DNA of 64,000 bases from NCBI RefSeq assembly GCF_004345025.1, contig NZ_CP037745.1:62001-126000 (forward strand). Direction: 5' to 3'. Below the pieces are notes generated by a model that did not search any database, was not told where the DNA came from, and saw nothing but the letters and a program-made list of their open reading frames with translations. The DNA is from Rheinheimera sp. D18. GTDB lineage: Bacteria; Pseudomonadota; Gammaproteobacteria; Enterobacterales; Alteromonadaceae. A program made the position numbers and the translations under genes. Of this stretch, positions 1 through 64,000 are shown piece by piece (position 1 is the first letter of the stretch; each line of letters opens with the position of its first letter).

Positions 1-1
1 C

Positions 2-667
2 TTGCTACGTTTAGCCGCGCAAAAAGTATGGTTAGAACAAGATTTTTCAACCGCTCGTGCGCTGCTTAGCAGCGCTGATGAAAAGTTAGCCCAGCTAGCC
101 GAGCCGTCATTAGTGTTAGTTCGCCAAGCTATTGCCGCTGATACAGAGCAGCTTGGCCGCATTACTGTGCCCGATGTAAGCAAGGCTTACGTGCAGTTGC
201 AGCAGTTACAAAAGCAGGCGATGAACTTGCCGCTAAAACTGCAAGTAACCGCGGACACCAAAAATAGCGCGCCCTCTAGCGAGCTGAAAAATTGGCGCGA
301 AACACTAGCATTTCACTGGCACAATACCTGGCAAGGTTTGCTTAACCCTAGAAGTGCGGTACCAGAAGATTACTTCGATTTAACTCACGAGCAGCAACTT
401 ATGTTGCGCATTGCACTGCAGCAGCAATTACAACTAGCTCAGTTAGCGCTAATGCAGCGGCAACAGCCTCTTTATGTTGCAGCATTGCAGCAAACCAGTG
501 ATAAATTGCAGCGCTACTTTAATGCTGATGATGTTGGCGTGCAGCAGTTTAGTTCGGTACTAACCGAGCTAGCCGAAGTAGAAGCTACGCTGCCAAGTGT
601 GAAGGCGTTAACCAGCTTAGCGCAGCTACAACAGTATCAGCAACAACTGGCAGGAGAGAGCTTATGA
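2..667 (+). CDS. hemX: HemX-like protein, C-terminal part (5' end outside window)
   Basis: The reading frame is open from the window edge, so only about the last 221 residues are visible; full HemX proteins are near 390 residues. The visible part is Gln/Leu-rich and helical, as in the periplasmic region of HemX. HemX proteins are annotated as uroporphyrinogen-III methyltransferase-like, but the role is poorly established and no methyltransferase motif is visible here. The stop overlaps the hemY start by 4 nt (ATGA at 664-667), which indicates translational coupling in a hem operon. The gene assignment rests mainly on hemY following directly plus the composition of the protein. The true start cannot be seen. 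Confidence 0.8.
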   Translation: MLRLAAQKVWLEQDFSTARALLSSADEKLAQLAEPSLVLVRQAIAADTEQLGRITVPDVSKAYVQLQQLQKQAMNLPLKLQVTADTKNSAPSSELKNWRETLAFHWHNTWQGLLNPRSAVPEDYFDLTHEQQLMLRIALQQQLQLAQLALMQRQQPLYVAALQQTSDKLQRYFNADDVGVQQFSSVLTELAEVEATLPSVKALTSLAQLQQYQQQLAGESL

Positions 668-1743
668 TCCGTGTCTTGCTGCTGATCGGTATACTAGCGG
701 CAGCCATGTGGTTTGGCCCAATGCTGGTGAATAATGCTGGCTACATTAAAATTATTGTTGCCGGTACCGTATTTGAAACCACCTTGCTTGGCCTTAGTCT
801 GCTTATTTTGGCACTAATCGCCGTAACATGGTTTATTGGCATAGTGCTGCGTAAATTACTGCGCTTACAGCATATTTCCTTTAACTTTTTCCGCTGGCGC
901 CGGCAACGTAAAGCTCAGCAAGCCTATGAGTTGGGTTTACAGGCGTATGCTAAACAACAGTGGAAACTAGCTAGTCAACATTTGGCTAAAGCCTGTCATG
1001 ACGACTTTATGCTAGAAGAAAAACGCTTATTTGCGGCTTATGCGGCATTTTATGCCGGTGATATTAATCAGGCTAACAGCTACATTGCAGCCCTGTCAGC
1101 TGAAAGTAACAGTACGCTATTTGTACAAGCAGATTTGTTGCTACAACAAGATCAAGCGGCTCAAGCTTGTGTATTACTACGCGACAAAGTTACGGCTGAC
1201 ACTGAAGATAAGGGCTTAGGGCAGTTATATTTATATGCGTTGCAGCAAGCGGGGCAATGGCAACAGTTATTGCAGGTCGTGCCATTAGCAATAAAACAGC
1301 AATGGTTTGATAAAGATAAATGGCGTCAGCAACGCTTTGATATTTATCCGGCGGCTATTAGCCAGTTAAGTCAGCAACAGCGGTTTGATGAAAATGCTGA
1401 CTATTGGCTTAACCTGCCGGCTAAAGAACGTAAATCTACCGCAGCTAATGTTGGTCGCGCTTGGGCAATGGCACAAAGCGGCCAAAATGAAGCCGCTGAA
1501 AAGCTGTTGGTTAGTCAGCTACAGCTAGACGAGTTGCCACTAGTATTGCCTTACCTTCGTAAAATTCCATTAGGGAAATCGGTACTTAAGTTGCGCAAAC
1601 AAGCACAACATTGGTTACGAGATCACGCCAGCAATGGTTATGTTTATGCGTTATTAGCTTATTTAGCCGAGCAAGAGGGCGAACCGCAACAAGCCGAAAT
1701 AGCGTGGCATAAGGCCCGCCAATACGAGCCAAAACTTGGCTGA
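664..1743 (+). CDS. hemY: HemY, membrane protein of the haem biosynthesis cluster
   Basis: A 359-residue protein (E. coli HemY is near 400) with two hydrophobic segments at about residues 1-22 and 40-62. A basic stretch and a long TPR-like helical domain rich in Ala, Gln and Leu follow. This is the layout of the HemY_N/TPR family, an inner-membrane protein encoded with hemX and often with hemC/hemD. Its biochemical role in gammaproteobacteria is unclear; it is not the protoporphyrinogen oxidase that shares the name in Gram-positives. The start overlaps the hemX stop. The 3' end overlaps the following glycosylase gene by 8 nt, so the three genes are probably one transcript. Confidence 0.88.
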   Translation: MIRVLLLIGILAAAMWFGPMLVNNAGYIKIIVAGTVFETTLLGLSLLILALIAVTWFIGIVLRKLLRLQHISFNFFRWRRQRKAQQAYELGLQAYAKQQWKLASQHLAKACHDDFMLEEKRLFAAYAAFYAGDINQANSYIAALSAESNSTLFVQADLLLQQDQAAQACVLLRDKVTADTEDKGLGQLYLYALQQAGQWQQLLQVVPLAIKQQWFDKDKWRQQRFDIYPAAISQLSQQQRFDENADYWLNLPAKERKSTAANVGRAWAMAQSGQNEAAEKLLVSQLQLDELPLVLPYLRKIPLGKSVLKLRKQAQHWLRDHASNGYVYALLAYLAEQEGEPQQAEIAWHKARQYEPKLG

Positions 1744-2248
1744 TAACGAATTAACTGGCCTAGCACCAAACTGTTTGCCAACAGCTAAGGTGCTGGTACT
1801 TGGTAGCATGCCCGGCGTTGCATCGCTTAAACAACAGCAATATTATGGCCATCCGCGCAATGCTTTTTGGCCGATAATGGCCAGCCTGCTGCAGTTTCCA
1901 CTCAGTTTAAGCTACCCTGAGCGGCTGGCTCGGCTGCAGCAGCAAGGTGTAGCGCTGTGGGATGTGATTGGCCGCTGCCAGCGGCAGGGTAGCTTGGACA
2001 GTGCCATCCGTGCTGAACAAGCCAATGATTTCACCAGCCTGTTTGCCCGTTTACCGCAGCTGCGTGCCATAGCTTTTAACGGTGCTAAAGCCGGCCAGAG
2101 TTTTCAGCGCCGGGTGTTACCGGTAGCCGCGCTGCCGCTTGGTGTTAGCCTGCTGTATTTACCCTCGACCAGCCCGGCGCATGCCAGCTTAAGTTTTCAA
2201 CAAAAACTGATTGAATGGCAAAAGCTTAGTGCATTTTTATCCAGCTAG
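1736..2248 (+). CDS. Hypoxanthine/deoxyinosine DNA glycosylase (UDG superfamily, family 6)
   Basis: A 170-residue protein with the family-6 motif GSMPG at residues 23-27, then YYGHPRNAFW at 36-45 with Asn42, the position of the essential Asn in this family. LPSTSPAHA near residue 145 is the second active-site motif. The known role is removal of hypoxanthine (deaminated adenine) from DNA. The start is read as TTG at 1736 because the first in-frame ATG (1808 region) would remove motif 1. The gene overlaps the hemY end by 8 nt, so it is probably translated by coupling. It differs from the better-known Mug family, which has another motif 1. The substrate is inferred from family membership. Confidence 0.85.
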   Translation: MADNELTGLAPNCLPTAKVLVLGSMPGVASLKQQQYYGHPRNAFWPIMASLLQFPLSLSYPERLARLQQQGVALWDVIGRCQRQGSLDSAIRAEQANDFTSLFARLPQLRAIAFNGAKAGQSFQRRVLPVAALPLGVSLLYLPSTSPAHASLSFQQKLIEWQKLSAFLSS

Positions 2249-2449
2249 GGCGCTGTTTTAAAGTGGGCCTGCTGTCGGTGTTTTTATCGTTAACACCCAC
2301 GCAACGGCAGCTTTATAATCCAACTAACCTTTACTAAGAGTTCACCCGAGACTCAGCGGGTATTAAAATTAATGGCGTCGGTTGAATTTATGCTTGTGCT
2401 GCTGGTCTGACACAGACTTTATTGCAGGATTTACAGGGACAACCTTCCA

Positions 2450-3181
2450 TTGTCTGGTGTTATTAATAACGTCATATCTGTTATACGCGCTGATAATAGA
2501 CCGCTTCTGCTGGCGCTGCTGTTGCATGGCGTATTACTGCTGGTTTTGTTAACGACGAAAATTCCGCAGCTAGCTCAGGCTCTGGAGCCTGAAGCCATCG
2601 TCAGTTATTTGTATCAACCGCAGCCGCCTGTACCATCTGATATAGCACAACCCTCTGTTAATGACATGCCAACAGAGCCAGAGGTAGTTGCGCCAGTACC
2701 GCAGAGCACAGCACCAGAAGTTACACCGCAAAAGCCAACTGGCCAGACGCAAGGTGTTACAGAGTCTTTGCCCGACATCGCCAGCACACAATTGCTTGGT
2801 GCCGAAGCTCCTACCGCAGCTATTATACCCCGACCGAGTCTGGCACAGCGCGCGCTGAACAAGGCAGCCACAGTAAACCCTGCATCAATAGAGCAAGCGG
2901 CCGCGGCAAGCTATCAGCAGTTATTACAGGCACAGCAACAGCCGAAGATTACTGTAGAAAAGCGGCATCAGCAGTTAAGCATTGATCCGGCCAGGCAAGT
3001 GTTTGCCCAGTTGAATAACGGTCAGCAGCTTATTCGTACCAAAGGGGGCTGCCGTTTTGCTGATCCGACCAAAGAAGGCTTTGATGCGTTAATGGTCGCC
3101 AACGCGGTAGTGCCTTGCGGCGATGAAGAACACAGCAGTGCCTTGCTTAAGCAGGCACTTGAAAAACATATAAAACGCTGA
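2450..3181 (+). CDS. Single-span membrane-anchored Pro/Gln-rich periplasmic protein, unknown function
   Basis: The protein has 243 residues. A short cytosolic N-terminus is followed by one hydrophobic span at about residues 18-38. A Pro/Glu/Thr/Gln-rich stretch covers about 45-140, then comes a helical region. A compact C-terminus holds two cysteines, in GGCRFAD and VVPCGDEE, that could form a disulfide in the periplasm. The layout resembles TonB or other envelope-spanning linkers, but no TonB C-terminal fold is recognised. The start is TTG at 2450, preceded by CAGGGA about 10 nt upstream; no closer ATG gives the same frame. It stands alone after a 200-nt gap. Function unknown. Confidence 0.7.
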   Translation: MSGVINNVISVIRADNRPLLLALLLHGVLLLVLLTTKIPQLAQALEPEAIVSYLYQPQPPVPSDIAQPSVNDMPTEPEVVAPVPQSTAPEVTPQKPTGQTQGVTESLPDIASTQLLGAEAPTAAIIPRPSLAQRALNKAATVNPASIEQAAAASYQQLLQAQQQPKITVEKRHQQLSIDPARQVFAQLNNGQQLIRTKGGCRFADPTKEGFDALMVANAVVPCGDEEHSSALLKQALEKHIKR

Positions 3182-3276
3182 ATATAACTTAGTGGTACAG
3201 CAGAGCCTATTAAACATTCAACGACTGCGGTGGCAGCCTTTTTCGGGCTTATCAGTTCAGTTAAATCACGTGTCCA

Positions 3277-3687
3277 TTAGTGCTCAGTAATATGCTGTTC
3301 TAAGCGCGCTTTAAGCTCGCCTTCAATGGCTACGGCTTTGCCTGTTTTCTGATCCAGACACACAAAGGTCACCTGCGCATCAGCAGCAACGGCATCTTTG
3401 CCGGCAATACGCACTTCTTGTGTGACCACAGCGCTTTTACCGCCCACTTTACTAAAGTGAGTAAACACTTCCAGTATGTCGCCCATAGTTGCGGCCACGC
3501 GGTAGTTAATATTGATATTAACAATGACCCAGGCTAAACCATGCTTAGCAAACCACTCGATATCACCGCTATCTTCTAAATAGCCCCAGCGAGCTTCTTC
3601 TAAAAACTCTAAATAACGAGCATTGTTAACATGTTGATAGATATCTAAATGATAACCACGAACTTTAATAAGGGTTTTATGCGGCAT
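3277..3687 (-). CDS. fadM: FadM/YbaW-like long-chain acyl-CoA thioesterase
   Basis: A 136-residue single hotdog-fold thioesterase (E. coli FadM is 132). The N-terminal KVRGYHLDIYQHVNNARYL segment, with the conserved Asp15 and HVNN, matches what I recall of E. coli YbaW/FadM almost residue for residue, as does VNININYR near residue 57. The enzyme hydrolyses long-chain acyl-CoA, including beta-oxidation by-products, in the cytosol. It is transcribed alone, divergent from the TonB-C/Sel1 gene at 3838. The first 56 bp of the gene recur at 7693-7748 as a relic, which ties this gene to the partial duplication to its right. Confidence 0.9.
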   Translation of the reverse strand: MPHKTLIKVRGYHLDIYQHVNNARYLEFLEEARWGYLEDSGDIEWFAKHGLAWVIVNININYRVAATMGDILEVFTHFSKVGGKSAVVTQEVRIAGKDAVAADAQVTFVCLDQKTGKAVAIEGELKARLEQHITEH

Positions 3688-3837
3688 GACTATACTCAGT
3701 TAATTTTCAAAGCCTGATTTTCGCACAAACAAACAGGCCATACCAGATGGTATTTGTTGCTTATACGTTGGTAATTTGTTAATAATGCACTGATGTTTTA
3801 TTTGGCGTTATAACTGATAACTAAAAATAGAGAATAT

Positions 3838-5160
3838 ATGATGAAAAAATGGATTTTTATGCTCGCTTTTGGCAGCAGTGTTGCCCAAGCCGATATGCTA
3901 GATGCGTTAAATGCTTATGAACAAAAAGACTTTGCTGAGGCTCAACAGCAGTTTCAACAGTTAATACCCTTAGGTAATGAATTAGCAGCATTTAACCTCG
4001 GTGCTATGGCTTATCAAGGCGATGGCCAAGAGCAAAATATCGTGCAAGCTTTAGGCTACTTTATGTTAGCTGCGGAATTAAAGCATGAACAAGCAAAATC
4101 ATTGTTGCTCAGCGTATCAAAAGCAGCAAGCGAGCAACAGCTAGAGCAGGCAAACGACTTTTTTATTGAGCTAAAGCAGAGAGTTAAAATATTAGATACC
4201 AATTTACATAATACTCGCGCCGACAGCACGCCACAGCCAATTAAACGAGTACCGCCAGATTATCCTAAAACCGCCGCTATGGCTGGCCAGTTTGGTTATG
4301 TTAAAGCCCGCTTTTTAGTTGATGAGCAGGGTAAGGTTACCGCTGTAGATACAGTAGATGCTTATCCGAAGAGTGTATTTGAAAGAGCATCAATAAAGGC
4401 TATTAAACGCTGGCGCTATGAACCTAGCAATCAAAAACAGTTGTTAAATGTTAGGCTAGACTTTTCGTTATCTGGTGGGGTTGACGTATCAGCAGTAGAG
4501 GAAATAGTTAATAAACATAACTTATGGAATTATGCCGTTAGCGGTTCACCTAACCATCAATTTGCCTTAGGTACTTTATTATCTTTGGTCGATATCCAAA
4601 GTGGTAATCTTTATAGATATGACCCCGAACTACCAATGACAGCAACAACTGATTTTTCGGTGTTTAAAAACCAAGCAGAGGTTAAAGTCGATTTTAGCGG
4701 GTTTTTAGGTAGAGCCCTAGTGCGTGTTGCTGCAGACGGCACTATTACCGAGCAAATATCAGCTGATGTTGAACCTAAAAGTAAAGTTGAAAGCCTAGTT
4801 GGTTTAAAGTTAAAAGGTAAAATCACAACAGACGTTTATAATGTGTCTACTTACACCTTATTTGACGGACATCGAAAAGTTAGAGTAATGCCTTCTTTAC
4901 AAGTGTCACCAGCAATGTCGGGTATGTTTTGGTGGGAGCAAGCGGCTAAGAATGGCAGCCTTGAAGCACAGCGAGTTATGGCCGCATACGATAAGCAATG
5001 GGAAGCTTATTTACTGAACGAACAAGATGCTGAGGTAATGGCGTGGGCCGGCAGTAAGCTGCTTATCGATGGCCAGCGTGAGCAGGGCATGCAACTGTTA
5101 GAGCAAGCATTAGCAAAAAATTATAAGCTAGCAGCTGATATGAAAAAACAATTTATGTAG
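3838..5160 (+). CDS. Periplasmic Sel1-like repeat and TonB C-terminal domain protein
   Basis: The protein has 440 residues. It starts with a Sec signal peptide (cleavage likely after AQA near residue 18). A Sel1/TPR-like helical section follows at about 20-110. A TonB C-terminal domain lies at about 130-210, where RVPPDYPKTAAMAGQFG, the V-D-E-Q-G-K turn and KRWRYEP are typical. A further region of about 220 residues is not recognised and ends in another short helical repeat. There is no N-terminal transmembrane helix with a proline-rich linker, so it is unlikely to act as a classical TonB energy transducer. Two ATGs are adjacent (3838 and 3841); either could be used. It ends at a good terminator. 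Confidence 0.75.
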   Translation: MMKKWIFMLAFGSSVAQADMLDALNAYEQKDFAEAQQQFQQLIPLGNELAAFNLGAMAYQGDGQEQNIVQALGYFMLAAELKHEQAKSLLLSVSKAASEQQLEQANDFFIELKQRVKILDTNLHNTRADSTPQPIKRVPPDYPKTAAMAGQFGYVKARFLVDEQGKVTAVDTVDAYPKSVFERASIKAIKRWRYEPSNQKQLLNVRLDFSLSGGVDVSAVEEIVNKHNLWNYAVSGSPNHQFALGTLLSLVDIQSGNLYRYDPELPMTATTDFSVFKNQAEVKVDFSGFLGRALVRVAADGTITEQISADVEPKSKVESLVGLKLKGKITTDVYNVSTYTLFDGHRKVRVMPSLQVSPAMSGMFWWEQAAKNGSLEAQRVMAAYDKQWEAYLLNEQDAEVMAWAGSKLLIDGQREQGMQLLEQALAKNYKLAADMKKQFM

Positions 5161-5193
5161 CCCTGCAGCGCTTAACCTCTATTTTATTAAAAG

Positions 5194-5213
5194 TGCCCGT
5201 TATGGGCATTTTT
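5194..5213 (+). terminator. Intrinsic terminator between the convergent TonB-C gene and fre copy A
   Basis: A 5-bp G+C-rich stem (TGCCC/GGGCA) with a 5-nt loop is followed by five T on the plus strand. On the minus strand a shorter CTTTTA tail follows, so it may also serve fre (5218-5925). Confidence 0.75.
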
Positions 5214-5217
5214 CAGA

Positions 5218-5925
5218 TCAGATATAAGCAAAAGCATCACAAAACATATTTTCTCGTTTTGCACCTTGTTGTAAAAAGGCATCACGCACTACACCTGCCA
5301 TAGCAAAGGGGCCGGCGATATAAATATCAAATTCTGCTAATGAGGCAAAATTATCCAATACGGCTTGGTGGACTAAGCCAGTTTTGCCTTGCCATTCTGT
5401 GGTTGGGTTTTGCACTACAGGTATAAAGGTATATAGCGGGTTGCTACTGGCCCACTGTTGCATTTCCGGATGGTGGTATAAGGCATCGGTATCGCGTACG
5501 CCCCAATAGGCAAAAACGGGTCGCTTAATGTTTAGTTTAGCCAGAGTTTGCGCAATGCTATAGATATAAGAAAAGCCTGTACCACCAGCTAACAAAATAA
5601 GTGGCCGCTCGCTATCAGTGCGCAGTTGGGCTTCACCCAAGCCAATTTCTGCTAGTACTGGTTGCTTGGCAGCATAAAGCCGCTGTAAATGGGCCAGGGC
5701 TTGACTAGAAAAGTTATCAACAACCGCTGCACCAATATGCAGCTCAATTTGCTGGCTACCGGCGTGGCTGGCAATAGAAAAGGGGCGTTTATCTTCTGCG
5801 CTTAAACATAGCTGTAAATATTGACCACTTTGATAGCTAATAGGTGCTGTTGGCGTTAGTAGTACACGATTAACCGTTGGCGTTAAGGGTTCAATAGCAT
5901 CAATAGTACAGGCAATTAGGGTCAT
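5218..5925 (-). CDS. fre: NAD(P)H-flavin reductase, copy A
   Basis: A 235-residue ferredoxin-reductase-fold protein (E. coli Fre is 233). It carries the flavin motif RPFSIAS near residue 47, the nucleotide-binding LAGGTGFSY near 112, and a C-terminal Phe/Cys-containing tail (FCDAFAYI). It reduces free flavins with NAD(P)H. The usual neighbour is ubiD, whose prenyl-FMN cofactor needs reduced FMN. Copy B at 11024-11731 differs at about 22 of 235 residues and at many third codon positions. Both frames are intact, which suggests selection on both. Its upstream partner here is only a truncated ubiD. Confidence 0.92.
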   Translation of the reverse strand: MTLIACTIDAIEPLTPTVNRVLLTPTAPISYQSGQYLQLCLSAEDKRPFSIASHAGSQQIELHIGAAVVDNFSSQALAHLQRLYAAKQPVLAEIGLGEAQLRTDSERPLILLAGGTGFSYIYSIAQTLAKLNIKRPVFAYWGVRDTDALYHHPEMQQWASSNPLYTFIPVVQNPTTEWQGKTGLVHQAVLDNFASLAEFDIYIAGPFAMAGVVRDAFLQQGAKRENMFCDAFAYI

Positions 5926-6017
5926 AGCATTCTCAGATAAATAAAGGTGTAATTATAAATTGGCATATCAAGGTTGCTTAGTTGTTCGCCAAGTATACTT
6001 GATGCTTGGCGCCAAGA

Positions 6018-6585
6018 TTAAGGCTGCGCCGGCAGGTTAATGCCCAACGTGTGCCAAATGTCGTCAACCCGCTGTTTTATTGCCGGATCCATTACTATGG
6101 GCTCACCCCATTCGCGGTTGGTTTCACCTGGCCATTTATTGGTGGCGTCCATACCCATTTTTGACCCTAAGCCCGAAACCGGTGAGGCAAAATCTAGATA
6201 GTCTATCGGCGTGTTTTCTACCAAGGTGGTATCGCGTGCTGGGTCCATACGGGTGGTAATGGCCCAGATCACATCTTGCCAATCGCGCGCGTTAATATCG
6301 TCATCGCAAACAATAACAAACTTAGTGTACATAAACTGACGCAAATACGACCACACCCCCATCATTACGCGCTTAGCATGGCCTGGGTATTGCTTTTTCA
6401 TGGTTACGATTGCTAACCGATACGAGCAGCCTTCGGGCGGTAGGTAAAAGTCGGTAATTTCTGGAAACTGCTTTTGCAGTATGGGTACAAATACTTCGTT
6501 TAATGCCACGCCTAAAATAGCGGGTTCATCTGGTGGTCGACCGGTATAGGTGCTGTGGTAAATAGGGTTTTTACGTTGGGTGAGG
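6018..6585 (-). pseudogene. ubiD: ubiD fragment, 3' 187 codons only (copy A)
   Basis: The C-terminal third of UbiD, from [16 protein letters not shown] to the stop. It is nearly identical in protein to the intact gene at 11853-13343 (about three differences, near the C-terminus). The 5' two thirds, with most of the prenyl-FMN site, are missing. The match ends exactly at 6585, where sequence antisense to a transposase begins. An open frame continues to 6641, but its first 20 or so codons come from that antisense sequence. Because the FMN-binding part is gone, it cannot be an active decarboxylase. The 228 bp next to the breakpoint are identical to copy B. Confidence 0.9.
6358..6585. repeat. 228-bp perfect direct repeat with 12193-12420 (within ubiD)
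   Basis: Base-by-base comparison shows no difference over 228 bp up to the breakpoint at 6585. Immediately left of 6358 the copies differ (C/G at 6357, C/T at 6354) and differences become frequent towards fre. Confidence 0.92.
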
Positions 6586-6770
6586 ATGCGTGCCAGATAT
6601 ACCGTGGTAATGCAGCGACTAATCTTGCCACGATGCGACACTTTGGTTTAAATATGTTACGCGCTGATAAGCGAAAAATGAGTATCAGAAGAAAGCAGCG
6701 TCGGGCATTGATGAATAAGGCTTATTTGGATGCGGTGTTGGAAGCTGGAATGAGCGTGGTCATTAAATGA
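6586..6770 (+). pseudogene. ISAs1-family transposase, C-terminal remnant
   Basis: The frame reads [31 protein letters not shown] and onward to a stop at 6768-6770. The E-D-A, N-A-A-x-N-L-A-x-x-R and L-N-L/M-L-R-x-D-K pattern is the conserved C-terminus of ISAs1 (H-repeat-like) transposases. About 60 of roughly 370 codons remain. The ATG at 6555 that opens the frame is inside antisense ubiD and is an accident of the junction. The catalytic DDE part is missing, so the remnant is inactive. Confidence 0.75.
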
Positions 6771-6790
6771 CCACTCGTAATCTCACCCTG
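6586..6790 (+). mobile_element. Right-hand end of an ISAs1-type insertion sequence
   Basis: The transposase remnant is followed by 20 nt that end in CTCACCCTG at 6790. Read from outside this is CAGGGTGAG, the kind of terminus ISAs1-family elements carry. No matching left end was found in the window. The left side was lost at the ubiD junction. The exact outer boundary is inferred from the family terminus and from the resumption of an open coding frame at 6791. Confidence 0.6.
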
Positions 6791-6905
6791 GGCGGCAGAG
6801 TTTGCAAACTGCCATGGTTGCTCATCGTCTGTTTCATTTGAAACTGCTGCTGAACAAGCTGCCCTTGAATGGAAAAATTCAAAGTCTAAAGTTTACGTTT
6901 TTAAT

Positions 6906-7559
6906 ATGGCTCAAGCGCAAATTAAGGCCTACGATACTGACTTGGAAGTAATGCCCGATGGAAGCACCTTTGCAACCCTTATTGAAAAAGCTGTGGATAC
7001 AGATACTCAAAGCAAATTCAACACCTTGGCCAGTGCATATAGTACAGTAGCAGCGGATGCTCAAAACCCTCAATATATCCCCTCAGATATTGCACCGAGC
7101 GCTTATAGATTAGTCAAAGCATCCTATGTCGTGAATAACGTAAAAAATTATTACAACAATAATCAATCATTTAGAACAAAAACGGCAAACTATGTTGCTG
7201 CTGCATTTGCTCTTTCAGGAAGACTGATAGATATTAATTTAACTATTAAAGTCTTTTTTGCGGATGGCTCTGAGGCTGTTTTTGAACTTACAGGTATTGG
7301 CCAAAACGGTGAGCTAGATTTAGAGCTAGTATCAGCCAAAGACATTGACAATAACGATATCCCCCTAACAAAAGAAGGTTACGAAACCGGCGGTGAATAC
7401 AGTTTTGCTCGAGGAGGGCAAAATGCTATTGAAGAATTCCTTAGTGCTGCAGCAAGAGCTGGCGTTCCTATCACTACAGGTAGTAGTGGAACAGGTTTCA
7501 AACAAAAGATGGTTTGCGACAGCAACGGTCGATGCACTATAATTCTTTCTCCTCTGTAA
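6906..7559 (+). CDS. Remnant of a secreted protein of unknown function, 5' end lost to the IS
   Basis: 217 residues from the first ATG. The same frame is open without a stop back to the IS end at 6790 and reads FANCHGCSSSVSFETAAEQAALEW before the ATG, with a CxxC pair and regular helix-like spacing. This is probably the N-terminus of the mature protein, and the signal peptide has been removed by the IS. The remainder has a Lys/Asn-rich middle, a beta-rich section (TIKVFFADGSEAVFELTG) and a C-terminal Cys pair (MVCDSNGRCTI). The family was not identified. Without a signal peptide the product would probably be mislocalised, so the gene is likely dead or decaying. Confidence 0.55.
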   Translation: MAQAQIKAYDTDLEVMPDGSTFATLIEKAVDTDTQSKFNTLASAYSTVAADAQNPQYIPSDIAPSAYRLVKASYVVNNVKNYYNNNQSFRTKTANYVAAAFALSGRLIDINLTIKVFFADGSEAVFELTGIGQNGELDLELVSAKDIDNNDIPLTKEGYETGGEYSFARGGQNAIEEFLSAAARAGVPITTGSSGTGFKQKMVCDSNGRCTIILSPL

Positions 7560-7565
7560 AGCATA

Positions 7566-7601
7566 TGTTAGCCGTACTCTGTAAACTGAGAACGGCTAAC
7601 A
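7566..7601 (+). terminator. Stem-loop after the truncated secreted-protein gene
   Basis: A perfect 10-bp inverted repeat (TGTTAGCCGT / ACGGCTAACA) starts 6 nt after the stop codon, with a further 3-bp inner stem. There is no T-run, so it is a structural candidate only. The rest of 7560-7868 holds the fadM relic and otherwise nothing recognisable. Confidence 0.35.
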
Positions 7602-7692
7602 AATACAAAATTCTTTATACGCTTTTATTATTCCATTGATGAAGTCTATATTCATAACGTGAAATTATAAAAATGCAGCACAAAACACTGAT

Positions 7693-7748
7693 TGTTGATA
7701 GATATCTAAATGATAACCACGAACTTTAATTAGGGTTTTATGCTGCAT
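7693..7748 (-). pseudogene. fadM: fadM relic, first 18 codons
   Basis: The reverse complement begins ATGCAGCATAAAACC and encodes MQHKTLIKVRGYHLDIYQ. It matches 3632-3687 (start of the intact fadM) at 54 of 56 positions. The match stops abruptly on both sides. It marks the left end of copy B of the duplicated locus. Confidence 0.85.
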
Positions 7749-7868
7749 GATAAACGTGACCCATTCTGTAAATTTAATAAAGCGTAATAAGTGTAAATTG
7801 TACGTATTAATTTCTATTCTTATGAAGAGGGGGAATGATACATCTATTATCCTAGCGTGTAATAATAA

Positions 7869-8765
7869 TTAGATTTGAACCTGAATCTGAACAGCTCCTA
7901 AGCTAAAGTCGGTAGAAAGTTGCTGAGCTGATTGCTTAGTATCCTCAATCAGCGAGCTGATCTCGGCCAGTTGTTTTTCGGTATCTTTATCGCCTTTAGG
8001 CAGCATGGCTTTTAGCATATTAAACAGTGACTGTAATTCTCTGACGGCATCTTGCAGCAGCCGTTGATCAGCTTGGCGTTGCTGTTGTTCTATTTTACTA
8101 TCTGCCTCCGGTGTTGGTTGCTGTAAATTTGCGGCTTTGTCTGCGGTTTCTGTTTCTGCGTTGCTATCTTCAACGGCTTCAGCTTCATCAGATAAAGCTG
8201 ACTCTACTTTGGGTTCGGTTGGTACATCAACTACGGGAACGCTTGCATCTGCTGTTGCTGTATTTTCCATATTATCAGGGTGCGCTGTAAATGACATATC
8301 GGATGCTGAGCTACTGGCTGTCCCTCCTTCTTGCAAATCTTTAGCTGCCCCTTTTAATTCACCAGCCAGCTGTTTTAACTCTCGTATAAGGGCTTTAGAT
8401 GCCATACTACCAAACATCATCAGCATTTTTTTTAGCTGATCAATGCGCATTTTAACCTCAGCAACGCGTTCGCGAGCTCTAGCTTTTTTAGCTTGCTGTT
8501 GCTGATCCATACTGGATCTTACCGCCTTAGATAAAGCCAACTTTGAACGAGCAACTTCGCTCAGACTTACCTGGACAGATTCATTGTTTTTTGGCATGGC
8601 TTCCGCATGGCCGCGCTGCTCAGGCTGTTGCGAAGTGCTATTAGCAGCTTTATTGCCTGCCTTATAAGCCTGCAATATGCGATTAGTTGGAATAGATGAA
8701 ACCATAACTGATAGCCAGATAAATGTTTTCACTGTTATCGGCAAGAATGGATAAAACTTAAGCAT
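7869..8765 (-). CDS. Coiled-coil, Gln/Ala/Glu-rich protein of unknown function
   Basis: A 298-residue protein. The first 20 residues are hydrophobic. An internal ATG at 8705 would give a 278-residue version beginning MVSSIPTNR; neither start has a clear ribosome site. The middle part has two charged helical stretches (RARERVAEVKMRIDQLKKML and ALIRELKQLAGELK) typical of coiled coil. An acidic, Thr/Ser-rich linker and a second helical segment near residues 225-285 follow. The C-terminus alternates QVQI. No family was recognised. It lies downstream of the sigma/anti-sigma/DUF4097 group on the same strand but is separated by 118 nt and a hairpin, so membership of that operon is doubtful. Confidence 0.6.
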   Translation of the reverse strand: MLKFYPFLPITVKTFIWLSVMVSSIPTNRILQAYKAGNKAANSTSQQPEQRGHAEAMPKNNESVQVSLSEVARSKLALSKAVRSSMDQQQQAKKARARERVAEVKMRIDQLKKMLMMFGSMASKALIRELKQLAGELKGAAKDLQEGGTASSSASDMSFTAHPDNMENTATADASVPVVDVPTEPKVESALSDEAEAVEDSNAETETADKAANLQQPTPEADSKIEQQQRQADQRLLQDAVRELQSLFNMLKAMLPKGDKDTEKQLAEISSLIEDTKQSAQQLSTDFSLGAVQIQVQI

Positions 8766-8829
8766 TGGTAGGAAAACACTGAATAAGCGTTAAATGTTCA
8801 GAGCCAGTGTTAAAAAATGCTGCAAATAA

Positions 8830-8853
8830 CAAAGGCCACTTTCGCAGCCTTTG
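8830..8853 (-). terminator. Hairpin after the DUF4097 gene
   Basis: A 7-bp stem (CAAAGGC/GCCTTTG) with a 10-nt loop lies 30 nt past the DUF4097 stop. It is followed on the minus strand by TTATTT. It would end the sigma/anti-sigma/DUF4097 transcript. Confidence 0.5.
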
Positions 8854-8883
8854 GATAATAAAAATGTTATTAATTAGCGCGGC

Positions 8884-9858
8884 TTATAACTTCTTCAGCT
8901 CTATATCACCGCTTACTGTGCTTAGTTCCACGCTGCCATCACCATTGCCTAATGTGAATTGCAGGCTACGCGCTGGGCCGTATTTTGCTTTACTGGCTTT
9001 GTCGCTGCTTAGTTTGTTGTCTATACTGCCACCAGCAGAGGCTTTAATATTGATGCGGGCGCTGGCATTGTTATCCAGTTCTAATTTAATATCACCACTT
9101 ACGCTGCTGCCACTGACATGTGGATTGGCTGAGCCTGTTAATTTGGCGCCAACTTCACCGTTTACGGTGTTTAACTTTAGGTGTTTAGTGCCATTTAACT
9201 CTAATTCGGCATCGCCGTTTACGGTGCTGACACTTACTTCTTCAGCGCGGCTTTTAACCTTAATTTTGCCGTTAACTACGTCATAGCTCAGACGCCCGCT
9301 GGAGCCTTCGTCGTTAATTGTGCCGTTAATTGAGCTTAGCTCTACCGTGCCGCTGGCATTTTTGATTTTAATTTCGCCATTTACTGTGCTTAGTTTTACA
9401 CTATTGCGTAAGTCAAAAGCTGTAATATCACCGTTTACCATACTAATTTGGCTGCTGCCGTGAATATTATTTACGGTAACATCGCCGTTTACGCTTTTAA
9501 ATTCAATGCTGCTGCCTGTTGGCACAGCAAAGTCTAGTTTTGCGCTGTTGGCGTGGTCTTGCCCGTTGTAATTAACCTGGCGTGGTATAGTCATTTCAAA
9601 GCGGGTAAAGCCTCCTTTGCTATCCAGAGTGTAGCCAGTGGCATTTTCATCTAGTTTACCGCTGGCTTTAAACTGGCTATTACTTACGGCATTAATCGTT
9701 ATTTCACCGCTCATCACTTCTATATAAATTTTTTCGTTAGCACTTACCGCTCGGCTTTCATTTACAGCTATACGGGTATCAGCTAAGGCCAGTTGACTAA
9801 ACCCTAACAACATTAAACTGACAAGGTTAAAGGCCCAAATTTTTTTAATTGTATTCAT
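8884..9858 (-). CDS. Exported DUF4097 beta-helix protein
   Basis: A 324-residue protein with a signal peptide (cleavage likely after LALA, residue 26). A repetitive beta domain follows. About nine turns carry a V-N/S-G-D/E/K motif every 19-20 residues (for example SVNGDVTV, TVNGEIKI, TVSGDIEL), the hallmark of DUF4097 adhesin-like beta-helices. A TTAGGAG ribosome site sits 8 nt before the ATG. It follows the anti-sigma gene by 10 nt, so it is probably co-transcribed with the ECF sigma factor. DUF4097 genes often sit with sigma/anti-sigma or PspC systems and may act in envelope sensing; the exact role is not known. Confidence 0.82.
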   Translation of the reverse strand: MNTIKKIWAFNLVSLMLLGFSQLALADTRIAVNESRAVSANEKIYIEVMSGEITINAVSNSQFKASGKLDENATGYTLDSKGGFTRFEMTIPRQVNYNGQDHANSAKLDFAVPTGSSIEFKSVNGDVTVNNIHGSSQISMVNGDITAFDLRNSVKLSTVNGEIKIKNASGTVELSSINGTINDEGSSGRLSYDVVNGKIKVKSRAEEVSVSTVNGDAELELNGTKHLKLNTVNGEVGAKLTGSANPHVSGSSVSGDIKLELDNNASARINIKASAGGSIDNKLSSDKASKAKYGPARSLQFTLGNGDGSVELSTVSGDIELKKL

Positions 9859-9868
9859 GTATTATCTC

Positions 9869-10372
9869 CTAACTTATTATTAAAGGCTGTTGTACTGTCG
9901 CCTGTTGCAGGTAAGACAGCTGTTGTTGATATAAACGTTGTAACTGTGCTAACAGCAGCGGTTCATCTGGATAAAATGTTAACGCTTGGCGTACTTGGGT
10001 TATTGCTTGATCCCATACCCGTATTTGTTGTTGCCAGTTATCAAAGCCTTCAGCTACGGCCACTATCTGACTTAGCTGGGTAGCTTTTTGTTGTTCATAT
10101 TGCTGCAGTAAAATTAGTTCTGCAGTAGGCATAGCCGCTGTAATGGTTGTATTGGGTGATAGGGCTTGCCAACCAAATACACTCAGTAGCCCCAGCATGG
10201 CGGCAATCCCCCAATATCCGCGTGTGGATTTAATGGTATTTGGCGGTTGCGCTATGGTTTGTGGGGGTTGTGCTATTTCAAGCTGAGCGGCGATATCTGG
10301 CCATAAATCACGTTGTACGGCTATGTGCGCTGCTAGCTTGCTAATGGCGTTATCAAGTTGTTGATCATTCAT
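9869..10372 (-). CDS. Putative membrane anti-sigma factor
   Basis: A 167-residue protein with an N-terminal cytosolic segment of about 50 residues, one transmembrane helix at about 53-71 and a Gln-rich helical periplasmic part. Its start overlaps the sigma-factor stop by 8 nt. That tight coupling and the topology are the basis for calling it an anti-sigma factor. No zinc-binding HxxxCxxC motif is present, so it is not a ZAS-type anti-sigma. The call is inference from context; the sequence itself is not clearly assignable. Confidence 0.6.
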   Translation of the reverse strand: MNDQQLDNAISKLAAHIAVQRDLWPDIAAQLEIAQPPQTIAQPPNTIKSTRGYWGIAAMLGLLSVFGWQALSPNTTITAAMPTAELILLQQYEQQKATQLSQIVAVAEGFDNWQQQIRVWDQAITQVRQALTFYPDEPLLLAQLQRLYQQQLSYLQQATVQQPLIIS

Positions 10373-10889
10373 CTGCTAACCACTCCTGTAACAACTGTCT
10401 GGCTCTGAAATATTGTGCTTTAGACGTACCTTCGGCTATACCCAGCAAGGTGGCTATTTCTTGGTGCCGATAACCTTCCAAAGCAAACAAGACAAATACG
10501 GCTCGGGCCTGTGTGGGCAAGCGTTGTATGGCTTGTTCTAGCGGAGCCATTTCACTGCTGCACATTGTTGCTTGCTCAGCCAGCTCCGGTTGCTCGTCAT
10601 TGCTGTCCGTTAAGCGCAGGTATTTTTCTTGGCGCCAGATATTAATAGCGGTGCGGGTGGCAATACTGTGTAGCCAAGTAGCGAAACTGCTATCACCACG
10701 GAATTCTGCTAGTTGCTGCCATGCCTTAATAAAAATATCCTGACAGGCATCTTCAGCTTTTTGCTTGTTGGCTAGTAAGCGCCAGCAAATAGCGTAAACC
10801 CGGCCGATATACTGCTGGTACAGGTAGTAAAAGGCTTGTTTGTCACCTTTTTGCGCAGCTGTAACTGCCTGCGCAATATCCATTGCCAT
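10365..10889 (-). CDS. ECF (group 4) RNA polymerase sigma factor
   Basis: A 174-residue protein with sigma-70 region 2 at about 24-90 (FYYLYQQYIGRVYAICWRLL, EDACQDIFIKAW, FATWLHSIATRTAINIWR) and region 4 at about 115-168 (RAVFVLFALEGYRHQEIATL, then a helix-turn-helix ending EGTSKAQYFRARQLL). There is no region 1 or 3, as in ECF factors. The ATG at 10889 has AAGGG 5 nt upstream. It is transcribed with a single-span protein and a DUF4097 protein, suggesting an envelope-responsive regulon. It lies inside copy B of the duplicated locus and has no counterpart in copy A. Confidence 0.88.
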   Translation of the reverse strand: MAMDIAQAVTAAQKGDKQAFYYLYQQYIGRVYAICWRLLANKQKAEDACQDIFIKAWQQLAEFRGDSSFATWLHSIATRTAINIWRQEKYLRLTDSNDEQPELAEQATMCSSEMAPLEQAIQRLPTQARAVFVLFALEGYRHQEIATLLGIAEGTSKAQYFRARQLLQEWLADE

Positions 10890-11023
10890 AAACGCCCTTA
10901 ATTACCCAAGTTATTGTATGAACTGTCAGGTTAGTCGGCAGGATAAAGCGAAAGGTTTAAACGTAGTTAAGTTTTTTTATTATCGGATAATCTGGCTGCG
11001 TCATGGCAACCAGTTAAATGAGG

Positions 11024-11731
11024 CTAAATATACGCAAAAGCATCACAAAACATATTCTCTCGTTTTGCGCCTTGTTGTAAAAAAGCGTCTCGCACTACGC
11101 CCGCCATGGCAAAGGGGCCGGCAATATAAATGTCATACTCAGCTAAGGAGGCAAAATCGTCTAACACCGCTTGGTGCACTAAGCCGGTTCTGCCTTGCCA
11201 TTCTGGGGTTGAATGCTGTATGACGGGAATAAACTGATAGAGTTGATTGGTGCTGGCCCATTGCTGCATTTCTGGATGATGATACAGCGCTTCAACATCA
11301 CGTACGCCCCAATAAGCAAAAACCGGGCGCTGAATATTCTGTTTAGCGAGCGTTTGGGCAATGCTATAAATATACGAAAACCCCGTGCCACCGGCTAATA
11401 AAATGAGTGGCCGTTTACTATCGGTACGTAGTTGAGCATCGCCTAAACCAATTTCTGCTAATACCGGCTGCTTAGCGGCAAATAATTGTTGTAAGTGGGC
11501 AAGGGCTTGGCTAGAAAAGTTATCGACCACTGCTGCACCAATATGTAGCTCAATTTGCTGGCTACCGGCGTGGCTGGCAATAGAAAAGGGGCGTTTATCG
11601 TCGGCGGTTAAGCATAGCTGTAAGTACTGACCACTTTGATAGCTTATTGGTGTTGTTGGCGTTAATAGCACGCGGTTAACCGTGGGCGTTAAAGGTTCAA
11701 TGGCATCAATAGTACAGGCAATAATGGTCAT
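11024..11731 (-). CDS. fre: NAD(P)H-flavin reductase, copy B
   Basis: 235 residues, the same family as copy A, with RPFSIAS and LAGGTGFSY conserved. About 91% of residues match copy A. Most changes are conservative and cluster around residues 130-180. It lies 121 nt downstream of the intact ubiD in the same orientation, the usual arrangement, and probably supplies reduced flavin for UbiX/UbiD or other uses. The spacer to ubiD does not align with the copy A spacer. This is the copy more likely to keep the ancestral role because its ubiD partner is complete. Confidence 0.92.
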   Translation of the reverse strand: MTIIACTIDAIEPLTPTVNRVLLTPTTPISYQSGQYLQLCLTADDKRPFSIASHAGSQQIELHIGAAVVDNFSSQALAHLQQLFAAKQPVLAEIGLGDAQLRTDSKRPLILLAGGTGFSYIYSIAQTLAKQNIQRPVFAYWGVRDVEALYHHPEMQQWASTNQLYQFIPVIQHSTPEWQGRTGLVHQAVLDDFASLAEYDIYIAGPFAMAGVVRDAFLQQGAKRENMFCDAFAYI

Positions 11732-11852
11732 AGTGCTCTCAGAAAAATTAAACGTTGTTTCAGGTTATTAAATATAGTTAACCGCAATTAGATGTTATAG
11801 CGCTTAAATTTAAGGCCAGCAACAGTAGGTAAAATGCCGCTACTGGCCTAGT

Positions 11853-13343
11853 TTAAGGTTGTTCAGGTAGTGTAATACCCAAAGTATGCCAAATATCATC
11901 GACGCGCTGTTTAACTGCTGGGTCCATAACAATGGGCTCGCCCCATTCGCGGTTGGTTTCGCCTGGCCATTTATTAGTGGCATCCATACCCATTTTAGAG
12001 CCTAAGCCCGAAACGGGTGAGGCAAAGTCTAGATAGTCTATGGGAGTATTTTCTACCAAGGTGGTATCGCGTGCTGGGTCCATACGGGTGGTAATGGCCC
12101 AGATCACATCTTGCCAATCACGGGCATTAATATCGTCATCGCAAACAATCACAAATTTGGTATACATAAACTGGCGCAAATACGACCATACGCCCATCAT
12201 TACGCGCTTAGCATGGCCTGGGTATTGCTTTTTCATGGTTACGATTGCTAACCGATACGAGCAGCCTTCGGGCGGTAGGTAAAAGTCGGTAATTTCTGGA
12301 AACTGCTTTTGCAGTATGGGTACAAATACTTCGTTTAATGCCACGCCTAAAATAGCGGGTTCATCTGGTGGTCGACCGGTATAGGTGCTGTGGTAAATAG
12401 GGTTTTTACGTTGGGTGAGGTGCGTAACAGTAAATACCGGGAAGCTATCTACTTCATTGTAATAGCCGGTGTGGTCGCCATAAGGGCCTTCTGGCGCCAT
12501 TTCGCCGGGTTCAATGTAGCCTTCTAGCACAAACTCTGCACTGGCTGGCACTTGCAAGTCGTTGCTAATGCATTTTACCACTTCGGTATTATCACCACGC
12601 AATAAACCAGCAAAGCCATATTCGGATAGTGTATCCGGCACAGGTGTTACAGCGCCTAAAATGGTTGCCGGGTCAGCACCTAACGCCACAGACACCGGGT
12701 AGTTTTGCCCTGGGTTGGCTTTTTGAAACTCATAAAAATCCAGTGCGCCGCCACGGTGCGATAACCAGCGCATAATTAGTTTGTTTTTACCTAATAATTG
12801 TTGGCGATAGATGCCCAAATTTTGTCGTTCTTTGTGTGGGCCGCGAGTAACCGTTAGGCCCCAGGTAATCAGTGGTGCTGCGTCGCCGGGCCAGCACGTC
12901 ATAATAGGTAATTGGGTTAAGTCAACCTGCTCACCGCTTAGCACTATCTCTTGGCATGGCGCTTTTTTAACTTGTTTAGGCGACATATTCAGCACTTGCT
13001 TAAAAATAGGCAATTTACTAAAGGCGTCTTTTAAACCTTTAGGAGGCTCAGGTTCTTTTAAAAAGGCCAATAATTTACCGACTTCACGTAGGGCTGACAC
13101 GTCTTCTTGGCCCATGCCCAGAGCCACACGTTGTGTGGTACCAAACAAATTAGCTAATACTGGCGTTTTAAACCCTTTTGGGTTTTCAAACAAAATAGCC
13201 GGGCCGCCAGCGCGTAAGGTGCGGTCAGCAATTTCGGTCATTTCTAATACTGGGTCTACTTCAGCTTTAACACGGATTAGTTCACCGCGCTGTTCTAGCT
13301 GGTCGATAAAGTCACGTAAGTCTTTATATTTCATCTTTGCCAT
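11853..13343 (-). CDS. ubiD: 4-hydroxy-3-polyprenylbenzoate decarboxylase
   Basis: A 496-residue protein (E. coli UbiD is 497). It begins [22 protein letters not shown], typical of UbiD, and contains the conserved [21 protein letters not shown] and [13 protein letters not shown] segments of the prenylated-FMN and metal site. It decarboxylates the polyprenyl-hydroxybenzoate intermediate in ubiquinone synthesis using prenyl-FMN made by UbiX (not in this window). The gene is complete. Its 3' 568 bp are duplicated at 6018-6585. A weak stem-loop (AGGCCAG/CTGGCCT) lies just past the stop at about 11814-11849. Confidence 0.95.
12193..12420. repeat. 228-bp perfect direct repeat with 6358-6585 (within ubiD)
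   Basis: The intact-gene partner of the identical block. After 12420 the sequence continues into the ubiD 5' part, whereas copy A jumps to transposase sequence. Confidence 0.92.
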
Positions 13344-13632
13344 CGAGCCATATCGTTATTGCCGGCTATTATACAGCTCTGTGCCACCCTTGCTAGTTTA
13401 GCCTGCCTGAGGCTAAGATTATCTGCTAGAGCGGTTGATAGTAGCGACATGTTGTCTAAACCTCGTTATACGCAAACACAAGCCAAAAAGCTCATAATGG
13501 ATTGCTTGGTGCTGACGCTAGCATATCAAAATTCGCTATAGCGCAGAATGGCAGGGCTTGGTCGAAAAAACTAGTAAGGCGTTATAAAGCGCGTTAAAGT
13601 CGGATAATAATTAGACAGAACTATTACTGCCT

Positions 13633-14406
13633 ATGGATTTTCCAGACAGCGTAAAGCAACAAACCTGCAGCGATTGTTTAAGTGGTCAATCACTTGGCTT
13701 TCAAATTCGTATGGCGTTTCAGCCTATTATCGATTGGCAAACGAAAAGTATTTTTGGCTACGAAGCGCTAGTTCGAGGCCCTGAAGGTGAGGGCGCGGGT
13801 TGGGTGTTTCAGCGTATTAATGACAGCAATAAATATTATTTTGATCAAGCGTGTCGTGTAAAAGCAATAGAAACGGCAGCGAGGCTCAATTGCAGCACGT
13901 TTTTAAATATTAACTTTTTGCCTAATGCCGTGTACAACCCAGAAACTTGTATTAAGGCAACAATTGAAGCGGCTGATTTATATGGTTTTGACTTAACAAA
14001 ACTTATTTTTGAAGTGACCGAAGGCGAGCAAATTCCAGATAAGGCGCATTTAAATCGTATTTTTCGTAGTTATGCTAAACGTGGTTTTCAAACGGCGATA
14101 GATGACTACGGCTCAGGTTTTGCCACGCTAGATTGGCTAATTGAACTACGGCCGCACATTTTAAAATTAGATATGGAATTAATTCGTAATATTGAACAAC
14201 ATCCTGCTAAGCAATACATCGTGCAACAAACCCTGGCTCAGTGCGAATTACAGGGAACAACGGTATTAGCTGAGGGGATAGAAAGCCGTGCAGAGCTAGA
14301 TTACTTAGCGTCGGTTGGTATTGGATATTTTCAAGGTTACTATTTTGCCAAACCACAGCTTGAGCAGCTAGTAACAATAAATGACGTGTATGGTCTTGCC
14401 AGCTAA
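13633..14406 (+). CDS. EAL-domain cyclic-di-GMP phosphodiesterase, stand-alone
   Basis: A 257-residue protein made of a single EAL domain. FQPI is at 29-32 and EALVRG at 44-49. Asn92 lies in NINFLP, Glu127 in FEVTE, Asp157-Asp158 in DDYGSG, Lys178 in KLD and Glu214 in AEGIE, and QGYYFAKP is near the end. All metal and catalytic residues of active EAL enzymes appear present, so hydrolysis of c-di-GMP to pGpG is likely. A CxxC pair at residues 12 and 15 precedes the domain and may be structural or redox-related. No transmembrane or sensor domain is visible. The 289 nt upstream hold no gene. Confidence 0.88.
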   Translation: MDFPDSVKQQTCSDCLSGQSLGFQIRMAFQPIIDWQTKSIFGYEALVRGPEGEGAGWVFQRINDSNKYYFDQACRVKAIETAARLNCSTFLNINFLPNAVYNPETCIKATIEAADLYGFDLTKLIFEVTEGEQIPDKAHLNRIFRSYAKRGFQTAIDDYGSGFATLDWLIELRPHILKLDMELIRNIEQHPAKQYIVQQTLAQCELQGTTVLAEGIESRAELDYLASVGIGYFQGYYFAKPQLEQLVTINDVYGLAS

Positions 14407-14498
14407 GGTTACTTAGCAGCAGACAGCCCTAGTTGAATATGGCAGTATAGCGGCAAAGTTAAGACGTCTAGAAGCCTGTCGCTGGCCTGAGGATAACC

Positions 14499-15659
14499 AT
14501 GAAACGAGACACCCGCATAATACACGCCGGACGCAGTAAGCAATATACAGGAAACGTAGTTAATCCGCCGGTGGTGCGGGCTTCTACTATCGTATTTGAT
14601 ACTTTTGCCCAACTGAAACATGCTAGCCTTAATCGAGCAAATCGGGTTGCATTTTATGGGCGGCGTGGCACCAACACCCATTTTGCGCTGCAGCAGGCAA
14701 TATGCGAGCTAGAAGGTGGTGCTGGTTGTGCGCTTTATCCCTGCGGTGCAGCGGCGATTAGCGGTGCGTTATTGGCCTTTTTAAAAAGTGGCGATCATTT
14801 ACTGATGGTTGATAGTACTTATGAGCCCAGTCGCTCATTAGCCGATAAGGTATTAGCAGGCTTGGGCATAGAAACAACCTATTATGACCCGCATATAGGC
14901 GCTGGTATCGCCAGCCTAATTAAGCCCAATACTAAAGTTATTTTTCTGGAATCCCCAGGTTCATTAACTTTTGAAATGCAGGATATTCCGGCAATTTGTG
15001 CAGTAGCAAAGCGGCATAACGTCGTTACTATTTTAGATAACACCTGGGCTTCCCCGATTTTATGTCAGCCATTTACATTGGGTGTTGATGTGTCGGTGCA
15101 GTCGGCAACTAAATATATTGTTGGCCACTCAGATGTGATGTTAGGCACGGCTAGTGCCAACGAGCAACACTGGCCGCAGCTACGTGAACACAGCTATTTG
15201 CTCGGCTACTGTGCATCAGCCGATGATGCCTATACCGCATTACGAGGTTTACGCACACTGGCGGTGCGGTTGCGGCAACATGAACAAAGTTCGCTAACCG
15301 TGGCTGGCTGGTTAACGCAAAGGCCAGAAGTAGAAACCGTTTTACACCCGGCCTTAGCGTCGCATCCTGGGCATAGCTTATTTAAGCGTGATTTTACTGG
15401 TAGTAATGGCTTATTTGCCTTTGTATTAAAGCAGGCAAATCAGGCACAGATAGAGGCATTTATTGAAGGAATGAGCCATTTTAAAATGGGTTTTTCCTGG
15501 GGTGGTTATGAAAGCTTAATTACTGCAACCATGGATGTACAGCAATTACGTACAGCAACAGCTTGGCCATATAGTGGCCCGCTTATTCGTTTGCATATTG
15601 GTTTGGAAGATGTAGACGATTTAATTACTGATTTGGCAGCAGCCTTTAGCCGACTATAA
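14499..15659 (+). CDS. metC: Cystathionine beta-lyase
   Basis: A 386-residue Cys/Met-metabolism PLP enzyme (E. coli MetC is 395). The N-terminal TRIIHAGR and PPVVRASTIVF, the YGRRGTNTHFALQ segment and SATKYIVGHSD with the PLP-binding Lys205 identify the beta-lyase subgroup. A C-terminal FSWGGYESL is also typical. It cleaves cystathionine to homocysteine, pyruvate and ammonia in methionine synthesis. A GAGG ribosome site is correctly placed before the ATG. It follows the EAL gene by 92 nt; a link between them is not obvious. Confidence 0.92.
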   Translation: MKRDTRIIHAGRSKQYTGNVVNPPVVRASTIVFDTFAQLKHASLNRANRVAFYGRRGTNTHFALQQAICELEGGAGCALYPCGAAAISGALLAFLKSGDHLLMVDSTYEPSRSLADKVLAGLGIETTYYDPHIGAGIASLIKPNTKVIFLESPGSLTFEMQDIPAICAVAKRHNVVTILDNTWASPILCQPFTLGVDVSVQSATKYIVGHSDVMLGTASANEQHWPQLREHSYLLGYCASADDAYTALRGLRTLAVRLRQHEQSSLTVAGWLTQRPEVETVLHPALASHPGHSLFKRDFTGSNGLFAFVLKQANQAQIEAFIEGMSHFKMGFSWGGYESLITATMDVQQLRTATAWPYSGPLIRLHIGLEDVDDLITDLAAAFSRL

Positions 15660-15662
15660 TAA

Positions 15663-15725
15663 CCGCAGTGCTAAGCCGTAACATTAGAGCAAGTTTAGGC
15701 ATTGAGCTGCATTTGCGGCCTTTTT
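15663..15725 (+). terminator. Candidate terminator after metC
   Basis: A long-range stem (CCGCAxTGC pairing with GCATTTGCGG, one internal mismatch region) closes a 37-nt loop and is followed by CC and five T. The stem is imperfect and the loop long, so the call is moderate. Confidence 0.4.
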
Positions 15726-15819
15726 ATGCTAACTAGGTTTTATACCATGCTAGACTTAGTTCTGCCGTTAATTAAAATTTAAGGCATAGGTGATGAGGTA
15801 TATGCAAAAAGGGTTTGTG

Positions 15820-17490
15820 ATGAGAGGGTTGTTACTTGCAGCAGTATTAATGCTAACGGCTTGTGGTGGCACAGATACGGCTGAGCCAGTTTCAACCACT
15901 AAGCCGCCAATAGAGATACCCGATCCGCCGAAGAAGCCCGTTCCGCCCGTATCAACTAATATTCTTACGCCAAACCAAGCCGCACGACTGTTGCAACAAG
16001 CTACCTTTGGGCCGGCACTAGCCGATATAGAACATGCGACAACCCTCACTGCCGAGCAATGGCTAGATGAGCAATTGGCAATGCCAGCCACCTTACATAC
16101 GCCAAACGCGCCAGACGTTGTTGGCAAAAGCCATGTTTCACAGTATACCCGCGTAGAGGGATGGCTGAATATTGCTTTACGTAAGCCAGATCAGCTGCGC
16201 CAACGTATGGCCTTTGCCCTTAGCGAAATAATAGTCGTCTCAAGATATCATCCAAATTTAGAAACACAGCCACTGGCACTGATTAACTATTACGACATCT
16301 TGGTAGAGCATGCATTTGGCAATTACCGTGATTTGCTAGAAAACGTCGCTAAATCGCCGGTAATGGGCGTTTATCTTAGCCATATGGGAAACGAAAAACC
16401 TGATCCAGAACGAAATATTCGTTCAGATGAAAACTTTGCCCGAGAAATACTGCAGTTATTTAGTATTGGCCTTGTCGATTTACATGACAACGGTACGCCC
16501 ATGTTAGATCAAAGCGGTCAGACGATACCCAGTTATGAGCAAAACACCATTGAAGCCTTTGCCCGCGTGTTTACCGGCTGGAGCAGCGACAGTCCGTACT
16601 GGAATGTTAGTAAAAAAGACTATTTTAAACCCATGCTGGCGTTTGACAAGCACCATGACACCGCAGAAAAACGTTTGTTAAACAACCAAGTTTTACCGGC
16701 AAACCAAACGGCACAACAAGATTTAACTGATGCACTAGATAATATATTCGCCCATAAAAATATTGGCCCTTTTATTAGTAAACAGCTTATTCAGCGCTTA
16801 GTAACGTCTAATCCCTCTACTGACTATGTAGCGCGGGTTAGCCAAGTATTTAATGATAACGGTGAGGGAGTAAAGGGTGATTTAGCTGCTGTTGCTAAAG
16901 CTATTTTATTAGATGAAGAAGCACGACAAGAGCCGAAATATCAACAGCAAAGCTTTGGTAAACTACGAGAGCCGTTGTTAAAAACGACGCATTTATGGCG
17001 TGCGTTAGATGCTAACTCTACCAGTGGTCGTTTTAATGCTTATACTATCGAAAGCACTCACGGGCAAGCGCCCCAGCAAGCCGATTCAGTGTTTAACTTT
17101 TTTCGACCAGATTATACGCCTAATGGTCAGTTGCAAGAGCTTGGTTTGAGTGCGCCTGAAGCACAAATATTGACTGATGATTTGTTAATAGAAATGCAAA
17201 ATTTCTTTCATTCGGCAATTAATCTCAGTATTAAAGGCCAAGTCACTAAAGCCAATGAATATGCTATGTTGCTAGACTTTAGCGTACCGGCTAAGTTATT
17301 AACCGACCAAGGTACAATAGCGTTGCTTGATAGATACAGCTTATTGTTTTTTGCTGGCGAAATGCCAATAGCATTACGTGAGGTACTTAGTAGTGTCGAT
17401 GAGAGATTACACGAGTTAAATGCCGAGCAGCGTGCTGCGGCCTTATTGTATTTGGTGTTTATTTCGCCTGATTACGCAGTGCAGCTTTAA
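15820..17490 (+). CDS. DUF1800 lipoprotein, paired with a DUF1501 protein
   Basis: From ATG 15820 the protein begins MRGLLLAAVLMLTACGG, a lipoprotein signal with the lipid Cys at residue 15. An AAAAGGG ribosome site just upstream supports this start over GTG 15790. The rest (about 540 residues) is DUF1800: LTPNQAARLLQQATFGP near the start, KSPVMGVYLSHMGN, and RSDENFAREILQLFSIGL in the middle. DUF1800 proteins occur next to DUF1501 proteins in many bacteria, and the biochemical role is not known. The DUF1501 gene follows after 12 nt. Likely periplasmic, attached to a membrane. Confidence 0.85.
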   Translation: MRGLLLAAVLMLTACGGTDTAEPVSTTKPPIEIPDPPKKPVPPVSTNILTPNQAARLLQQATFGPALADIEHATTLTAEQWLDEQLAMPATLHTPNAPDVVGKSHVSQYTRVEGWLNIALRKPDQLRQRMAFALSEIIVVSRYHPNLETQPLALINYYDILVEHAFGNYRDLLENVAKSPVMGVYLSHMGNEKPDPERNIRSDENFAREILQLFSIGLVDLHDNGTPMLDQSGQTIPSYEQNTIEAFARVFTGWSSDSPYWNVSKKDYFKPMLAFDKHHDTAEKRLLNNQVLPANQTAQQDLTDALDNIFAHKNIGPFISKQLIQRLVTSNPSTDYVARVSQVFNDNGEGVKGDLAAVAKAILLDEEARQEPKYQQQSFGKLREPLLKTTHLWRALDANSTSGRFNAYTIESTHGQAPQQADSVFNFFRPDYTPNGQLQELGLSAPEAQILTDDLLIEMQNFFHSAINLSIKGQVTKANEYAMLLDFSVPAKLLTDQGTIALLDRYSLLFFAGEMPIALREVLSSVDERLHELNAEQRAAALLYLVFISPDYAVQL

Positions 17491-17502
17491 CGGAGATCTG
17501 CT

Positions 17503-18852
17503 ATGACATTAAATAGCCGACGCAAATTTCTTTCGCAATGTTTACGTGGTGGCTTGGGTGTTGCAGCGTTATCAGCATTGCAAATGCGTTTTATGCAATC
17601 AGTGTTAGCGGCTGAACAACAGCCTTTTAATGATTACAAAGCGTTAGTATGTATATTTTTGTCTGGTGGTAACGACTCGCTTAACATGTTAATACCGCAA
17701 TCAGGTGAAAGTTTACAGTTTTACCAACAGGCTAGGCAACAGTTAGCGATATCGGGCGCACTAGCGCTGCAGCCTAAGCATAGCGTTGATGATGGTATTG
17801 CGCTGCACCCATCGCTGGCGCCCTTATTACCCTATTTTGAGCAGCGCAATCTGGCCATAGTGTCTGCTGTTGGTAGCTTGGTGCAGCCAATAACAAAAGC
17901 TGAATATTTGTCAGCGAGTGCAGTAAAGCCGCAACATTTGTTTTCGCACAATGATCAGCAAAATACTTGGATGCGCGGTCGAGAGCCAGAAATTGTCAGC
18001 CATGGCTGGGGCGGACAAATGTTGGAGCTGTTATACCAGCAACCCGATTTTGCCAGTTGCATTAGTTTAGCCGGTAGTAATTTGTGGCAAAGCGGCCAAG
18101 TAATTAACCCCTTTGGCCTTACCAGTGCCGGTGTACCAGAGTTGCAGGCGAGCCGACGATCTGACGTACGGTCTAATGTGATACGCCAAGCGGCGCAGAC
18201 GTTGATGGGGTCGCCGCAACATGTGTTAGGCCAATATTATGGCAAAATAAATGAAAACGCTGTTGAGCGCAGTATTGTAATGCGCCAAGCTTTGCAGCAA
18301 GCACCTGAATTTAGCGAGTTATTTCCAAGTGGAAATACTTTGGCTGCACAACTGCGCAAAGTAGCACAACTTATTAGTGCTAAAGAAAACTTAGAGGTTA
18401 AGCGGCAGGTGTTTTTTGTTCGTATGGGCGGTTTTGATACCCATGGCGATCAACTAAAGCTACATCCGGCGCTGCTAGCAAAAGTTGCCGAAGCTATGGT
18501 GGGTTTTCAGCAGGCATTAGAAGCCAGCGGTAATAGTAATAATGTGACCAGTTTTACTATGTCTGATTTTGGCCGCACGCTTAGTACAAACGGCAACGGT
18601 ACTGATCATGGTTGGGCTGGCCATCAACTGGTTATGGGCGGTGCGGTAAAGGGCGGCGATATATACGGCGCAGTGCCGCAACAACGACTTGGCGGTGATA
18701 GAGACGTCGGCGCCGGCCGTATTATTCCTAATTTTGCCAATGAACAGTATTTTGCTACCTTGGCGCAGTGGTTTGGCTTAACCACCGCGCAAAGTTTACA
18801 ACTGTTTCCTAATCTAGCGAATTTTAATCAAACCAACCTAGCGTTTGTATGA
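17503..18852 (+). CDS. DUF1501 protein with a twin-arginine signal
   Basis: The protein has 449 residues. The N-terminus has SRRKFL with Arg6-Arg7, a hydrophobic stretch and a cleavage-like AAEQQ, all consistent with Tat export. The body has FLSGGNDSLNMLIP, a MGGFDTHGDQ motif near residue 310 and SDFGRT...DHGWAGHQLVMGG near 350-390, which are the conserved DUF1501 blocks and recall the alkaline-phosphatase/sulfatase fold. A CGGAG ribosome site is 7 nt before the ATG. It forms a two-gene unit with the DUF1800 lipoprotein. The Tat system that would export it is encoded at 51698-53000. Function not established. Confidence 0.87.
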   Translation: MTLNSRRKFLSQCLRGGLGVAALSALQMRFMQSVLAAEQQPFNDYKALVCIFLSGGNDSLNMLIPQSGESLQFYQQARQQLAISGALALQPKHSVDDGIALHPSLAPLLPYFEQRNLAIVSAVGSLVQPITKAEYLSASAVKPQHLFSHNDQQNTWMRGREPEIVSHGWGGQMLELLYQQPDFASCISLAGSNLWQSGQVINPFGLTSAGVPELQASRRSDVRSNVIRQAAQTLMGSPQHVLGQYYGKINENAVERSIVMRQALQQAPEFSELFPSGNTLAAQLRKVAQLISAKENLEVKRQVFFVRMGGFDTHGDQLKLHPALLAKVAEAMVGFQQALEASGNSNNVTSFTMSDFGRTLSTNGNGTDHGWAGHQLVMGGAVKGGDIYGAVPQQRLGGDRDVGAGRIIPNFANEQYFATLAQWFGLTTAQSLQLFPNLANFNQTNLAFV

Positions 18853-18859
18853 TAAGCCT

Positions 18860-19570
18860 TTATTGCAAAATAAACTCATCAAGCGGTTTGGTAGTAAGTT
18901 TACTTATTTGGCGAAACATATAAATAATAGCGCCAAATAACATCACCATACTAGGTAGCACAATAATCGGATAGCTTAACCACGTCATGCGCCCTAGCTC
19001 TTCAGCGTAGGCCGTTGTGCCGGGTTGGCTAACCACAATAGCTTTAGCCAGCACGTAGTTTAATACCGCCGACATAAAAAAAGATGCGGCGACAATATAA
19101 CCCGCTTTGGCCATACGACGTTCAAACTCAGCGCTGTTATTTTGCGTTGCCAAGGCTTGATACAACTTATCGGTATCCAGTAGCTCCGGGTTGATTAGAA
19201 GTTTTTTTACAAACGGGAACCGTGTGTATTGGCTAGCAAGTACAATAATGCCAATTAACGCCGGAATAAGTGCTTCTTTAATCGCAATGTAAGCTGGGTC
19301 TAATTGCAATAAACTTATGCCACCGGTCAGTAATACGCTAACAATACCTAGTACTGAGAAAAAATTTACTTTTCCAGACTGCTTTAATTCCCATACACCA
19401 AATAGCAGTGGAAACGCCAATGCTACGACTACCGAGCCAACGGGGCCAAGCATGTCTTCACCGCTAAAGCGGCTAAGAATAATCGCGGGTATAATTACGT
19501 TAAGTAGTAAATTACTAAAAAAACCTGATTTTTTTGGCTTTTTGGTTACGGTTTCTGGCTGCGCTGACAT
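18860..19570 (-). CDS. Multi-span inner-membrane protein, VC0807-like
   Basis: A 236-residue protein with about six hydrophobic segments, a Lys-rich N-terminus and a charged loop near residues 125-160 (PELLDTDKLYQALATQNN). It resembles proteins annotated as VC0807 family or distant MFS-like; I recognise this only loosely and no substrate can be named. A plausible AAGGAA ribosome site precedes the ATG. It converges with the DUF1501 gene (7-nt gap) and lies downstream of the LytTR regulator on the same strand (70-nt gap), so the regulator and the membrane protein may be co-transcribed. Confidence 0.65.
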   Translation of the reverse strand: MSAQPETVTKKPKKSGFFSNLLLNVIIPAIILSRFSGEDMLGPVGSVVVALAFPLLFGVWELKQSGKVNFFSVLGIVSVLLTGGISLLQLDPAYIAIKEALIPALIGIIVLASQYTRFPFVKKLLINPELLDTDKLYQALATQNNSAEFERRMAKAGYIVAASFFMSAVLNYVLAKAIVVSQPGTTAYAEELGRMTWLSYPIIVLPSMVMLFGAIIYMFRQISKLTTKPLDEFILQ

Positions 19571-19640
19571 AAAGGCATAGTTCCTTAGCTGGATATCTGC
19601 AGTATAACAAGGAAGCGTATTTTGCTTAAGGTTTTACTGC

Positions 19641-20381
19641 TCACGATAACTGACCAAATAACTCTGCCAATGCCGCACGGTTGCGTCGAGACATCGTCAG
19701 CACAGTACCGCATTTTAAAACAACATCGGCATCGCCTTTGTCACCAGGTCGCAGCTCAACGATATCGCTTTTACGTACAATGCTCGATCGGTGGATGCGA
19801 GCAAACACGGCTGGGTCGAGTTTTTTCTCAATTGCCGCCATTGTATCGCGCAACAAATAGTTTTTTTGTTGTGGATACACATGAATATCCACGTAATTAC
19901 CCGCACTACTAATCCAGCTAATATCGCTTACTTCTACTATGCGTAGCCGGCCCGGATCGCGAATTGTCAGGCGGCTTACGTATTCTGAAGCGGTGTCGTT
20001 GGGTTGATTATTGCTTAGGCGATGAATGATTTTACTGCAAGCTTTAAGTAAAGCCTGCTGAAAACGCTCTGGGCTAAAGGGCTTAAGTAAATAATCGACC
20101 GCGCTTAACTCAAAGGCGTTTACGGCGTACTCAGCATAAGCACTGCAAAAGATCACAGCGGGTTTTTTGGTGAGTTGCTTAAACACACTTAAACCGTCTA
20201 GCCCCGGCATTTGTATGTCAAGAAACACAATATCAGGCTGATGCAGCTCTGCTAAACGCAATGCATCGGTACCGTTATCGGCTTCTGCCGTTATTTCAAA
20301 TTGCTGCTGTTGGCTCAACAGGTATTTAATGCCAGCCCTGGCTAAAGGTTCGTCGTCCACTATTAAACAGCTTAGTTTCAT
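19641..20381 (-). CDS. LytTR-family response regulator, no adjacent kinase
   Basis: Read from ATG 20381 the protein is 246 residues. The receiver domain at 1-120 has the acidic pair at 9-10, phospho-acceptor Asp55 in FLDIQMPG, Ser/Thr in FCSAYAEYA and Lys in LLKPF. A LytTR DNA-binding domain fills about 140-244 (LTIRDPGRLRIVEVSDISWI, HRSSIVRKSDIVEL). A GTG at 20408 could add nine residues but is less likely. LytTR regulators usually pair with a LytS/AlgZ-type kinase; none is nearby, so the partner must be elsewhere. The downstream membrane protein is a possible target or cofactor. Confidence 0.87.
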   Translation of the reverse strand: MKLSCLIVDDEPLARAGIKYLLSQQQQFEITAEADNGTDALRLAELHQPDIVFLDIQMPGLDGLSVFKQLTKKPAVIFCSAYAEYAVNAFELSAVDYLLKPFSPERFQQALLKACSKIIHRLSNNQPNDTASEYVSRLTIRDPGRLRIVEVSDISWISSAGNYVDIHVYPQQKNYLLRDTMAAIEKKLDPAVFARIHRSSIVRKSDIVELRPGDKGDADVVLKCGTVLTMSRRNRAALAELFGQLS

Positions 20382-20715
20382 ATCCGACTCAAAGTAATTC
20401 AAACTCACAACGCAGAGTGGCGCTATATGTGCGGTTAAGTTTTGGATTTGGCTTAGGTATAACCAAAGCGGGGCCGTATTCTAGCAAACTTAGACCAAAG
20501 CGAATAGCTTTTACCATCAGTTATGTATGTATAGCTGAGGTATTTAACAAATAAATACAGTTTTACTGCTGAAATCAGCTGTCCCCCGTTTTATCACAGC
20601 ATTAGCCGCACTGACGTATTTGTGATGGATTTACGTTGAAAACACTCGTAGCGTCAGCGACGAAAAATCCATAACAACGATATTCGTCCACACAAAGGTG
20701 TCTAAGAGGAACAAT

Positions 20716-23226
20716 ATGCAAAAGTCTTTTGTTAGCAATGCCGTACGCATTGCGGTGCTTGCGGCACCGATTGCCACACTGGGTTTCACTACAACTGCTC
20801 GCGCGCAGGAAGAAACCGCCAAAGTAGAACGCATTGAGGTTACGGGCTCACGCATTCAGCGTCAGGATATGGAAACCGCATCGCCCGTTACGGTTATTGA
20901 TGCTGCGGCGATTCGCATTGAGGGCTTCACCTCAGTTGATCAGTTACTGCAAGCACAAACCTCAATGGCCGGTGCTGCTGTTGGCTCTACTACCAATAAT
21001 GGTGCTGATGGTGTAGCGCAAGTTGATTTACGCGGTATGGGCTCACAGCGCACGTTAGTGCTGTTAAATGGCCGTCGTATGGTGAACTCAGGTTCAGGTG
21101 CCGATAGTGCGGTAGACTTAAATGCCATACCCGTTGCTATGATTGCGCGGGTTGAAATACTAAAAGATGGTGCATCTGCGGTATATGGCTCTGACGCTAT
21201 TGCTGGCGTGGTAAACATTATTACCAAAAAAGATTTTGATGGTATTCAGTTAGACTTAAATGGCAGCAGCACCGACAAAGGTGATGGCGAAACGGGAGAA
21301 GTTAGTGCGTTATATGGTTTTAGCACTAAGCGTGGTAATTATACCTTAGGTGCGGCGTTCTCGCAGCGCGAAGGTGTTATTCAGTCGGATCGTGATTGGA
21401 CTGAAGTGGGTGATAGCTCATTTATACCTACTGGCAGCTTGGGCGGTAAGGTACAAAATGTCGATGGTGAGTGGGTAGCTCGCGGAGCAGGTTATGACTT
21501 CACCAAAGATAGCTGGTATCAAACACCAAGCAAGCGTTATAGCCTGTTTGCAAACGCGGTACAGGAATTTGATAGCGATTTAGTGTTTACTGCTGATGTG
21601 TTGTACACCAAGCGTAAATCTGATCAACAGTTAGCCCCACAGCCAGGTGATATTATGCTGGGTGTTTGCGGTGAGCCAGGTGTTGATGCCGTTAATTGTA
21701 TTGGTTTAACACCAGCAATGGTTGCCGGTGGCATAGCGGCTGATAATACCGGACGAGTAAACTATCGCCGTCGTACTAACGACGTTGGCGCCCGTGTTTA
21801 TCAGCAAGATACCGATACGTTACGTTTATCAGCAGGTTTGGCCGGTGAGCTAAATGTACATACTGGTATGAACTGGGATCTGTCTTACACCTACGGTAAA
21901 AATAAAGCTGATACCTCAGTTGCGAACTCGATAAACGCCGTAAAAATGGAAAACTCTATTTACGCTAATCAAGCCGCATGGTTTAGCGGCGCACCGCTAA
22001 CAGGCGCCATTATTAACGATATTGGTTATTTAGAGCAGGCTGACGGTGGCAACGCACAGCATATTGCTGCTGCTGTTCTAAGCGGTGACTTATTTGATTT
22101 AGAAGCTGGCGCCGTAGGTTTTGCTATTGGTGCAGAATATCGTCGCGATAGTGGTTTCTTCAATCCAGATCCGGTTATCGTTGCGGGTGAAGGTACAGCG
22201 GCGCAGCAAGACCCAACTAACGGTAGCTACAATGTTGTATCGTTTTATCAAGAGGTTAGTGTACCTTTTAGCGATAAATTAACCGGTGAATTTGCGCTGC
22301 GTTTTGATGATTACTCTACGTTCGGCAAAGCCAGTACTTGGAAAGTGGGTTTATCCTACAAAGCGAATGACGAACTAATGCTGCGTGCAGTAGCAGCAAC
22401 AGGTTTTCGCGCACCTAACGTAAGTGAGCTATACGGTGGTAATACCGGTTCTTACGATTATTTAGACGACCCATGGGGTAATGAGCAAGATCCACAAATC
22501 TTGGTAAATTACACCTCTGATAGCAATATTAAGCCTGAAGAATCTGAATCATTTACTGCTGGTTTTGTGTTATCACCAGCGCAAATTGAAGGCTTGTCGA
22601 TGACAGTCGACTACTGGCGGTTCAAAGTCACTAATGCGATAACGCGCTTAGATGCACAAGCCGGTTTAGATAACTGTTTTGCTGGCGATGTTACTGCCTG
22701 TGAAACATTTAGTATTACATTAGCGGGTGACTTGTCTAACTTTACTAATCCACTTACTAACGTGGGTAGCCAAGATACCAGTGGTATTGATGTTAACTTT
22801 GCTTACCGTTTTGATGGCTTAGGTTTAACCTGGAATATCAATAACGATACAACGTGGTTGTTAGAATTTAAGCAAGACGGTATCGATTATACTAATACTA
22901 TTGATGGTAACTACGGTGGTTATGCTGAACTGCGTAATAACTTTAGTATTCAAGCTGGCCAAGGCGATTGGAGTGTAACTTACTTTAACCGTTATATTGG
23001 TAAAACAGATTATTTGGCAGACGGTTCAAGAATTGATGCCAAGTTATACCATAACGTATCAGCAAACTATTTTATCTCTGACGGTTTCAGTGTATCAGCC
23101 GGCGTGAAAAATCTAGCGGATGAAAAACCATCTTTCGTTGCTAATGGTAGCGATGGCGGCACTGTACCAGAAGTATTTGATACTATTGGTCGTCAAATCT
23201 TTGCTGGCGTAAGTTACAAGTTTTAA
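20716..23226 (+). CDS. TonB-dependent outer-membrane receptor
   Basis: From ATG 20716 the protein is 836 residues. This start has AAGAGG 6 nt upstream and is preferred to GTG 20698. A signal peptide ends ARA near residue 30. A TonB-box-like KVERIEVTGSRI follows, then a plug domain (ASPVTVIDAAAIR, LRGMGSQRTLVLLNGRRM, VEILKDGASAVYGSDAIAGVVNIITKK) and a long beta-barrel ending GVSYKF with the terminal Phe typical of barrels. The substrate cannot be told; the subgroup is common in marine gammaproteobacteria for peptides, glycans or other organics. It is a single gene with a strong terminator and a 289-nt upstream region free of genes. Confidence 0.92.
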   Translation: MQKSFVSNAVRIAVLAAPIATLGFTTTARAQEETAKVERIEVTGSRIQRQDMETASPVTVIDAAAIRIEGFTSVDQLLQAQTSMAGAAVGSTTNNGADGVAQVDLRGMGSQRTLVLLNGRRMVNSGSGADSAVDLNAIPVAMIARVEILKDGASAVYGSDAIAGVVNIITKKDFDGIQLDLNGSSTDKGDGETGEVSALYGFSTKRGNYTLGAAFSQREGVIQSDRDWTEVGDSSFIPTGSLGGKVQNVDGEWVARGAGYDFTKDSWYQTPSKRYSLFANAVQEFDSDLVFTADVLYTKRKSDQQLAPQPGDIMLGVCGEPGVDAVNCIGLTPAMVAGGIAADNTGRVNYRRRTNDVGARVYQQDTDTLRLSAGLAGELNVHTGMNWDLSYTYGKNKADTSVANSINAVKMENSIYANQAAWFSGAPLTGAIINDIGYLEQADGGNAQHIAAAVLSGDLFDLEAGAVGFAIGAEYRRDSGFFNPDPVIVAGEGTAAQQDPTNGSYNVVSFYQEVSVPFSDKLTGEFALRFDDYSTFGKASTWKVGLSYKANDELMLRAVAATGFRAPNVSELYGGNTGSYDYLDDPWGNEQDPQILVNYTSDSNIKPEESESFTAGFVLSPAQIEGLSMTVDYWRFKVTNAITRLDAQAGLDNCFAGDVTACETFSITLAGDLSNFTNPLTNVGSQDTSGIDVNFAYRFDGLGLTWNINNDTTWLLEFKQDGIDYTNTIDGNYGGYAELRNNFSIQAGQGDWSVTYFNRYIGKTDYLADGSRIDAKLYHNVSANYFISDGFSVSAGVKNLADEKPSFVANGSDGGTVPEVFDTIGRQIFAGVSYKF

Positions 23227-23249
23227 TTTAGTTATTAGCTAAAAACAAA

Positions 23250-23272
23250 AACCGCGATTATCGCGGTTTTTT
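23250..23272 (+). terminator. Intrinsic terminator of the TonB-dependent receptor gene
   Basis: An 8-bp stem (ACCGCGA/TCGCGGT extended by A-T) with a 3-nt loop is followed by six T, 24 nt after the stop. Confidence 0.9.
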
Positions 23273-23385
23273 GTTTTTGTACGTTTATTCTTCGTAATAT
23301 CGTTATCTCTGTTGTAATAAAGCAGTATTGAGTACCAGTAAATAACGCGTTAGTGTGGAGAAAATTTCACAACTAAGGCACAGAT

Positions 23386-26016
23386 ATGGATCATTATGCA
23401 GCGTTACGGGCCAACGTAAGTTTATTAGGTACTAAACTTGGCGAAACTATTCGTGGCCAGCTTGGTAATGCAGTGCTAGAGCGGGTAGAGCAAATTCGTT
23501 TGTTATCTAAAGCTGGGCGTCAAGGCGAAGAACTACAAGCCGAGCAATTAAAGCAGGTGCTGCGTAGTTTAACGGACGACGAATTATTGCCGGTAGCGCG
23601 CGCATTTGCGCAATTTTTAAATTTAGCTAACCTAGCGGAGCAACACTACACCATTAGCCGTATTGGCCAAGCCAGTATTGAGAAACCCGAACCTTTGCAA
23701 GAGCTGTTTAGTTTACTAGACAGTAAGCAGTTAAATAGCGCAGCGGTAGAGCAAGCCGCCGCCAACTTATCTATTGAGTTAGTGTTAACCGCACATCCTA
23801 CCGAGGTGTCGCGGCGTACGTTAATTCATAAACTCACCGAGATTGCCGGCTGTCTAAGCGAGTTAGAGCAAGATTTAACGACGCAACAGCAGCAAAAAGT
23901 TGAAGTGCGCTTAAGCGAGCTTATTGCCCAAGCTTGGCACACTAATGAAATACGCGAGCAGCGACCAACGCCGGTTGATGAAGCAAAGTCGGGTTTTGCT
24001 GTTATTGAAGCATCACTATGGTATGCGGTGCCAGATTTTTTACGTGAACTGGATACCAAGTTAATTGATGCAACTGGAACAGGTTTAGCACTTGATGCGG
24101 CGCCAGTGAAGTTTTCATCGTGGATGGGCGGGGATCGTGACGGTAATCCTTTTGTTACCGCCAAAGTAACACGTCAAGTATTGCTACTTAGCCGGTGGAA
24201 AGCCGCCGATTTATTTGCGCAGGATATTGATTTACTTAGTAGTGAATTGTCGATGCATCAGGCGAATGATGCTCTGCGAGCTGTCATTGGCGATGTCAGT
24301 GAGCCTTATCGTTTGCTATTAAATAAGCTGCGCACAGGCTTGCTGCAAACCCGAGATTGGTTAACAGAAGCGTTAAAACATGACCGCTTGCAGCGCCCGC
24401 AAGATTTAATTTGGCATAATCAGCAATTACTGACGCCACTGTTGCTGTGTCATCAATCGTTGTTAGATTGCAACATGGCTGTAATAGCCAATGGCAAATT
24501 GCTGGATACCATACGTCGTGCCTATGCTTTTGGTTTAACGTTGTTAAAACTAGATATTCGCCAAGACGCTGACCGGCATGCGCAGGTATTTAGTGAACTG
24601 ACCAAATACCTTGGCTTGGGGGATTATGCCGCTTGGGATGAAGCTGCACGCCAAGCGTTTTTATTAACTGAGCTGGCTAATCGCCGGCCGTTGTTCCCGA
24701 CAACATGGCAGCCGTCGGCTGAGGTGCAAGAGGTGTTAGATACCTGCGCTACCATCGCTCATCATGGTAGTGAAGCGCTAAGCACCTATGTTATTTCTAT
24801 GGCGGGTAAACCGTCCGACGTATTGGCCGTGCAGTTGCTGTTAAAAGAAGCAGACGTTAGTTTCAGCATGCCAGTAGCACCCTTGTTTGAAACCTTAAAT
24901 GATTTACAACATGCACCAGATTGTATGCGTAAGTTGCTGAGTATTGACTGGTATCGCGGTTATATTAACGGCAAACAAGAAGTGATGATTGGCTACTCTG
25001 ACTCGGCAAAAGATGCCGGCGTGTTTGCGGCTGCATGGGCCCAATACAGTGCGCAAGAAGCGCTAGTAGCCATTTGTCAGCAAGCTAACGTGCGGCTTAC
25101 GTTATTTCATGGTCGTGGCGGCACTATTGGTCGTGGCGGTGGCCCAGCGCACGCGGCTATTTTATCGCAACCGCCCGGTTCCTTAGCCGGTGGGCTTAGG
25201 GTAACTGAGCAGGGTGAAATGATCCGCTTTAAGTTTGGTTTACCTAAGTTGGCCGAACGCAGTTTAGCGCTGTACGCCAGTGCAGTGTTAGAAGGAATGT
25301 TGCTACCACCACCAGTACCAAAGCAAAGCTGGCGCGATTTTATGCAGCAGCTGGCCGATGATTCCTGCGAGGCGTATCGTGCGGTGGTGCGACATAATAA
25401 AGATTTTGTGTCTTATTTTCGTGCTGCTACACCTGAGCAAGAGCTGGGCCAATTACCATTAGGTAGTCGGCCAGCCAAGCGTAACCCTACTGGAGGCGTT
25501 GAAAGCCTGCGTGCTATTCCGTGGATTTTTGCTTGGTCGCAAAACCGCTTAATGCTGCCGGCTTGGCTTGGCGCTGGTAGTGCGCTAGCAAAGGCGGTAC
25601 AACAAAATAAAACCGCTTTACTAGATGAAATGCAGCAACAGTGGCCGTTTTTTGCTACCCGAATGTCAATGCTAGAAATGGTGTACGTAAAAGCCGATGC
25701 CGAAATTGCGGCCTATTACGATAAAATACTGGTCGGCGCTGAGCTAAAACACCTAGGCGAAAGCCTGCGGCAACAGTTAGCGACGGATCGAGAGTTACTG
25801 CTGCAGTTAATTCATAGCGAAACGTTAATGGTAAAAGAAAGTTGGATCCGCGAATCTATTATATTGCGTAATACTTATATCGACCCGTTACATATTTTAC
25901 AGGTTGAATTGTTGCATCGGGTACGGCACCAGCCGGAGCGGGTAAACCCGATGATTAGCCGTGCACTAATGGTGACTATTGCCGGTATTGCCGCAGGCAT
26001 GCGAAATTCGGGCTAG
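23386..26016 (+). CDS. ppc: Phosphoenolpyruvate carboxylase
   Basis: An 876-residue protein (E. coli Ppc is 883) with the family's active-site blocks in order. These are VLTAHPTEVSRRTL with the catalytic His near residue 138, GGDRDGNPFVT near 248, GYSDSAKDAG near 540, FHGRGGTIGRGGGP near 577, and a C-terminal AAGMRNSG (the usual ending is NTG). It carboxylates PEP to oxaloacetate to replenish the TCA cycle, in the cytosol. The gene is probably transcribed alone; the next gene, the split channel, starts 28 nt downstream and could be read through. Confidence 0.96.
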   Translation: MDHYAALRANVSLLGTKLGETIRGQLGNAVLERVEQIRLLSKAGRQGEELQAEQLKQVLRSLTDDELLPVARAFAQFLNLANLAEQHYTISRIGQASIEKPEPLQELFSLLDSKQLNSAAVEQAAANLSIELVLTAHPTEVSRRTLIHKLTEIAGCLSELEQDLTTQQQQKVEVRLSELIAQAWHTNEIREQRPTPVDEAKSGFAVIEASLWYAVPDFLRELDTKLIDATGTGLALDAAPVKFSSWMGGDRDGNPFVTAKVTRQVLLLSRWKAADLFAQDIDLLSSELSMHQANDALRAVIGDVSEPYRLLLNKLRTGLLQTRDWLTEALKHDRLQRPQDLIWHNQQLLTPLLLCHQSLLDCNMAVIANGKLLDTIRRAYAFGLTLLKLDIRQDADRHAQVFSELTKYLGLGDYAAWDEAARQAFLLTELANRRPLFPTTWQPSAEVQEVLDTCATIAHHGSEALSTYVISMAGKPSDVLAVQLLLKEADVSFSMPVAPLFETLNDLQHAPDCMRKLLSIDWYRGYINGKQEVMIGYSDSAKDAGVFAAAWAQYSAQEALVAICQQANVRLTLFHGRGGTIGRGGGPAHAAILSQPPGSLAGGLRVTEQGEMIRFKFGLPKLAERSLALYASAVLEGMLLPPPVPKQSWRDFMQQLADDSCEAYRAVVRHNKDFVSYFRAATPEQELGQLPLGSRPAKRNPTGGVESLRAIPWIFAWSQNRLMLPAWLGAGSALAKAVQQNKTALLDEMQQQWPFFATRMSMLEMVYVKADAEIAAYYDKILVGAELKHLGESLRQQLATDRELLLQLIHSETLMVKESWIRESIILRNTYIDPLHILQVELLHRVRHQPERVNPMISRALMVTIAGIAAGMRNSG

Positions 26017-26044
26017 TATAAGTGTGTTTTAATAAGGAGTGAGT

Positions 26045-26335
26045 ATGACGTGTCGGCTAGCTAGGCGCGCAATAGTGCAGTTAGTAGTCGTGTTGCTATG
26101 TTGCATAAGCTTTACAACTATTGCGGCAGAAGTAGAGCCAGTTGCTAAGCCGATATCAATCGTAAACATGCCGCAAGATCAAGCGATAGCGGCTCGTTTA
26201 TTAGCCATTACCAAAGCTATTGCTGGCCTAGAGCAAGTTGAAGTAAAAGTAGAAGCTGGTGTGCTAAGTCTTAGTGGTGAAGTTGCCAATGCACAACTAA
26301 GCCGAGATGTTGAAAAAATAGCCAATAGCCAATAG
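26045..26335 (+). CDS. Signal peptide and partial BON domain: N-terminal part of a frameshifted MscS-type channel gene
   Basis: From ATG 26045 (AAGGAG 5 nt upstream) the 96-residue product has a signal/hydrophobic segment ending IAAEVEP. The first two thirds of a BON domain follow (AARLLAITKAIAGLEQVEVKVEAGVLSLSGEV), then a stop at 26333-26335. The frame stops inside a 7-bp tandem repeat. In the next frame the sequence reads IANRLEGVVYVQNNL, the expected end of a BON domain, and runs straight into the channel. Removing one 7-bp unit fuses both parts into a 448-residue protein. So this is very likely the 5' half of one gene, either broken or switchable. Confidence 0.75.
   Translation: MTCRLARRAIVQLVVVLLCCISFTTIAAEVEPVAKPISIVNMPQDQAIAARLLAITKAIAGLEQVEVKVEAGVLSLSGEVANAQLSRDVEKIANSQ
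26318..26335 (+). repeat. 7-bp tandem repeat (ATAGCCA x 2 plus ATAG) causing a frameshift
   Basis: ATAGCCA occurs at 26318-26324 and 26325-26331, and ATAG follows at 26332-26335. A change of one unit shifts the reading frame of the BON-MscS gene, and the TAG stop that ends the 5' part lies within the repeat. Confidence 0.9.
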
Positions 26336-26354
26336 GCTAGAGGGCGTTGTATAT

Positions 26355-27398
26355 GTGCAAAATAATTTGCAAGAACAATTAGCCGTTCGCTCTCGGCTTA
26401 CCCCTGCTAGTGAAAAGCTTCAAGAGATACTAAATAAAGCGCTGCAAATGTTGCCGCTATTCTTATTGGCGTTAATCGTTGTTGTTGCTTTTGCCCAACT
26501 TGGCGCTTGGCTAACAAGACGCAGTGCTTGGTTGCGGCGGCTTGGGTTTAGTGAGTTAGCGTCAAACTTAGGCATGCGCTTTGTTCGCTTAGTCATTACG
26601 GGTATTGGCGTGTTAATTGCGTTAGAGCTGCTAGACGCGACTGCATTAGTTAGTGCCGCCTTGGGTATTGCCGGGGTAATTGGTATCGCCCTTGGCTTTG
26701 CGTTTCGCAATATTGTCGAAAACTATTTAGCTGGAGTATTATTAAGAACTCGAAACCCATTTGCCGTGGGAGACCAAATTCAGGTTGGCGATTTCATCGG
26801 TAGTGTGGTTCGACTTACGTCACGTGACACAGTATTAATGACGTTTGACGGTAACCATTTACGCATTCCCAATAGCGACATTATCACTTCAGCACTGACT
26901 AACTTTTCACGCAACCCATTACGTCGTTTTGGCTTTAATGTCGGTGTTTCGGTGGAGCTAGATTTAATTAAAGTACGCCAGCTAGGCATTGCGACACTTA
27001 CCAAGATGACGGGTATTTTAACTGATCCGGCGCCGCGCTGTTTAGTGGCAGAGTTAGGCGATAGTGCGGTGTCACTACAGTTTTTTGCTTGGATAAATCA
27101 GACTGATACCTACTTTTTAAAAGCCCGAAGTGAAGCTATTCGTTTAGTAAAATCAGCATTTGATGACGCAGGCATTGAAATGCCTGAGCCTATTTATCGT
27201 ATTCATATAGCTGAAAATTTGAGCGCTAATACACAACCCAAACCTATTGCTAACCCTGCTATGAGTGCAGCGATGGCTGACGTTACCAATCATGCCGAGG
27301 TTGATGTTAGCACCGACGAAACTATTCCTGAACAATTAGCCGCAGATTTAGAAAGCTCGAATGAAGAAAATTTATTAACTAAAAAGCCTAAACAGTAA
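26355..27398 (+). CDS. MscS-family mechanosensitive channel, C-terminal part of the split gene
   Basis: 347 residues from GTG 26355. Hydrophobic helices lie at about 31-51, 76-98 and 102-125. The third is the pore helix (ALGIAGVIGIALGFAFRNIVENYLAG) with the Gly/Ala packing of MscS. The beta domain (NPFAVGDQIQVGDFIGSV, TFDGNHLRIPNSDI, NFSRNP) and the C-terminal cage follow. An extra tail of about 50 residues is acidic. The frame is open upstream of GTG to 26319 and encodes a BON end (see the 5' part). If translation restarts at the GTG, a channel without its BON domain and signal peptide could still be made. It would gate in response to membrane tension. Confidence 0.85.
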   Translation: MQNNLQEQLAVRSRLTPASEKLQEILNKALQMLPLFLLALIVVVAFAQLGAWLTRRSAWLRRLGFSELASNLGMRFVRLVITGIGVLIALELLDATALVSAALGIAGVIGIALGFAFRNIVENYLAGVLLRTRNPFAVGDQIQVGDFIGSVVRLTSRDTVLMTFDGNHLRIPNSDIITSALTNFSRNPLRRFGFNVGVSVELDLIKVRQLGIATLTKMTGILTDPAPRCLVAELGDSAVSLQFFAWINQTDTYFLKARSEAIRLVKSAFDDAGIEMPEPIYRIHIAENLSANTQPKPIANPAMSAAMADVTNHAEVDVSTDETIPEQLAADLESSNEENLLTKKPKQ

Positions 27399-27415
27399 TA
27401 ATCAATTTAGGCTTT
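27383..27415 (-). terminator. Bidirectional terminator between the channel gene and msrAB
   Basis: A 10-bp perfect stem (AAAGCCTAAA/TTTAGGCTTT) has a 13-nt loop. On the minus strand it is followed by T-rich sequence and lies 24 nt past the Msr fusion stop. On the plus strand it overlaps the last codons of the channel gene. Confidence 0.65.
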
Positions 27416-27438
27416 ATGCTGACTATAAGATTGCTTTA

Positions 27439-28710
27439 CTAACGTGGCACAAAATCTAGTACCGTGGCGTTAATGCAATAGCGTGGCTGGCCATTGGGGC
27501 CATCATTAAATACGTGTCCTAAATGGATACCCGATACCGCTGCGCGAATTTCGGTGCGGCGCATACCATAACGGTTATCCGGCTTTTCTATAACCGCATC
27601 TGTAACCGGTTTAGTAAAAGACAACCAGCCAGTGCCTGAATCAAAGCGGTCGCGGGTATCAAATAAAGCTGCGCCGCTTAACTTATCAATAAATACACCG
27701 TCGGGAGTATTTTTGAAAATTTCATATTGCTGACAAAATTGGCCGTCAGTGCCTTCGTCAAAGGCAATGTTAAACGCTTCACTATCGCCCAATTTAAACT
27801 TGCCTAGCAGTAAATAAAAATCGCTGGGGCTTAAATAGCCTTGGCGGTCATATACCTCTTTACCATTTTGCAGCAAAATAATGGTCGGTGTAGCCCAAGT
27901 TGGCGAAGTAATATTTAAGCCTGTAAGCTGAGTAGCAAAGCGAAAACTAAGCGGAATGTCGCCACTGTATTTGCTGGCAACATCGGCCTTAAACTTTTCG
28001 CAGTATGGGCAATAATTTTCAGAATCTATAACTAAAATATGTTTGCCAATAAGCAAGCTGCTGTTGTCTGTGGGTGCGGCTTTTTCAGTTGTAGCACTAG
28101 CAAAACGTACGCCAGTGGCATGGTCTGGGCAATAGCCATTAGGGTTATTTGCCAGATAATTCTGATGATACGCCTCTGCCGGAAAAAACTGCTTTAGCGG
28201 CTTAATTTGCGTGGTAATTTTACCAAACTTAGCTTGGTTCAATAATTGCTGATACGCCAACATTACCTGCTGCGCGGTATCAAACTGGGCACTGCTATTG
28301 GTTAAGATAGTAGAGCGATACTGTGTACCAATATCGTTACCTTGCCGGTTTAACTGCGTTGGGTCATGCATTTCAAAGTAGTGCTGTAGCAGCCGCTCTA
28401 GGCTAATTTCAGCTGGGTTAAAGCTTATTTGTATTACTTCGGCATGATTCTTCGGGTTATTTTTATTACGTTGCTCAGTAATGGCTTTATAGGTTGGCTT
28501 TACACCGTCGCCATCAGCATAGCCCGCAATAGCATCAATTACGCCGGGAATGGCCTCAAAGCGCTTTTCTACGCCCCAAAAACAACCGGCACCTACAACT
28601 ATGGTTTCTAGGTGATTGGTTGCCGGCATGGGTTCTGGGTTGGCTTGTGCGGCGGTATTTAGCATTAACGCACTGCAACAGAGTGTTTTAAGTAGTCTCG
28701 ATATTGTCAT
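27439..28710 (-). CDS. msrAB: Exported MsrA / thioredoxin-like / MsrB fusion
   Basis: Read from ATG 28710 the protein has 423 residues. (ATG 28725 is also possible, but MTISRLLKTL fits a signal peptide better.) The signal peptide ends AQA near 23. An MsrA domain at about 36-195 has the catalytic GCFWG, Cys43. A thioredoxin-like domain at about 218-310 has CPYC at 234-237 and a cis-Pro-type ATPT near 274. An MsrB domain at about 318-423 has the catalytic Cys412 in RYCIN. The fusion would repair both Met-sulfoxide isomers in the periplasm. Neisserial PilB has the order Trx-MsrA-MsrB; here the thioredoxin-like module is in the middle. Confidence 0.88.
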   Translation of the reverse strand: MTISRLLKTLCCSALMLNTAAQANPEPMPATNHLETIVVGAGCFWGVEKRFEAIPGVIDAIAGYADGDGVKPTYKAITEQRNKNNPKNHAEVIQISFNPAEISLERLLQHYFEMHDPTQLNRQGNDIGTQYRSTILTNSSAQFDTAQQVMLAYQQLLNQAKFGKITTQIKPLKQFFPAEAYHQNYLANNPNGYCPDHATGVRFASATTEKAAPTDNSSLLIGKHILVIDSENYCPYCEKFKADVASKYSGDIPLSFRFATQLTGLNITSPTWATPTIILLQNGKEVYDRQGYLSPSDFYLLLGKFKLGDSEAFNIAFDEGTDGQFCQQYEIFKNTPDGVFIDKLSGAALFDTRDRFDSGTGWLSFTKPVTDAVIEKPDNRYGMRRTEIRAAVSGIHLGHVFNDGPNGQPRYCINATVLDFVPR

Positions 28711-28816
28711 ATCCGCGTTACCCATCTACTTGATTATTAATGTAGCTAGTAGACAGGTAAAACACGGTTTAGCTTTCAATATCGCTCAAAAATAAGCAAT
28801 CAGCCGTAAAGCATAG

Positions 28817-29911
28817 TTATTTACCGTTAAACAATAGGTGTAATAACCTATTTGGTGCGATTAAATATTTATGTATAGCGACCGTCAGCAGTAATGTTGT
28901 TATGACGATCAGGCTAAAGCCGACAACGGGGCTGAGGTTATAATTAATTAGCCATAAGCCAAGCGCGACAACAATGAGATGATGGAATAAATAGACGCTG
29001 TACGATGCCTCTGATAAAAACCGCCAGTACGGATTACCGCGAGTAACTAAATAATTAAACACACTAAAGCACAAGGCGACACTTAACCAACGGATCAGTG
29101 AACTACAGTACATGGTTGCAGCTTGCCATGCTCCGCCAGCACCTTGATTCAGTAAATAATGCAGCGCCACCAACAATGCCATAGCCGCAATGCCATAAAC
29201 CAGTTTTATCGTGCTAAATTGCGCTAACCATTTTGGGCTCGAGTACAGGGTTAAACCAAATAGAAAGAAGGGTAAGTAAGACAGTAACTCGTACAAGTCG
29301 GTCATACCGTACCAGCTGTCGTACATAGGTATACCAAGAATTTTAAGCAACACCAAACCACCAGAATATAATGAAATGATGGCAATAAATATTGGTAAGG
29401 GTAGTGTATTTACCACCAAGCTATTTAACCGCTGACATAATTTACGCACTAAAGGCAGGCTGTAACCAACGCAAAGCAGTATGATAAACAGAAATAGATC
29501 AATTAAAAACCAAAGGTGTTGCACCCAGCCGCCCTGTAATAAATAACGTGGTACGCTTGTTGATATCCAACCAAAATATTGCAGTAAATAAGCCTGAAAC
29601 ACATTTAGGCTTATTGCGCTAACAAAAAGCGGTAATAAAATACGTTTAGTGCGAGAGCTGAGAAATACGGCATTACCGTAGCGGAGAATAAACATCGCGC
29701 AAAAAAAACCAGATACGACCAAGAATGCGGGCATGCGAAAGGTCGATATGATGATAATCATGTAGGTGAATAGTGACGAGCTTTCTGGTGCATGTAGCAA
29801 CCAAGATTGTTGCGGGTTGTACAGTTGGCCAGCATGTAACACTATACCTAGCATCATTAATACTGCGCGCATAACATCCAGGTAATCGATCCGACCGGTA
29901 TTTTGTTGCAT
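28817..29911 (-). CDS. Membrane acyltransferase, family 3 / OpgC-like
   Basis: Read from ATG 29911 (CAGGGAG upstream) the protein has 364 residues; a TTG ten codons earlier is weaker. It has about ten hydrophobic segments. RIDYLDVMRAVLMMLGIVLHAG at the N-terminus and HLWFLIDLFLFI near residue 140 are the conserved blocks of acyltransferase family 3, including OpgC. The conserved His lies in VLHAG. Such enzymes O-acylate glycans or succinylate osmoregulated periplasmic glucans. No opgGH is nearby, so the acceptor is unknown. It is separated from the upstream sialidase-fold gene by 188 nt. Confidence 0.8.
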   Translation of the reverse strand: MQQNTGRIDYLDVMRAVLMMLGIVLHAGQLYNPQQSWLLHAPESSSLFTYMIIIISTFRMPAFLVVSGFFCAMFILRYGNAVFLSSRTKRILLPLFVSAISLNVFQAYLLQYFGWISTSVPRYLLQGGWVQHLWFLIDLFLFIILLCVGYSLPLVRKLCQRLNSLVVNTLPLPIFIAIISLYSGGLVLLKILGIPMYDSWYGMTDLYELLSYLPFFLFGLTLYSSPKWLAQFSTIKLVYGIAAMALLVALHYLLNQGAGGAWQAATMYCSSLIRWLSVALCFSVFNYLVTRGNPYWRFLSEASYSVYLFHHLIVVALGLWLINYNLSPVVGFSLIVITTLLLTVAIHKYLIAPNRLLHLLFNGK

Positions 29912-30099
29912 GGTATTGTTACTCCCTGTAACAATCTGCAATGACTAACAGTAATTAAGCCACAAGCAAATAATAATAGTAAAAAACAGCGGCAGTATAA
30001 ACGCTCTGCTGGCTTAAGTGAACTTAGCGTTAGAAAATAGCCAGAACTGTAACTTCAGTTAACAATTTGTGGCAAGTAATTTTAACGCTATATTGCCGT

Positions 30100-31008
30100 T
30101 TATGCCGAGTTAGTTTTAACGATGGCAAAATAAATTGCTGTTTGGTCTTCATGCGATGAGTAATAACTAACGTAAAGCGTATCACCTTGCAGCACCATGC
30201 CGGCGTAGCTGCAATCGCCACTAGAGGGCAGCGTAAGGGCTTCAGTTAGGCTACCATTTACGGCATCAAGCCAACATAAGCTAGTACGCACTTGTTCATC
30301 ATATAAGCGCACACAGGCCAGCAACTTACCATTAGGTAACTGCAACCATTGCGGCCCACCAATACGACAGCCAATATCCTGCCATTGCCATTGTGTATAT
30401 GGCGGTACGCTTTTACCAAATAAACCATTGTCTGGGTCGCGTCTAAGCAAGCAAAGTGCTGTGCCATCGTGCGCAAATAATAAGCCGCTTTCGTTAGCGT
30501 AACTGCCTTGATAAACATCCGTTATCGGTTGAAATTGTTTAGCGTCGTCGCTTTGGTATAAGCGAACAAAACGCGGCTGGCCAATACCGTAACCCAAGGC
30601 ATATAGCTTTTGCTGTTGCCATGTCATGCGCCACAGCCAGACGTTTTTTTCACCAACTGGCTCAGGTGCCGACCAATGAATACCGTCGTTTGACCGCCAA
30701 ATGTAAGACTGATGGCTATAACTGCTGCGATCGTGCAACGCCCCAGCGCCAAGCAGTAACAATGCGCCATTAGGGGCAATACTAAACTTTGCGTCTCGTA
30801 AATCGGCATCAGTGGCGGTTATTAGCGCTTGGCTATGCCAAGTAATGCCGCTGTCAGCTGAGCGTAAAATACGAAAAGCGCCGTCGGCAGACACATGGTG
30901 GCTACCTTCACGAAATACACACCATAATGCGTTATTAAAATAAACGAGATCGGTAAACGCATTATGCGGCGCTTGTTGCCAAATACGACGAGCTGCAATG
31001 AGTTGCAT
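30100..31008 (-). CDS. Cytosolic sialidase-fold (BNR-repeat) protein
   Basis: A 302-residue protein without a signal peptide. Repeated blade-like segments contain S-x-D-x-G-x-x-W (SADSGITWH, SNDGIHWS), the Asp-box signature of sialidase/neuraminidase propellers. A FREGSHH and LRDAKFSIAP pattern resembles exo-alpha-sialidase-like proteins. The Arg triad of true sialidases cannot be assigned with confidence. AAAGGAG lies 10 nt before the ATG. It starts 26 nt after the ABC permease stop on the same strand, so it may belong to that operon. The substrate is unknown. Confidence 0.65.
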   Translation of the reverse strand: MQLIAARRIWQQAPHNAFTDLVYFNNALWCVFREGSHHVSADGAFRILRSADSGITWHSQALITATDADLRDAKFSIAPNGALLLLGAGALHDRSSYSHQSYIWRSNDGIHWSAPEPVGEKNVWLWRMTWQQQKLYALGYGIGQPRFVRLYQSDDAKQFQPITDVYQGSYANESGLLFAHDGTALCLLRRDPDNGLFGKSVPPYTQWQWQDIGCRIGGPQWLQLPNGKLLACVRLYDEQVRTSLCWLDAVNGSLTEALTLPSSGDCSYAGMVLQGDTLYVSYYSSHEDQTAIYFAIVKTNSA

Positions 31009-31034
31009 TATAATGTGCTCCTTTCTCGGTTAAG

Positions 31035-32270
31035 TTACTCGCTTTGCAAGGCGGTAATCGGGTCGAGCTGCGACGCTTTAATGGCCGGATAAACACCAAA
31101 AGCAATGCCTATAAGAGCGCAGATACTAAAAGACAAGCCTATTGCCAGTAACGACCAGCTTACTGCCCAATCGGAATAAAAAGCGATAAGCTCAGATAAT
31201 AAAATACCAAATACAATACCGAGTAAACCACCAAGAATAGCAATAGCAAAGCTTTCGGCAACAAATTGCAGTTTAATATCGCGTTGTGTTGCGCCAATAG
31301 CACGTAATAAACCGATTTCTTTAGTGCGCTCTAACACGGTAGCTAACATGATATTCATAATGCCTATGCCACCCACGAGCAAGGAAATGCCCGCGACACA
31401 AGACATAACAATATTGAAAATTTGTTGAGTTTGTTTTTGCTGAGCCAACAGTGCTGCCGGCACTATAATAGTGTAGTCATCAATATCGTTGTGTCGTTGT
31501 TTTAGCAGTGCATCTAACGCCTTAGCCGTAAGCGCATTATTGGCTTGCTCGGCCAGTTGCAAACGAAATGAGGTTAGCTCGGCACTCATAGGTAGCTGTT
31601 TAAAGCGCGTTTGTGCACTAAGTAGGGGCATAAATAATTGGTTTTGCTCTCCACCTAATTTAATACCCTGAAAATCATCGCTACCGGCATAAGGCTCGGC
31701 TAATACGCCTACCACTTGCAGCCAAACATGGTTTACTTTCACGGTTTTACCAAGTGCATCGCCATTGGGAAATAAACTTTTTGCTACTCTAGCACCTAGA
31801 ATGGCTACTTGAGCTGCATAGCGATTTTCTTGTTCAGTAAAATTACGCCCAGCAACAAAGTTTAACTTACTTAACTGCATATAACTGGGTGAAACGCCTA
31901 TAGCAACACCATCACTTTTGCCTTGATGGCTATAAATGCTGTGGGTATCGAGTTTTAGCTCAGCACTATAAGCGGTGACATCGCGCAGTGTAGCCACCGC
32001 AATATCAATATCGCTTTGGTTAAGCCCTAGTGAATGTTTACGTTGCTCTTGTAAGGCTTTTTCATCAAAAAGTCGGCCTTCAACAATAAGATTGCGCAAG
32101 CCCATCGTTTCAATGGTTTTTAAAGCCTCACGCTCTGCACCTTCGCCAATATTTAGCATCGCAATAACGGCACCCACGCCAAATATCATTCCTAACAGAG
32201 TAAGAAAGGTGCGCAGTTTATGTTGCGCCAGCTCGGCAAGAGTGTCGGTTATTAAGGGGTTTAATTTCAT
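31035..32270 (-). CDS. MacB-like ABC transporter permease (FtsX superfamily)
   Basis: A 411-residue protein with one N-terminal transmembrane helix (FLTLLGMIFGVGAVIAML), a periplasmic MacB_PCD domain of about 220 residues, and three C-terminal helices (SCVAGISLLVGGIGIMNIML..., LLGIVFGILL, IGLSFSICALIGIAFG). Within the FtsX domain, ERTKEIGLLRAIGATQRDI is diagnostic. Unlike MacB it carries no ATPase domain; that subunit is encoded at 35406-36080. It ends an operon with three adaptor genes. Type VII ABC proteins of this kind use mechanotransmission to drive efflux or lipoprotein and toxin transport through an adaptor and an outer-membrane factor. No TolC homologue is in the window. Confidence 0.88.
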   Translation of the reverse strand: MKLNPLITDTLAELAQHKLRTFLTLLGMIFGVGAVIAMLNIGEGAEREALKTIETMGLRNLIVEGRLFDEKALQEQRKHSLGLNQSDIDIAVATLRDVTAYSAELKLDTHSIYSHQGKSDGVAIGVSPSYMQLSKLNFVAGRNFTEQENRYAAQVAILGARVAKSLFPNGDALGKTVKVNHVWLQVVGVLAEPYAGSDDFQGIKLGGEQNQLFMPLLSAQTRFKQLPMSAELTSFRLQLAEQANNALTAKALDALLKQRHNDIDDYTIIVPAALLAQQKQTQQIFNIVMSCVAGISLLVGGIGIMNIMLATVLERTKEIGLLRAIGATQRDIKLQFVAESFAIAILGGLLGIVFGILLSELIAFYSDWAVSWSLLAIGLSFSICALIGIAFGVYPAIKASQLDPITALQSE

Positions 32271-32274
32271 TCTG

Positions 32275-33462
32275 TTATTGTTCCGGATTAATCAGAGCGA
32301 TACGATCACCAGCTTTTAAACCTTCACTAATTTGTGCGTGGCTTAGGCTTTTTTTACCAATGGTAATGGGCTGCTTAACAAAAGAGGTGCCGTTTAGTTT
32401 ATAAGCATAAAGTTGCTTTTGTTCACTGAAAATGGCTTGTAGCGGGATCATAAATATATCGTCGATTTTATCGACTAAAATATGAGCCCGTATTTTGTTG
32501 CCAGGCATAAAACGCCGGTCTTGTTGTGTTGGCGCTACTATCACTTCAATATATTTTCGCGGGTCGCGTCGATCACGTGATTGAGCTACGGCAGCTACCG
32601 AAACAATCTCGCCGGTTAACATGTCGTCAGGCCAAGCCGTTAAAGCAAAGTTAACCTGTTGCCCTGCAGCAAAACCTATAGCTTCTTGTTCGATAACCTG
32701 CAATTTAACGTGTTGTAAGCTTAAGTCAGGGATGCTACCAATACGTGAACCCGGAAATACCATGCCGCCTACCTCTGGTTTTTCACCGCGCCAATTAGTT
32801 TCGAATAATAAAATGCCTTTGTGCGGCGAGCGAATTTCGAGTTCAGCCAAACCGGTTTCTGCTTGTTGTAGTAAACTTTGCTGTTGGCCAAGTTGTAATT
32901 GCAATAGCTCTAACTCGCCGCTGCTACGCTGAGTAAAGCTTTGCTCTTGCCAACCTAAATAGTCGCGCTTGTCGCCAAGATATTCTTTGTTTTGCATTGA
33001 ATCGAGAATTTCTAACTTAGAGCGGATCTGTACATCATCAACACTAAAGCGATCAGCAAAAGAAAACTCGTATCCAATCAAGGTTTGGTCTAAACCTATC
33101 GCTTTTTGCTCATTTTGTTGTTCGGCGCGCTTCTGTTGTTCGTCAGCAACTACAGTACCTAAGCCGGTATTAGCTTTAATTTTTGCTTTAAGTAACTGCG
33201 ATGAATCAAAAGTAACCACCACATCACCTGCCTGTACTTCAGCATACTCTTTTGCTAAAGCCGCAATAAAGCGTGGCCCTTGTACCGATTTAGGTGCGCT
33301 AATACTTACCGAATTAACCGCAAATAATTCACCTTCGGCATTGACTGAGTGAACTAAGGTTTCTTTTTCGACAGCATATACGGGCACCTGTAGTGTAACC
33401 TCGCTGCAACCAGTAATTAAAGTTAGCAATAGCGCGCCGTATCCATAATATTTATAGCGCAT
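32275..33462 (-). CDS. HlyD/MacA-type periplasmic adaptor lipoprotein (adaptor 3)
   Basis: A 395-residue protein with a lipoprotein signal (LLTLITGC, Cys near 19). A split lipoyl-like region follows (VNAEGELFAVNSVSISAP; AEVQAGDVVVTFDSS). A helical hairpin of about 100 residues is followed by the second lipoyl half (GLAELEIRSPHKGILLFE), a beta-barrel and a C-terminal membrane-proximal domain (GNKIRAHILVDKIDD, SFVKQPITIGKKS). It is the longest and most complete of the three adaptors. It lies 4 nt upstream of the permease start and overlaps adaptor 2 by 11 nt. It probably links the permease to the outer membrane. Confidence 0.82.
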   Translation of the reverse strand: MRYKYYGYGALLLTLITGCSEVTLQVPVYAVEKETLVHSVNAEGELFAVNSVSISAPKSVQGPRFIAALAKEYAEVQAGDVVVTFDSSQLLKAKIKANTGLGTVVADEQQKRAEQQNEQKAIGLDQTLIGYEFSFADRFSVDDVQIRSKLEILDSMQNKEYLGDKRDYLGWQEQSFTQRSSGELELLQLQLGQQQSLLQQAETGLAELEIRSPHKGILLFETNWRGEKPEVGGMVFPGSRIGSIPDLSLQHVKLQVIEQEAIGFAAGQQVNFALTAWPDDMLTGEIVSVAAVAQSRDRRDPRKYIEVIVAPTQQDRRFMPGNKIRAHILVDKIDDIFMIPLQAIFSEQKQLYAYKLNGTSFVKQPITIGKKSLSHAQISEGLKAGDRIALINPEQ

Positions 33463-34468
33463 GTACGCCTCCTACGCTGCTCGTTAGGCTAATGTTTAAC
33501 CTAGCCGTCATGCCGGGCCGCATAATTTCGGTATCTAGTGCATCTAGTTTTACCGTGGCATCTACCACTCGGCGCAGGTTATCGCGCGATTTATCCCGCA
33601 CCGCACTACCTAAGCTTTGTAATATTCCGCTAAAGCGTCGTTCAGGGTATGCATCTAAAGTAATTTCTACCGCTAACCCGGTAACTAACTGTTTTAGGTC
33701 TATTTCATCTATTTCGGCTTTAATATATAAACTGTCAAGTTGGCTGATTTCAGCAACCGGTTGGCCAAACTGCACCATATCGCCACTAGAAAACTTTTCG
33801 CCTTCAAAGTTTTGGCTATATACCATTACGCCAGAGAAGGGCGTTTTTACCTGCATTTGGCTAATGCTGCGTTTTAAGTCGCTTACCTCGGCTTGTAAGC
33901 GAGTAACTTTTGCTAGTAGCATTTGCTTTTCGGCTTGGCGCTGTTGTTGGTGGCTAGCCAAACGAGCTTCGGCTAATTGCTTTTGATTGTCTGCAATAGT
34001 GAAATCAATTTGTGCTTTACGGCGATCATTTGCTGAACGAGACTGATCGACAATTTGGGCTTTGCGCTGGTCTCGGTCGTATTCCATTTTACGTTCGGCC
34101 AAGCTTAGTTTTAACTCTTCATAGCGTTGCTCGTCACTGCGCAAGCGGTTAGCTAATTCTTGCTCAGCACTTTTTAACTCAATGCTTTTGTTTTTTAAGT
34201 CATCTACCAAGCGTTGGGCATCAAACGCCACCACAACATCTTGCTCTTGTAATAAGCTGCTTTCTGGGGCAAGTTGCTTAATATTGTATTGCCATAAGCT
34301 TTTTACGCTAGGTGGCGAGGCCTTAAACGAATTAGCCGCAGTAAGCTCGCCTGTGGCCTTAACAAAAACCGCAGTTGGCGTAATTTTATCCGCTATATCG
34401 TCTGGCTGGCAGGCAGTAATACTTAGTAAAGTAAGGCTAACCAAGATACGAAATACATAATTAGGCAT
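33452..34468 (-). CDS. HlyD-type periplasmic adaptor lipoprotein (adaptor 2)
   Basis: A 338-residue protein with a lipoprotein signal (LTLLSITAC, Cys near 20). Lipoyl-like halves are AAPESSLLQEQDVVVAFDAQ and QVKTPFSGVMVYSQNFEGE. A long coiled-coil hairpin (about 95-205) lies between them, and a beta-barrel end (GMTARLNISL) follows. It lacks the C-terminal membrane-proximal domain that adaptor 3 has. It overlaps adaptor 3 by 11 nt, and its start codon shares one nucleotide with the stop of adaptor 1, so the genes are translationally coupled. The sequence is clearly different from adaptors 1 and 3, so this is not a recent duplication. Confidence 0.8.
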   Translation of the reverse strand: MPNYVFRILVSLTLLSITACQPDDIADKITPTAVFVKATGELTAANSFKASPPSVKSLWQYNIKQLAPESSLLQEQDVVVAFDAQRLVDDLKNKSIELKSAEQELANRLRSDEQRYEELKLSLAERKMEYDRDQRKAQIVDQSRSANDRRKAQIDFTIADNQKQLAEARLASHQQQRQAEKQMLLAKVTRLQAEVSDLKRSISQMQVKTPFSGVMVYSQNFEGEKFSSGDMVQFGQPVAEISQLDSLYIKAEIDEIDLKQLVTGLAVEITLDAYPERRFSGILQSLGSAVRDKSRDNLRRVVDATVKLDALDTEIMRPGMTARLNISLTSSVGGVHAL

Positions 34469-35412
34469 TATGGTAAACTAACCTCAATAAGTAAGCCCAT
34501 GCCCAATATTGGTTCGGCAATGGGCAAGTTATCTGATGTAAAAACGGCTTTGTAATAAAGGGCAGTGCCCCAACTTTGGCGCTTTTCGCCTTGGCGAGCA
34601 ACCGAGCTAAGCTTTAGTGGAAAAGCCAGTTGTGGCGCAATATCAAAATAGGCGGTTAAAGCTTTATGTTGCTGCAGCCTAGGCATGTCGGTTTCATGCA
34701 CCCACGCTTCAATATACAAAGAGTTAGTGCGATTAAGTTCCGCAATTGCCCATCCGGGTTGTGCGGTAATACCGGCATAAATTTTGGTGCCATACCACGG
34801 GTGCGTGCCATAACTAATAGTGCCATTTTGAGTAGCAATAACGCTCATTTGGCCTAATTGCGTTTCAGCATCTAAGAGCTCAGCGTTTGATTGCTCTAAC
34901 TGTAACTGCTGTTTAGTTAAAGCCGCACTAGCAGCAATGCGTGCTACGGCTAGTTGTTCGGCAGCTTTATTGGCTTCAGTGCGGCTACGCTTTAATTCTA
35001 ATTGATATTTTTCATAGTCGTAAGCGCTTAAGTTTGCTAAGGGAACATTAGCGTCTATACCGGCTTTTTCTAACAGTAATTGCCGTCGCTCAAGTTCGTA
35101 TTCCGCTTCCATGACCTTTTGTTTATGTTCACTTTTTAGCTGGTTTAGCCGCTCGTCGTGATTAATTATGCTGCTTTTTAACTGCTCAATTTGTGCTTTA
35201 ATATTACCGGCATCAAATACGGCAATTAAATCACCCTGTTTCACTGGTTGGTCTTCTGGTTGCAACCATTGTACTTGCACGCGCCAGCTATCACTCATAG
35301 GTGAGACGACAGTTTGTTTATCCGCAGATTGTAAGGTACCAGTTAAGAGTAACGGAATGGGCTGCTCGGCAGCATTGCTTAGCAGCAATAAGGTGTAAAG
35401 TGTGGCTAACAT
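34468..35412 (-). CDS. HlyD-type periplasmic adaptor (adaptor 1)
   Basis: A 314-residue protein with a signal-like N-terminus (MLATLYTLLLLSNAAEQP) but no lipobox. It has a lipoyl half (VQWLQPEDQPVKQGDLIAVFDAGN), a coiled-coil hairpin (about 75-165), a second half (MSVIATQNGTISYGTHPWYG) and a short beta-barrel (TSDNLPIAEPILGMGLLIEVSLP). It overlaps the ATPase gene by 7 nt. The lack of a lipid anchor suggests it is periplasmic or membrane-anchored by an uncleaved signal, unlike the other two. The adaptor call rests on the fold pattern, not on close sequence likeness. Confidence 0.75.
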   Translation of the reverse strand: MLATLYTLLLLSNAAEQPIPLLLTGTLQSADKQTVVSPMSDSWRVQVQWLQPEDQPVKQGDLIAVFDAGNIKAQIEQLKSSIINHDERLNQLKSEHKQKVMEAEYELERRQLLLEKAGIDANVPLANLSAYDYEKYQLELKRSRTEANKAAEQLAVARIAASAALTKQQLQLEQSNAELLDAETQLGQMSVIATQNGTISYGTHPWYGTKIYAGITAQPGWAIAELNRTNSLYIEAWVHETDMPRLQQHKALTAYFDIAPQLAFPLKLSSVARQGEKRQSWGTALYYKAVFTSDNLPIAEPILGMGLLIEVSLP

Positions 35413-36080
35413 CCGTTGTCCTCTATTATTTGCCCATCGCGCATGCGTATTACGCGGTGCGCGTAAGCCGCTATTTCATCTTCATGCGTTACCATCACAA
35501 TGGTGTTACCTTGGCTGTGCAGCTCACCTAATAACAGCATTATTTCTTTTGATGTTTTGCTATCTAGGTTGCCCGTAGGTTCATCTGCGAAAATAACTTT
35601 AGGCTTATTTATTAAAGCACGAGCTATAGCAACGCGCTGGCGCTGGCCCCCTGACATTTCGTGCGGTTTATGTCCAGCGCGGTGTGCCAGACCAACTTGC
35701 TCTAACAATAGATTTGCCCGAGCTAAAGCCTCTAACGGCTCGGTATCAGTATACCTAAGCGGTAAAGCCACGTTTTGCGCTGCGGTTAATCGTGGTAATA
35801 AGTGAAATGATTGAAAAATAAAACCGATATGGCGGTTGCGCATGGCAGATAACTTAATATCATCAAGCTGGCCAATAACTTGGTTATCAAGCTGATAACT
35901 GCCACTGCTAGGGGTGTCTAAACAGCCAAGAATATTCATTAATGTAGACTTGCCAGAACCAGAACTACCCATAATGGCAACAAATTCATTTTCAGCAATA
36001 CGCAAACTAACGTCGCGTAGCGCGTGCACGGCATTTTCGCCTTGGCCAAAAACACGACTAAGCTGTTGTGCAAATATCAT
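35406..36080 (-). CDS. MacB/LolD-type ABC transporter ATP-binding subunit
   Basis: A 224-residue ATPase with Walker A GSSGSGKST at 38-46, Q-loop FQSFHLLPRL, signature MSGGQRQRVAIARAL, Walker B VIFADEPTGNLDSK and H-loop VMVTHED. This subgroup serves FtsX-type permeases (MacB, LolCDE). AGGG lies 7 nt before the ATG. It is the first gene of a five-gene operon: ATPase, three adaptors, permease. All junctions overlap or nearly touch, which argues for one complex. Confidence 0.92.
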   Translation of the reverse strand: MIFAQQLSRVFGQGENAVHALRDVSLRIAENEFVAIMGSSGSGKSTLMNILGCLDTPSSGSYQLDNQVIGQLDDIKLSAMRNRHIGFIFQSFHLLPRLTAAQNVALPLRYTDTEPLEALARANLLLEQVGLAHRAGHKPHEMSGGQRQRVAIARALINKPKVIFADEPTGNLDSKTSKEIMLLLGELHSQGNTIVMVTHEDEIAAYAHRVIRMRDGQIIEDNGC

Positions 36081-36200
36081 TAATACACCCTATTGTTTTT
36101 AGCAGCGCAGAATGCCACACGGCTTAGCTAACTGAAACACATCAGTGCTATAAGGCGGGTGTTAAATTGTAACAACCTGTGGCAGCCTAGGTTTTTAGCA

Positions 36201-37406
36201 TTATGATATTTCTAGGTAATTTACTAAGGTAATAACTTGGTCAATATTGGCTAAATTATAGCGCTGTAAAATAAGTTCGCGGCCTAAGGTTATTGCTGCG
36301 CGTTCGGTTTTTGCGCGTAGGTTTTCGTCACCAATATGCTCTATATCAACAGCGTGTACCAAGCCAACAACGCGACGGATCAGTTCGCAGCCGGCATAGC
36401 CTAAGGTATCGGCAAACACGTTTTGTAAGAAATAGTGCTGGTAATGGCCATTTTGTAAGCTTGGCTCGCGACAGTCTGTGTCGAGTAATTGTTTAAATTG
36501 AGTAACAAGCTGCTGCCAAAGTATTTCTACTTGGCCAAGTAAGTACTCTTGATATGCAAGGCGCGCGGTTTCGTTGGTGGTTAAACCAAAGTGGGCCAGA
36601 TAATTCAGCAGTAAACTGGCCACTAAGTTACCAAGATCGAAACCCATCGGGCCACAAAAGCCAAACTCAGCATTAATAAGTTTGCAGTTGTCATCGTTAA
36701 TTAGGATATTGCTAGTATTTAGGTTGCCATGCAGCACGGCTTGCGGTTTAGATAAAAAGTCAGCTTTTAACTTGGCAACTTCAGCCTGTAATATGTCGTC
36801 GTGCCATAGCTGTTGTGCGTCAGCACTAATTTCAGCATGTACGTTGTTGCGCTCATGATTGCAGTAAGGGTCGGTAAAGTTCAAATCTTCGGTTACTAGG
36901 CATAACTCAGGGTTTAAGAAGTGACCAACCTGTTGTTTCTTATTGGGCCCAGTTAAAGCGAAATCGCTAGTGAAATACAGTGTGCGCGCTAAATAAGTGG
37001 CTAGCTGGGGCGCTAAATGGGTAAATTGTTTAGTCGAAATTAGCTCGGTAGTTAAATTACGATAGTCTTTTAAATCTTCCAGCAAAATTGCTGCCAGTTC
37101 AGAGTCACAGTGCAGCACTTCTATCGTGTGTTCTGGACAAAGTTTACGGTGTTTAATTAATACTTCGGCTTCAATACGCGCCCGATCGGGGGTGAGTTGC
37201 CAGTTTTCGCTAGCAATATGAACATGCCCCATAGCTTGTTTTACGATGAGGCTGCGGCCTTTGTCGTTACTAACACGAAACAGTAAACTCAAATTGTTAT
37301 CGCCAAGCTCGTCGCAGCTCAATTTGCTATGCTCACCAAATAAGCCGCTGTGCTCATCAGCAAAGCGAATGGCATCGTCTTTCGTAAAACTGTGGCATTC
37401 AGTCAT
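36201..37406 (-). CDS. S-methyl-5-thioribose kinase homologue lacking both catalytic Asp residues
   Basis: Read from ATG 37406 the protein is 401 residues; an upstream start at 37454 is less likely. Length and blocks (ELGDNNLSLLFRV, VKQA, EDLKDYRNL, GPMGFDLGNL) match MtnK. The usual HGDLHTG catalytic loop reads HGNLNTSN, and the metal-binding DPEF reads NAEF. Both catalytic Asp positions are therefore Asn (residues 228 and 245, the same 17-residue spacing as Asp233/Asp250 of B. subtilis MtnK). This was checked in the DNA. The frame is intact. The protein may be a pseudokinase or have a changed function. No mtnA or other salvage gene is adjacent. Confidence 0.8.
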   Translation of the reverse strand: MTECHSFTKDDAIRFADEHSGLFGEHSKLSCDELGDNNLSLLFRVSNDKGRSLIVKQAMGHVHIASENWQLTPDRARIEAEVLIKHRKLCPEHTIEVLHCDSELAAILLEDLKDYRNLTTELISTKQFTHLAPQLATYLARTLYFTSDFALTGPNKKQQVGHFLNPELCLVTEDLNFTDPYCNHERNNVHAEISADAQQLWHDDILQAEVAKLKADFLSKPQAVLHGNLNTSNILINDDNCKLINAEFGFCGPMGFDLGNLVASLLLNYLAHFGLTTNETARLAYQEYLLGQVEILWQQLVTQFKQLLDTDCREPSLQNGHYQHYFLQNVFADTLGYAGCELIRRVVGLVHAVDIEHIGDENLRAKTERAAITLGRELILQRYNLANIDQVITLVNYLEIS

Positions 37407-37596
37407 AGGGTGTCCTATACCGATATTGAAAATAGCAGAATGGTATAATCGCAAAGCTAGCCGCAGCCTGCAACGCTAAACAACATAAAGCTTTTTGATC
37501 TTAACCTCATGTTTAGGTGCGCTAGTCGCTTAGACAGGTTACAGTTAAGGGCTAACTGTGATAAATAAACATGATATTTAACAGGGGATTAGAAAA

Positions 37597-40020
37597 ATGA
37601 AAAAGTTTGTCAGCGTGGTACTACTAGGTGCGGCATTATGCCTATCTGGTTATGCGCACAGTACGTCAGTAGATATAGGCTATCAGCAACCGGTAAAAGA
37701 GATTGTTGACATAGTAGATGCGGCACCAACACCGAGCGCGAGTTTAAGCCCTAATGGCCAGACCATGCTGAGTTTAACTTATCCAGCGTTGCCGGTATTA
37801 GCCGACTTAGCCGCACCAGAATACCGATTAGCGGGTGTAAGGTTTAACCCAGCCAATAGTAGCCCAGCTATGCCACGCTATATTTCGGCGTTACAGTTAA
37901 TTGATTTAGCCTCAACTAACAGTAAAACTATTTCTGGTTTACCAGCCGACCTTAAAGCGACCAATTTAACGTGGTCGCCTGACAGTCGTTATTTGGCCTT
38001 TATTCAATTAGATGCTAACCAAGCTACGTTATGGCGTATTGATATTGCAAAAGCTAAAGCTAGCCAATGGTCAAAAAGCCGTTTAAATGCGATTTGGGGC
38101 GCAGGCTTACAGTGGTCTGCTGACAGCCAAGCTATTTACGCATTAACAGTGCCAGCAAAACGCGGCGCTGAGCCAGTGGCGTCTAAAATACCTACGGGAC
38201 CAATTATTACCGAAGCGCGTGGCCGTACTGCGCCGGCGCGTACTTATCAAGATTTATTAAAAGATAAACACGACGAAATTTTATTTAGTTATTACTTTAC
38301 TAGCCAGCTAGTAAAAATTAGCTTAAAAAACAAACTGACAACTATAGGCAAGCCAACACTGTTTAGAAGTGTAGAAGTGTCGCCAGATAACCAGTTAGTG
38401 TTAGTCAGCCGTATAGAACAGCCGTTTTCTTATGCGGTGCCGGTGTCTCGTTTTGCCTATACTAGCGAAGTATGGAATAGCAGCGGTAAGCTAGTGTACA
38501 CCGTGGCGCAAAACCCAGTAGCCGATAACATGCCTATTGCCTTTGATGCGGTGCCTACCGGCCGCCGTTACGCTAGTTGGCGCTCAGATTTGCCAGCAAC
38601 CCTATACTGGGCTGAAGCGGCCGATGGTGGTGATCCGGCACAACAAGCCACAGTACGTGATCAGTTGTTTCAATTAGCGGCACCTTTTACTGCTGAACCG
38701 CAAAAATTACTTGATTTAAGCTTTCGCTTTTCAGGTTTAATGACCGCGGCCAATGGCACTATGTTGGTATGGGAAAATTGGTGGCAAGACCGTCTAGAAA
38801 AAGTATGGCAGCTAGCACCTGATCAAAGCGCCAGTTTATTGTGGGAGCGTTCATCAGAAGATCGCTACAATGCGCCCGGCTCACCGTTAACTACTGCCGC
38901 GGCAAATGGTCAGCGCTTACTAAGATTAGAACAAGGTCAAATATATTTAACTGGTGTAGGTGCATCGCCTGAAGGTAACCGTCCATTTATTGATAAAATG
39001 ACTTTAGCTACGGGTAAAACCGAACGCTTATGGCGCTCTGAAGCACCATTTTATGAGTATGTTTATAGCTTACTGCCCAGCGGTAAACTATTAACGCAGC
39101 GCGAATCAACTGATGTACCACCTGACTTTTATTTACGTGATGTGCAATCAGGTGAGTTAACTGCACTAACGCAAACGCCACACCCTATGCCGCAAACTAA
39201 AGGTATAAGCCGCGAGCTAATTAACTATAAGCGTGCTGATGGCATTCCAATGTCGGCAACCTTATTGTTACCAGCAGGTTATCAGCCAGAGCGTGACGGC
39301 CGTTTGCCAACCATGATTTGGGCTTATCCGCGTGAATTTAGAAGTGCGGCTGCAGCGGGGCAAGTAAGTGATTCACCTTACCGTTTTAACCGTATTAGCT
39401 ATTGGACACCGCAGTTTTTAGCCACTCAAGGCTATGCCGTATTAGATAACGCCACTATGCCAATAGTCGGTGAGGGCGATAAAGAGCCAAACGACAGCTT
39501 TATTCAGCAGTTAGTGATGAATGCTGAAGCAGCTATTGCCGCAGGTGTTAGCCGTAAAGTAACCGATCCGAATAGGGTTGCGGTGGGCGGCCACTCTTAC
39601 GGTGCGTTTATGACTGCGCATTTGCTAGCGCAAACTAAGTTATTTAAAGCAGGCATTGCTAGAAGTGGCGCTTATAATCGCAGCTTAACACCGTTTGGTT
39701 TTCAAAGTGAGCAGCGCACCTTATGGGACGATACAAATTTATATACTCAGCTGTCACCATTTTTTCATGCGGATAAAATAAAAACACCTTTGCTATTAAT
39801 CCATGGCACTGATGATAACAACGCCGGCACCTTTCCAATGCAAAGTGAGCGTTTATATCAAGCCGTTAAAGGCTTAGGCGGTACCACTCGATTAGTTATG
39901 TTACCGCTAGAGTCGCACGGTTATCGTGCACGCGAGTCGGTACTGCACATGTTGTGGGAAACAGTTAGCTGGTTAGACGAGTTTGTTAAAAACGCCGATA
40001 CCACAATAAAAACTGAATAA
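37597..40020 (+). CDS. Exported S9-family prolyl-oligopeptidase-like peptidase
   Basis: An 807-residue protein with a signal peptide (cleavage near GYAHS, about residue 22). A beta-propeller of about 500 residues has PDSRYLAFIQL and PDNQLVLVSR blade motifs. The C-terminal alpha/beta hydrolase domain carries nucleophile Ser667 in GGHSYG, Asp739/740 in HGTDDNN and His774 in ESHGYR. This is the layout of the S9 glutamyl-endopeptidase/acylaminoacyl-peptidase-like group. It probably degrades peptides in the periplasm or outside the cell. AGGGGATT precedes the ATG. It is a single gene with its own terminator. Confidence 0.9.
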   Translation: MKKFVSVVLLGAALCLSGYAHSTSVDIGYQQPVKEIVDIVDAAPTPSASLSPNGQTMLSLTYPALPVLADLAAPEYRLAGVRFNPANSSPAMPRYISALQLIDLASTNSKTISGLPADLKATNLTWSPDSRYLAFIQLDANQATLWRIDIAKAKASQWSKSRLNAIWGAGLQWSADSQAIYALTVPAKRGAEPVASKIPTGPIITEARGRTAPARTYQDLLKDKHDEILFSYYFTSQLVKISLKNKLTTIGKPTLFRSVEVSPDNQLVLVSRIEQPFSYAVPVSRFAYTSEVWNSSGKLVYTVAQNPVADNMPIAFDAVPTGRRYASWRSDLPATLYWAEAADGGDPAQQATVRDQLFQLAAPFTAEPQKLLDLSFRFSGLMTAANGTMLVWENWWQDRLEKVWQLAPDQSASLLWERSSEDRYNAPGSPLTTAAANGQRLLRLEQGQIYLTGVGASPEGNRPFIDKMTLATGKTERLWRSEAPFYEYVYSLLPSGKLLTQRESTDVPPDFYLRDVQSGELTALTQTPHPMPQTKGISRELINYKRADGIPMSATLLLPAGYQPERDGRLPTMIWAYPREFRSAAAAGQVSDSPYRFNRISYWTPQFLATQGYAVLDNATMPIVGEGDKEPNDSFIQQLVMNAEAAIAAGVSRKVTDPNRVAVGGHSYGAFMTAHLLAQTKLFKAGIARSGAYNRSLTPFGFQSEQRTLWDDTNLYTQLSPFFHADKIKTPLLLIHGTDDNNAGTFPMQSERLYQAVKGLGGTTRLVMLPLESHGYRARESVLHMLWETVSWLDEFVKNADTTIKTE

Positions 40021-40043
40021 ATTAAACATAGTAAATGGATGTA

Positions 40044-40080
40044 GTGCTTTATGCTTAGCTGGGGCATAAAGCACCTTTTT
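40044..40080 (+). terminator. Intrinsic terminator of the S9 peptidase gene
   Basis: An 11-bp perfect stem (GTGCTTTATGC/GCATAAAGCAC) with a 9-nt loop is followed by C and five T. Confidence 0.9.
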
Positions 40081-40095
40081 AATATTACCAAAACG

Positions 40096-40590
40096 CTAAC
40101 TTGGTTGATCTCGCCACAGCAGCCATAACCGCGTATCAAGCTCTAATTGATGGTAGGCGGGTTCCATATACTGGCAAAGTTGATAAAACGCTTTATTGTG
40201 TTCTTTCTCTTTAAAGTGGGCTAGTTCATGCACTACTATCATACGTAAAAACTCACTAGGCGCTTGTTTAAACAGCGCTGCAATGCGAATACTGTTATGC
40301 GCTTTTAGCTTATTACCGTGCACTCTAGACTGATAAGTGTGCATGCCTAGCGCTTGTTGCAACACATTTAGCTTGCTGTCGTAACATACTTGGCTTAGCT
40401 GCGTGCTATTACGCATATACTGATTCTTCAACTCGTTAGTGTAGCTGTAAAGTGCTTTATCACTTTGCACTTGATGTACTAGCGGATACTTTTGGTTTAA
40501 ATAGCCTGCTAATTTGCCATTGAGCAACAGTTCCGTAGCTTGCTGTTGAATATGCGCTGAGTAGCCAGCCAGATAGTTAAGCGGTTTCAC
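40096..40590 (-). CDS. ygjP: YgjP-like metal-dependent hydrolase (DUF45/M48 type)
   Basis: A 164-residue protein (E. coli YgjP is 167). HELAHFKEKEHNKAFYQLC at 121-139 contains the HExxH zinc site (His121, Glu122, His125) and the third ligand His131. The surrounding sequence and DKALYSYTNELKNQYMRN match what I recall of E. coli YgjP closely. YgjP has been annotated as a metalloprotease and as a UTP pyrophosphatase; the in vivo role is unsettled. It starts at GTG 40590 with AAGGAAAGAG upstream. It is convergent with the S9 peptidase and divergent from cdd. Confidence 0.85.
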   Translation of the reverse strand: MKPLNYLAGYSAHIQQQATELLLNGKLAGYLNQKYPLVHQVQSDKALYSYTNELKNQYMRNSTQLSQVCYDSKLNVLQQALGMHTYQSRVHGNKLKAHNSIRIAALFKQAPSEFLRMIVVHELAHFKEKEHNKAFYQLCQYMEPAYHQLELDTRLWLLWRDQPS

Positions 40591-40750
40591 ACGAGCTCTT
40601 TCCTTAAGAATACTGGCTATAGTATAAAGCGCATCTAAGCTAACGTCAGTAACTATGCTGGCGTTAAGTAATCCAACAAGCAGCGGAAGGCTTGACCGCA
40701 GGCTAATTCACAGTAACACTGTATGCCCATAACTAACGAGAGTTTAGCCA

Positions 40751-41182
40751 GTGAGCAATATAAACTGGGCAGCCCTACAATTAGCGGCAAAACACGCCTC
40801 AGAACAAGCCTACGCACCTTATAGTAAATTCCCAGTCGGTGTAGCTGTGTTAGCACAAAGCGGGAAAATATATACCGGCTGTAACGTTGAAAATGCCTCT
40901 TACGGCGGCACCGTGTGCGCCGAGCGCAACGCAATAGGTGCAGCAATCGTCGCCGGTGAGCGCAAATTCGACGCTTTAATGGTGTATACGCCGCAAGCAC
41001 AGTTAACACCACCTTGTGGTATTTGTCGGCAGGTTATTGCTGAGTTTTTTATGCCGGATGCGCCAGTAGCCAGCTGTAATCATCTGCAGCAACAACAAAC
41101 TTGGTCTCTAGTTGAGCTGCTACCTGCAGCATTTACACCTACGTATTTGGCGAACAGCATAAAAGTGGATGGCAATACATGA
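40751..41182 (+). CDS. cdd: Cytidine deaminase, short tetrameric type
   Basis: A 143-residue protein with the zinc site in CAERNAIG (Cys56, catalytic Glu58) and PPCGICRQ (Cys89, Cys92). This three-Cys arrangement is that of short Bacillus-like enzymes, unlike the 294-residue E. coli protein with a His ligand. It deaminates cytidine and deoxycytidine to uridines in pyrimidine salvage. The start is GTG 40751. It overlaps deoA by 4 nt (ATGA), so the two salvage genes form an operon. Confidence 0.93.
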   Translation: MSNINWAALQLAAKHASEQAYAPYSKFPVGVAVLAQSGKIYTGCNVENASYGGTVCAERNAIGAAIVAGERKFDALMVYTPQAQLTPPCGICRQVIAEFFMPDAPVASCNHLQQQQTWSLVELLPAAFTPTYLANSIKVDGNT

Positions 41183-42489
41183 TCCCACAGGAAATCATTA
41201 AAACAAAACGTAACGGTAGTGCCTTGAGCACAGCTGAGATCCAGCAGTTTGTTCGTGGCTTAACCGACGATAGCTTTAGCGAAGGTCAGGTTGCCGCGCT
41301 GGCGATGTCTATTTACTTAAATGGTATGAACGTTGACGAGATAGTGGCCTTAACATTAGCCATGCGCGACAGCGGCACGGTTTTTAACTGGCAGGGTAAA
41401 TTAAATGGACCAGTGGTTGATAAGCATAGTACTGGCGGTGTAGGCGACAAAGTTACTCTAATGCTCGCGCCAATGGTAGCCGCGTGCGGCGCTTTTATGC
41501 CTAGTATTGCCGGTCGTGGTTTAGGCCATACTGGCGGCACAGTTGATAAGCTAGAAGCCATACCCGGTTATAACTGCACGCAGTCACTGGATAAAATTCA
41601 GCAATTATTACCTAAGTTAGGCTGTGTTATTGTTGGTCAAAGTAGCCAGTTAGCGCCGGCTGACCGCCGGCTTTATGCAATACGTGATGTTACTGCCACT
41701 GTAGAGTCTATCCCGCTTATTACCGCTTCTATTTTATCGAAAAAATTATCAGAAGGCTTAGACGCGTTAGTAATGGACGTGAAAATTGGTAATGGCGCCA
41801 TTATGCGTACTATTGATGATGCCTCGGCGTTAGCCACTAGCATAGTAAATGTGGCTAACGGCGCTAATGTACCAACGCGAGCATTACTAACTGATATGAA
41901 CCAGATTTTAGGCTGCACCGCCGGTAATGCATTAGAAATAGTTGAAACATTAGACTACTTAACGGGTAAGTATCGTGAGCCGCGCTTGCATCAAATAACG
42001 CTAGAGCTTGGCGCAAATATGTTAATGCTCGGTGGCTTATTTAACGAGAAGTCAGCGGCAATAGCAGCGTTAGAGCAAAGTTTAAGTTCAGGCAAAGCTG
42101 CCGAAATATTTGCTAACATGGTGTCAGCCTTAGGTGGGCCAAGCGATTTACTGGAAAAGCCAGAGCAATACTTAGCTCGTGCCCCAGTAGTACAGGATGT
42201 TTTAGCCCCAGAAACCGGTTATGTAAACTATACCGATACGGTAGGCCTAGGTATGGCAGTAGTGCGCTTAGGCGGCGGCCGCTCGCACCCCAGCCAGAAA
42301 ATTGACCCTGCCGTAGGTTTTAGCCATATTCAAGCTTGCGGTAGCAAAGTGCAACAAGGTGACGTAATTGCTAAAGTGCATGCTGCAACGTTTGAAGCCG
42401 CGACAGTTGCAACTAAAGAATATTTAGCAGCGCTAAATGTTGGTGTGCAGTTAACCGAGTTGCCTCTGGTACACCGCAGCATTGGTTAA
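41179..42489 (+). CDS. deoA: Thymidine phosphorylase
   Basis: A 436-residue protein (E. coli DeoA is 440). It has the N-terminal helical domain, the phosphate-binding KHSTGGVGDKVT near residue 82 and the conserved Thr/Ser-rich GRGLGHTGGTVDKLEAIPG. It ends in the typical GDVIAKVHA segment. It converts thymidine plus phosphate to thymine and 2-deoxyribose-1-phosphate. It is co-translated with cdd; together they route deoxycytidine and deoxyuridine to bases. No deoB, deoC or deoD follows. Confidence 0.94.
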   Translation: MIPQEIIKTKRNGSALSTAEIQQFVRGLTDDSFSEGQVAALAMSIYLNGMNVDEIVALTLAMRDSGTVFNWQGKLNGPVVDKHSTGGVGDKVTLMLAPMVAACGAFMPSIAGRGLGHTGGTVDKLEAIPGYNCTQSLDKIQQLLPKLGCVIVGQSSQLAPADRRLYAIRDVTATVESIPLITASILSKKLSEGLDALVMDVKIGNGAIMRTIDDASALATSIVNVANGANVPTRALLTDMNQILGCTAGNALEIVETLDYLTGKYREPRLHQITLELGANMLMLGGLFNEKSAAIAALEQSLSSGKAAEIFANMVSALGGPSDLLEKPEQYLARAPVVQDVLAPETGYVNYTDTVGLGMAVVRLGGGRSHPSQKIDPAVGFSHIQACGSKVQQGDVIAKVHAATFEAATVATKEYLAALNVGVQLTELPLVHRSIG

Positions 42490-42529
42490 CTTGTTTCAGC
42501 GCCCGATATAGCAAAGCGCTTGAACGTGC

Positions 42530-43825
42530 TTAATGCAGCTTTAACCTGGGCCGAACAATCCGATTAATACGCGCTACTAAGCTAATTACCAACATTTTTA
42601 TCCAGCCATGTAGCGCGACTTGATGCATACGATACAGCGAAATATAAGCCACTCGGGCAATACGGCCTTCTATCATCATAGTGCCGCCAACTAAGTTACC
42701 CATTAGATTACCAACAGCACCAAAGCGGCTGAGTGAAATCAGTGAGCCATGATCTTTATAATGGAAATCTCGAAGTGGCTTATTATTAAGCTCGGCGATG
42801 ATGTTTTTAGCCACTACGCTGGCCATTTGGTGCGCTGACTGCGCTCGCGGTGGTACCCATTTATTATCAGGTAAAGCAAACCCAGCGCAGTCGCCAATAG
42901 CGTAAATTCTACTATCTAACGTGGTGTACAATTTGCTATTAACCAGTAATTGGTTTAGCCGATTATGCTCTAGACCGTCTAAATTAGCTAAAAAGTCTGG
43001 GGCTTTAATGCCTGCGGCCCAAACCATCAGTTCAGCCTCTAGATGTTCGTCACCTAATTGCAAGCCAGCATTATCGGCTGCCGTTACCTTAGTGCTAGTG
43101 CGTACATGTACACCAAGTTTTTGTAACTCTTTTAATGCCGCAGAGGCAATACGTTCGGGTAGCGCGGGCAAAATGCGCGGGCCTGCTTCTATAATACTGA
43201 TATTAAGCCGGTCTTTTCTTAAATCGGCAAAACCATATAGGTTTAGCTCGGCGGCGGCATGATATAACTCAGCAGCAAGCTCTACGCCAGTGGCACCTGC
43301 ACCAACAATAGCAATTTTCAGTTTATCTTTAGGGTGGGCTGGCGAGTTAAGCTTTAAATAAGCATCAAGTAAATGACGCTGAAAACGTTGTGCTTGCGCT
43401 GGGCTATCGAGAAAAATGCAGTGCTCTGCTACACCCGGCGTATTAAAGTGATTCGAGATACTGCCAATTGCCAGTACCAGATAGTCATAATTAAGCGTAC
43501 GAGCAGAAAGTACTTCATTGCCGTCATCGTCCATGACCGCGGCTAGTGTAACTTGCTTATCGGCTCGATTTAGCGCACAAAAATTACCTAGCTGAAACTC
43601 AAAACCATGTGCTGCGGCATGAGCGCGATAGCTTAGTTGGTCAATTTCAACATCTAGTGTGCCGGTAGCGACTTCATGTAATAACGGTTTCCAGATATGG
43701 GTAGTACCGCGGTCAACTAACGTAATTTTGGCTTTACCTTTACGGCCCAGTTTATTACCTAAATAAGTAACTAGCTCTAAACCGCCAGCGCCACCGCCGA
43801 TAACTACTATACGAGGGTTTTCCAT
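42530..43825 (-). CDS. ndh: Type II NADH:quinone dehydrogenase
   Basis: A 431-residue protein (E. coli Ndh is 434) with two Rossmann motifs. VVIGGGAGGLELVTYLG near residue 7 binds FAD, and IAIVGAGATGVELAAEL near residue 170 binds NADH. AIGDCAGFALPDNKWVPPRAQSAHQMA is the FAD/quinone-site signature. It transfers electrons from NADH to ubiquinone without pumping protons and attaches peripherally to the inner membrane. AAGGACG precedes the ATG. It is separated from rho by the rho terminator and transcribed on the same strand. Confidence 0.93.
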   Translation of the reverse strand: MENPRIVVIGGGAGGLELVTYLGNKLGRKGKAKITLVDRGTTHIWKPLLHEVATGTLDVEIDQLSYRAHAAAHGFEFQLGNFCALNRADKQVTLAAVMDDDGNEVLSARTLNYDYLVLAIGSISNHFNTPGVAEHCIFLDSPAQAQRFQRHLLDAYLKLNSPAHPKDKLKIAIVGAGATGVELAAELYHAAAELNLYGFADLRKDRLNISIIEAGPRILPALPERIASAALKELQKLGVHVRTSTKVTAADNAGLQLGDEHLEAELMVWAAGIKAPDFLANLDGLEHNRLNQLLVNSKLYTTLDSRIYAIGDCAGFALPDNKWVPPRAQSAHQMASVVAKNIIAELNNKPLRDFHYKDHGSLISLSRFGAVGNLMGNLVGGTMMIEGRIARVAYISLYRMHQVALHGWIKMLVISLVARINRIVRPRLKLH

Positions 43826-43873
43826 TGTTACGTCCTTCTACTGAGAAAGGGGCTAAAGCGTAAATTATAGGCA

Positions 43874-43902
43874 ATAAAAAACCGGCTAATGAGCCGGTTT
43901 CG
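43874..43902 (-). terminator. Intrinsic terminator of rho
   Basis: On the minus strand AAACCGGCT/AGCCGGTTT form a 9-bp stem with a short loop, followed by six T. It lies a few nt past the rho stop. Confidence 0.9.
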
Positions 43903-43906
43903 TCAG

Positions 43907-45172
43907 TTAACTTTTTTGCCGCTTCATGGCATCAAAGAACTCGTCATTGGTTTTAGTCATTAATAACCGATCGATTAAGAATTCAATACCATCGGTTTCA
44001 TCCATTGGATGGATGATCTTACGTAAAATCCACATTTTTTGCAGCTCATCAGCAGAGGCTAGTAGCTCTTCACGACGCGTACCTGAGCGGTTAAAGTCGA
44101 TAGCTGGGAACACGCGGCGCTCAGCAATTTTGCGCGATAAGTGCAGTTCCATATTACCGGTGCCTTTAAACTCTTCGTATATAACCTCGTCCATTTTTGA
44201 ACCGGTATCTACTAAAGCGGTCGCGATAATCGTTAAGCTGCCGCCTTCTTCTACATTACGCGCCGCACCAAAAAAACGCTTTGGTTTGTGTAGCGCGTTA
44301 GCGTCAACACCACCAGTTAATACCTTGCCTGAGCTTGGAATAACGGTATTGTAAGCACGGGCTAAACGGGTAATAGAATCGAGCAAAATAATAACGTCTT
44401 TTTTATGCTCAACTAAACGCTTGGCTTTTTCAATTACCATTTCAGCAACTTGCACGTGCCGGCTAGCTGGCTCGTCGAAGGTAGAAGCAATAACTTCACC
44501 TTTAACTAAGCGCTGCATTTCGGTAACTTCTTCTGGCCGCTCGTCAATTAGCAATACCATCAACACACAGTCAGGGTGATTAGCCGCGATTGATTGCGCA
44601 ATGTTTTGTAATAAGATGGTTTTACCGGCTTTAGGTGGTGCAACAATTAAGCCGCGCTGACCTTTGCCTATTGGCGCCGCTAGGTCTAATACCCGAGCAG
44701 TAATATCTTCACGACTACCATTACCACGCTCCATGCGCAGGCGTGAATTGGCATGTAAAGGCGTTAAGTTTTCAAATAAAATTTTGTTACGAGCTTGTTC
44801 TGGCCGGCCAAAGTTAACTTCATTAACTTTTAATAGGGCAAAATAACGCTCACCTTCTTTAGGTGGGCGAATAAGGCCAGCAATACTGTCACCAGTACGT
44901 AAGTTAAAACGACGAATTTGACTTGGCGATACATAAATATCGTCCGGTCCTGCTAAGTATGAGCTATCGCCGGAGCGCAGAAAACCGAAACCGTCCTGCA
45001 GGATTTCCAGCACGCCAGCGCCGAAGATTTCTTCGCCGTTTTTGGCATGTGATTTTAAGATGGCGAAAATAATGTCCTGTTTGCGCAGGCGGGCCATATT
45101 TTCTTGGCCCATAGACTCAGCCAATTCAACTAGCTCACTAATTGGCTTTAGTTTCAGTTCTGTTAAATGCAT
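43907..45172 (-). CDS. rho: Transcription termination factor Rho
   Basis: A 421-residue protein (E. coli 419). It has an N-terminal helix bundle and a cold-shock-like RNA-binding domain ([32 protein letters not shown]). The ATPase P-loop APPKAGKT has Lys181 and Lys184 at the E. coli positions. Walker [15 protein letters not shown] and R-loop/Q-loop regions follow ([25 protein letters not shown]). It terminates transcription and suppresses R-loops. It is transcribed alone with trxA upstream on the same strand; a terminator separates them. The 189-nt leader region is long enough for autoregulation. Confidence 0.97.
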
Positions 45173-45324
45173 ATTGATGGGTTTCTTGTTGATATAAAAA
45201 CAGGGTAATGCTTATCAGATCGATAAAATAAGATTGGAGGTGGTATTCGACAGACAAGCGTAGTTTAGAACGTATTATTTGCTACACAATAGCAGCTGAC
45301 TACTGGTGCGTCCAGCGTTGAAAC

Positions 45325-45353
45325 AAAAAAAGGCGTATAAAAATACGCCTTTT
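45325..45353 (-). terminator. Intrinsic terminator of trxA
   Basis: On the minus strand AAAGGCGTAT/ATACGCCTTT form a 10-bp stem with a 4-nt loop of T, followed by six or more T. Confidence 0.92.
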
Positions 45354-45361
45354 AACAAAAA

Positions 45362-45688
45362 TCAGATATTAGCGTCTAAAAACTCTTTTAACTGAGTTTT
45401 GGATAATGCACCAACTTTGGTCGCTGCAACCTGGCCGTTTTTAAACAACAGCAAGGTTGGTATACCACGAATACCAAACTTAGGTGGGGTGTTTGGGTTG
45501 TGGTCAATATTCACTTTCGCTACGACTACTTTGTCAGTGTATTCTTTGGCTACATCGTCCAAAATAGGAGCGATCATTTTACATGGACCACACCATTCTG
45601 CCCAGAAATCAACTAAAACCGGGGTTTCAGATTTCAGGACATCGGTTTCAAAACTGTCATCAGAAACCTGTAAAATATGTTCGCTCAT
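45362..45688 (-). CDS. trxA: Thioredoxin 1
   Basis: From ATG 45688 (GGAG upstream) the protein is 108 residues, the same as E. coli TrxA. Active-site WCGPCK has Cys33 and Cys36. The cis-Pro lies in [11 protein letters not shown]. An in-frame start 12 codons upstream exists but would add an unusual tail. It reduces protein disulfides, including Msr and ribonucleotide reductase substrates. It is divergent from rhlB (102-nt gap to the preferred start), and the trxA-rhlB-rho neighbourhood is the classical one. Confidence 0.96.
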
Positions 45689-45790
45689 TTGTGTCTCCGC
45701 TAGTGGTACGCAGCATGGCTGCAAAAAAGTGCTATCAATTTAAACGTGGCTGTTCCTTATTGCAAGCGTAACGGTTATGCTTAGCGCCGT

Positions 45791-47071
45791 ATGAATAAAA
45801 CACACTTAACATCACATAAATTCGCCGATTTTGCATTGGCACCACAGGTTCTTGACGCATTAAGCGCGCAAGGTTACGGCTATTGTACGCCCATTCAGGC
45901 TCAATGTTTACCTTTGGCATTAGCCGGTAAAGATATTGCCGGTCAAGCTCAAACGGGCACGGGCAAAACTTTAGCGTTTTTAACCGCCACATTTCACTAC
46001 CTGCTTACCCATGAACCTAAGGGTTCAGGTCAGCCGCGCGCCATTATAATGGCTCCTACGCGAGAGTTGGCTGTTCAGATCCATCATGATGCAAAAATGA
46101 TGGCTGAAAAATCAGGCCTACGTCTTGGTTTGATTTATGGGGGTGAAGGTTATGATACTCAACGCCAGCTGTTAGAAAATGGCGTAGATATTTTAATTGG
46201 CACTACTGGCCGCTTAATTGATTATTTAAAACAAGGTTTATACGACCTTTCACAAATTCAAGTTGTAGTACTAGATGAAGCCGATCGGATGTTTGATCTG
46301 GGCTTTATTAAAGATATTCGCTTTATGTTCAATCGTATGCCACCGGCTACTGAGCGTTTAAGCTTATTGTTTTCAGCTACCTTGTCTTACAAGGTACAAG
46401 AGCTGGCATTTGAAAAAATGAACCAGCCAGAACATATCCATATTGCACCAGAGGAAATGACAGGTAGCCGCATTAGTGAAGAGTTGTTCTACCCTTCAGA
46501 CGAGCATAAGCTGCCATTGTTATTAACGTTAATGGAAGAAGAGTGGCCAGATAAAGCCATTGTATTTGCCAATACCAAGCACTGGTGTGAAGAAGTGCAT
46601 GCATGGTTAGAAGCTGACGGCCATCGCGTTGGGTTATTAACGGGCGATGTTATTCAGAAAAAACGACTGCGTATTCTAGAAGATTTTACTAGCGGTAAAT
46701 TAGATATTCTGGTTGCCACCGATGTAGCTGCGCGCGGTTTACACATTCCTAAAGTAAGTCATGTATTTAATTATGACCTACCCGACGATTGCGAAGACTA
46801 TGTGCATCGTATAGGTCGTACCGGCCGTGCGGGTGAAAGCGGTAAGGCAATTAGCTTTGCCTGCGAGCGCTATGCACTGAACCTTACAGCAATTGAAGAC
46901 TATATTCGCCATCCGATTACTGTAACTCAGTATGATGCCAGCGGTTTGCTGGATGATCTTAAAACGCCAAAACCACGCGTTCGTCGTCGTGCTGGCCAAG
47001 CTAGAACTGGAAGTCGCCCAGGCGCTGGACGTAGTAGTAATGCCTCAAGAGCCCCACGTCGCCCTCGCTAA
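45791..47071 (+). CDS. rhlB: ATP-dependent RNA helicase RhlB
   Basis: A 426-residue DEAD-box helicase (E. coli 421). Motifs in order are the Q motif (YCTPIQAQ), [39 protein letters not shown], and [11 protein letters not shown] basic Arg-rich tail ([12 protein letters not shown]...) ends the protein, as in RhlB that binds RNase E. It unwinds RNA in the degradosome. The last 32 nt overlap the start of the gppA gene in another frame. Confidence 0.95.
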
Positions 47072-48578
47072 TTCGGAACAACTTGCCGAGCAATCACCGC
47101 ATCAAGATATTTATGCGGTGATTGACCTTGGTTCCAGCAGTTTTCATATGCTGATGGTTAAAGTTGTTGGCGGTTCAGTACAGGTTATTGGTAGAGTAAA
47201 ACGCAAGGTTCGCTTAGCCGCTGGATTAAATGACGATCTGGTATTAAGCCGCAAGGCCATGAAGCGTGGCTGGGAATGTTTGGCATTGTTTGCTGAACGT
47301 TTACAGGATATACCACCAGAAAATATTCGTATTATTGGCACTGCCACCTTGCGCTTAGCCAAAAATGTTCAAACCTTTCTTAAAGAAGCCGAGCTTATTT
47401 TAGGCCAAAAAGTTGCCGTTATTAGCGGCGAAGACGAAGCTCGTATTATTTATCAGGGCGTTGCCCATACGTCAAATAGCGACAGTAACCGTTTAGTTAT
47501 CGACATTGGTGGTGCGAGTACCGAAGTGATTATTGGTGCTGGTTTTAATCCAATATTGTTAGCCAGTTTGAACATGGGCTGCGTTACATTTTTAGAGCGC
47601 TACTTTGCTGATGACGAATTAAGTGAAGATAACTTTAGTCAAGCAATTGCGTATGCCGAACAAGAAATTCACACCATCGCTAAACAATATCAAGCTACCG
47701 GTTGGCAGCTGGCTGTAGGCGCGTCCGGTACAGTGCAAGCCATGCAGGAAATTTTGGTAGCGCAGGGCAAGGATGAAGTTATTACCCTAAGCCGGTTAGA
47801 AGACATTATGCAGCAAGCGTTAGCCTGTGGCCGTATGGAACAGCTAACTATTACCGGCTTATCACAAGAGCGCAAACAAATATTCCCGTCAGGCTTGGCA
47901 ATACTTATTGCTTTGTTTCGTTGCCTTAATATCACCGGCATGACCTTATCTGGCGGTGCGGTGCGTGAAGGTGTGCTATACAGCATGTTGCCACAGCTGC
48001 AGCACATAGATGTGCGCAACCGTACTGTAAAAAGTTTAATGGTGCGTTATTTTATTGATGAGCAACATGCGCAGCGCGTAGCTGATATGGCGGTCGAGCT
48101 AGCTCAGCAGTTACAATCGCGCTGGGACCTTAATAAATTTGAAGGCCTAAGTATTTTGCGTTGTAGTGCGTTATTGCACGAGCTTGGTTTATTAATAGAA
48201 TATAAAAACCATCACCATCATGGCGCTTATATTATTAACCATTCTGATTTGCCTGGCTTTACGCGTGCGCAGCAACAATTAGTTATGGCTTTAGTGCATA
48301 ACCACAGGGCAGACGTTAGCCGCGATATTATTGCGCGACAAACCATGACCTCAGTATTGCTTACCGTGCGTTTAACCCGAATTTTACGCTTAGCCGTTAT
48401 TTTATCGATGCGCCGTCGTGATGAAGTGATGCCTCAGGTGAACATTAGCAGTAAAGGCGAAGCGCTAACACTGAAAATGGCGGACGGCTGGTTAGAGCAG
48501 CACCCACTAATGCGGGCTGAGCTTGAACAAGAGCAAGAGTATCAGCAATTAGCGGGTTGGGAGTTTGTATTTAAATAA
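47040..48578 (+). CDS. gppA: Exopolyphosphatase / guanosine pentaphosphate phosphohydrolase
   Basis: From ATG 47040 the protein is 512 residues; the frame is open further upstream, but those codons lie deep inside rhlB. The Ppx/GppA fold is shown by [12 protein letters not shown] near residue 25, a GEDEARIIY strand and [12 protein letters not shown] near 155. A C-terminal HD-like domain has [17 protein letters not shown]. It hydrolyses pppGpp or polyphosphate; the two cannot be told apart by eye, and E. coli gppA is the gene that neighbours rhlB. It overlaps the rhlB end by 32 nt. Confidence 0.88.
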
Positions 48579-48605
48579 CCCGCTAAATTAGCTCAATTTA
48601 ACGGG
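48579..48605 (+). terminator. Stem-loop after gppA
   Basis: CCCG-TAAATT pairs with AATTTA-CGGG with one mismatch and a 5-nt loop, directly after the stop. Only a weak T stretch follows. Confidence 0.4.
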
Positions 48606-48635
48606 CTATTTCGATACGATATTGGCTTTAGTTTA

Positions 48636-50370
<1,735 letters not shown>

Positions 50371-50371
50371 G

Positions 50372-51178
50372 CTAAGCCTCCAAGGCTACTAGGTGATCAG
50401 GTAGATTAAATAAGCGCCGGCTATTGCTTAGCGTGATTTCTGCAAGCGTCGATAGCTCAAGCTGGCGCAATGTCGCCACGGTTGCTGCAATATGCGGCAA
50501 ATGCTTGGGTTCACAGCGTCTACTCGCAGGTTTAGGGGTTACATTGCGGGGTAGTAAATAGGGGGCGTCAGTTTCTAGTAGTAGCCTATCTAGCGGAATA
50601 TAATGCAGCGCTTGTCGCAGTGCGTCACCCCGACGCTCATCGCAAAGCCAACCGGTAATGCCAATATATAAGCCTAAATCGAGCCACGCTTTTAATTGTT
50701 GTGTATCGCCAGTAAAACAGTGAGCGACACCGTGCTTAATATTCGCCTCTTTTAACATCGCCAGTTGGGTATCAAAGGCGTCGCGTTCATGTAGATAAAC
50801 GGGTTTAGTTGTTGTCCTGGCTAATTGTAACTGTTCGGCAAATACGTGCTGCTGCGTTGCTCTGGGCGAAAAGTCACGATTAAAATCTAAACCGCATTCA
50901 CCTATTGCAATTACTTCTGGGTTTTTTAGTAAAGCTTGTAATTGATTAAGCCAATTAGGCTCGGTATTTGCGGAATAATGAGGGTGTACACCGGCTGTGC
51001 TAAAACAGCCTTTATGTTGCGCGCAAAACTGGCGATTTTGTTCGCTTTCTGCAATATCACTGCCTATTAGTATAAGCTGGCGCACCCCAGACTCTGCTGC
51101 TGCGTGCAAGGTCCCAGCTCGGTCAGTATCAAACTGACTGTTAAATAGATTTATACCAATATCGCACCAAATAAGCAT
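50372..51178 (-). CDS. tatD: TatD-family metal-dependent deoxyribonuclease
   Basis: A 268-residue TIM-barrel hydrolase. Metal ligands and family motifs include CDIGINLFNSQF at the start, GVHPHYS, GECGLDFNRDFSP, VYLHERDAF, HCFTGD and the ETDAPYLLP signature. It acts as a 3'-5' exonuclease in DNA repair or degradation; it is not required for Tat export despite the name. The tat genes lie just upstream on the same strand with one small secreted protein between. Confidence 0.93.
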   Translation of the reverse strand: MLIWCDIGINLFNSQFDTDRAGTLHAAAESGVRQLILIGSDIAESEQNRQFCAQHKGCFSTAGVHPHYSANTEPNWLNQLQALLKNPEVIAIGECGLDFNRDFSPRATQQHVFAEQLQLARTTTKPVYLHERDAFDTQLAMLKEANIKHGVAHCFTGDTQQLKAWLDLGLYIGITGWLCDERRGDALRQALHYIPLDRLLLETDAPYLLPRNVTPKPASRRCEPKHLPHIAATVATLRQLELSTLAEITLSNSRRLFNLPDHLVALEA

Positions 51179-51179
51179 A

Positions 51180-51701
51180 CTATTGCTCGCGTTTTACTCG
51201 TGTAGAACGATTATTTTGGTCATTTTTTAGATAAAACGCGCCCAAAGCCCCGCGTTGAATATAATGTTGTTCACCTAGTTTAATTGGATAATACTCAGCG
51301 CTAGTTTGTTGCCAAACTTGATCGTTGGTAAAGGCTACAACAAGTTTGTTATGTATCGTTTTTGAAATTTCTTTAACTGTCATCGATATTTTGTCAGTGA
51401 TCTGCTCAGACGATTTCTTGTGCTCAATACCAAAGGTGCTTTCTGCGTCTTTGTTATTAGTTGCTGATGTTTGGGTTGGTGCTGGTTGCATAACAGCCGG
51501 ATGGCTTTCATGGATGACAGGCTTATTATCCGTAGATACAGGGCTGCTATAGGCTGAGCTTATTGCTATTGAATCGTAGCAACTAAGACGGCGCAGGGCA
51601 TTGGCTTCTGCGCGGCAGACTTCAACAGCTTGTTCAATTGGAACCGCCGCTGCAGCGCCGGTTGTTACAGCAAGTAAAAATAAAGCGGCAAGTTGTTTCA
51701 T
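51180..51701 (-). CDS. Small secreted protein with an LxCYD motif, unknown function
   Basis: A 173-residue protein with a Sec signal peptide ([13 protein letters not shown], cleavage near 19). A mature N-terminus follows in which [19 protein letters not shown] places two cysteines 16 residues apart. This pattern recalls the RLxCYD motif of several small periplasmic proteins, including VasI. A low-complexity Ser/Thr/Asn linker and a C-terminal beta-rich part ([17 protein letters not shown]...[23 protein letters not shown]) complete it. The start overlaps the tatC stop by 4 nt. Not identified further. Confidence 0.65.
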
Positions 51702-52456
51702 AGTTTGGGTTCCTGTTGTTCTGCGTCGTCAGTAGTAGTTGGCTGATAAAACCGGCTTAGTTGTAGACCAAGTTCAAATAATAACCACATTGGTACAGCC
51801 AGCAAGGTTTGTGATAACACATCTGGTGGCGTTAGTAACATGCCGAGAATAAAAGCACCAACAATAATATAGGGGCGCTTTTCTGCAAGATCGGCGCGTG
51901 TTGCTACGCCGGTCCAAACAATCAATAAAATAGCGATAGGAATTTCAAACGATAAACCAAAGGCAAAAAATAGCTTAAGTACAAAATCAAGATAACTACT
52001 AATGTCAGTAGCTACGGTAACACCTTCAGGTGCTACGCTGGTAAAAAAGCCGAAGATAATAGGGAATACAATATAATAAGCGAAGGCAATACCGCTATAA
52101 AATAACAAGGTGCTACTGATAACTAAAGGCGCCATTAAGCGCTTTTCGCGGTTATAAAGGGCAGGAGCAATAAACTGCCAAACTTGTAACAGTATGTAAG
52201 GAATAGCCAAACAAATGGCGACAATAAAGGTAAGTTTGAATGGTGCAAAAAATGGCGCGGCTACGTCGGTGGCTATCATGCTGCTGTTTTCCGGCAGCAC
52301 GGCAATGAGTGGTTTTGCCAACAGGTGGTAAATATCTTGAGCAAAAGCCGCAAGCGCAGCAAACACTACAATAATCGCTACTACACAGCGTAATAGCCGA
52401 TTGCGTAGTTCTAATAAATGCCCTAATAGGCTATCGGGGTTAGTGTTTCGGCTCAT
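51698..52456 (-). CDS. tatC: Sec-independent translocase subunit TatC
   Basis: A 252-residue protein with six transmembrane helices. It starts with the conserved [16 protein letters not shown] segment and has the first periplasmic loop and helices typical of TatC ([13 protein letters not shown]-like [23 protein letters not shown]). It is the receptor for twin-arginine signals together with TatB. It overlaps tatB by 17 nt. The DUF1501 protein at 17503 is a likely client in this window. Confidence 0.95.
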
Positions 52457-52754
52457 GTTGTTTTTCGTTACTACTTAAAGGTGTAGTTACATCAGCTGCT
52501 GCTTGTTTTAGTTCAGCTAGTGCGGCTTGCTCTGATTCAGTCAAATTTAACAGCCCTTTGGCTTCAGCGTCTTTTAATTTTTGATGTAAGTCGTGTGCCC
52601 GCAGATCGGCGCTCAGCTCAGCCTGCATCTGTTGGCCAAATTGTTTAAGGTTGCGCACCACCTTATTTGCTGAACGAATAGCGCCAGGCAAACGCTCTGG
52701 CCCCAGCACCAGTAAGGCGACAACCGCAACGACTACTAGCTCCCAGAAACCCAT
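52440..52754 (-). CDS. tatB: Sec-independent translocase subunit TatB
   Basis: A 104-residue protein, shorter than E. coli TatB (171). An N-terminal helix, [23 protein letters not shown], is followed by an amphipathic helix ([17 protein letters not shown]) and an acidic tail. It pairs with TatC in the receptor complex. The start directly abuts the tatA stop. Confidence 0.92.
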
Positions 52755-53000
52755 TTACACTTTATCTTTGTCAACAGGTTGAGTGGTGTGTGCTCGTTCT
52801 GCATCGGTTTTAGCTTGTTCTGATAGCTGAGCAGATGGCGGAGTATCATCTGTTTTCGTTTCTTCTTTCATAGAATTACGAAAACCTTTAACCGCAGAGC
52901 CTAGGTCTGTGCCTATACCTCGTAGTTTTTTTGTACCGAACAACAATACTATAATCGCCAGTACAATGAGTAATTGCCAAATACTGATATTGCCTAACAT
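52755..53000 (-). CDS. tatA: Sec-independent translocase subunit TatA
   Basis: An 81-residue protein with one N-terminal helix ([22 protein letters not shown]), the FGTKKL hinge, an amphipathic helix ([15 protein letters not shown]) and a charged tail. It forms the translocation pore. AGAGG lies 7 nt before the ATG. It is first in the tatABC block and 48 nt downstream of ubiB. Confidence 0.95.
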
Positions 53001-53048
53001 GGGTAATCCTCTTTATTAGTAAATCACTTTTAATGCAATCTTTGGTTT

Positions 53049-54674
53049 TTAACGCCAAGCTTTAATGGCGCAGCCAAAACTCACTGTTAATAAGGCTACT
53101 GCTACAATATGGCTGCCAAAACTAAACACTATACTAGCACTGATTAGGCTGGCTGCAGACAGTGTTGCGGCAATAATTTGTGCTTTAGCTTGATGTTGTT
53201 GCTGCGCTAGTTGCTGCAATTGTACCAGTAGTTGACGCTGCTGTTTTGGCCCTTGTTCAAGATGCTGATGCAGTAAATTTGGCATTTGTGGCAATTTTTC
53301 TGCCCAAAAAGGTAAGTTTTCTTTAACTTGGCGCCAAATTGCTGGTAAGCCAACTTGTTGTTTTACCCAGTTTTCCAAGAACGGCTTGGCGGTTTTCCAT
53401 AAATCAAGTTGCGGATAGAGTTGTCGGCCTAAACCTTCAATATAAAGTAAGGTTTTTTGAAGTAGTACTAGCTGTGGTTGCACTTGCATGTCGAAGCGTC
53501 GCGCGGTATTAAACAAATTAAGTAACACATGACCAAAAGATATTTCTGCCAAAGGTTTTTGAAATATTGGCTCGCAAACTGTACGAATTGCACTTTCAAA
53601 CTCTTCTACTTTGGTATGCGCCGGTACCCAGCCAGAGTCGACGTGTAGTTGTGCTACTTTTTTGTAGTCTCGATTAAAAAACGCGACGAAGTTTTCAGCT
53701 AAATAGCGTTTATCTTCCGCATTTAAAGTGCCAACAATGCCGCAGTCGATACCAATATATTGCGGGTTTTCTGGCGTGTTTCGCGAAACAAAAATATTAC
53801 CTGGATGCATGTCGGCATGAAAAAAGCTGTCGCGAAATACTTGTGTAAAAAACACTTCTACACCGCGCTTTGCCAGTAGTTCCATATCGGTACCTTGAGC
53901 TTGCAGCGCTGCAATGTCCGATACTGGAATGCCATAAATCCGCTCCATAACCATAACGTTGGGACGACTGTAAGCACTGTAGACAAAAGGAATATACAGT
54001 GATTCAGAGCCTTCAAAGTTACGTTTTAGCTGAATAGCGTTAGCCGCTTCGCGTTGTAAATCCAGTTCATCTAAAATAGTTCTGCGATATTCAGATACCA
54101 CTTCACGTGGCCGCAGCCGTTTGCCATCGGGTAAAAAACGCGCCGCCGCTTCGGCTAGAGTATCCATGAGTGCTAAGTCAGCTAAAATTTGCTGCTTAAT
54201 ATCAGGGCGTATTACCTTGATAACGATATCTGCAAGACTACCATCATCTTGTTGCAATTTAGCACAATGCACTTGGGCGATAGATGCGGAGGCGAGCGGT
54301 GTTTGCTCAAAGTCGATGAACAGCTGGTCAATGCTAGTCAGTTCTAACGCTTGTTCAATGAGGTATTGCGCCTGCGCACCATCAAACGGCGGTACTTTAT
54401 CTTGCAGTTTGGCAAGTTCATCGGCTAAATGCGCTGGGAAAAGGTCGCGTCTAGTTGAGAGCATTTGGCCAAATTTTATCCAAACAGGCCCTAAGCTTTG
54501 TAGCGCTAGGCGCAAACGTACACCTATTGGCTGGTCTGGATGACGATTGCGTAACCAAAATAAACTGCGGCGAAATAACCTAGCGTACCAAGGCTGCCAT
54601 TGCGCAGGAATTAACTCATCTAAGCCGAATTGCAGTAAGGTTTTCTGAATATGATAAAAGCGACTAATACGCAC
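53049..54674 (-). CDS. ubiB: UbiB, atypical kinase-like protein of ubiquinone biosynthesis
   Basis: A 541-residue protein (E. coli 546) with the defining KxGQ motif (KFGQ at 67-70), the conserved [19 protein letters not shown] region, a Lys-containing APIAQVH-type segment ([14 protein letters not shown]), HADMHPGNI and two C-terminal hydrophobic helices at about 500-541. It is an ABC1/ADCK-like ATPase supporting the ubiquinone complex. It starts at GTG 54674, which shares one nucleotide with the ubiJ stop; CAGGAG lies just upstream. Confidence 0.95.
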
Positions 54675-55282
54675 TAGGACTCCTGAAATGTATGCAGTTT
54701 TTGCTGCAATACATCAACTTTAGCGGCAAGTTGGCTAACGTCGTTACTAAATTGTGCCATTTCTACTGAGCACGGCGTTAGCTTTAGTTCGTCTTGGGCA
54801 AGTTCAGTGTTCATTTGACTTAGTGTGGCGCTTTTTTCATTAAAATATTGTAGAGCTTGCTGTAGGCCTATGGCTATTTTGTGCGCGGTGCTATCACCAA
54901 CATAATTTGATAAAGTTTGTTGCCAATCAGGGCTTAACTGCTCAAAGAAGTGACTGTATTGTTGTGCTACTTGAATGTCACCGTCAATTTGTAACACATC
55001 GGCCTTAATTAACTTGGTTAGTTGGCTTGGCTCTCGTAGTAAACGTAAACTGGCAATATTGGTTTGAATTGCGCAGTCTACTGGCTCATCGTGCTGGTTA
55101 AATAATATAGCATCGCTGCTTGCGCTAATTACCAACGTGGTTGGCCACTCTTTAAGCCGAAACGATAATTGCTTACCGCGCAGACGTGCCAGCCTTGATT
55201 CAGCTTCTGGGTCCATAGCAATAAGTTTTGCCAGCACTTTCTCTGCAACAGCACAAAACAGTTGAGGCAGTAGTGGAAACAT
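54674..55282 (-). CDS. ubiJ: UbiJ, lipid-binding (SCP2) accessory factor of ubiquinone biosynthesis
   Basis: From ATG 55282 the protein has 202 residues (E. coli UbiJ 201). An SCP2-type domain at about 10-125 ([55 protein letters not shown]) is followed by a C-terminal coiled coil ([13 protein letters not shown]). With UbiK it scaffolds the soluble Ubi complex. The ATG overlaps the ubiE stop by one nt (TGATG), so a TTG one codon earlier is not needed. Confidence 0.9.
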
Positions 55283-56037
55283 CAAAATTTATAGCCTCGA
55301 TGCAGCGCGACAATACCACCGGTGAGGTTATGGTAACTAACTTCAGCAAAGCCCGCGCTTTGCATCATGGTTTTTAAGGTTTCTTGATCCGGATGCATGC
55401 GAATAGATTCAGCTAAATATTGGTAGCTTTCTTTATCGTTAGCGACAAGTTGCCCCATCATTGGCAGCAGTTTAAATGAATAGAGATCATATACTTTGCT
55501 TAGCCATTCTTGTTCTGGTTTTGAAAATTCTAGCACTAGCAGCCGACCACCCGGTTTTAGCACGCGAAATATAGAACGTAGTGCAGCATCTTTATCGGTA
55601 ACGTTGCGTAAGCCAAAACCAATACTAACAATATCAAAACTATTATCAGCAAAGGGTAGAGCCTCAGCGTTGGCTTGCACGTATTCAATATTGTTAACCA
55701 GCCCTAGATCTCGCAGTTTATCGCGGCCAACATTCAGCATTGAGGCATTAATATCAGCTAACACTACCTTACCGGTGCTACCAACCCGCTTAGAAAATAG
55801 CGCGGTAATGTCGCCGGTGCCACCTGCAAGATCGAGTACCTGCTGACCCGGACGCACACCACTGCAGTCAATGGTGAACCGTTTCCATAGTCGGTGTACG
55901 CCCAATGACATTAAATCGTTCATTAAGTCATATTTAGCTGCAACCGAATGAAATACGTTAGCTACCATAGATACTTTTTGTTCGGCGGCAACCGTTTTGT
56001 AGCCAAAATGCGTGGTGTTTGAATTTTGATCAGTCAT
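55282..56037 (-). CDS. ubiE: Demethylmenaquinone/ubiquinone C-methyltransferase
   Basis: A 251-residue protein, equal in length to E. coli UbiE. It begins with [25 protein letters not shown], typical of UbiE. The SAM-binding motif is [12 protein letters not shown] near residue 68, the second is [21 protein letters not shown]-like near 120, and [12 protein letters not shown] follows. It methylates 2-octaprenyl-6-methoxy-benzoquinol. It is the first gene of ubiE-ubiJ-ubiB, a conserved gammaproteobacterial order. Confidence 0.96.
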
Positions 56038-56123
56038 ACAGCGGGCCCGTTGGCAAGAAAATATGCTTAGTGTAAAAGATAACAGCGCTCAGGCCAACTT
56101 ATCTGTTGGCTTTATCCATCGAG

Positions 56124-57149
56124 TTAGATTGCGAGCATGGTTTCGTTAGCGACTTGGTTACGGCCGCGCTGTTTAGCCAGTAGCAGTACTTCAGCCGTTC
56201 TACCTAAAAACTGATACCAATTTTCTGTTTGCTGATAGAGGGACACGCCCAACGAGATGGTTACCTTAGGTAGCGTTTTTTTGGTGCGAGAGGAGACAAA
56301 ACGCAGCTTTTCAACGCCGCGGCGCACTTGTTCGGCAATTTCGCTGGCGCTACGTAGGTCAACATCCGGCAGTAGAATCAGAAACTCTTCGCCACCCGAT
56401 CGCACAGGCAGGCCGCTATTTTGCACGTAACTGCTAACTTTACGCGCCACTTTAGATAAAATAACATCACCGATAGTGTTGCCATACTCTAAGTTAAAAC
56501 GGCTAAAATGATCAAGATCTACGGCAATAGCGGCAATACGACGGCCCGGCTGCTCACTAAACCAAATATCCAACTGATTTTGCATCGCAAGTCGATTATA
56601 TAAACCAGTAAGTGGGTCGAGTAGGCGTTGCTGCTTAAGTTGTTCTAATTCATGGCGTAATTGATGGCTTTGCTGATTAGCTAATAATAGCTGTTGTTGC
56701 ATCTGCTGTTGGCTAAGCCGAAACTCTGTAGTGGAATGTTGTAACTGGTTCACAATATTTAGTAATGGCGTATCAGTACCTAAGTTTTTTATCTGCAGCA
56801 TACTGCTATCTAATTGCTGGATATAGCTATCTAACTGCTCCGCAGCGACATCAGAGTATGCAGCCATGCGGCTAACCATGCTTGATGCTTCTTGTAGTAA
56901 TTGTTCCTGTTGTGGATTTGCCGCTGCTAAAAAACGAATATATAGCTCAGCCATAACAAAATCATCAAGCGGTGCTTTAGCTAATAATTTATGTTCAATA
57001 ATGTGACAAAGCTCAGAATTATAGCCACTTATATATTCATAGCTGACCGCATAATTAACTGGGTGTGCCGCAAGATTAGTGCGTTGAAGGAATAATTTAA
57101 CCTGAGCTGCCTTATCACTGGCTTGTTGTAGTGAATCCTGATATTTCAT
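56124..57149 (-). CDS. Cytosolic diguanylate cyclase
   Basis: Read from ATG 57149 (MKYQDSLQQ) the protein is 341 residues; the frame is open further upstream but those 32 residues look non-coding. A helical N-terminal half of about 165 residues includes a Gln-rich coiled coil, then a GGDEF domain begins DPLTGLYNRLAM. The active site reads SGGEEFLILLPD. No RxxD inhibitory site lies five residues before it (the residues are QNSG), so product inhibition through that site is not expected. There is no transmembrane helix. It makes c-di-GMP; the sensor function of the N-terminal half is unknown. Confidence 0.88.
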   Translation of the reverse strand: MKYQDSLQQASDKAAQVKLFLQRTNLAAHPVNYAVSYEYISGYNSELCHIIEHKLLAKAPLDDFVMAELYIRFLAAANPQQEQLLQEASSMVSRMAAYSDVAAEQLDSYIQQLDSSMLQIKNLGTDTPLLNIVNQLQHSTTEFRLSQQQMQQQLLLANQQSHQLRHELEQLKQQRLLDPLTGLYNRLAMQNQLDIWFSEQPGRRIAAIAVDLDHFSRFNLEYGNTIGDVILSKVARKVSSYVQNSGLPVRSGGEEFLILLPDVDLRSASEIAEQVRRGVEKLRFVSSRTKKTLPKVTISLGVSLYQQTENWYQFLGRTAEVLLLAKQRGRNQVANETMLAI

Positions 57150-57432
57150 AAGGCCACACAAAACTCCGGTTATGTTGCGGTTTGGATTTATCTTAACGAA
57201 TGTTAATGCTTTAAATGCAATGTAATAGTACGCGAATATAAGCAACAGACAACAGCAGTAAGGAAATCGTTAATTAGTAAATATAAAATTACCGCATATC
57301 GACGAATATATAAGCATCAGTATTACTTTACTACAAAGCGACTAACAGTAAGTGTTGTCAGTTGGGCTTACTGTATTCTGTGTATGAATTGATTACAATC
57401 GACTAGTCTTTTTATTTGTGGAAATAATTAAA

Positions 57433-59196
57433 ATGAAAATAATGCCTAACACTAAATTAACCATATTGAAGATTAGTGTAATTATATTGTTATCAGGCTG
57501 TGCGGTAAGTAATAATAACGCTGACCAAGGTTTTACCAAATTAGCCGAACAGTTATGGCAAGCAGAGCAAAAAATAAGTAGGGCCGGGCCTGGGCAGCTT
57601 ACTGATATGTCGCCAGCAGCGTTAGAGCAGCGTCAGCAGCAGCGTTTGAGTTGGCAACAACGGTTACAGCAAGTTAATGTTAACGCTTTATCAGAGCAAA
57701 ACCAGATTAACCACGCCATTTTAAGTTATCGCTTAGCCGATGATATTGATGAATACCGCTTTGGTGCTCACTATATGCCGCTAACGTCAGAATCTGGTTT
57801 TCACGCTAATTTAGGCTTTTTACCACAACGAGCGCAATATCGTAGTGCAAATGACTATCAGCTTTATATTCAGCAATTAGCCGCAATACCGCGCTATATG
57901 CAACAACAAACGGATTGGATGAAACAAGGTATAGCAAAAGGTGTAACTCAACCTAAAGCCGTATTAACGGGTTTTGAGCAGGGCATTATTTCGTATGTCA
58001 TAAATGATCCGCGTCAAAGTGTATTTTTTCAGCCTTTCCTATCACAGCCGTCGTTTGTCAGCACCGCGGATTGGCAGCAATTAAGCGATGAAGCCGCAGA
58101 GAAAATTAGCAATTTAGTTAACCCTGCTTACCAAGCCTTTTATGATTTTATGGTAAAAGAATATCTGCCAGCCGCGCGCGATACCATTGCAGCCAGTGCG
58201 CTACCTCAGGGTGCTGAATACTATCAAAATCGGCTGCAACACTATACAACGCTGAAGCTAACACCCGCCGAAGTGCATCAGATAGGTTTAGATGAAGTAA
58301 AGCGGATCCGAGCTGAAATGCAGCAAGTTATCCAAGCGACAGGCTTTAACGGTAGCTTTGCTGATTTCATTCAGTTTTTGCGTACCGATCCGCAATTTTA
58401 CGCCAAAACCCCAGATCAGCTAATGCATTATGCTGCCTTTTTAGCCAAGAAATCAGATGCGCAATTACCCAAGTTATTTAAAACCCTACCGCGCACACCT
58501 TATGGCGTAATACCAGTGCCATTAGAAATAGCGCCGAAGTACACTACCGGCAGATATTCAGGCCCATCGCGTGATGATCAAGCTGGCTTTTATTGGGTTA
58601 ACACTTATCGATTAGATAGACGGCCCTTATATGAAATGGAAGCCTTGACGTTACACGAAGCGGTACCCGGGCACCATTTACAGGTTGCGTTAGCACGTGA
58701 ACAGAGCGCATTGCCAGATTATCGCCGTAGCTTTTACACGTCAGCATTTGGTGAAGGTTGGGGCTTGTATTCAGAGTATTTAGGGTTAGAAATGGGTTTC
58801 TATCAAGACCCTTACAGCAACTTTGGCCGGTTAACTTACGAAATGTGGCGTGCTGCTCGCTTAGTCGTGGATACCGGCATGCACAGCATGGGCTGGAGCC
58901 GACAGCAGGCGATAGATTTTCTTGCCAGCAACACCGCATTGTCAATGCATAACGTTACTACTGAAATAGACCGTTACATTAGCTGGCCGGCACAGGCGTT
59001 GTCATACAAACTGGGTGAAATTACCATTAAGCGGTTGCGTGTTGAAGCAGAGCAGGCATTGGGTGATCGCTTTAATGTACGAGAATTTCATGACGTAGTA
59101 TTGGGCAATGGCAGTTTGCCGCTAGCGGTGTTAGAGCAACAAGTGCGTCGTTATATTGCTGAAAAAAGTACCACTGAAAAAAATAGTAAAATATAA
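57433..59196 (+). CDS. DUF885 lipoprotein, M32-like metallopeptidase fold
   Basis: Read from ATG 57433 the protein has 587 residues; GTG 57418 is possible. A lipoprotein signal ends LLSGC. The body belongs to DUF885: the HEAVPGHHLQ zinc motif (HExxxGHH) near residue 415, FGEGWGLYSEYLG near 445, and ISWPAQALSYKLGE near 520. These put it with metal-dependent carboxypeptidase-like proteins; peptidase activity is plausible but not proven for this member. It is probably anchored in the outer membrane or inner-membrane outer face. It ends before a symmetric hairpin that better serves the opposite gene. Confidence 0.88.
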   Translation: MKIMPNTKLTILKISVIILLSGCAVSNNNADQGFTKLAEQLWQAEQKISRAGPGQLTDMSPAALEQRQQQRLSWQQRLQQVNVNALSEQNQINHAILSYRLADDIDEYRFGAHYMPLTSESGFHANLGFLPQRAQYRSANDYQLYIQQLAAIPRYMQQQTDWMKQGIAKGVTQPKAVLTGFEQGIISYVINDPRQSVFFQPFLSQPSFVSTADWQQLSDEAAEKISNLVNPAYQAFYDFMVKEYLPAARDTIAASALPQGAEYYQNRLQHYTTLKLTPAEVHQIGLDEVKRIRAEMQQVIQATGFNGSFADFIQFLRTDPQFYAKTPDQLMHYAAFLAKKSDAQLPKLFKTLPRTPYGVIPVPLEIAPKYTTGRYSGPSRDDQAGFYWVNTYRLDRRPLYEMEALTLHEAVPGHHLQVALAREQSALPDYRRSFYTSAFGEGWGLYSEYLGLEMGFYQDPYSNFGRLTYEMWRAARLVVDTGMHSMGWSRQQAIDFLASNTALSMHNVTTEIDRYISWPAQALSYKLGEITIKRLRVEAEQALGDRFNVREFHDVVLGNGSLPLAVLEQQVRRYIAEKSTTEKNSKI

Positions 59197-59203
59197 GCAC
59201 AAA

Positions 59204-59232
59204 TAAAAAAACAGCAGCCAATTGGCTGCTGT
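59204..59232 (-). terminator. Perfect palindromic terminator
   Basis: An 11-bp self-complementary inverted repeat centred at 59221/59222 (ACAGCAGCCAA with its mirror) is followed on the minus strand by seven T. It overlaps the stop of the small minus-strand gene, which supports that gene being real. Confidence 0.85.
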
Positions 59233-59561
59233 TAATGTCTTATCGTTACTCTAGGTTCAGTATTAATTTGGCCTTCAATATCTATTGCTGCCATTTTGCT
59301 ACCCGAACACAGTACGGCCAAACTGCCGTTGGCAATATGGCGTACAAAAAGTAGGTCGTACCCAAAGCGTTGCAGCTCAGCAACTGAAAATTTTTGGGCT
59401 AGATTCAAATCATCCCAGAAAAAATGTATATCCTTATCCAACTGGCGCCTTTCGTTTGACATAACTGGCTCCAACCACAAGGGATCACAGGCTTTTATTT
59501 CATCAGCTATGTTAGTTATGCAACCCGTTCTCGCTCTGCATATTGTTACAGACATAACCAA
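59232..59561 (-). CDS. Small protein of unknown function
   Basis: 109 residues from the first start. ATG 59555 and ATG 59462 are alternatives; the last has GGAG 8 nt upstream and gives 76 residues beginning MSNERRQLD. The conserved-looking core is FFWDDLNLAQKFSVAELQRFGYDLLFVR. No family was recognised. The gene is monocistronic with its own terminator, and the opposite strand has no better reading, so it is probably real. Confidence 0.55.
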   Translation of the reverse strand: MVMSVTICRARTGCITNIADEIKACDPLWLEPVMSNERRQLDKDIHFFWDDLNLAQKFSVAELQRFGYDLLFVRHIANGSLAVLCSGSKMAAIDIEGQINTEPRVTIRH

Positions 59562-59775
59562 TATTTAATTACTGCACTATAAAATAATGCCCGTAAAGCT
59601 TAGTTGAACTTTTAAATTTGTCTAGTGTAATTATCTTTGTCAGCCTTAAACGCACAGTATCAAATTAACAGTCGCGCAAACTCCCGCTTTGAACACCAAA
59701 AGCTACTTTGCTGATCGCGGTTGTTTGCGGCAGAATATCGTTGTACTTTAGGCAAGCGCAATATAAGGAGCTGCA

Positions 59776-60645
59776 ATGAGTCAGGTATTACAAAATTTGC
59801 TCGCGTTATTAAAATTAGAGACTATCGAGCAGGGCCTGTATCGCGGCCAAAGCCAGGATTTGGGCTTTAAATCGGTATTTGGTGGCCAAGTAATGGGACA
59901 GGCGCTATCGGCTGCGAAAGAAACCCTGGCTGAAGATCGTAAAATTCATTCTTTTCACTCTTATTTTTTACGGCCTGGCGATGCAGATAAAGCCATCGTC
60001 TATGAAGTGGAAAATATCCGCGATGGTAAAAGCTTTAGCACGCGCCGTGTAAGCGCAATACAGTTTGGTAAGCCTATTTTTTATATGACAGCATCTTTTC
60101 AAGCTGACGAGCAAGGTTTCGAGCACCAAGACATTATGCCAGATGTGCCTGCGCCAGAAGATTTAGTCTCAGATTTAGAATTTTATCAGCAGCACGCTGA
60201 TTTAATACCCGAGAGCTTACGCAGCAAGTTTATCTGCGAAAAAGCTATTGAAATGCGCGCTGTTGATTTTCAAAACCCGTTTAAAGCAGAAGTTAGCCCA
60301 GCAAAACGTTATGTTTGGTTTAAAGCTAACGGGCCAATGCCGGACGACTTACGTGTGCATAAATACATGTTAGCTTATGCGTCTGATTTTAACTTTCTAC
60401 CAACAGCATTGCAGCCACATGGCCAGTCGTTTATGGCGCCTAATATGCAAGTTGCGACTATTGACCATGCCATGTGGTTTCATCAAGACTTTCGTTTTGA
60501 TGATTGGTTGCTATATGCCGTTGATAGCCCAAGTGCGTCAGGTGGCCGCGGGCTCGTTCGTGGGCAGTTTTTCAATCGAGCGGGTAAACTGGTTGCGTCT
60601 ACCATGCAAGAAGGTGTTATTCGCGCTTACCCTACCAGCCGCTAA
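59776..60645 (+). CDS. tesB: Acyl-CoA thioesterase II
   Basis: A 289-residue double-hotdog thioesterase (E. coli 286). It has [17 protein letters not shown] near residue 36, [10 protein letters not shown] near 62, DHAMWFH near 230 and a C-terminal [33 protein letters not shown], which carries the Thr/Gln part of the catalytic triad. It hydrolyses medium and long acyl-CoAs. AAGGAG is 6 nt before the ATG. The stop overlaps the plsB stop by 4 nt on the opposite strand. Confidence 0.95.
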
Positions 60646-60659
60646 AGCGTGCTGGTAGG
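60631..60659. terminator. Stem-loop spanning the convergent tesB and plsB stops
   Basis: A perfect 9-bp inverted repeat (CCTACCAGC/GCTGGTAGG) encloses a second short stem (CGCT/AGCG) with a 2-nt loop. It covers the stop codons of both genes. No T-run follows in either direction, so it could be an mRNA 3'-end stabiliser or a Rho-independent-like pause rather than a full terminator. Confidence 0.55.
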
Positions 60660-63089
60660 AACAATATTATGGATACTTTGTAATACATCATTACGCAATA
60701 GCATACTTATGGTGGTATTGAGTTCAGATAGTTGTGGTGTAGTAAGAACGCGATTAGTCTCGTCAGTGCGAATATAAGCACTGTCTTTCAGTGCGTTTAC
60801 TAAGGTGGCAAACAGCTGCTTGTCATTATATTCTGGTGCGGTTATGCCGTGTAAATTGAGCATTCTCTGTGCCAGCTCGTGGCTTTGCTTTTCTAAGTCA
60901 ACCCGGCTTTGTGGCCCTTGGCTTTCTATTAGTTGTAATAGCATGGCATAGCGTTGCAGTGTGTGTTCGGCGTTATGAGCCAACAGGCTTAACATAAAAT
61001 AGCCTTGGCTGCGCTGAGTGGCTGAGCGATAGTTTTCGCCATACTGCTCGGCAAGGCCGGTATCAACAAAATAGTTTAGCAAACTGGCGCAGTGCGCGTC
61101 TAAATCGGCAACAGCTAAAAATAACTCTTGTTGTAGCAACGGATAAAGCTGCCGCACTATGCTGATTAGCTGAGCTTGGTTTATTTCACGTTGATGTAGC
61201 AGTGCACTAGCAACAATGGCGGGCAAAATAAATAAATGTAGTATGTTATTGCGATAATAACTGAGCAAAATAGCGTTATCATCGGTTAGGCTAACTAGTT
61301 GACCAAAGGCATCGGTTTGCTGCTGCACTTTTTGTAATGTAAGCGCATGTTCAATTAGCTGCTCAGCACTTTCGTTAGGTAACGTTACTTGCGCATGGTA
61401 GGGCACACTTTGCTGCAGGCCAAGATACAACTCGATTTGTTGTGTTAACTCGGTACGCGTTAGGGCTTTTTTATCGGTCGCTAACAAGCATAAGGCGATA
61501 AGATTAATGCTATTAATGGCAGCCGCTTGGTTGATGCGCTGCATCATAGTGTCTGCCAATGTAGCAACAACAGGATTAAGCCACTGCGGTTTTTGCACTT
61601 CTATTGGATCAATGTCTTGTTTCCAATCGGGCACGTGCTGATTCAAATAGCTGTTCAACGTAATGGGCTCGCCAAAGTTCACATGGCCATAACCATAATC
61701 ACGTAAATTACGAATCGCTTTTAACACGCCAAGCGCCGATTCTTTTTGTTTGCCAGAACCTTTTAACTCGCGCAGGTAAGTGTTCACTTCCATTACATGC
61801 TCATAACCTAGATAAACGGGTACTAAGGTTACTGGACGATCAATGCCTCGCAGCATCGATTGCAAGGTCATGGCTAGCATACCGGTTTTAGGTTGTAGCA
61901 GCCGGCCGGTGCGACTTCGTCCACCTTCTGTATAGTATTTAATTGAGTAGCCTTTACTAAATAACTGACATAAATACTCACGAAATACCGCGGAATAAAG
62001 CTTGTTACCACTAAAGCTACGCCGAATAAAAAAGGCACCGCCGCGGCGAAAAATTGGCCCAGCGGGCCAAAAGTTTAGGTTAATACCCGCAGCAATATGT
62101 GGCGGAGCTAAGCCTTGTTGATAGATAACATAGCTTAGTAGCAGGTAATCCATATGGCTGCGATGACAGGGTATGTAAACAACCTCATGGCCTTTTTGTG
62201 CAAGCTCGCGCAGCATATCTGCATTATTTACTTTAATGCCGGTATAAAGTTTGTTCCATAACCAACGTAGAACCCTGTCGCCGACGCGTAATGTAGATGC
62301 GCGGTAATCTGCTGCTATTTCAAGTAACAGTTTCTTAGCTTCTTGCCGAGCTGAAGCGACCGAAATACGTTTCGCTTTGGCTTCATCTTCTATTACTTTT
62401 TTTAACGCGGGCGAGGCGAGTAATGAGTTAAACAGTTGCGCCCGATTCGCTAGTTTAGGGCCAGTAGCTGCCAAACGTTGTCGGTAAAAGTGAAAGCGCG
62501 ACATACGCAATAACTTGTGTGCGGTTTCTGCCTCAGCACCAAATTGTGCGGCCATTTGTCGTAGTTCGACCGCACGACTAAAGCGTACTAATGTATGGCG
62601 GCCAGAAATTAATACTATAAGCAGCTTGGCCAACCAATTTGGTGCATGAGCTTCACCTAGCAGCCATCTGATACTGTTTTCTTTTCCCGGTGCGCGGCCC
62701 CACAACAATGCTATAGGTACTAGTTGTGCATCTAGTTGCGGGTTATCTAAATGCGCTTGTAGTAACGCTCTACCTTGAGCTAATGCTTGGGTTTTGCCAC
62801 GTTTAAACACTAAGGTATGTGGCTTTTCCAGAAAGAGCGTACGTAGGTACGTCTTACCGTTTAGGTTAACGTCATCTGCCGGATCAGGCAGGCCTAATTT
62901 TTTACAGGCACGGCGAATGGCGGCGAAATCGGCAGGTGATTCGGTAGCGCAAATATAAAAAAAAGGCCGGTTTTTATCTAACCCAAGCTCAGTAACCGGT
63001 TGCTCAGGGACAATTTTGTACTTCAACAGTGGCAACATTGGCCATTTTAATAAGGCTGCAAATAATTTTATCGGCCGAAACATCGCCAT
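60642..63089 (-). CDS. plsB: Glycerol-3-phosphate acyltransferase PlsB
   Basis: An 815-residue protein (E. coli 807). The acyltransferase block [10 protein letters not shown] (HX4D) starts at His309, close to the E. coli His306. Block [14 protein letters not shown], block [23 protein letters not shown] and block [17 protein letters not shown] follow in order. It makes lysophosphatidic acid at the inner membrane in phospholipid synthesis. A second ATG two codons in is possible. It is divergent from lexA, as in many gammaproteobacteria. Confidence 0.96.
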
Positions 63090-63161
63090 CTCACCCTAAG
63101 CAAAAAAGGGGCATAGCATAACATGGCAACGCAGTGCAGAAAATTGCGTATAACCAGAAAC

Positions 63162-63189
63162 TTGCAATTGCAATACGCCTGTATATACT
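63162..63189 (+). promoter_or_regulatory. Sigma-70 promoter of lexA
   Basis: TTGCAA at 63162-63167, a 16-nt spacer and TATACT at 63184-63189. The -10 element lies inside the first SOS box, so LexA binding would block the polymerase. Confidence 0.65.
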
Positions 63190-63194
63190 CACAG
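63179..63194 (+). promoter_or_regulatory. LexA (SOS) box 1
   Basis: CTGTATATACTCACAG has CTG-N10-CAG in consensus and the AT-rich centre. It is the same sequence I recall from the E. coli lexA operator 1. Confidence 0.92.
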
Positions 63195-63200
63195 TATTCA

Positions 63201-63216
63201 CTGTACAGGTAACCAG
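63201..63216 (+). promoter_or_regulatory. LexA (SOS) box 2
   Basis: CTGTACAGGTAACCAG keeps CTG-N10-CAG but has a less AT-rich centre. It lies 22 bp after box 1 (two helix turns), so LexA dimers could bind side by side on one face. It ends 4 nt before the ATG. Confidence 0.75.
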
Positions 63217-63220
63217 CACT

Positions 63221-63838
63221 ATGAGACCACTAACGCCAAGACAAGCAGAAATCCTGCAACTGATAAAAACCTATCAACAAGATAGCGGAATGCCACCAAC
63301 ACGCGCCGAGATAGCGCAGCAGTTAGGTTTTAAATCAGCAAATGCGGCTGAAGAGCATTTAAAAGCACTGGCAAAAAAAGGCGCGATAGAAATGATGCCT
63401 GGCACGTCGCGAGGTATTCGCTTAATTGACACTAATGAACCTGAACAGTTAGGTTTACCTTTAATAGGTAAGGTAGCCGCCGGCCAACCTATTTTAGCTG
63501 CTGAGCACGTGCAGGAGCATTATCAGGTTGATGCTAACCTGTTTAAGCCGCACGCCGATTTTTTATTGCGGGTGCAGGGCATGAGTATGCAGGATATTGG
63601 TATATTAGATGGTGACTTACTGGCAGTACATAAAACTAATCAAGCCCAGCCGGGGCAAGTAATTGTAGCTCGTGTTGACGAAGAGGTAACGGTAAAGCGT
63701 TTCCAACGTGATGGCAGTACTGTGTTGCTACAGCCAGAAAATAAAGATTTCGACGTAATTAAAGTAGACTTGCGTGCACAGCATTTTGCCGTTGAAGGTT
63801 TGGCTGTAGGCGTTATCCGCAATGGCTCTTGGCTATAA
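63221..63838 (+). CDS. lexA: SOS repressor LexA
   Basis: From ATG 63221 the protein has 205 residues (E. coli 202). The open frame extends upstream through the operator, but that part is not coding. A winged helix-turn-helix ([42 protein letters not shown]) leads to the self-cleavage site Ala87-Gly88 in GKVAAGQP. The Ser122/Lys159 dyad lies in QGMSMQDIG and VTVKRFQ. It represses SOS genes and is cleaved when RecA is active. Two boxes in its own promoter show autoregulation. Confidence 0.96.
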
Positions 63839-63873
63839 TTTATACTAGAGTCAAAAGGTTATTTTCAAAGATG

Positions 63874-63910
63874 CGCTGGTATGACCTCATTGGTTTGCCA
63901 GCGTTTTTTT
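63874..63910 (+). terminator. Intrinsic terminator of lexA
   Basis: CGCTGG/CCAGCG forms a 6-bp stem with an inner ACC/GGT pairing, followed by seven T. Nothing recognisable lies in 63911-64000. Confidence 0.8.
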
Positions 63911-64000
63911 GTTTTTGGGGTTTACACTTCGCGTAATTTGGACAATTCTTAAGCTGAAACTGATTAAAAAATAACAATAGGGTCAGTTTTGGTTTCGACG

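Follow-up and report, generated by a model that had tools for sequence, protein, structure and literature searches.

A gene for a mechanosensitive channel with a BON domain, found in the 64,000-nucleotide stretch of Rheinheimera sp. D18 DNA that was analysed (the window), is divided between two reading frames at a 7-bp tandem duplication, and comparison with its relatives suggests that it is probably a recent frameshift allele, produced by replication slippage, of an ordinary one-gene BON-MscS channel. The evidence lies in the two halves of the gene, in the orthologues that read through the same point as one gene, and in the repeat itself.

One gene in two reading frames

The features concerned are the following.

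23386..26016, + strand: upstream neighbour, an intact phosphoenolpyruvate carboxylase gene (PF00311, 1090.8 bits)
26036..26039, + strand: likely Shine-Dalgarno sequence GGAG of the BON-MscS gene, by motif only, 5 nt before ATG 26045
26045..26335, + strand: 5′ part of the gene, 96 residues, with a signal-peptide-like N-terminus (by eye) and a BON domain without its end
26317-26335, + strand: AATAGCC tandem repeat, in which 7 bp are duplicated as compared with the orthologues
26322..26332, + strand: stretch of 11 nt without a stop in either frame, flanked by TAG 26319 of the channel frame and TAG 26333 of the BON frame
26336..27398, + strand: 3′ part of the gene in another frame, with the BON end, three presumed membrane helices, and the MscS beta and C-terminal domains
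26355..27398, + strand: possible BON-less channel ORF starting at GTG, 347 residues, with a GAGG 11 nt before the GTG

Since 7 is not a multiple of three, translation from ATG 26045 stops inside the BON domain, at TAG 26333-26335, and the channel lies in a different frame, just as the earlier note on this DNA had read from the two repeat units. The Pfam match of the 5′ part to BON (PF04972) covers profile positions 2-53 of 69 and, at 21.8 bits, falls below the 27-bit cut-off. Downstream, the channel frame is open up to 27398 and the 3′ part is intact to its own stop. This part belongs with the MscS-type channels by its beta and C-terminal domains, which exceed their curated cut-offs: it matches PF00924 (MS_channel_2nd) with 64.5 bits (cut-off 20.2) and PF21082 (MS_channel_3rd) with 35.4 bits (cut-off 21), while its match to PF21088 (MS_channel_1st), at 19.8 bits, stays below the cut-off of 23.1. 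The three membrane helices are presumed from visual inspection and from a low-confidence orthologue model; at the first of them stands another in-frame ATG, at 26448. In its MscS domains, seen by Pfam and by PDB sequence matches headed by YnaI and MscS chains, the channel half resembles both its BON-MscS orthologues and MscS proper; in the orthologues from the same family a single protein comprises both BON and channel, and the window has them in two frames. No single ORF thus spans BON and channel here, the frames differing and TAG 26333-26335 intervening, whereas such an ORF is found in 18 of the 18 orthologues compared.

Orthologues, the repeat and the age of the break

The window comes from a genome assembled as a single contig of 3.31 Mb. 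A close BON-MscS orthologue (E 1.1e-143 or better) was found in 16 of the 31 genomes of the genus that were searched, this one included; in the other 15 the best match reached 3.3e-37. Across a sample of 295 genomes from the family, members of the genus among them, 11 match at 1e-50 or better, and only two of the matching genomes (G071 and G275) belong to other genera. The distribution of the gene is patchy. The same-family orthologues fetched, 15 from the 30 genus genomes searched besides this one and those of G071 and G275, number 17, and every one is a single ORF across the junction, of 440-456 residues and with a terminal stop only. A more distant protein from Lysobacter (L034; 474 residues, 38% identical in the channel) is likewise encoded by one BON-MscS ORF. 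The earlier note had offered a recent mutation as one of its two readings, to be given up if orthologues were always two separate genes; that case did not arise, and the 17 intact single genes support the mutation. The 448 residues that it gave for the one-unit protein are arithmetically correct and fit the range of the orthologues.

Domain matches in the 18 orthologous proteins agree with this picture. Pfam finds both BON and MS_channel_2nd in all of them, the latter above its cut-off throughout and BON above its own in 16, with L004 (26.5 bits) and L009 (26.2 bits) just short of 27; their BON match extends to profile position 66-67, against 53 in the window. For one orthologue, L033, a structure model built from three aligned sequences has a mean pLDDT of 54.2, and only its secondary structure was used: a helix at 38-51, strands at 58-62 and 65-69, a helix at 75-87, a strand at 92-95, and then a long helix. 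This low-confidence model agrees with a stop that would remove the last BON strand.

Tandem Repeats Finder (TRF) places AATAGCC 2.7 times in tandem at 26317-26335, with period 7 and 100% matches. It confirms the ATAGCCA repeat that the earlier note had located at 26318-26335, which is the same repeat in another phase (ATAGCCA at 26318-26331 plus ATAG). In a run-length scan the repeat gives 12 matched bases, as compared with 4-6 for the longest period-7 run in each of the 18 orthologous genes; L004 has two tandem repeats, of periods 9 and 13, and none of period 7. The exact two-unit AATAGCC pattern occurs once in the whole genome, and an Rfam search of the window matched nothing. Against 100 Markov simulations of the window, tandem runs (period 4-12) that reach 9 matched bases are as many as expected by chance (2 observed, mean 2.24), whereas of those that reach 12 one was observed, against a mean of 0.07. 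Such statistics are by themselves modest evidence, and it is the relatives that decide whether there was a duplication: its status is more strongly supported because the orthologues read straight through the repeat point. As they do so as single ORFs and without a period-7 repeat, the ancestral state is taken to be one gene, to which a 7-bp duplication has been added in the window. A second short tandem repeat in the window, TAGAAGTG x 2.1 at 38364-38380, lies inside an open ORF of 807 residues (37597-40020) and, with 9 matched bases, is no more than chance would give.

To gauge the age of the break, amino-acid differences between the window gene, taken as two halves, and its nearest orthologue, that of G019, were polarised by the majority of 15 others. 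The window branch carries 12 + 25 = 37 changes (5′ + 3′ halves) and the G019 branch 15 + 41 = 56, with 7 + 6 = 13 ambiguous; there is no excess of amino-acid change on the window branch, and neither half contains a further stop. Because both halves are otherwise intact and show no such excess, the break looks recent. Synonymous divergence from G019 is high (pS 0.58 and 0.76), so that the rate test excludes only a long decay and the break is young relative to the G019 split. The features expected of a recent pseudogene, namely intact orthologues, one disabling change and an otherwise undecayed sequence, are all present. A decayed pseudogene is ruled out by the lack of an extra stop in either half and of an excess of changes, and an old split gene by the single ORFs of all 17 same-family orthologues and of the Lysobacter protein.

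The neighbourhood of the gene offers some observations of its own. On the far side lies a convergent gene (27439-28725, minus strand) that resembles, by eye, a methionine sulfoxide reductase A-B fusion. G019 and G030 share the order of the window (23386-28725). In G003 (G003:C14:80121-86598, with L045) the BON-MscS gene is flanked by these two neighbours as well, with the carboxylase about 1.1 kb away, but is turned to the other strand with respect to both, an arrangement that suggests a local inversion or re-insertion of the gene. The phosphoenolpyruvate carboxylase of G019 (G019:C1:147935-150557, L039 and L040) is in two ORFs of 223 and 628 residues and that of the window in one of 876; the split in this nearest relative is either genuine or an artefact of its genome sequence.

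Restart, sequencing error or switch

An allele that is split and yet works is conceivable if a ribosome restarts, or another starts, at GTG 26355 and makes a BON-less channel like plain MscS, which is not known to have a BON domain. We regard this as unlikely. The earlier note had allowed for such a product, and it is possible insofar as the ORF retains the MscS beta and C-terminal domains and the three presumed membrane helices, with about 30 residues before the first of them (by eye), has PDB matches to MscS over residues 43-283 and to YnaI over 62-282, begins only 19 nt after the stop, and belongs to a channel half without an excess of amino-acid change (25 against 41). Its start has fared less well: GTG stands at this place in just 10 of the 18 orthologues, and GTA, GTC or GTT in the other 8. 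GTG is usually a weak start, the GAGG before it stands 11 nt away, and the break appears too young for an intact frame to prove use.

The A6 run (26313-26318) was rejected as a site of programmed frameshifting or of slippage in transcription, as the channel frame meets TAG 26319 beyond the run and ahead of the repeat; by eye, the 26322-26332 overlap contains no recognised slippery site of the kind that a programmed frameshift calls for.

That the true sequence holds one unit, and the second is an assembly or sequencing error, would fit the one-unit arrangement of all 18 compared orthologues; we nevertheless consider it quite improbable. Read errors fall mainly in homopolymers, and a 7-bp duplication is not typical of them. 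A frame survey, which detects frame changes and not in-frame stops, set ORFs of at least 120 residues, beginning with ATG and taken from 280 kb in three relatives, against the window. In 92 of these the best match reached at least 40% identity (one of them covers 0.26 of its query, in a single frame), and together they cover 45 of the 55 listed window ORFs; the 10 without a counterpart are seven between 5218 and 10889, plus those at 37597, 40751 and 45362. Just three of the 92 change frame, and all three are the BON-MscS gene (in G019, G003 and G030), so that none of the other compared window ORFs does so and a generally poor assembly is not supported. For nine of the 92 the alignment runs through in-frame stops of the window: five are, by position, antisense shadows of other ORFs, and the other four (from 1634; up to 3747, 49730 and 63173) reach beyond the point where the window ORF starts, for which an over-long start in the relative is the simplest account.

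The earlier note had also raised a phase switch, with the full channel expressed or silenced as the unit number changes. A switch of this kind, maintained by selection, is not supported, and we hold it to be very improbable. As in a contingency gene, a frame-shifting tandem repeat lies within the gene, and early in it, with a unit length that is not a multiple of three. Its copies are few, however, only 2.7; none of the 18 orthologous genes, all from other species, has such a repeat (no period-7 run exceeds 6 matched bases), let alone one kept with a varying unit number, the exact pattern is single in the genome, and no other allele was seen. Nor is a channel the usual surface-antigen target of phase variation. 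Short repeats in few copies do vary, as reported for 3 x 4 bp in lacI (PMC3485313) and 3 x 6 bp in mutL (PMC2955026), but the available text of the latter also describes over ten thousand non-mutator Salmonella colonies in which no mutL conversion was seen (PMC2955026). A slow switch between two states, a BON-bearing channel from one unit and a BON-less, MscS-like one started at the GTG from two, seems to us scarcely credible; if it were true, slippage would alter the envelope sensing of the channel instead of simply shutting it off. If shown, a switch in a mechanosensitive channel would make an unusual example of phase variation. Among the matches listed for channels and phase variation (titles and the beginnings of abstracts) there is no phase-variable MscS, and those for BON, OsmY, periplasmic and channel literature, taken at the same depth, describe no BON-MscS protein; a search joining BON, mechanosensitive and MscS yielded no paper, and in the available text of one paper BON proteins and channels are treated apart (PMC8909678).

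Probable slippage, known repeats and consequences

A recent frameshift allele, the reading we prefer, also has a plausible origin in the bases themselves. When one unit is set aside, those that remain still carry a 5-bp direct repeat, AATAG-CC-AATAG. The codons for the BON end may have come to contain this direct repeat in the present lineage, and the replicating strand would then have slipped by one repeat, so that 7 bp were copied twice to give AATAGCC x 2.7. The resulting allele would first yield a short peptide without the BON end and would not give the full BON-MscS protein; translation of the channel half from the two-unit allele is still conceivable. Reverse slippage may remove the duplication, presumably at a mutation rate and not at a switch rate, and with 2.7 copies reversion would be expected to be rare and visible only under selection.

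Comparable repeats are known from other genes. The (CTGG)3 repeat of lacI, in E. coli and in the phe-lacI assay of P. putida, is likewise a short tandem repeat within a gene, with a unit that is not a multiple of three and whose gain or loss breaks the frame; it differs from the 2.7 units of 7 bp in the window in having three units of 4 bp and in being a measured hotspot, gain or loss of CTGG at the three copies being reported as the largest class of lacI-inactivating changes in the P. putida assay (PMC3485313). The (GCTGGC)3 repeat of mutL in Salmonella and E. coli, proposed as a genetic switch, is again short and in few copies, and its reversible changes are attributed to slippage, but its 6 bp keep the frame, whereas the repeat in the window is new and breaks it; for mutL, three copies are described as wild type in both S. 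typhimurium LT2 and E. coli B (PMC2955026). In mutator Salmonella, according to the same available text, about half of the population had regained normal mutL by day 30, when the culture held about equal numbers of both alleles, so that few-copy repeats can revert visibly when selected (PMC2955026). Reports on repeats of 6-9 nt are said to be rare (PMC4692102), and what is available of a study on agr describes reversion through an undone duplication-inversion or a poly(A) change, and an isolate with an agrA duplication that gave no revertants (PMC6686034).

With the contingency loci of Haemophilus, Neisseria and Campylobacter the gene shares a frame-shifting repeat early in the coding sequence. 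Those loci have long repeats of many units, found across strains and switching fast, and nothing of the kind (many units, cross-strain occurrence or fast switching) was seen in the window gene.

For the cell, losing the BON-MscS channel is probably affordable. The loss looks so because 15 of the 31 genus genomes do without a close orthologue, and because this genome has five PF00924 matches, four of them besides the gene itself, and one MscL. For annotation, the consequence is that this locus would be recorded as one disrupted gene and not as two proteins. As one more recent frameshift allele, the gene offers a tidy example of how a 5-bp repeat present by chance may seed a short tandem duplication.
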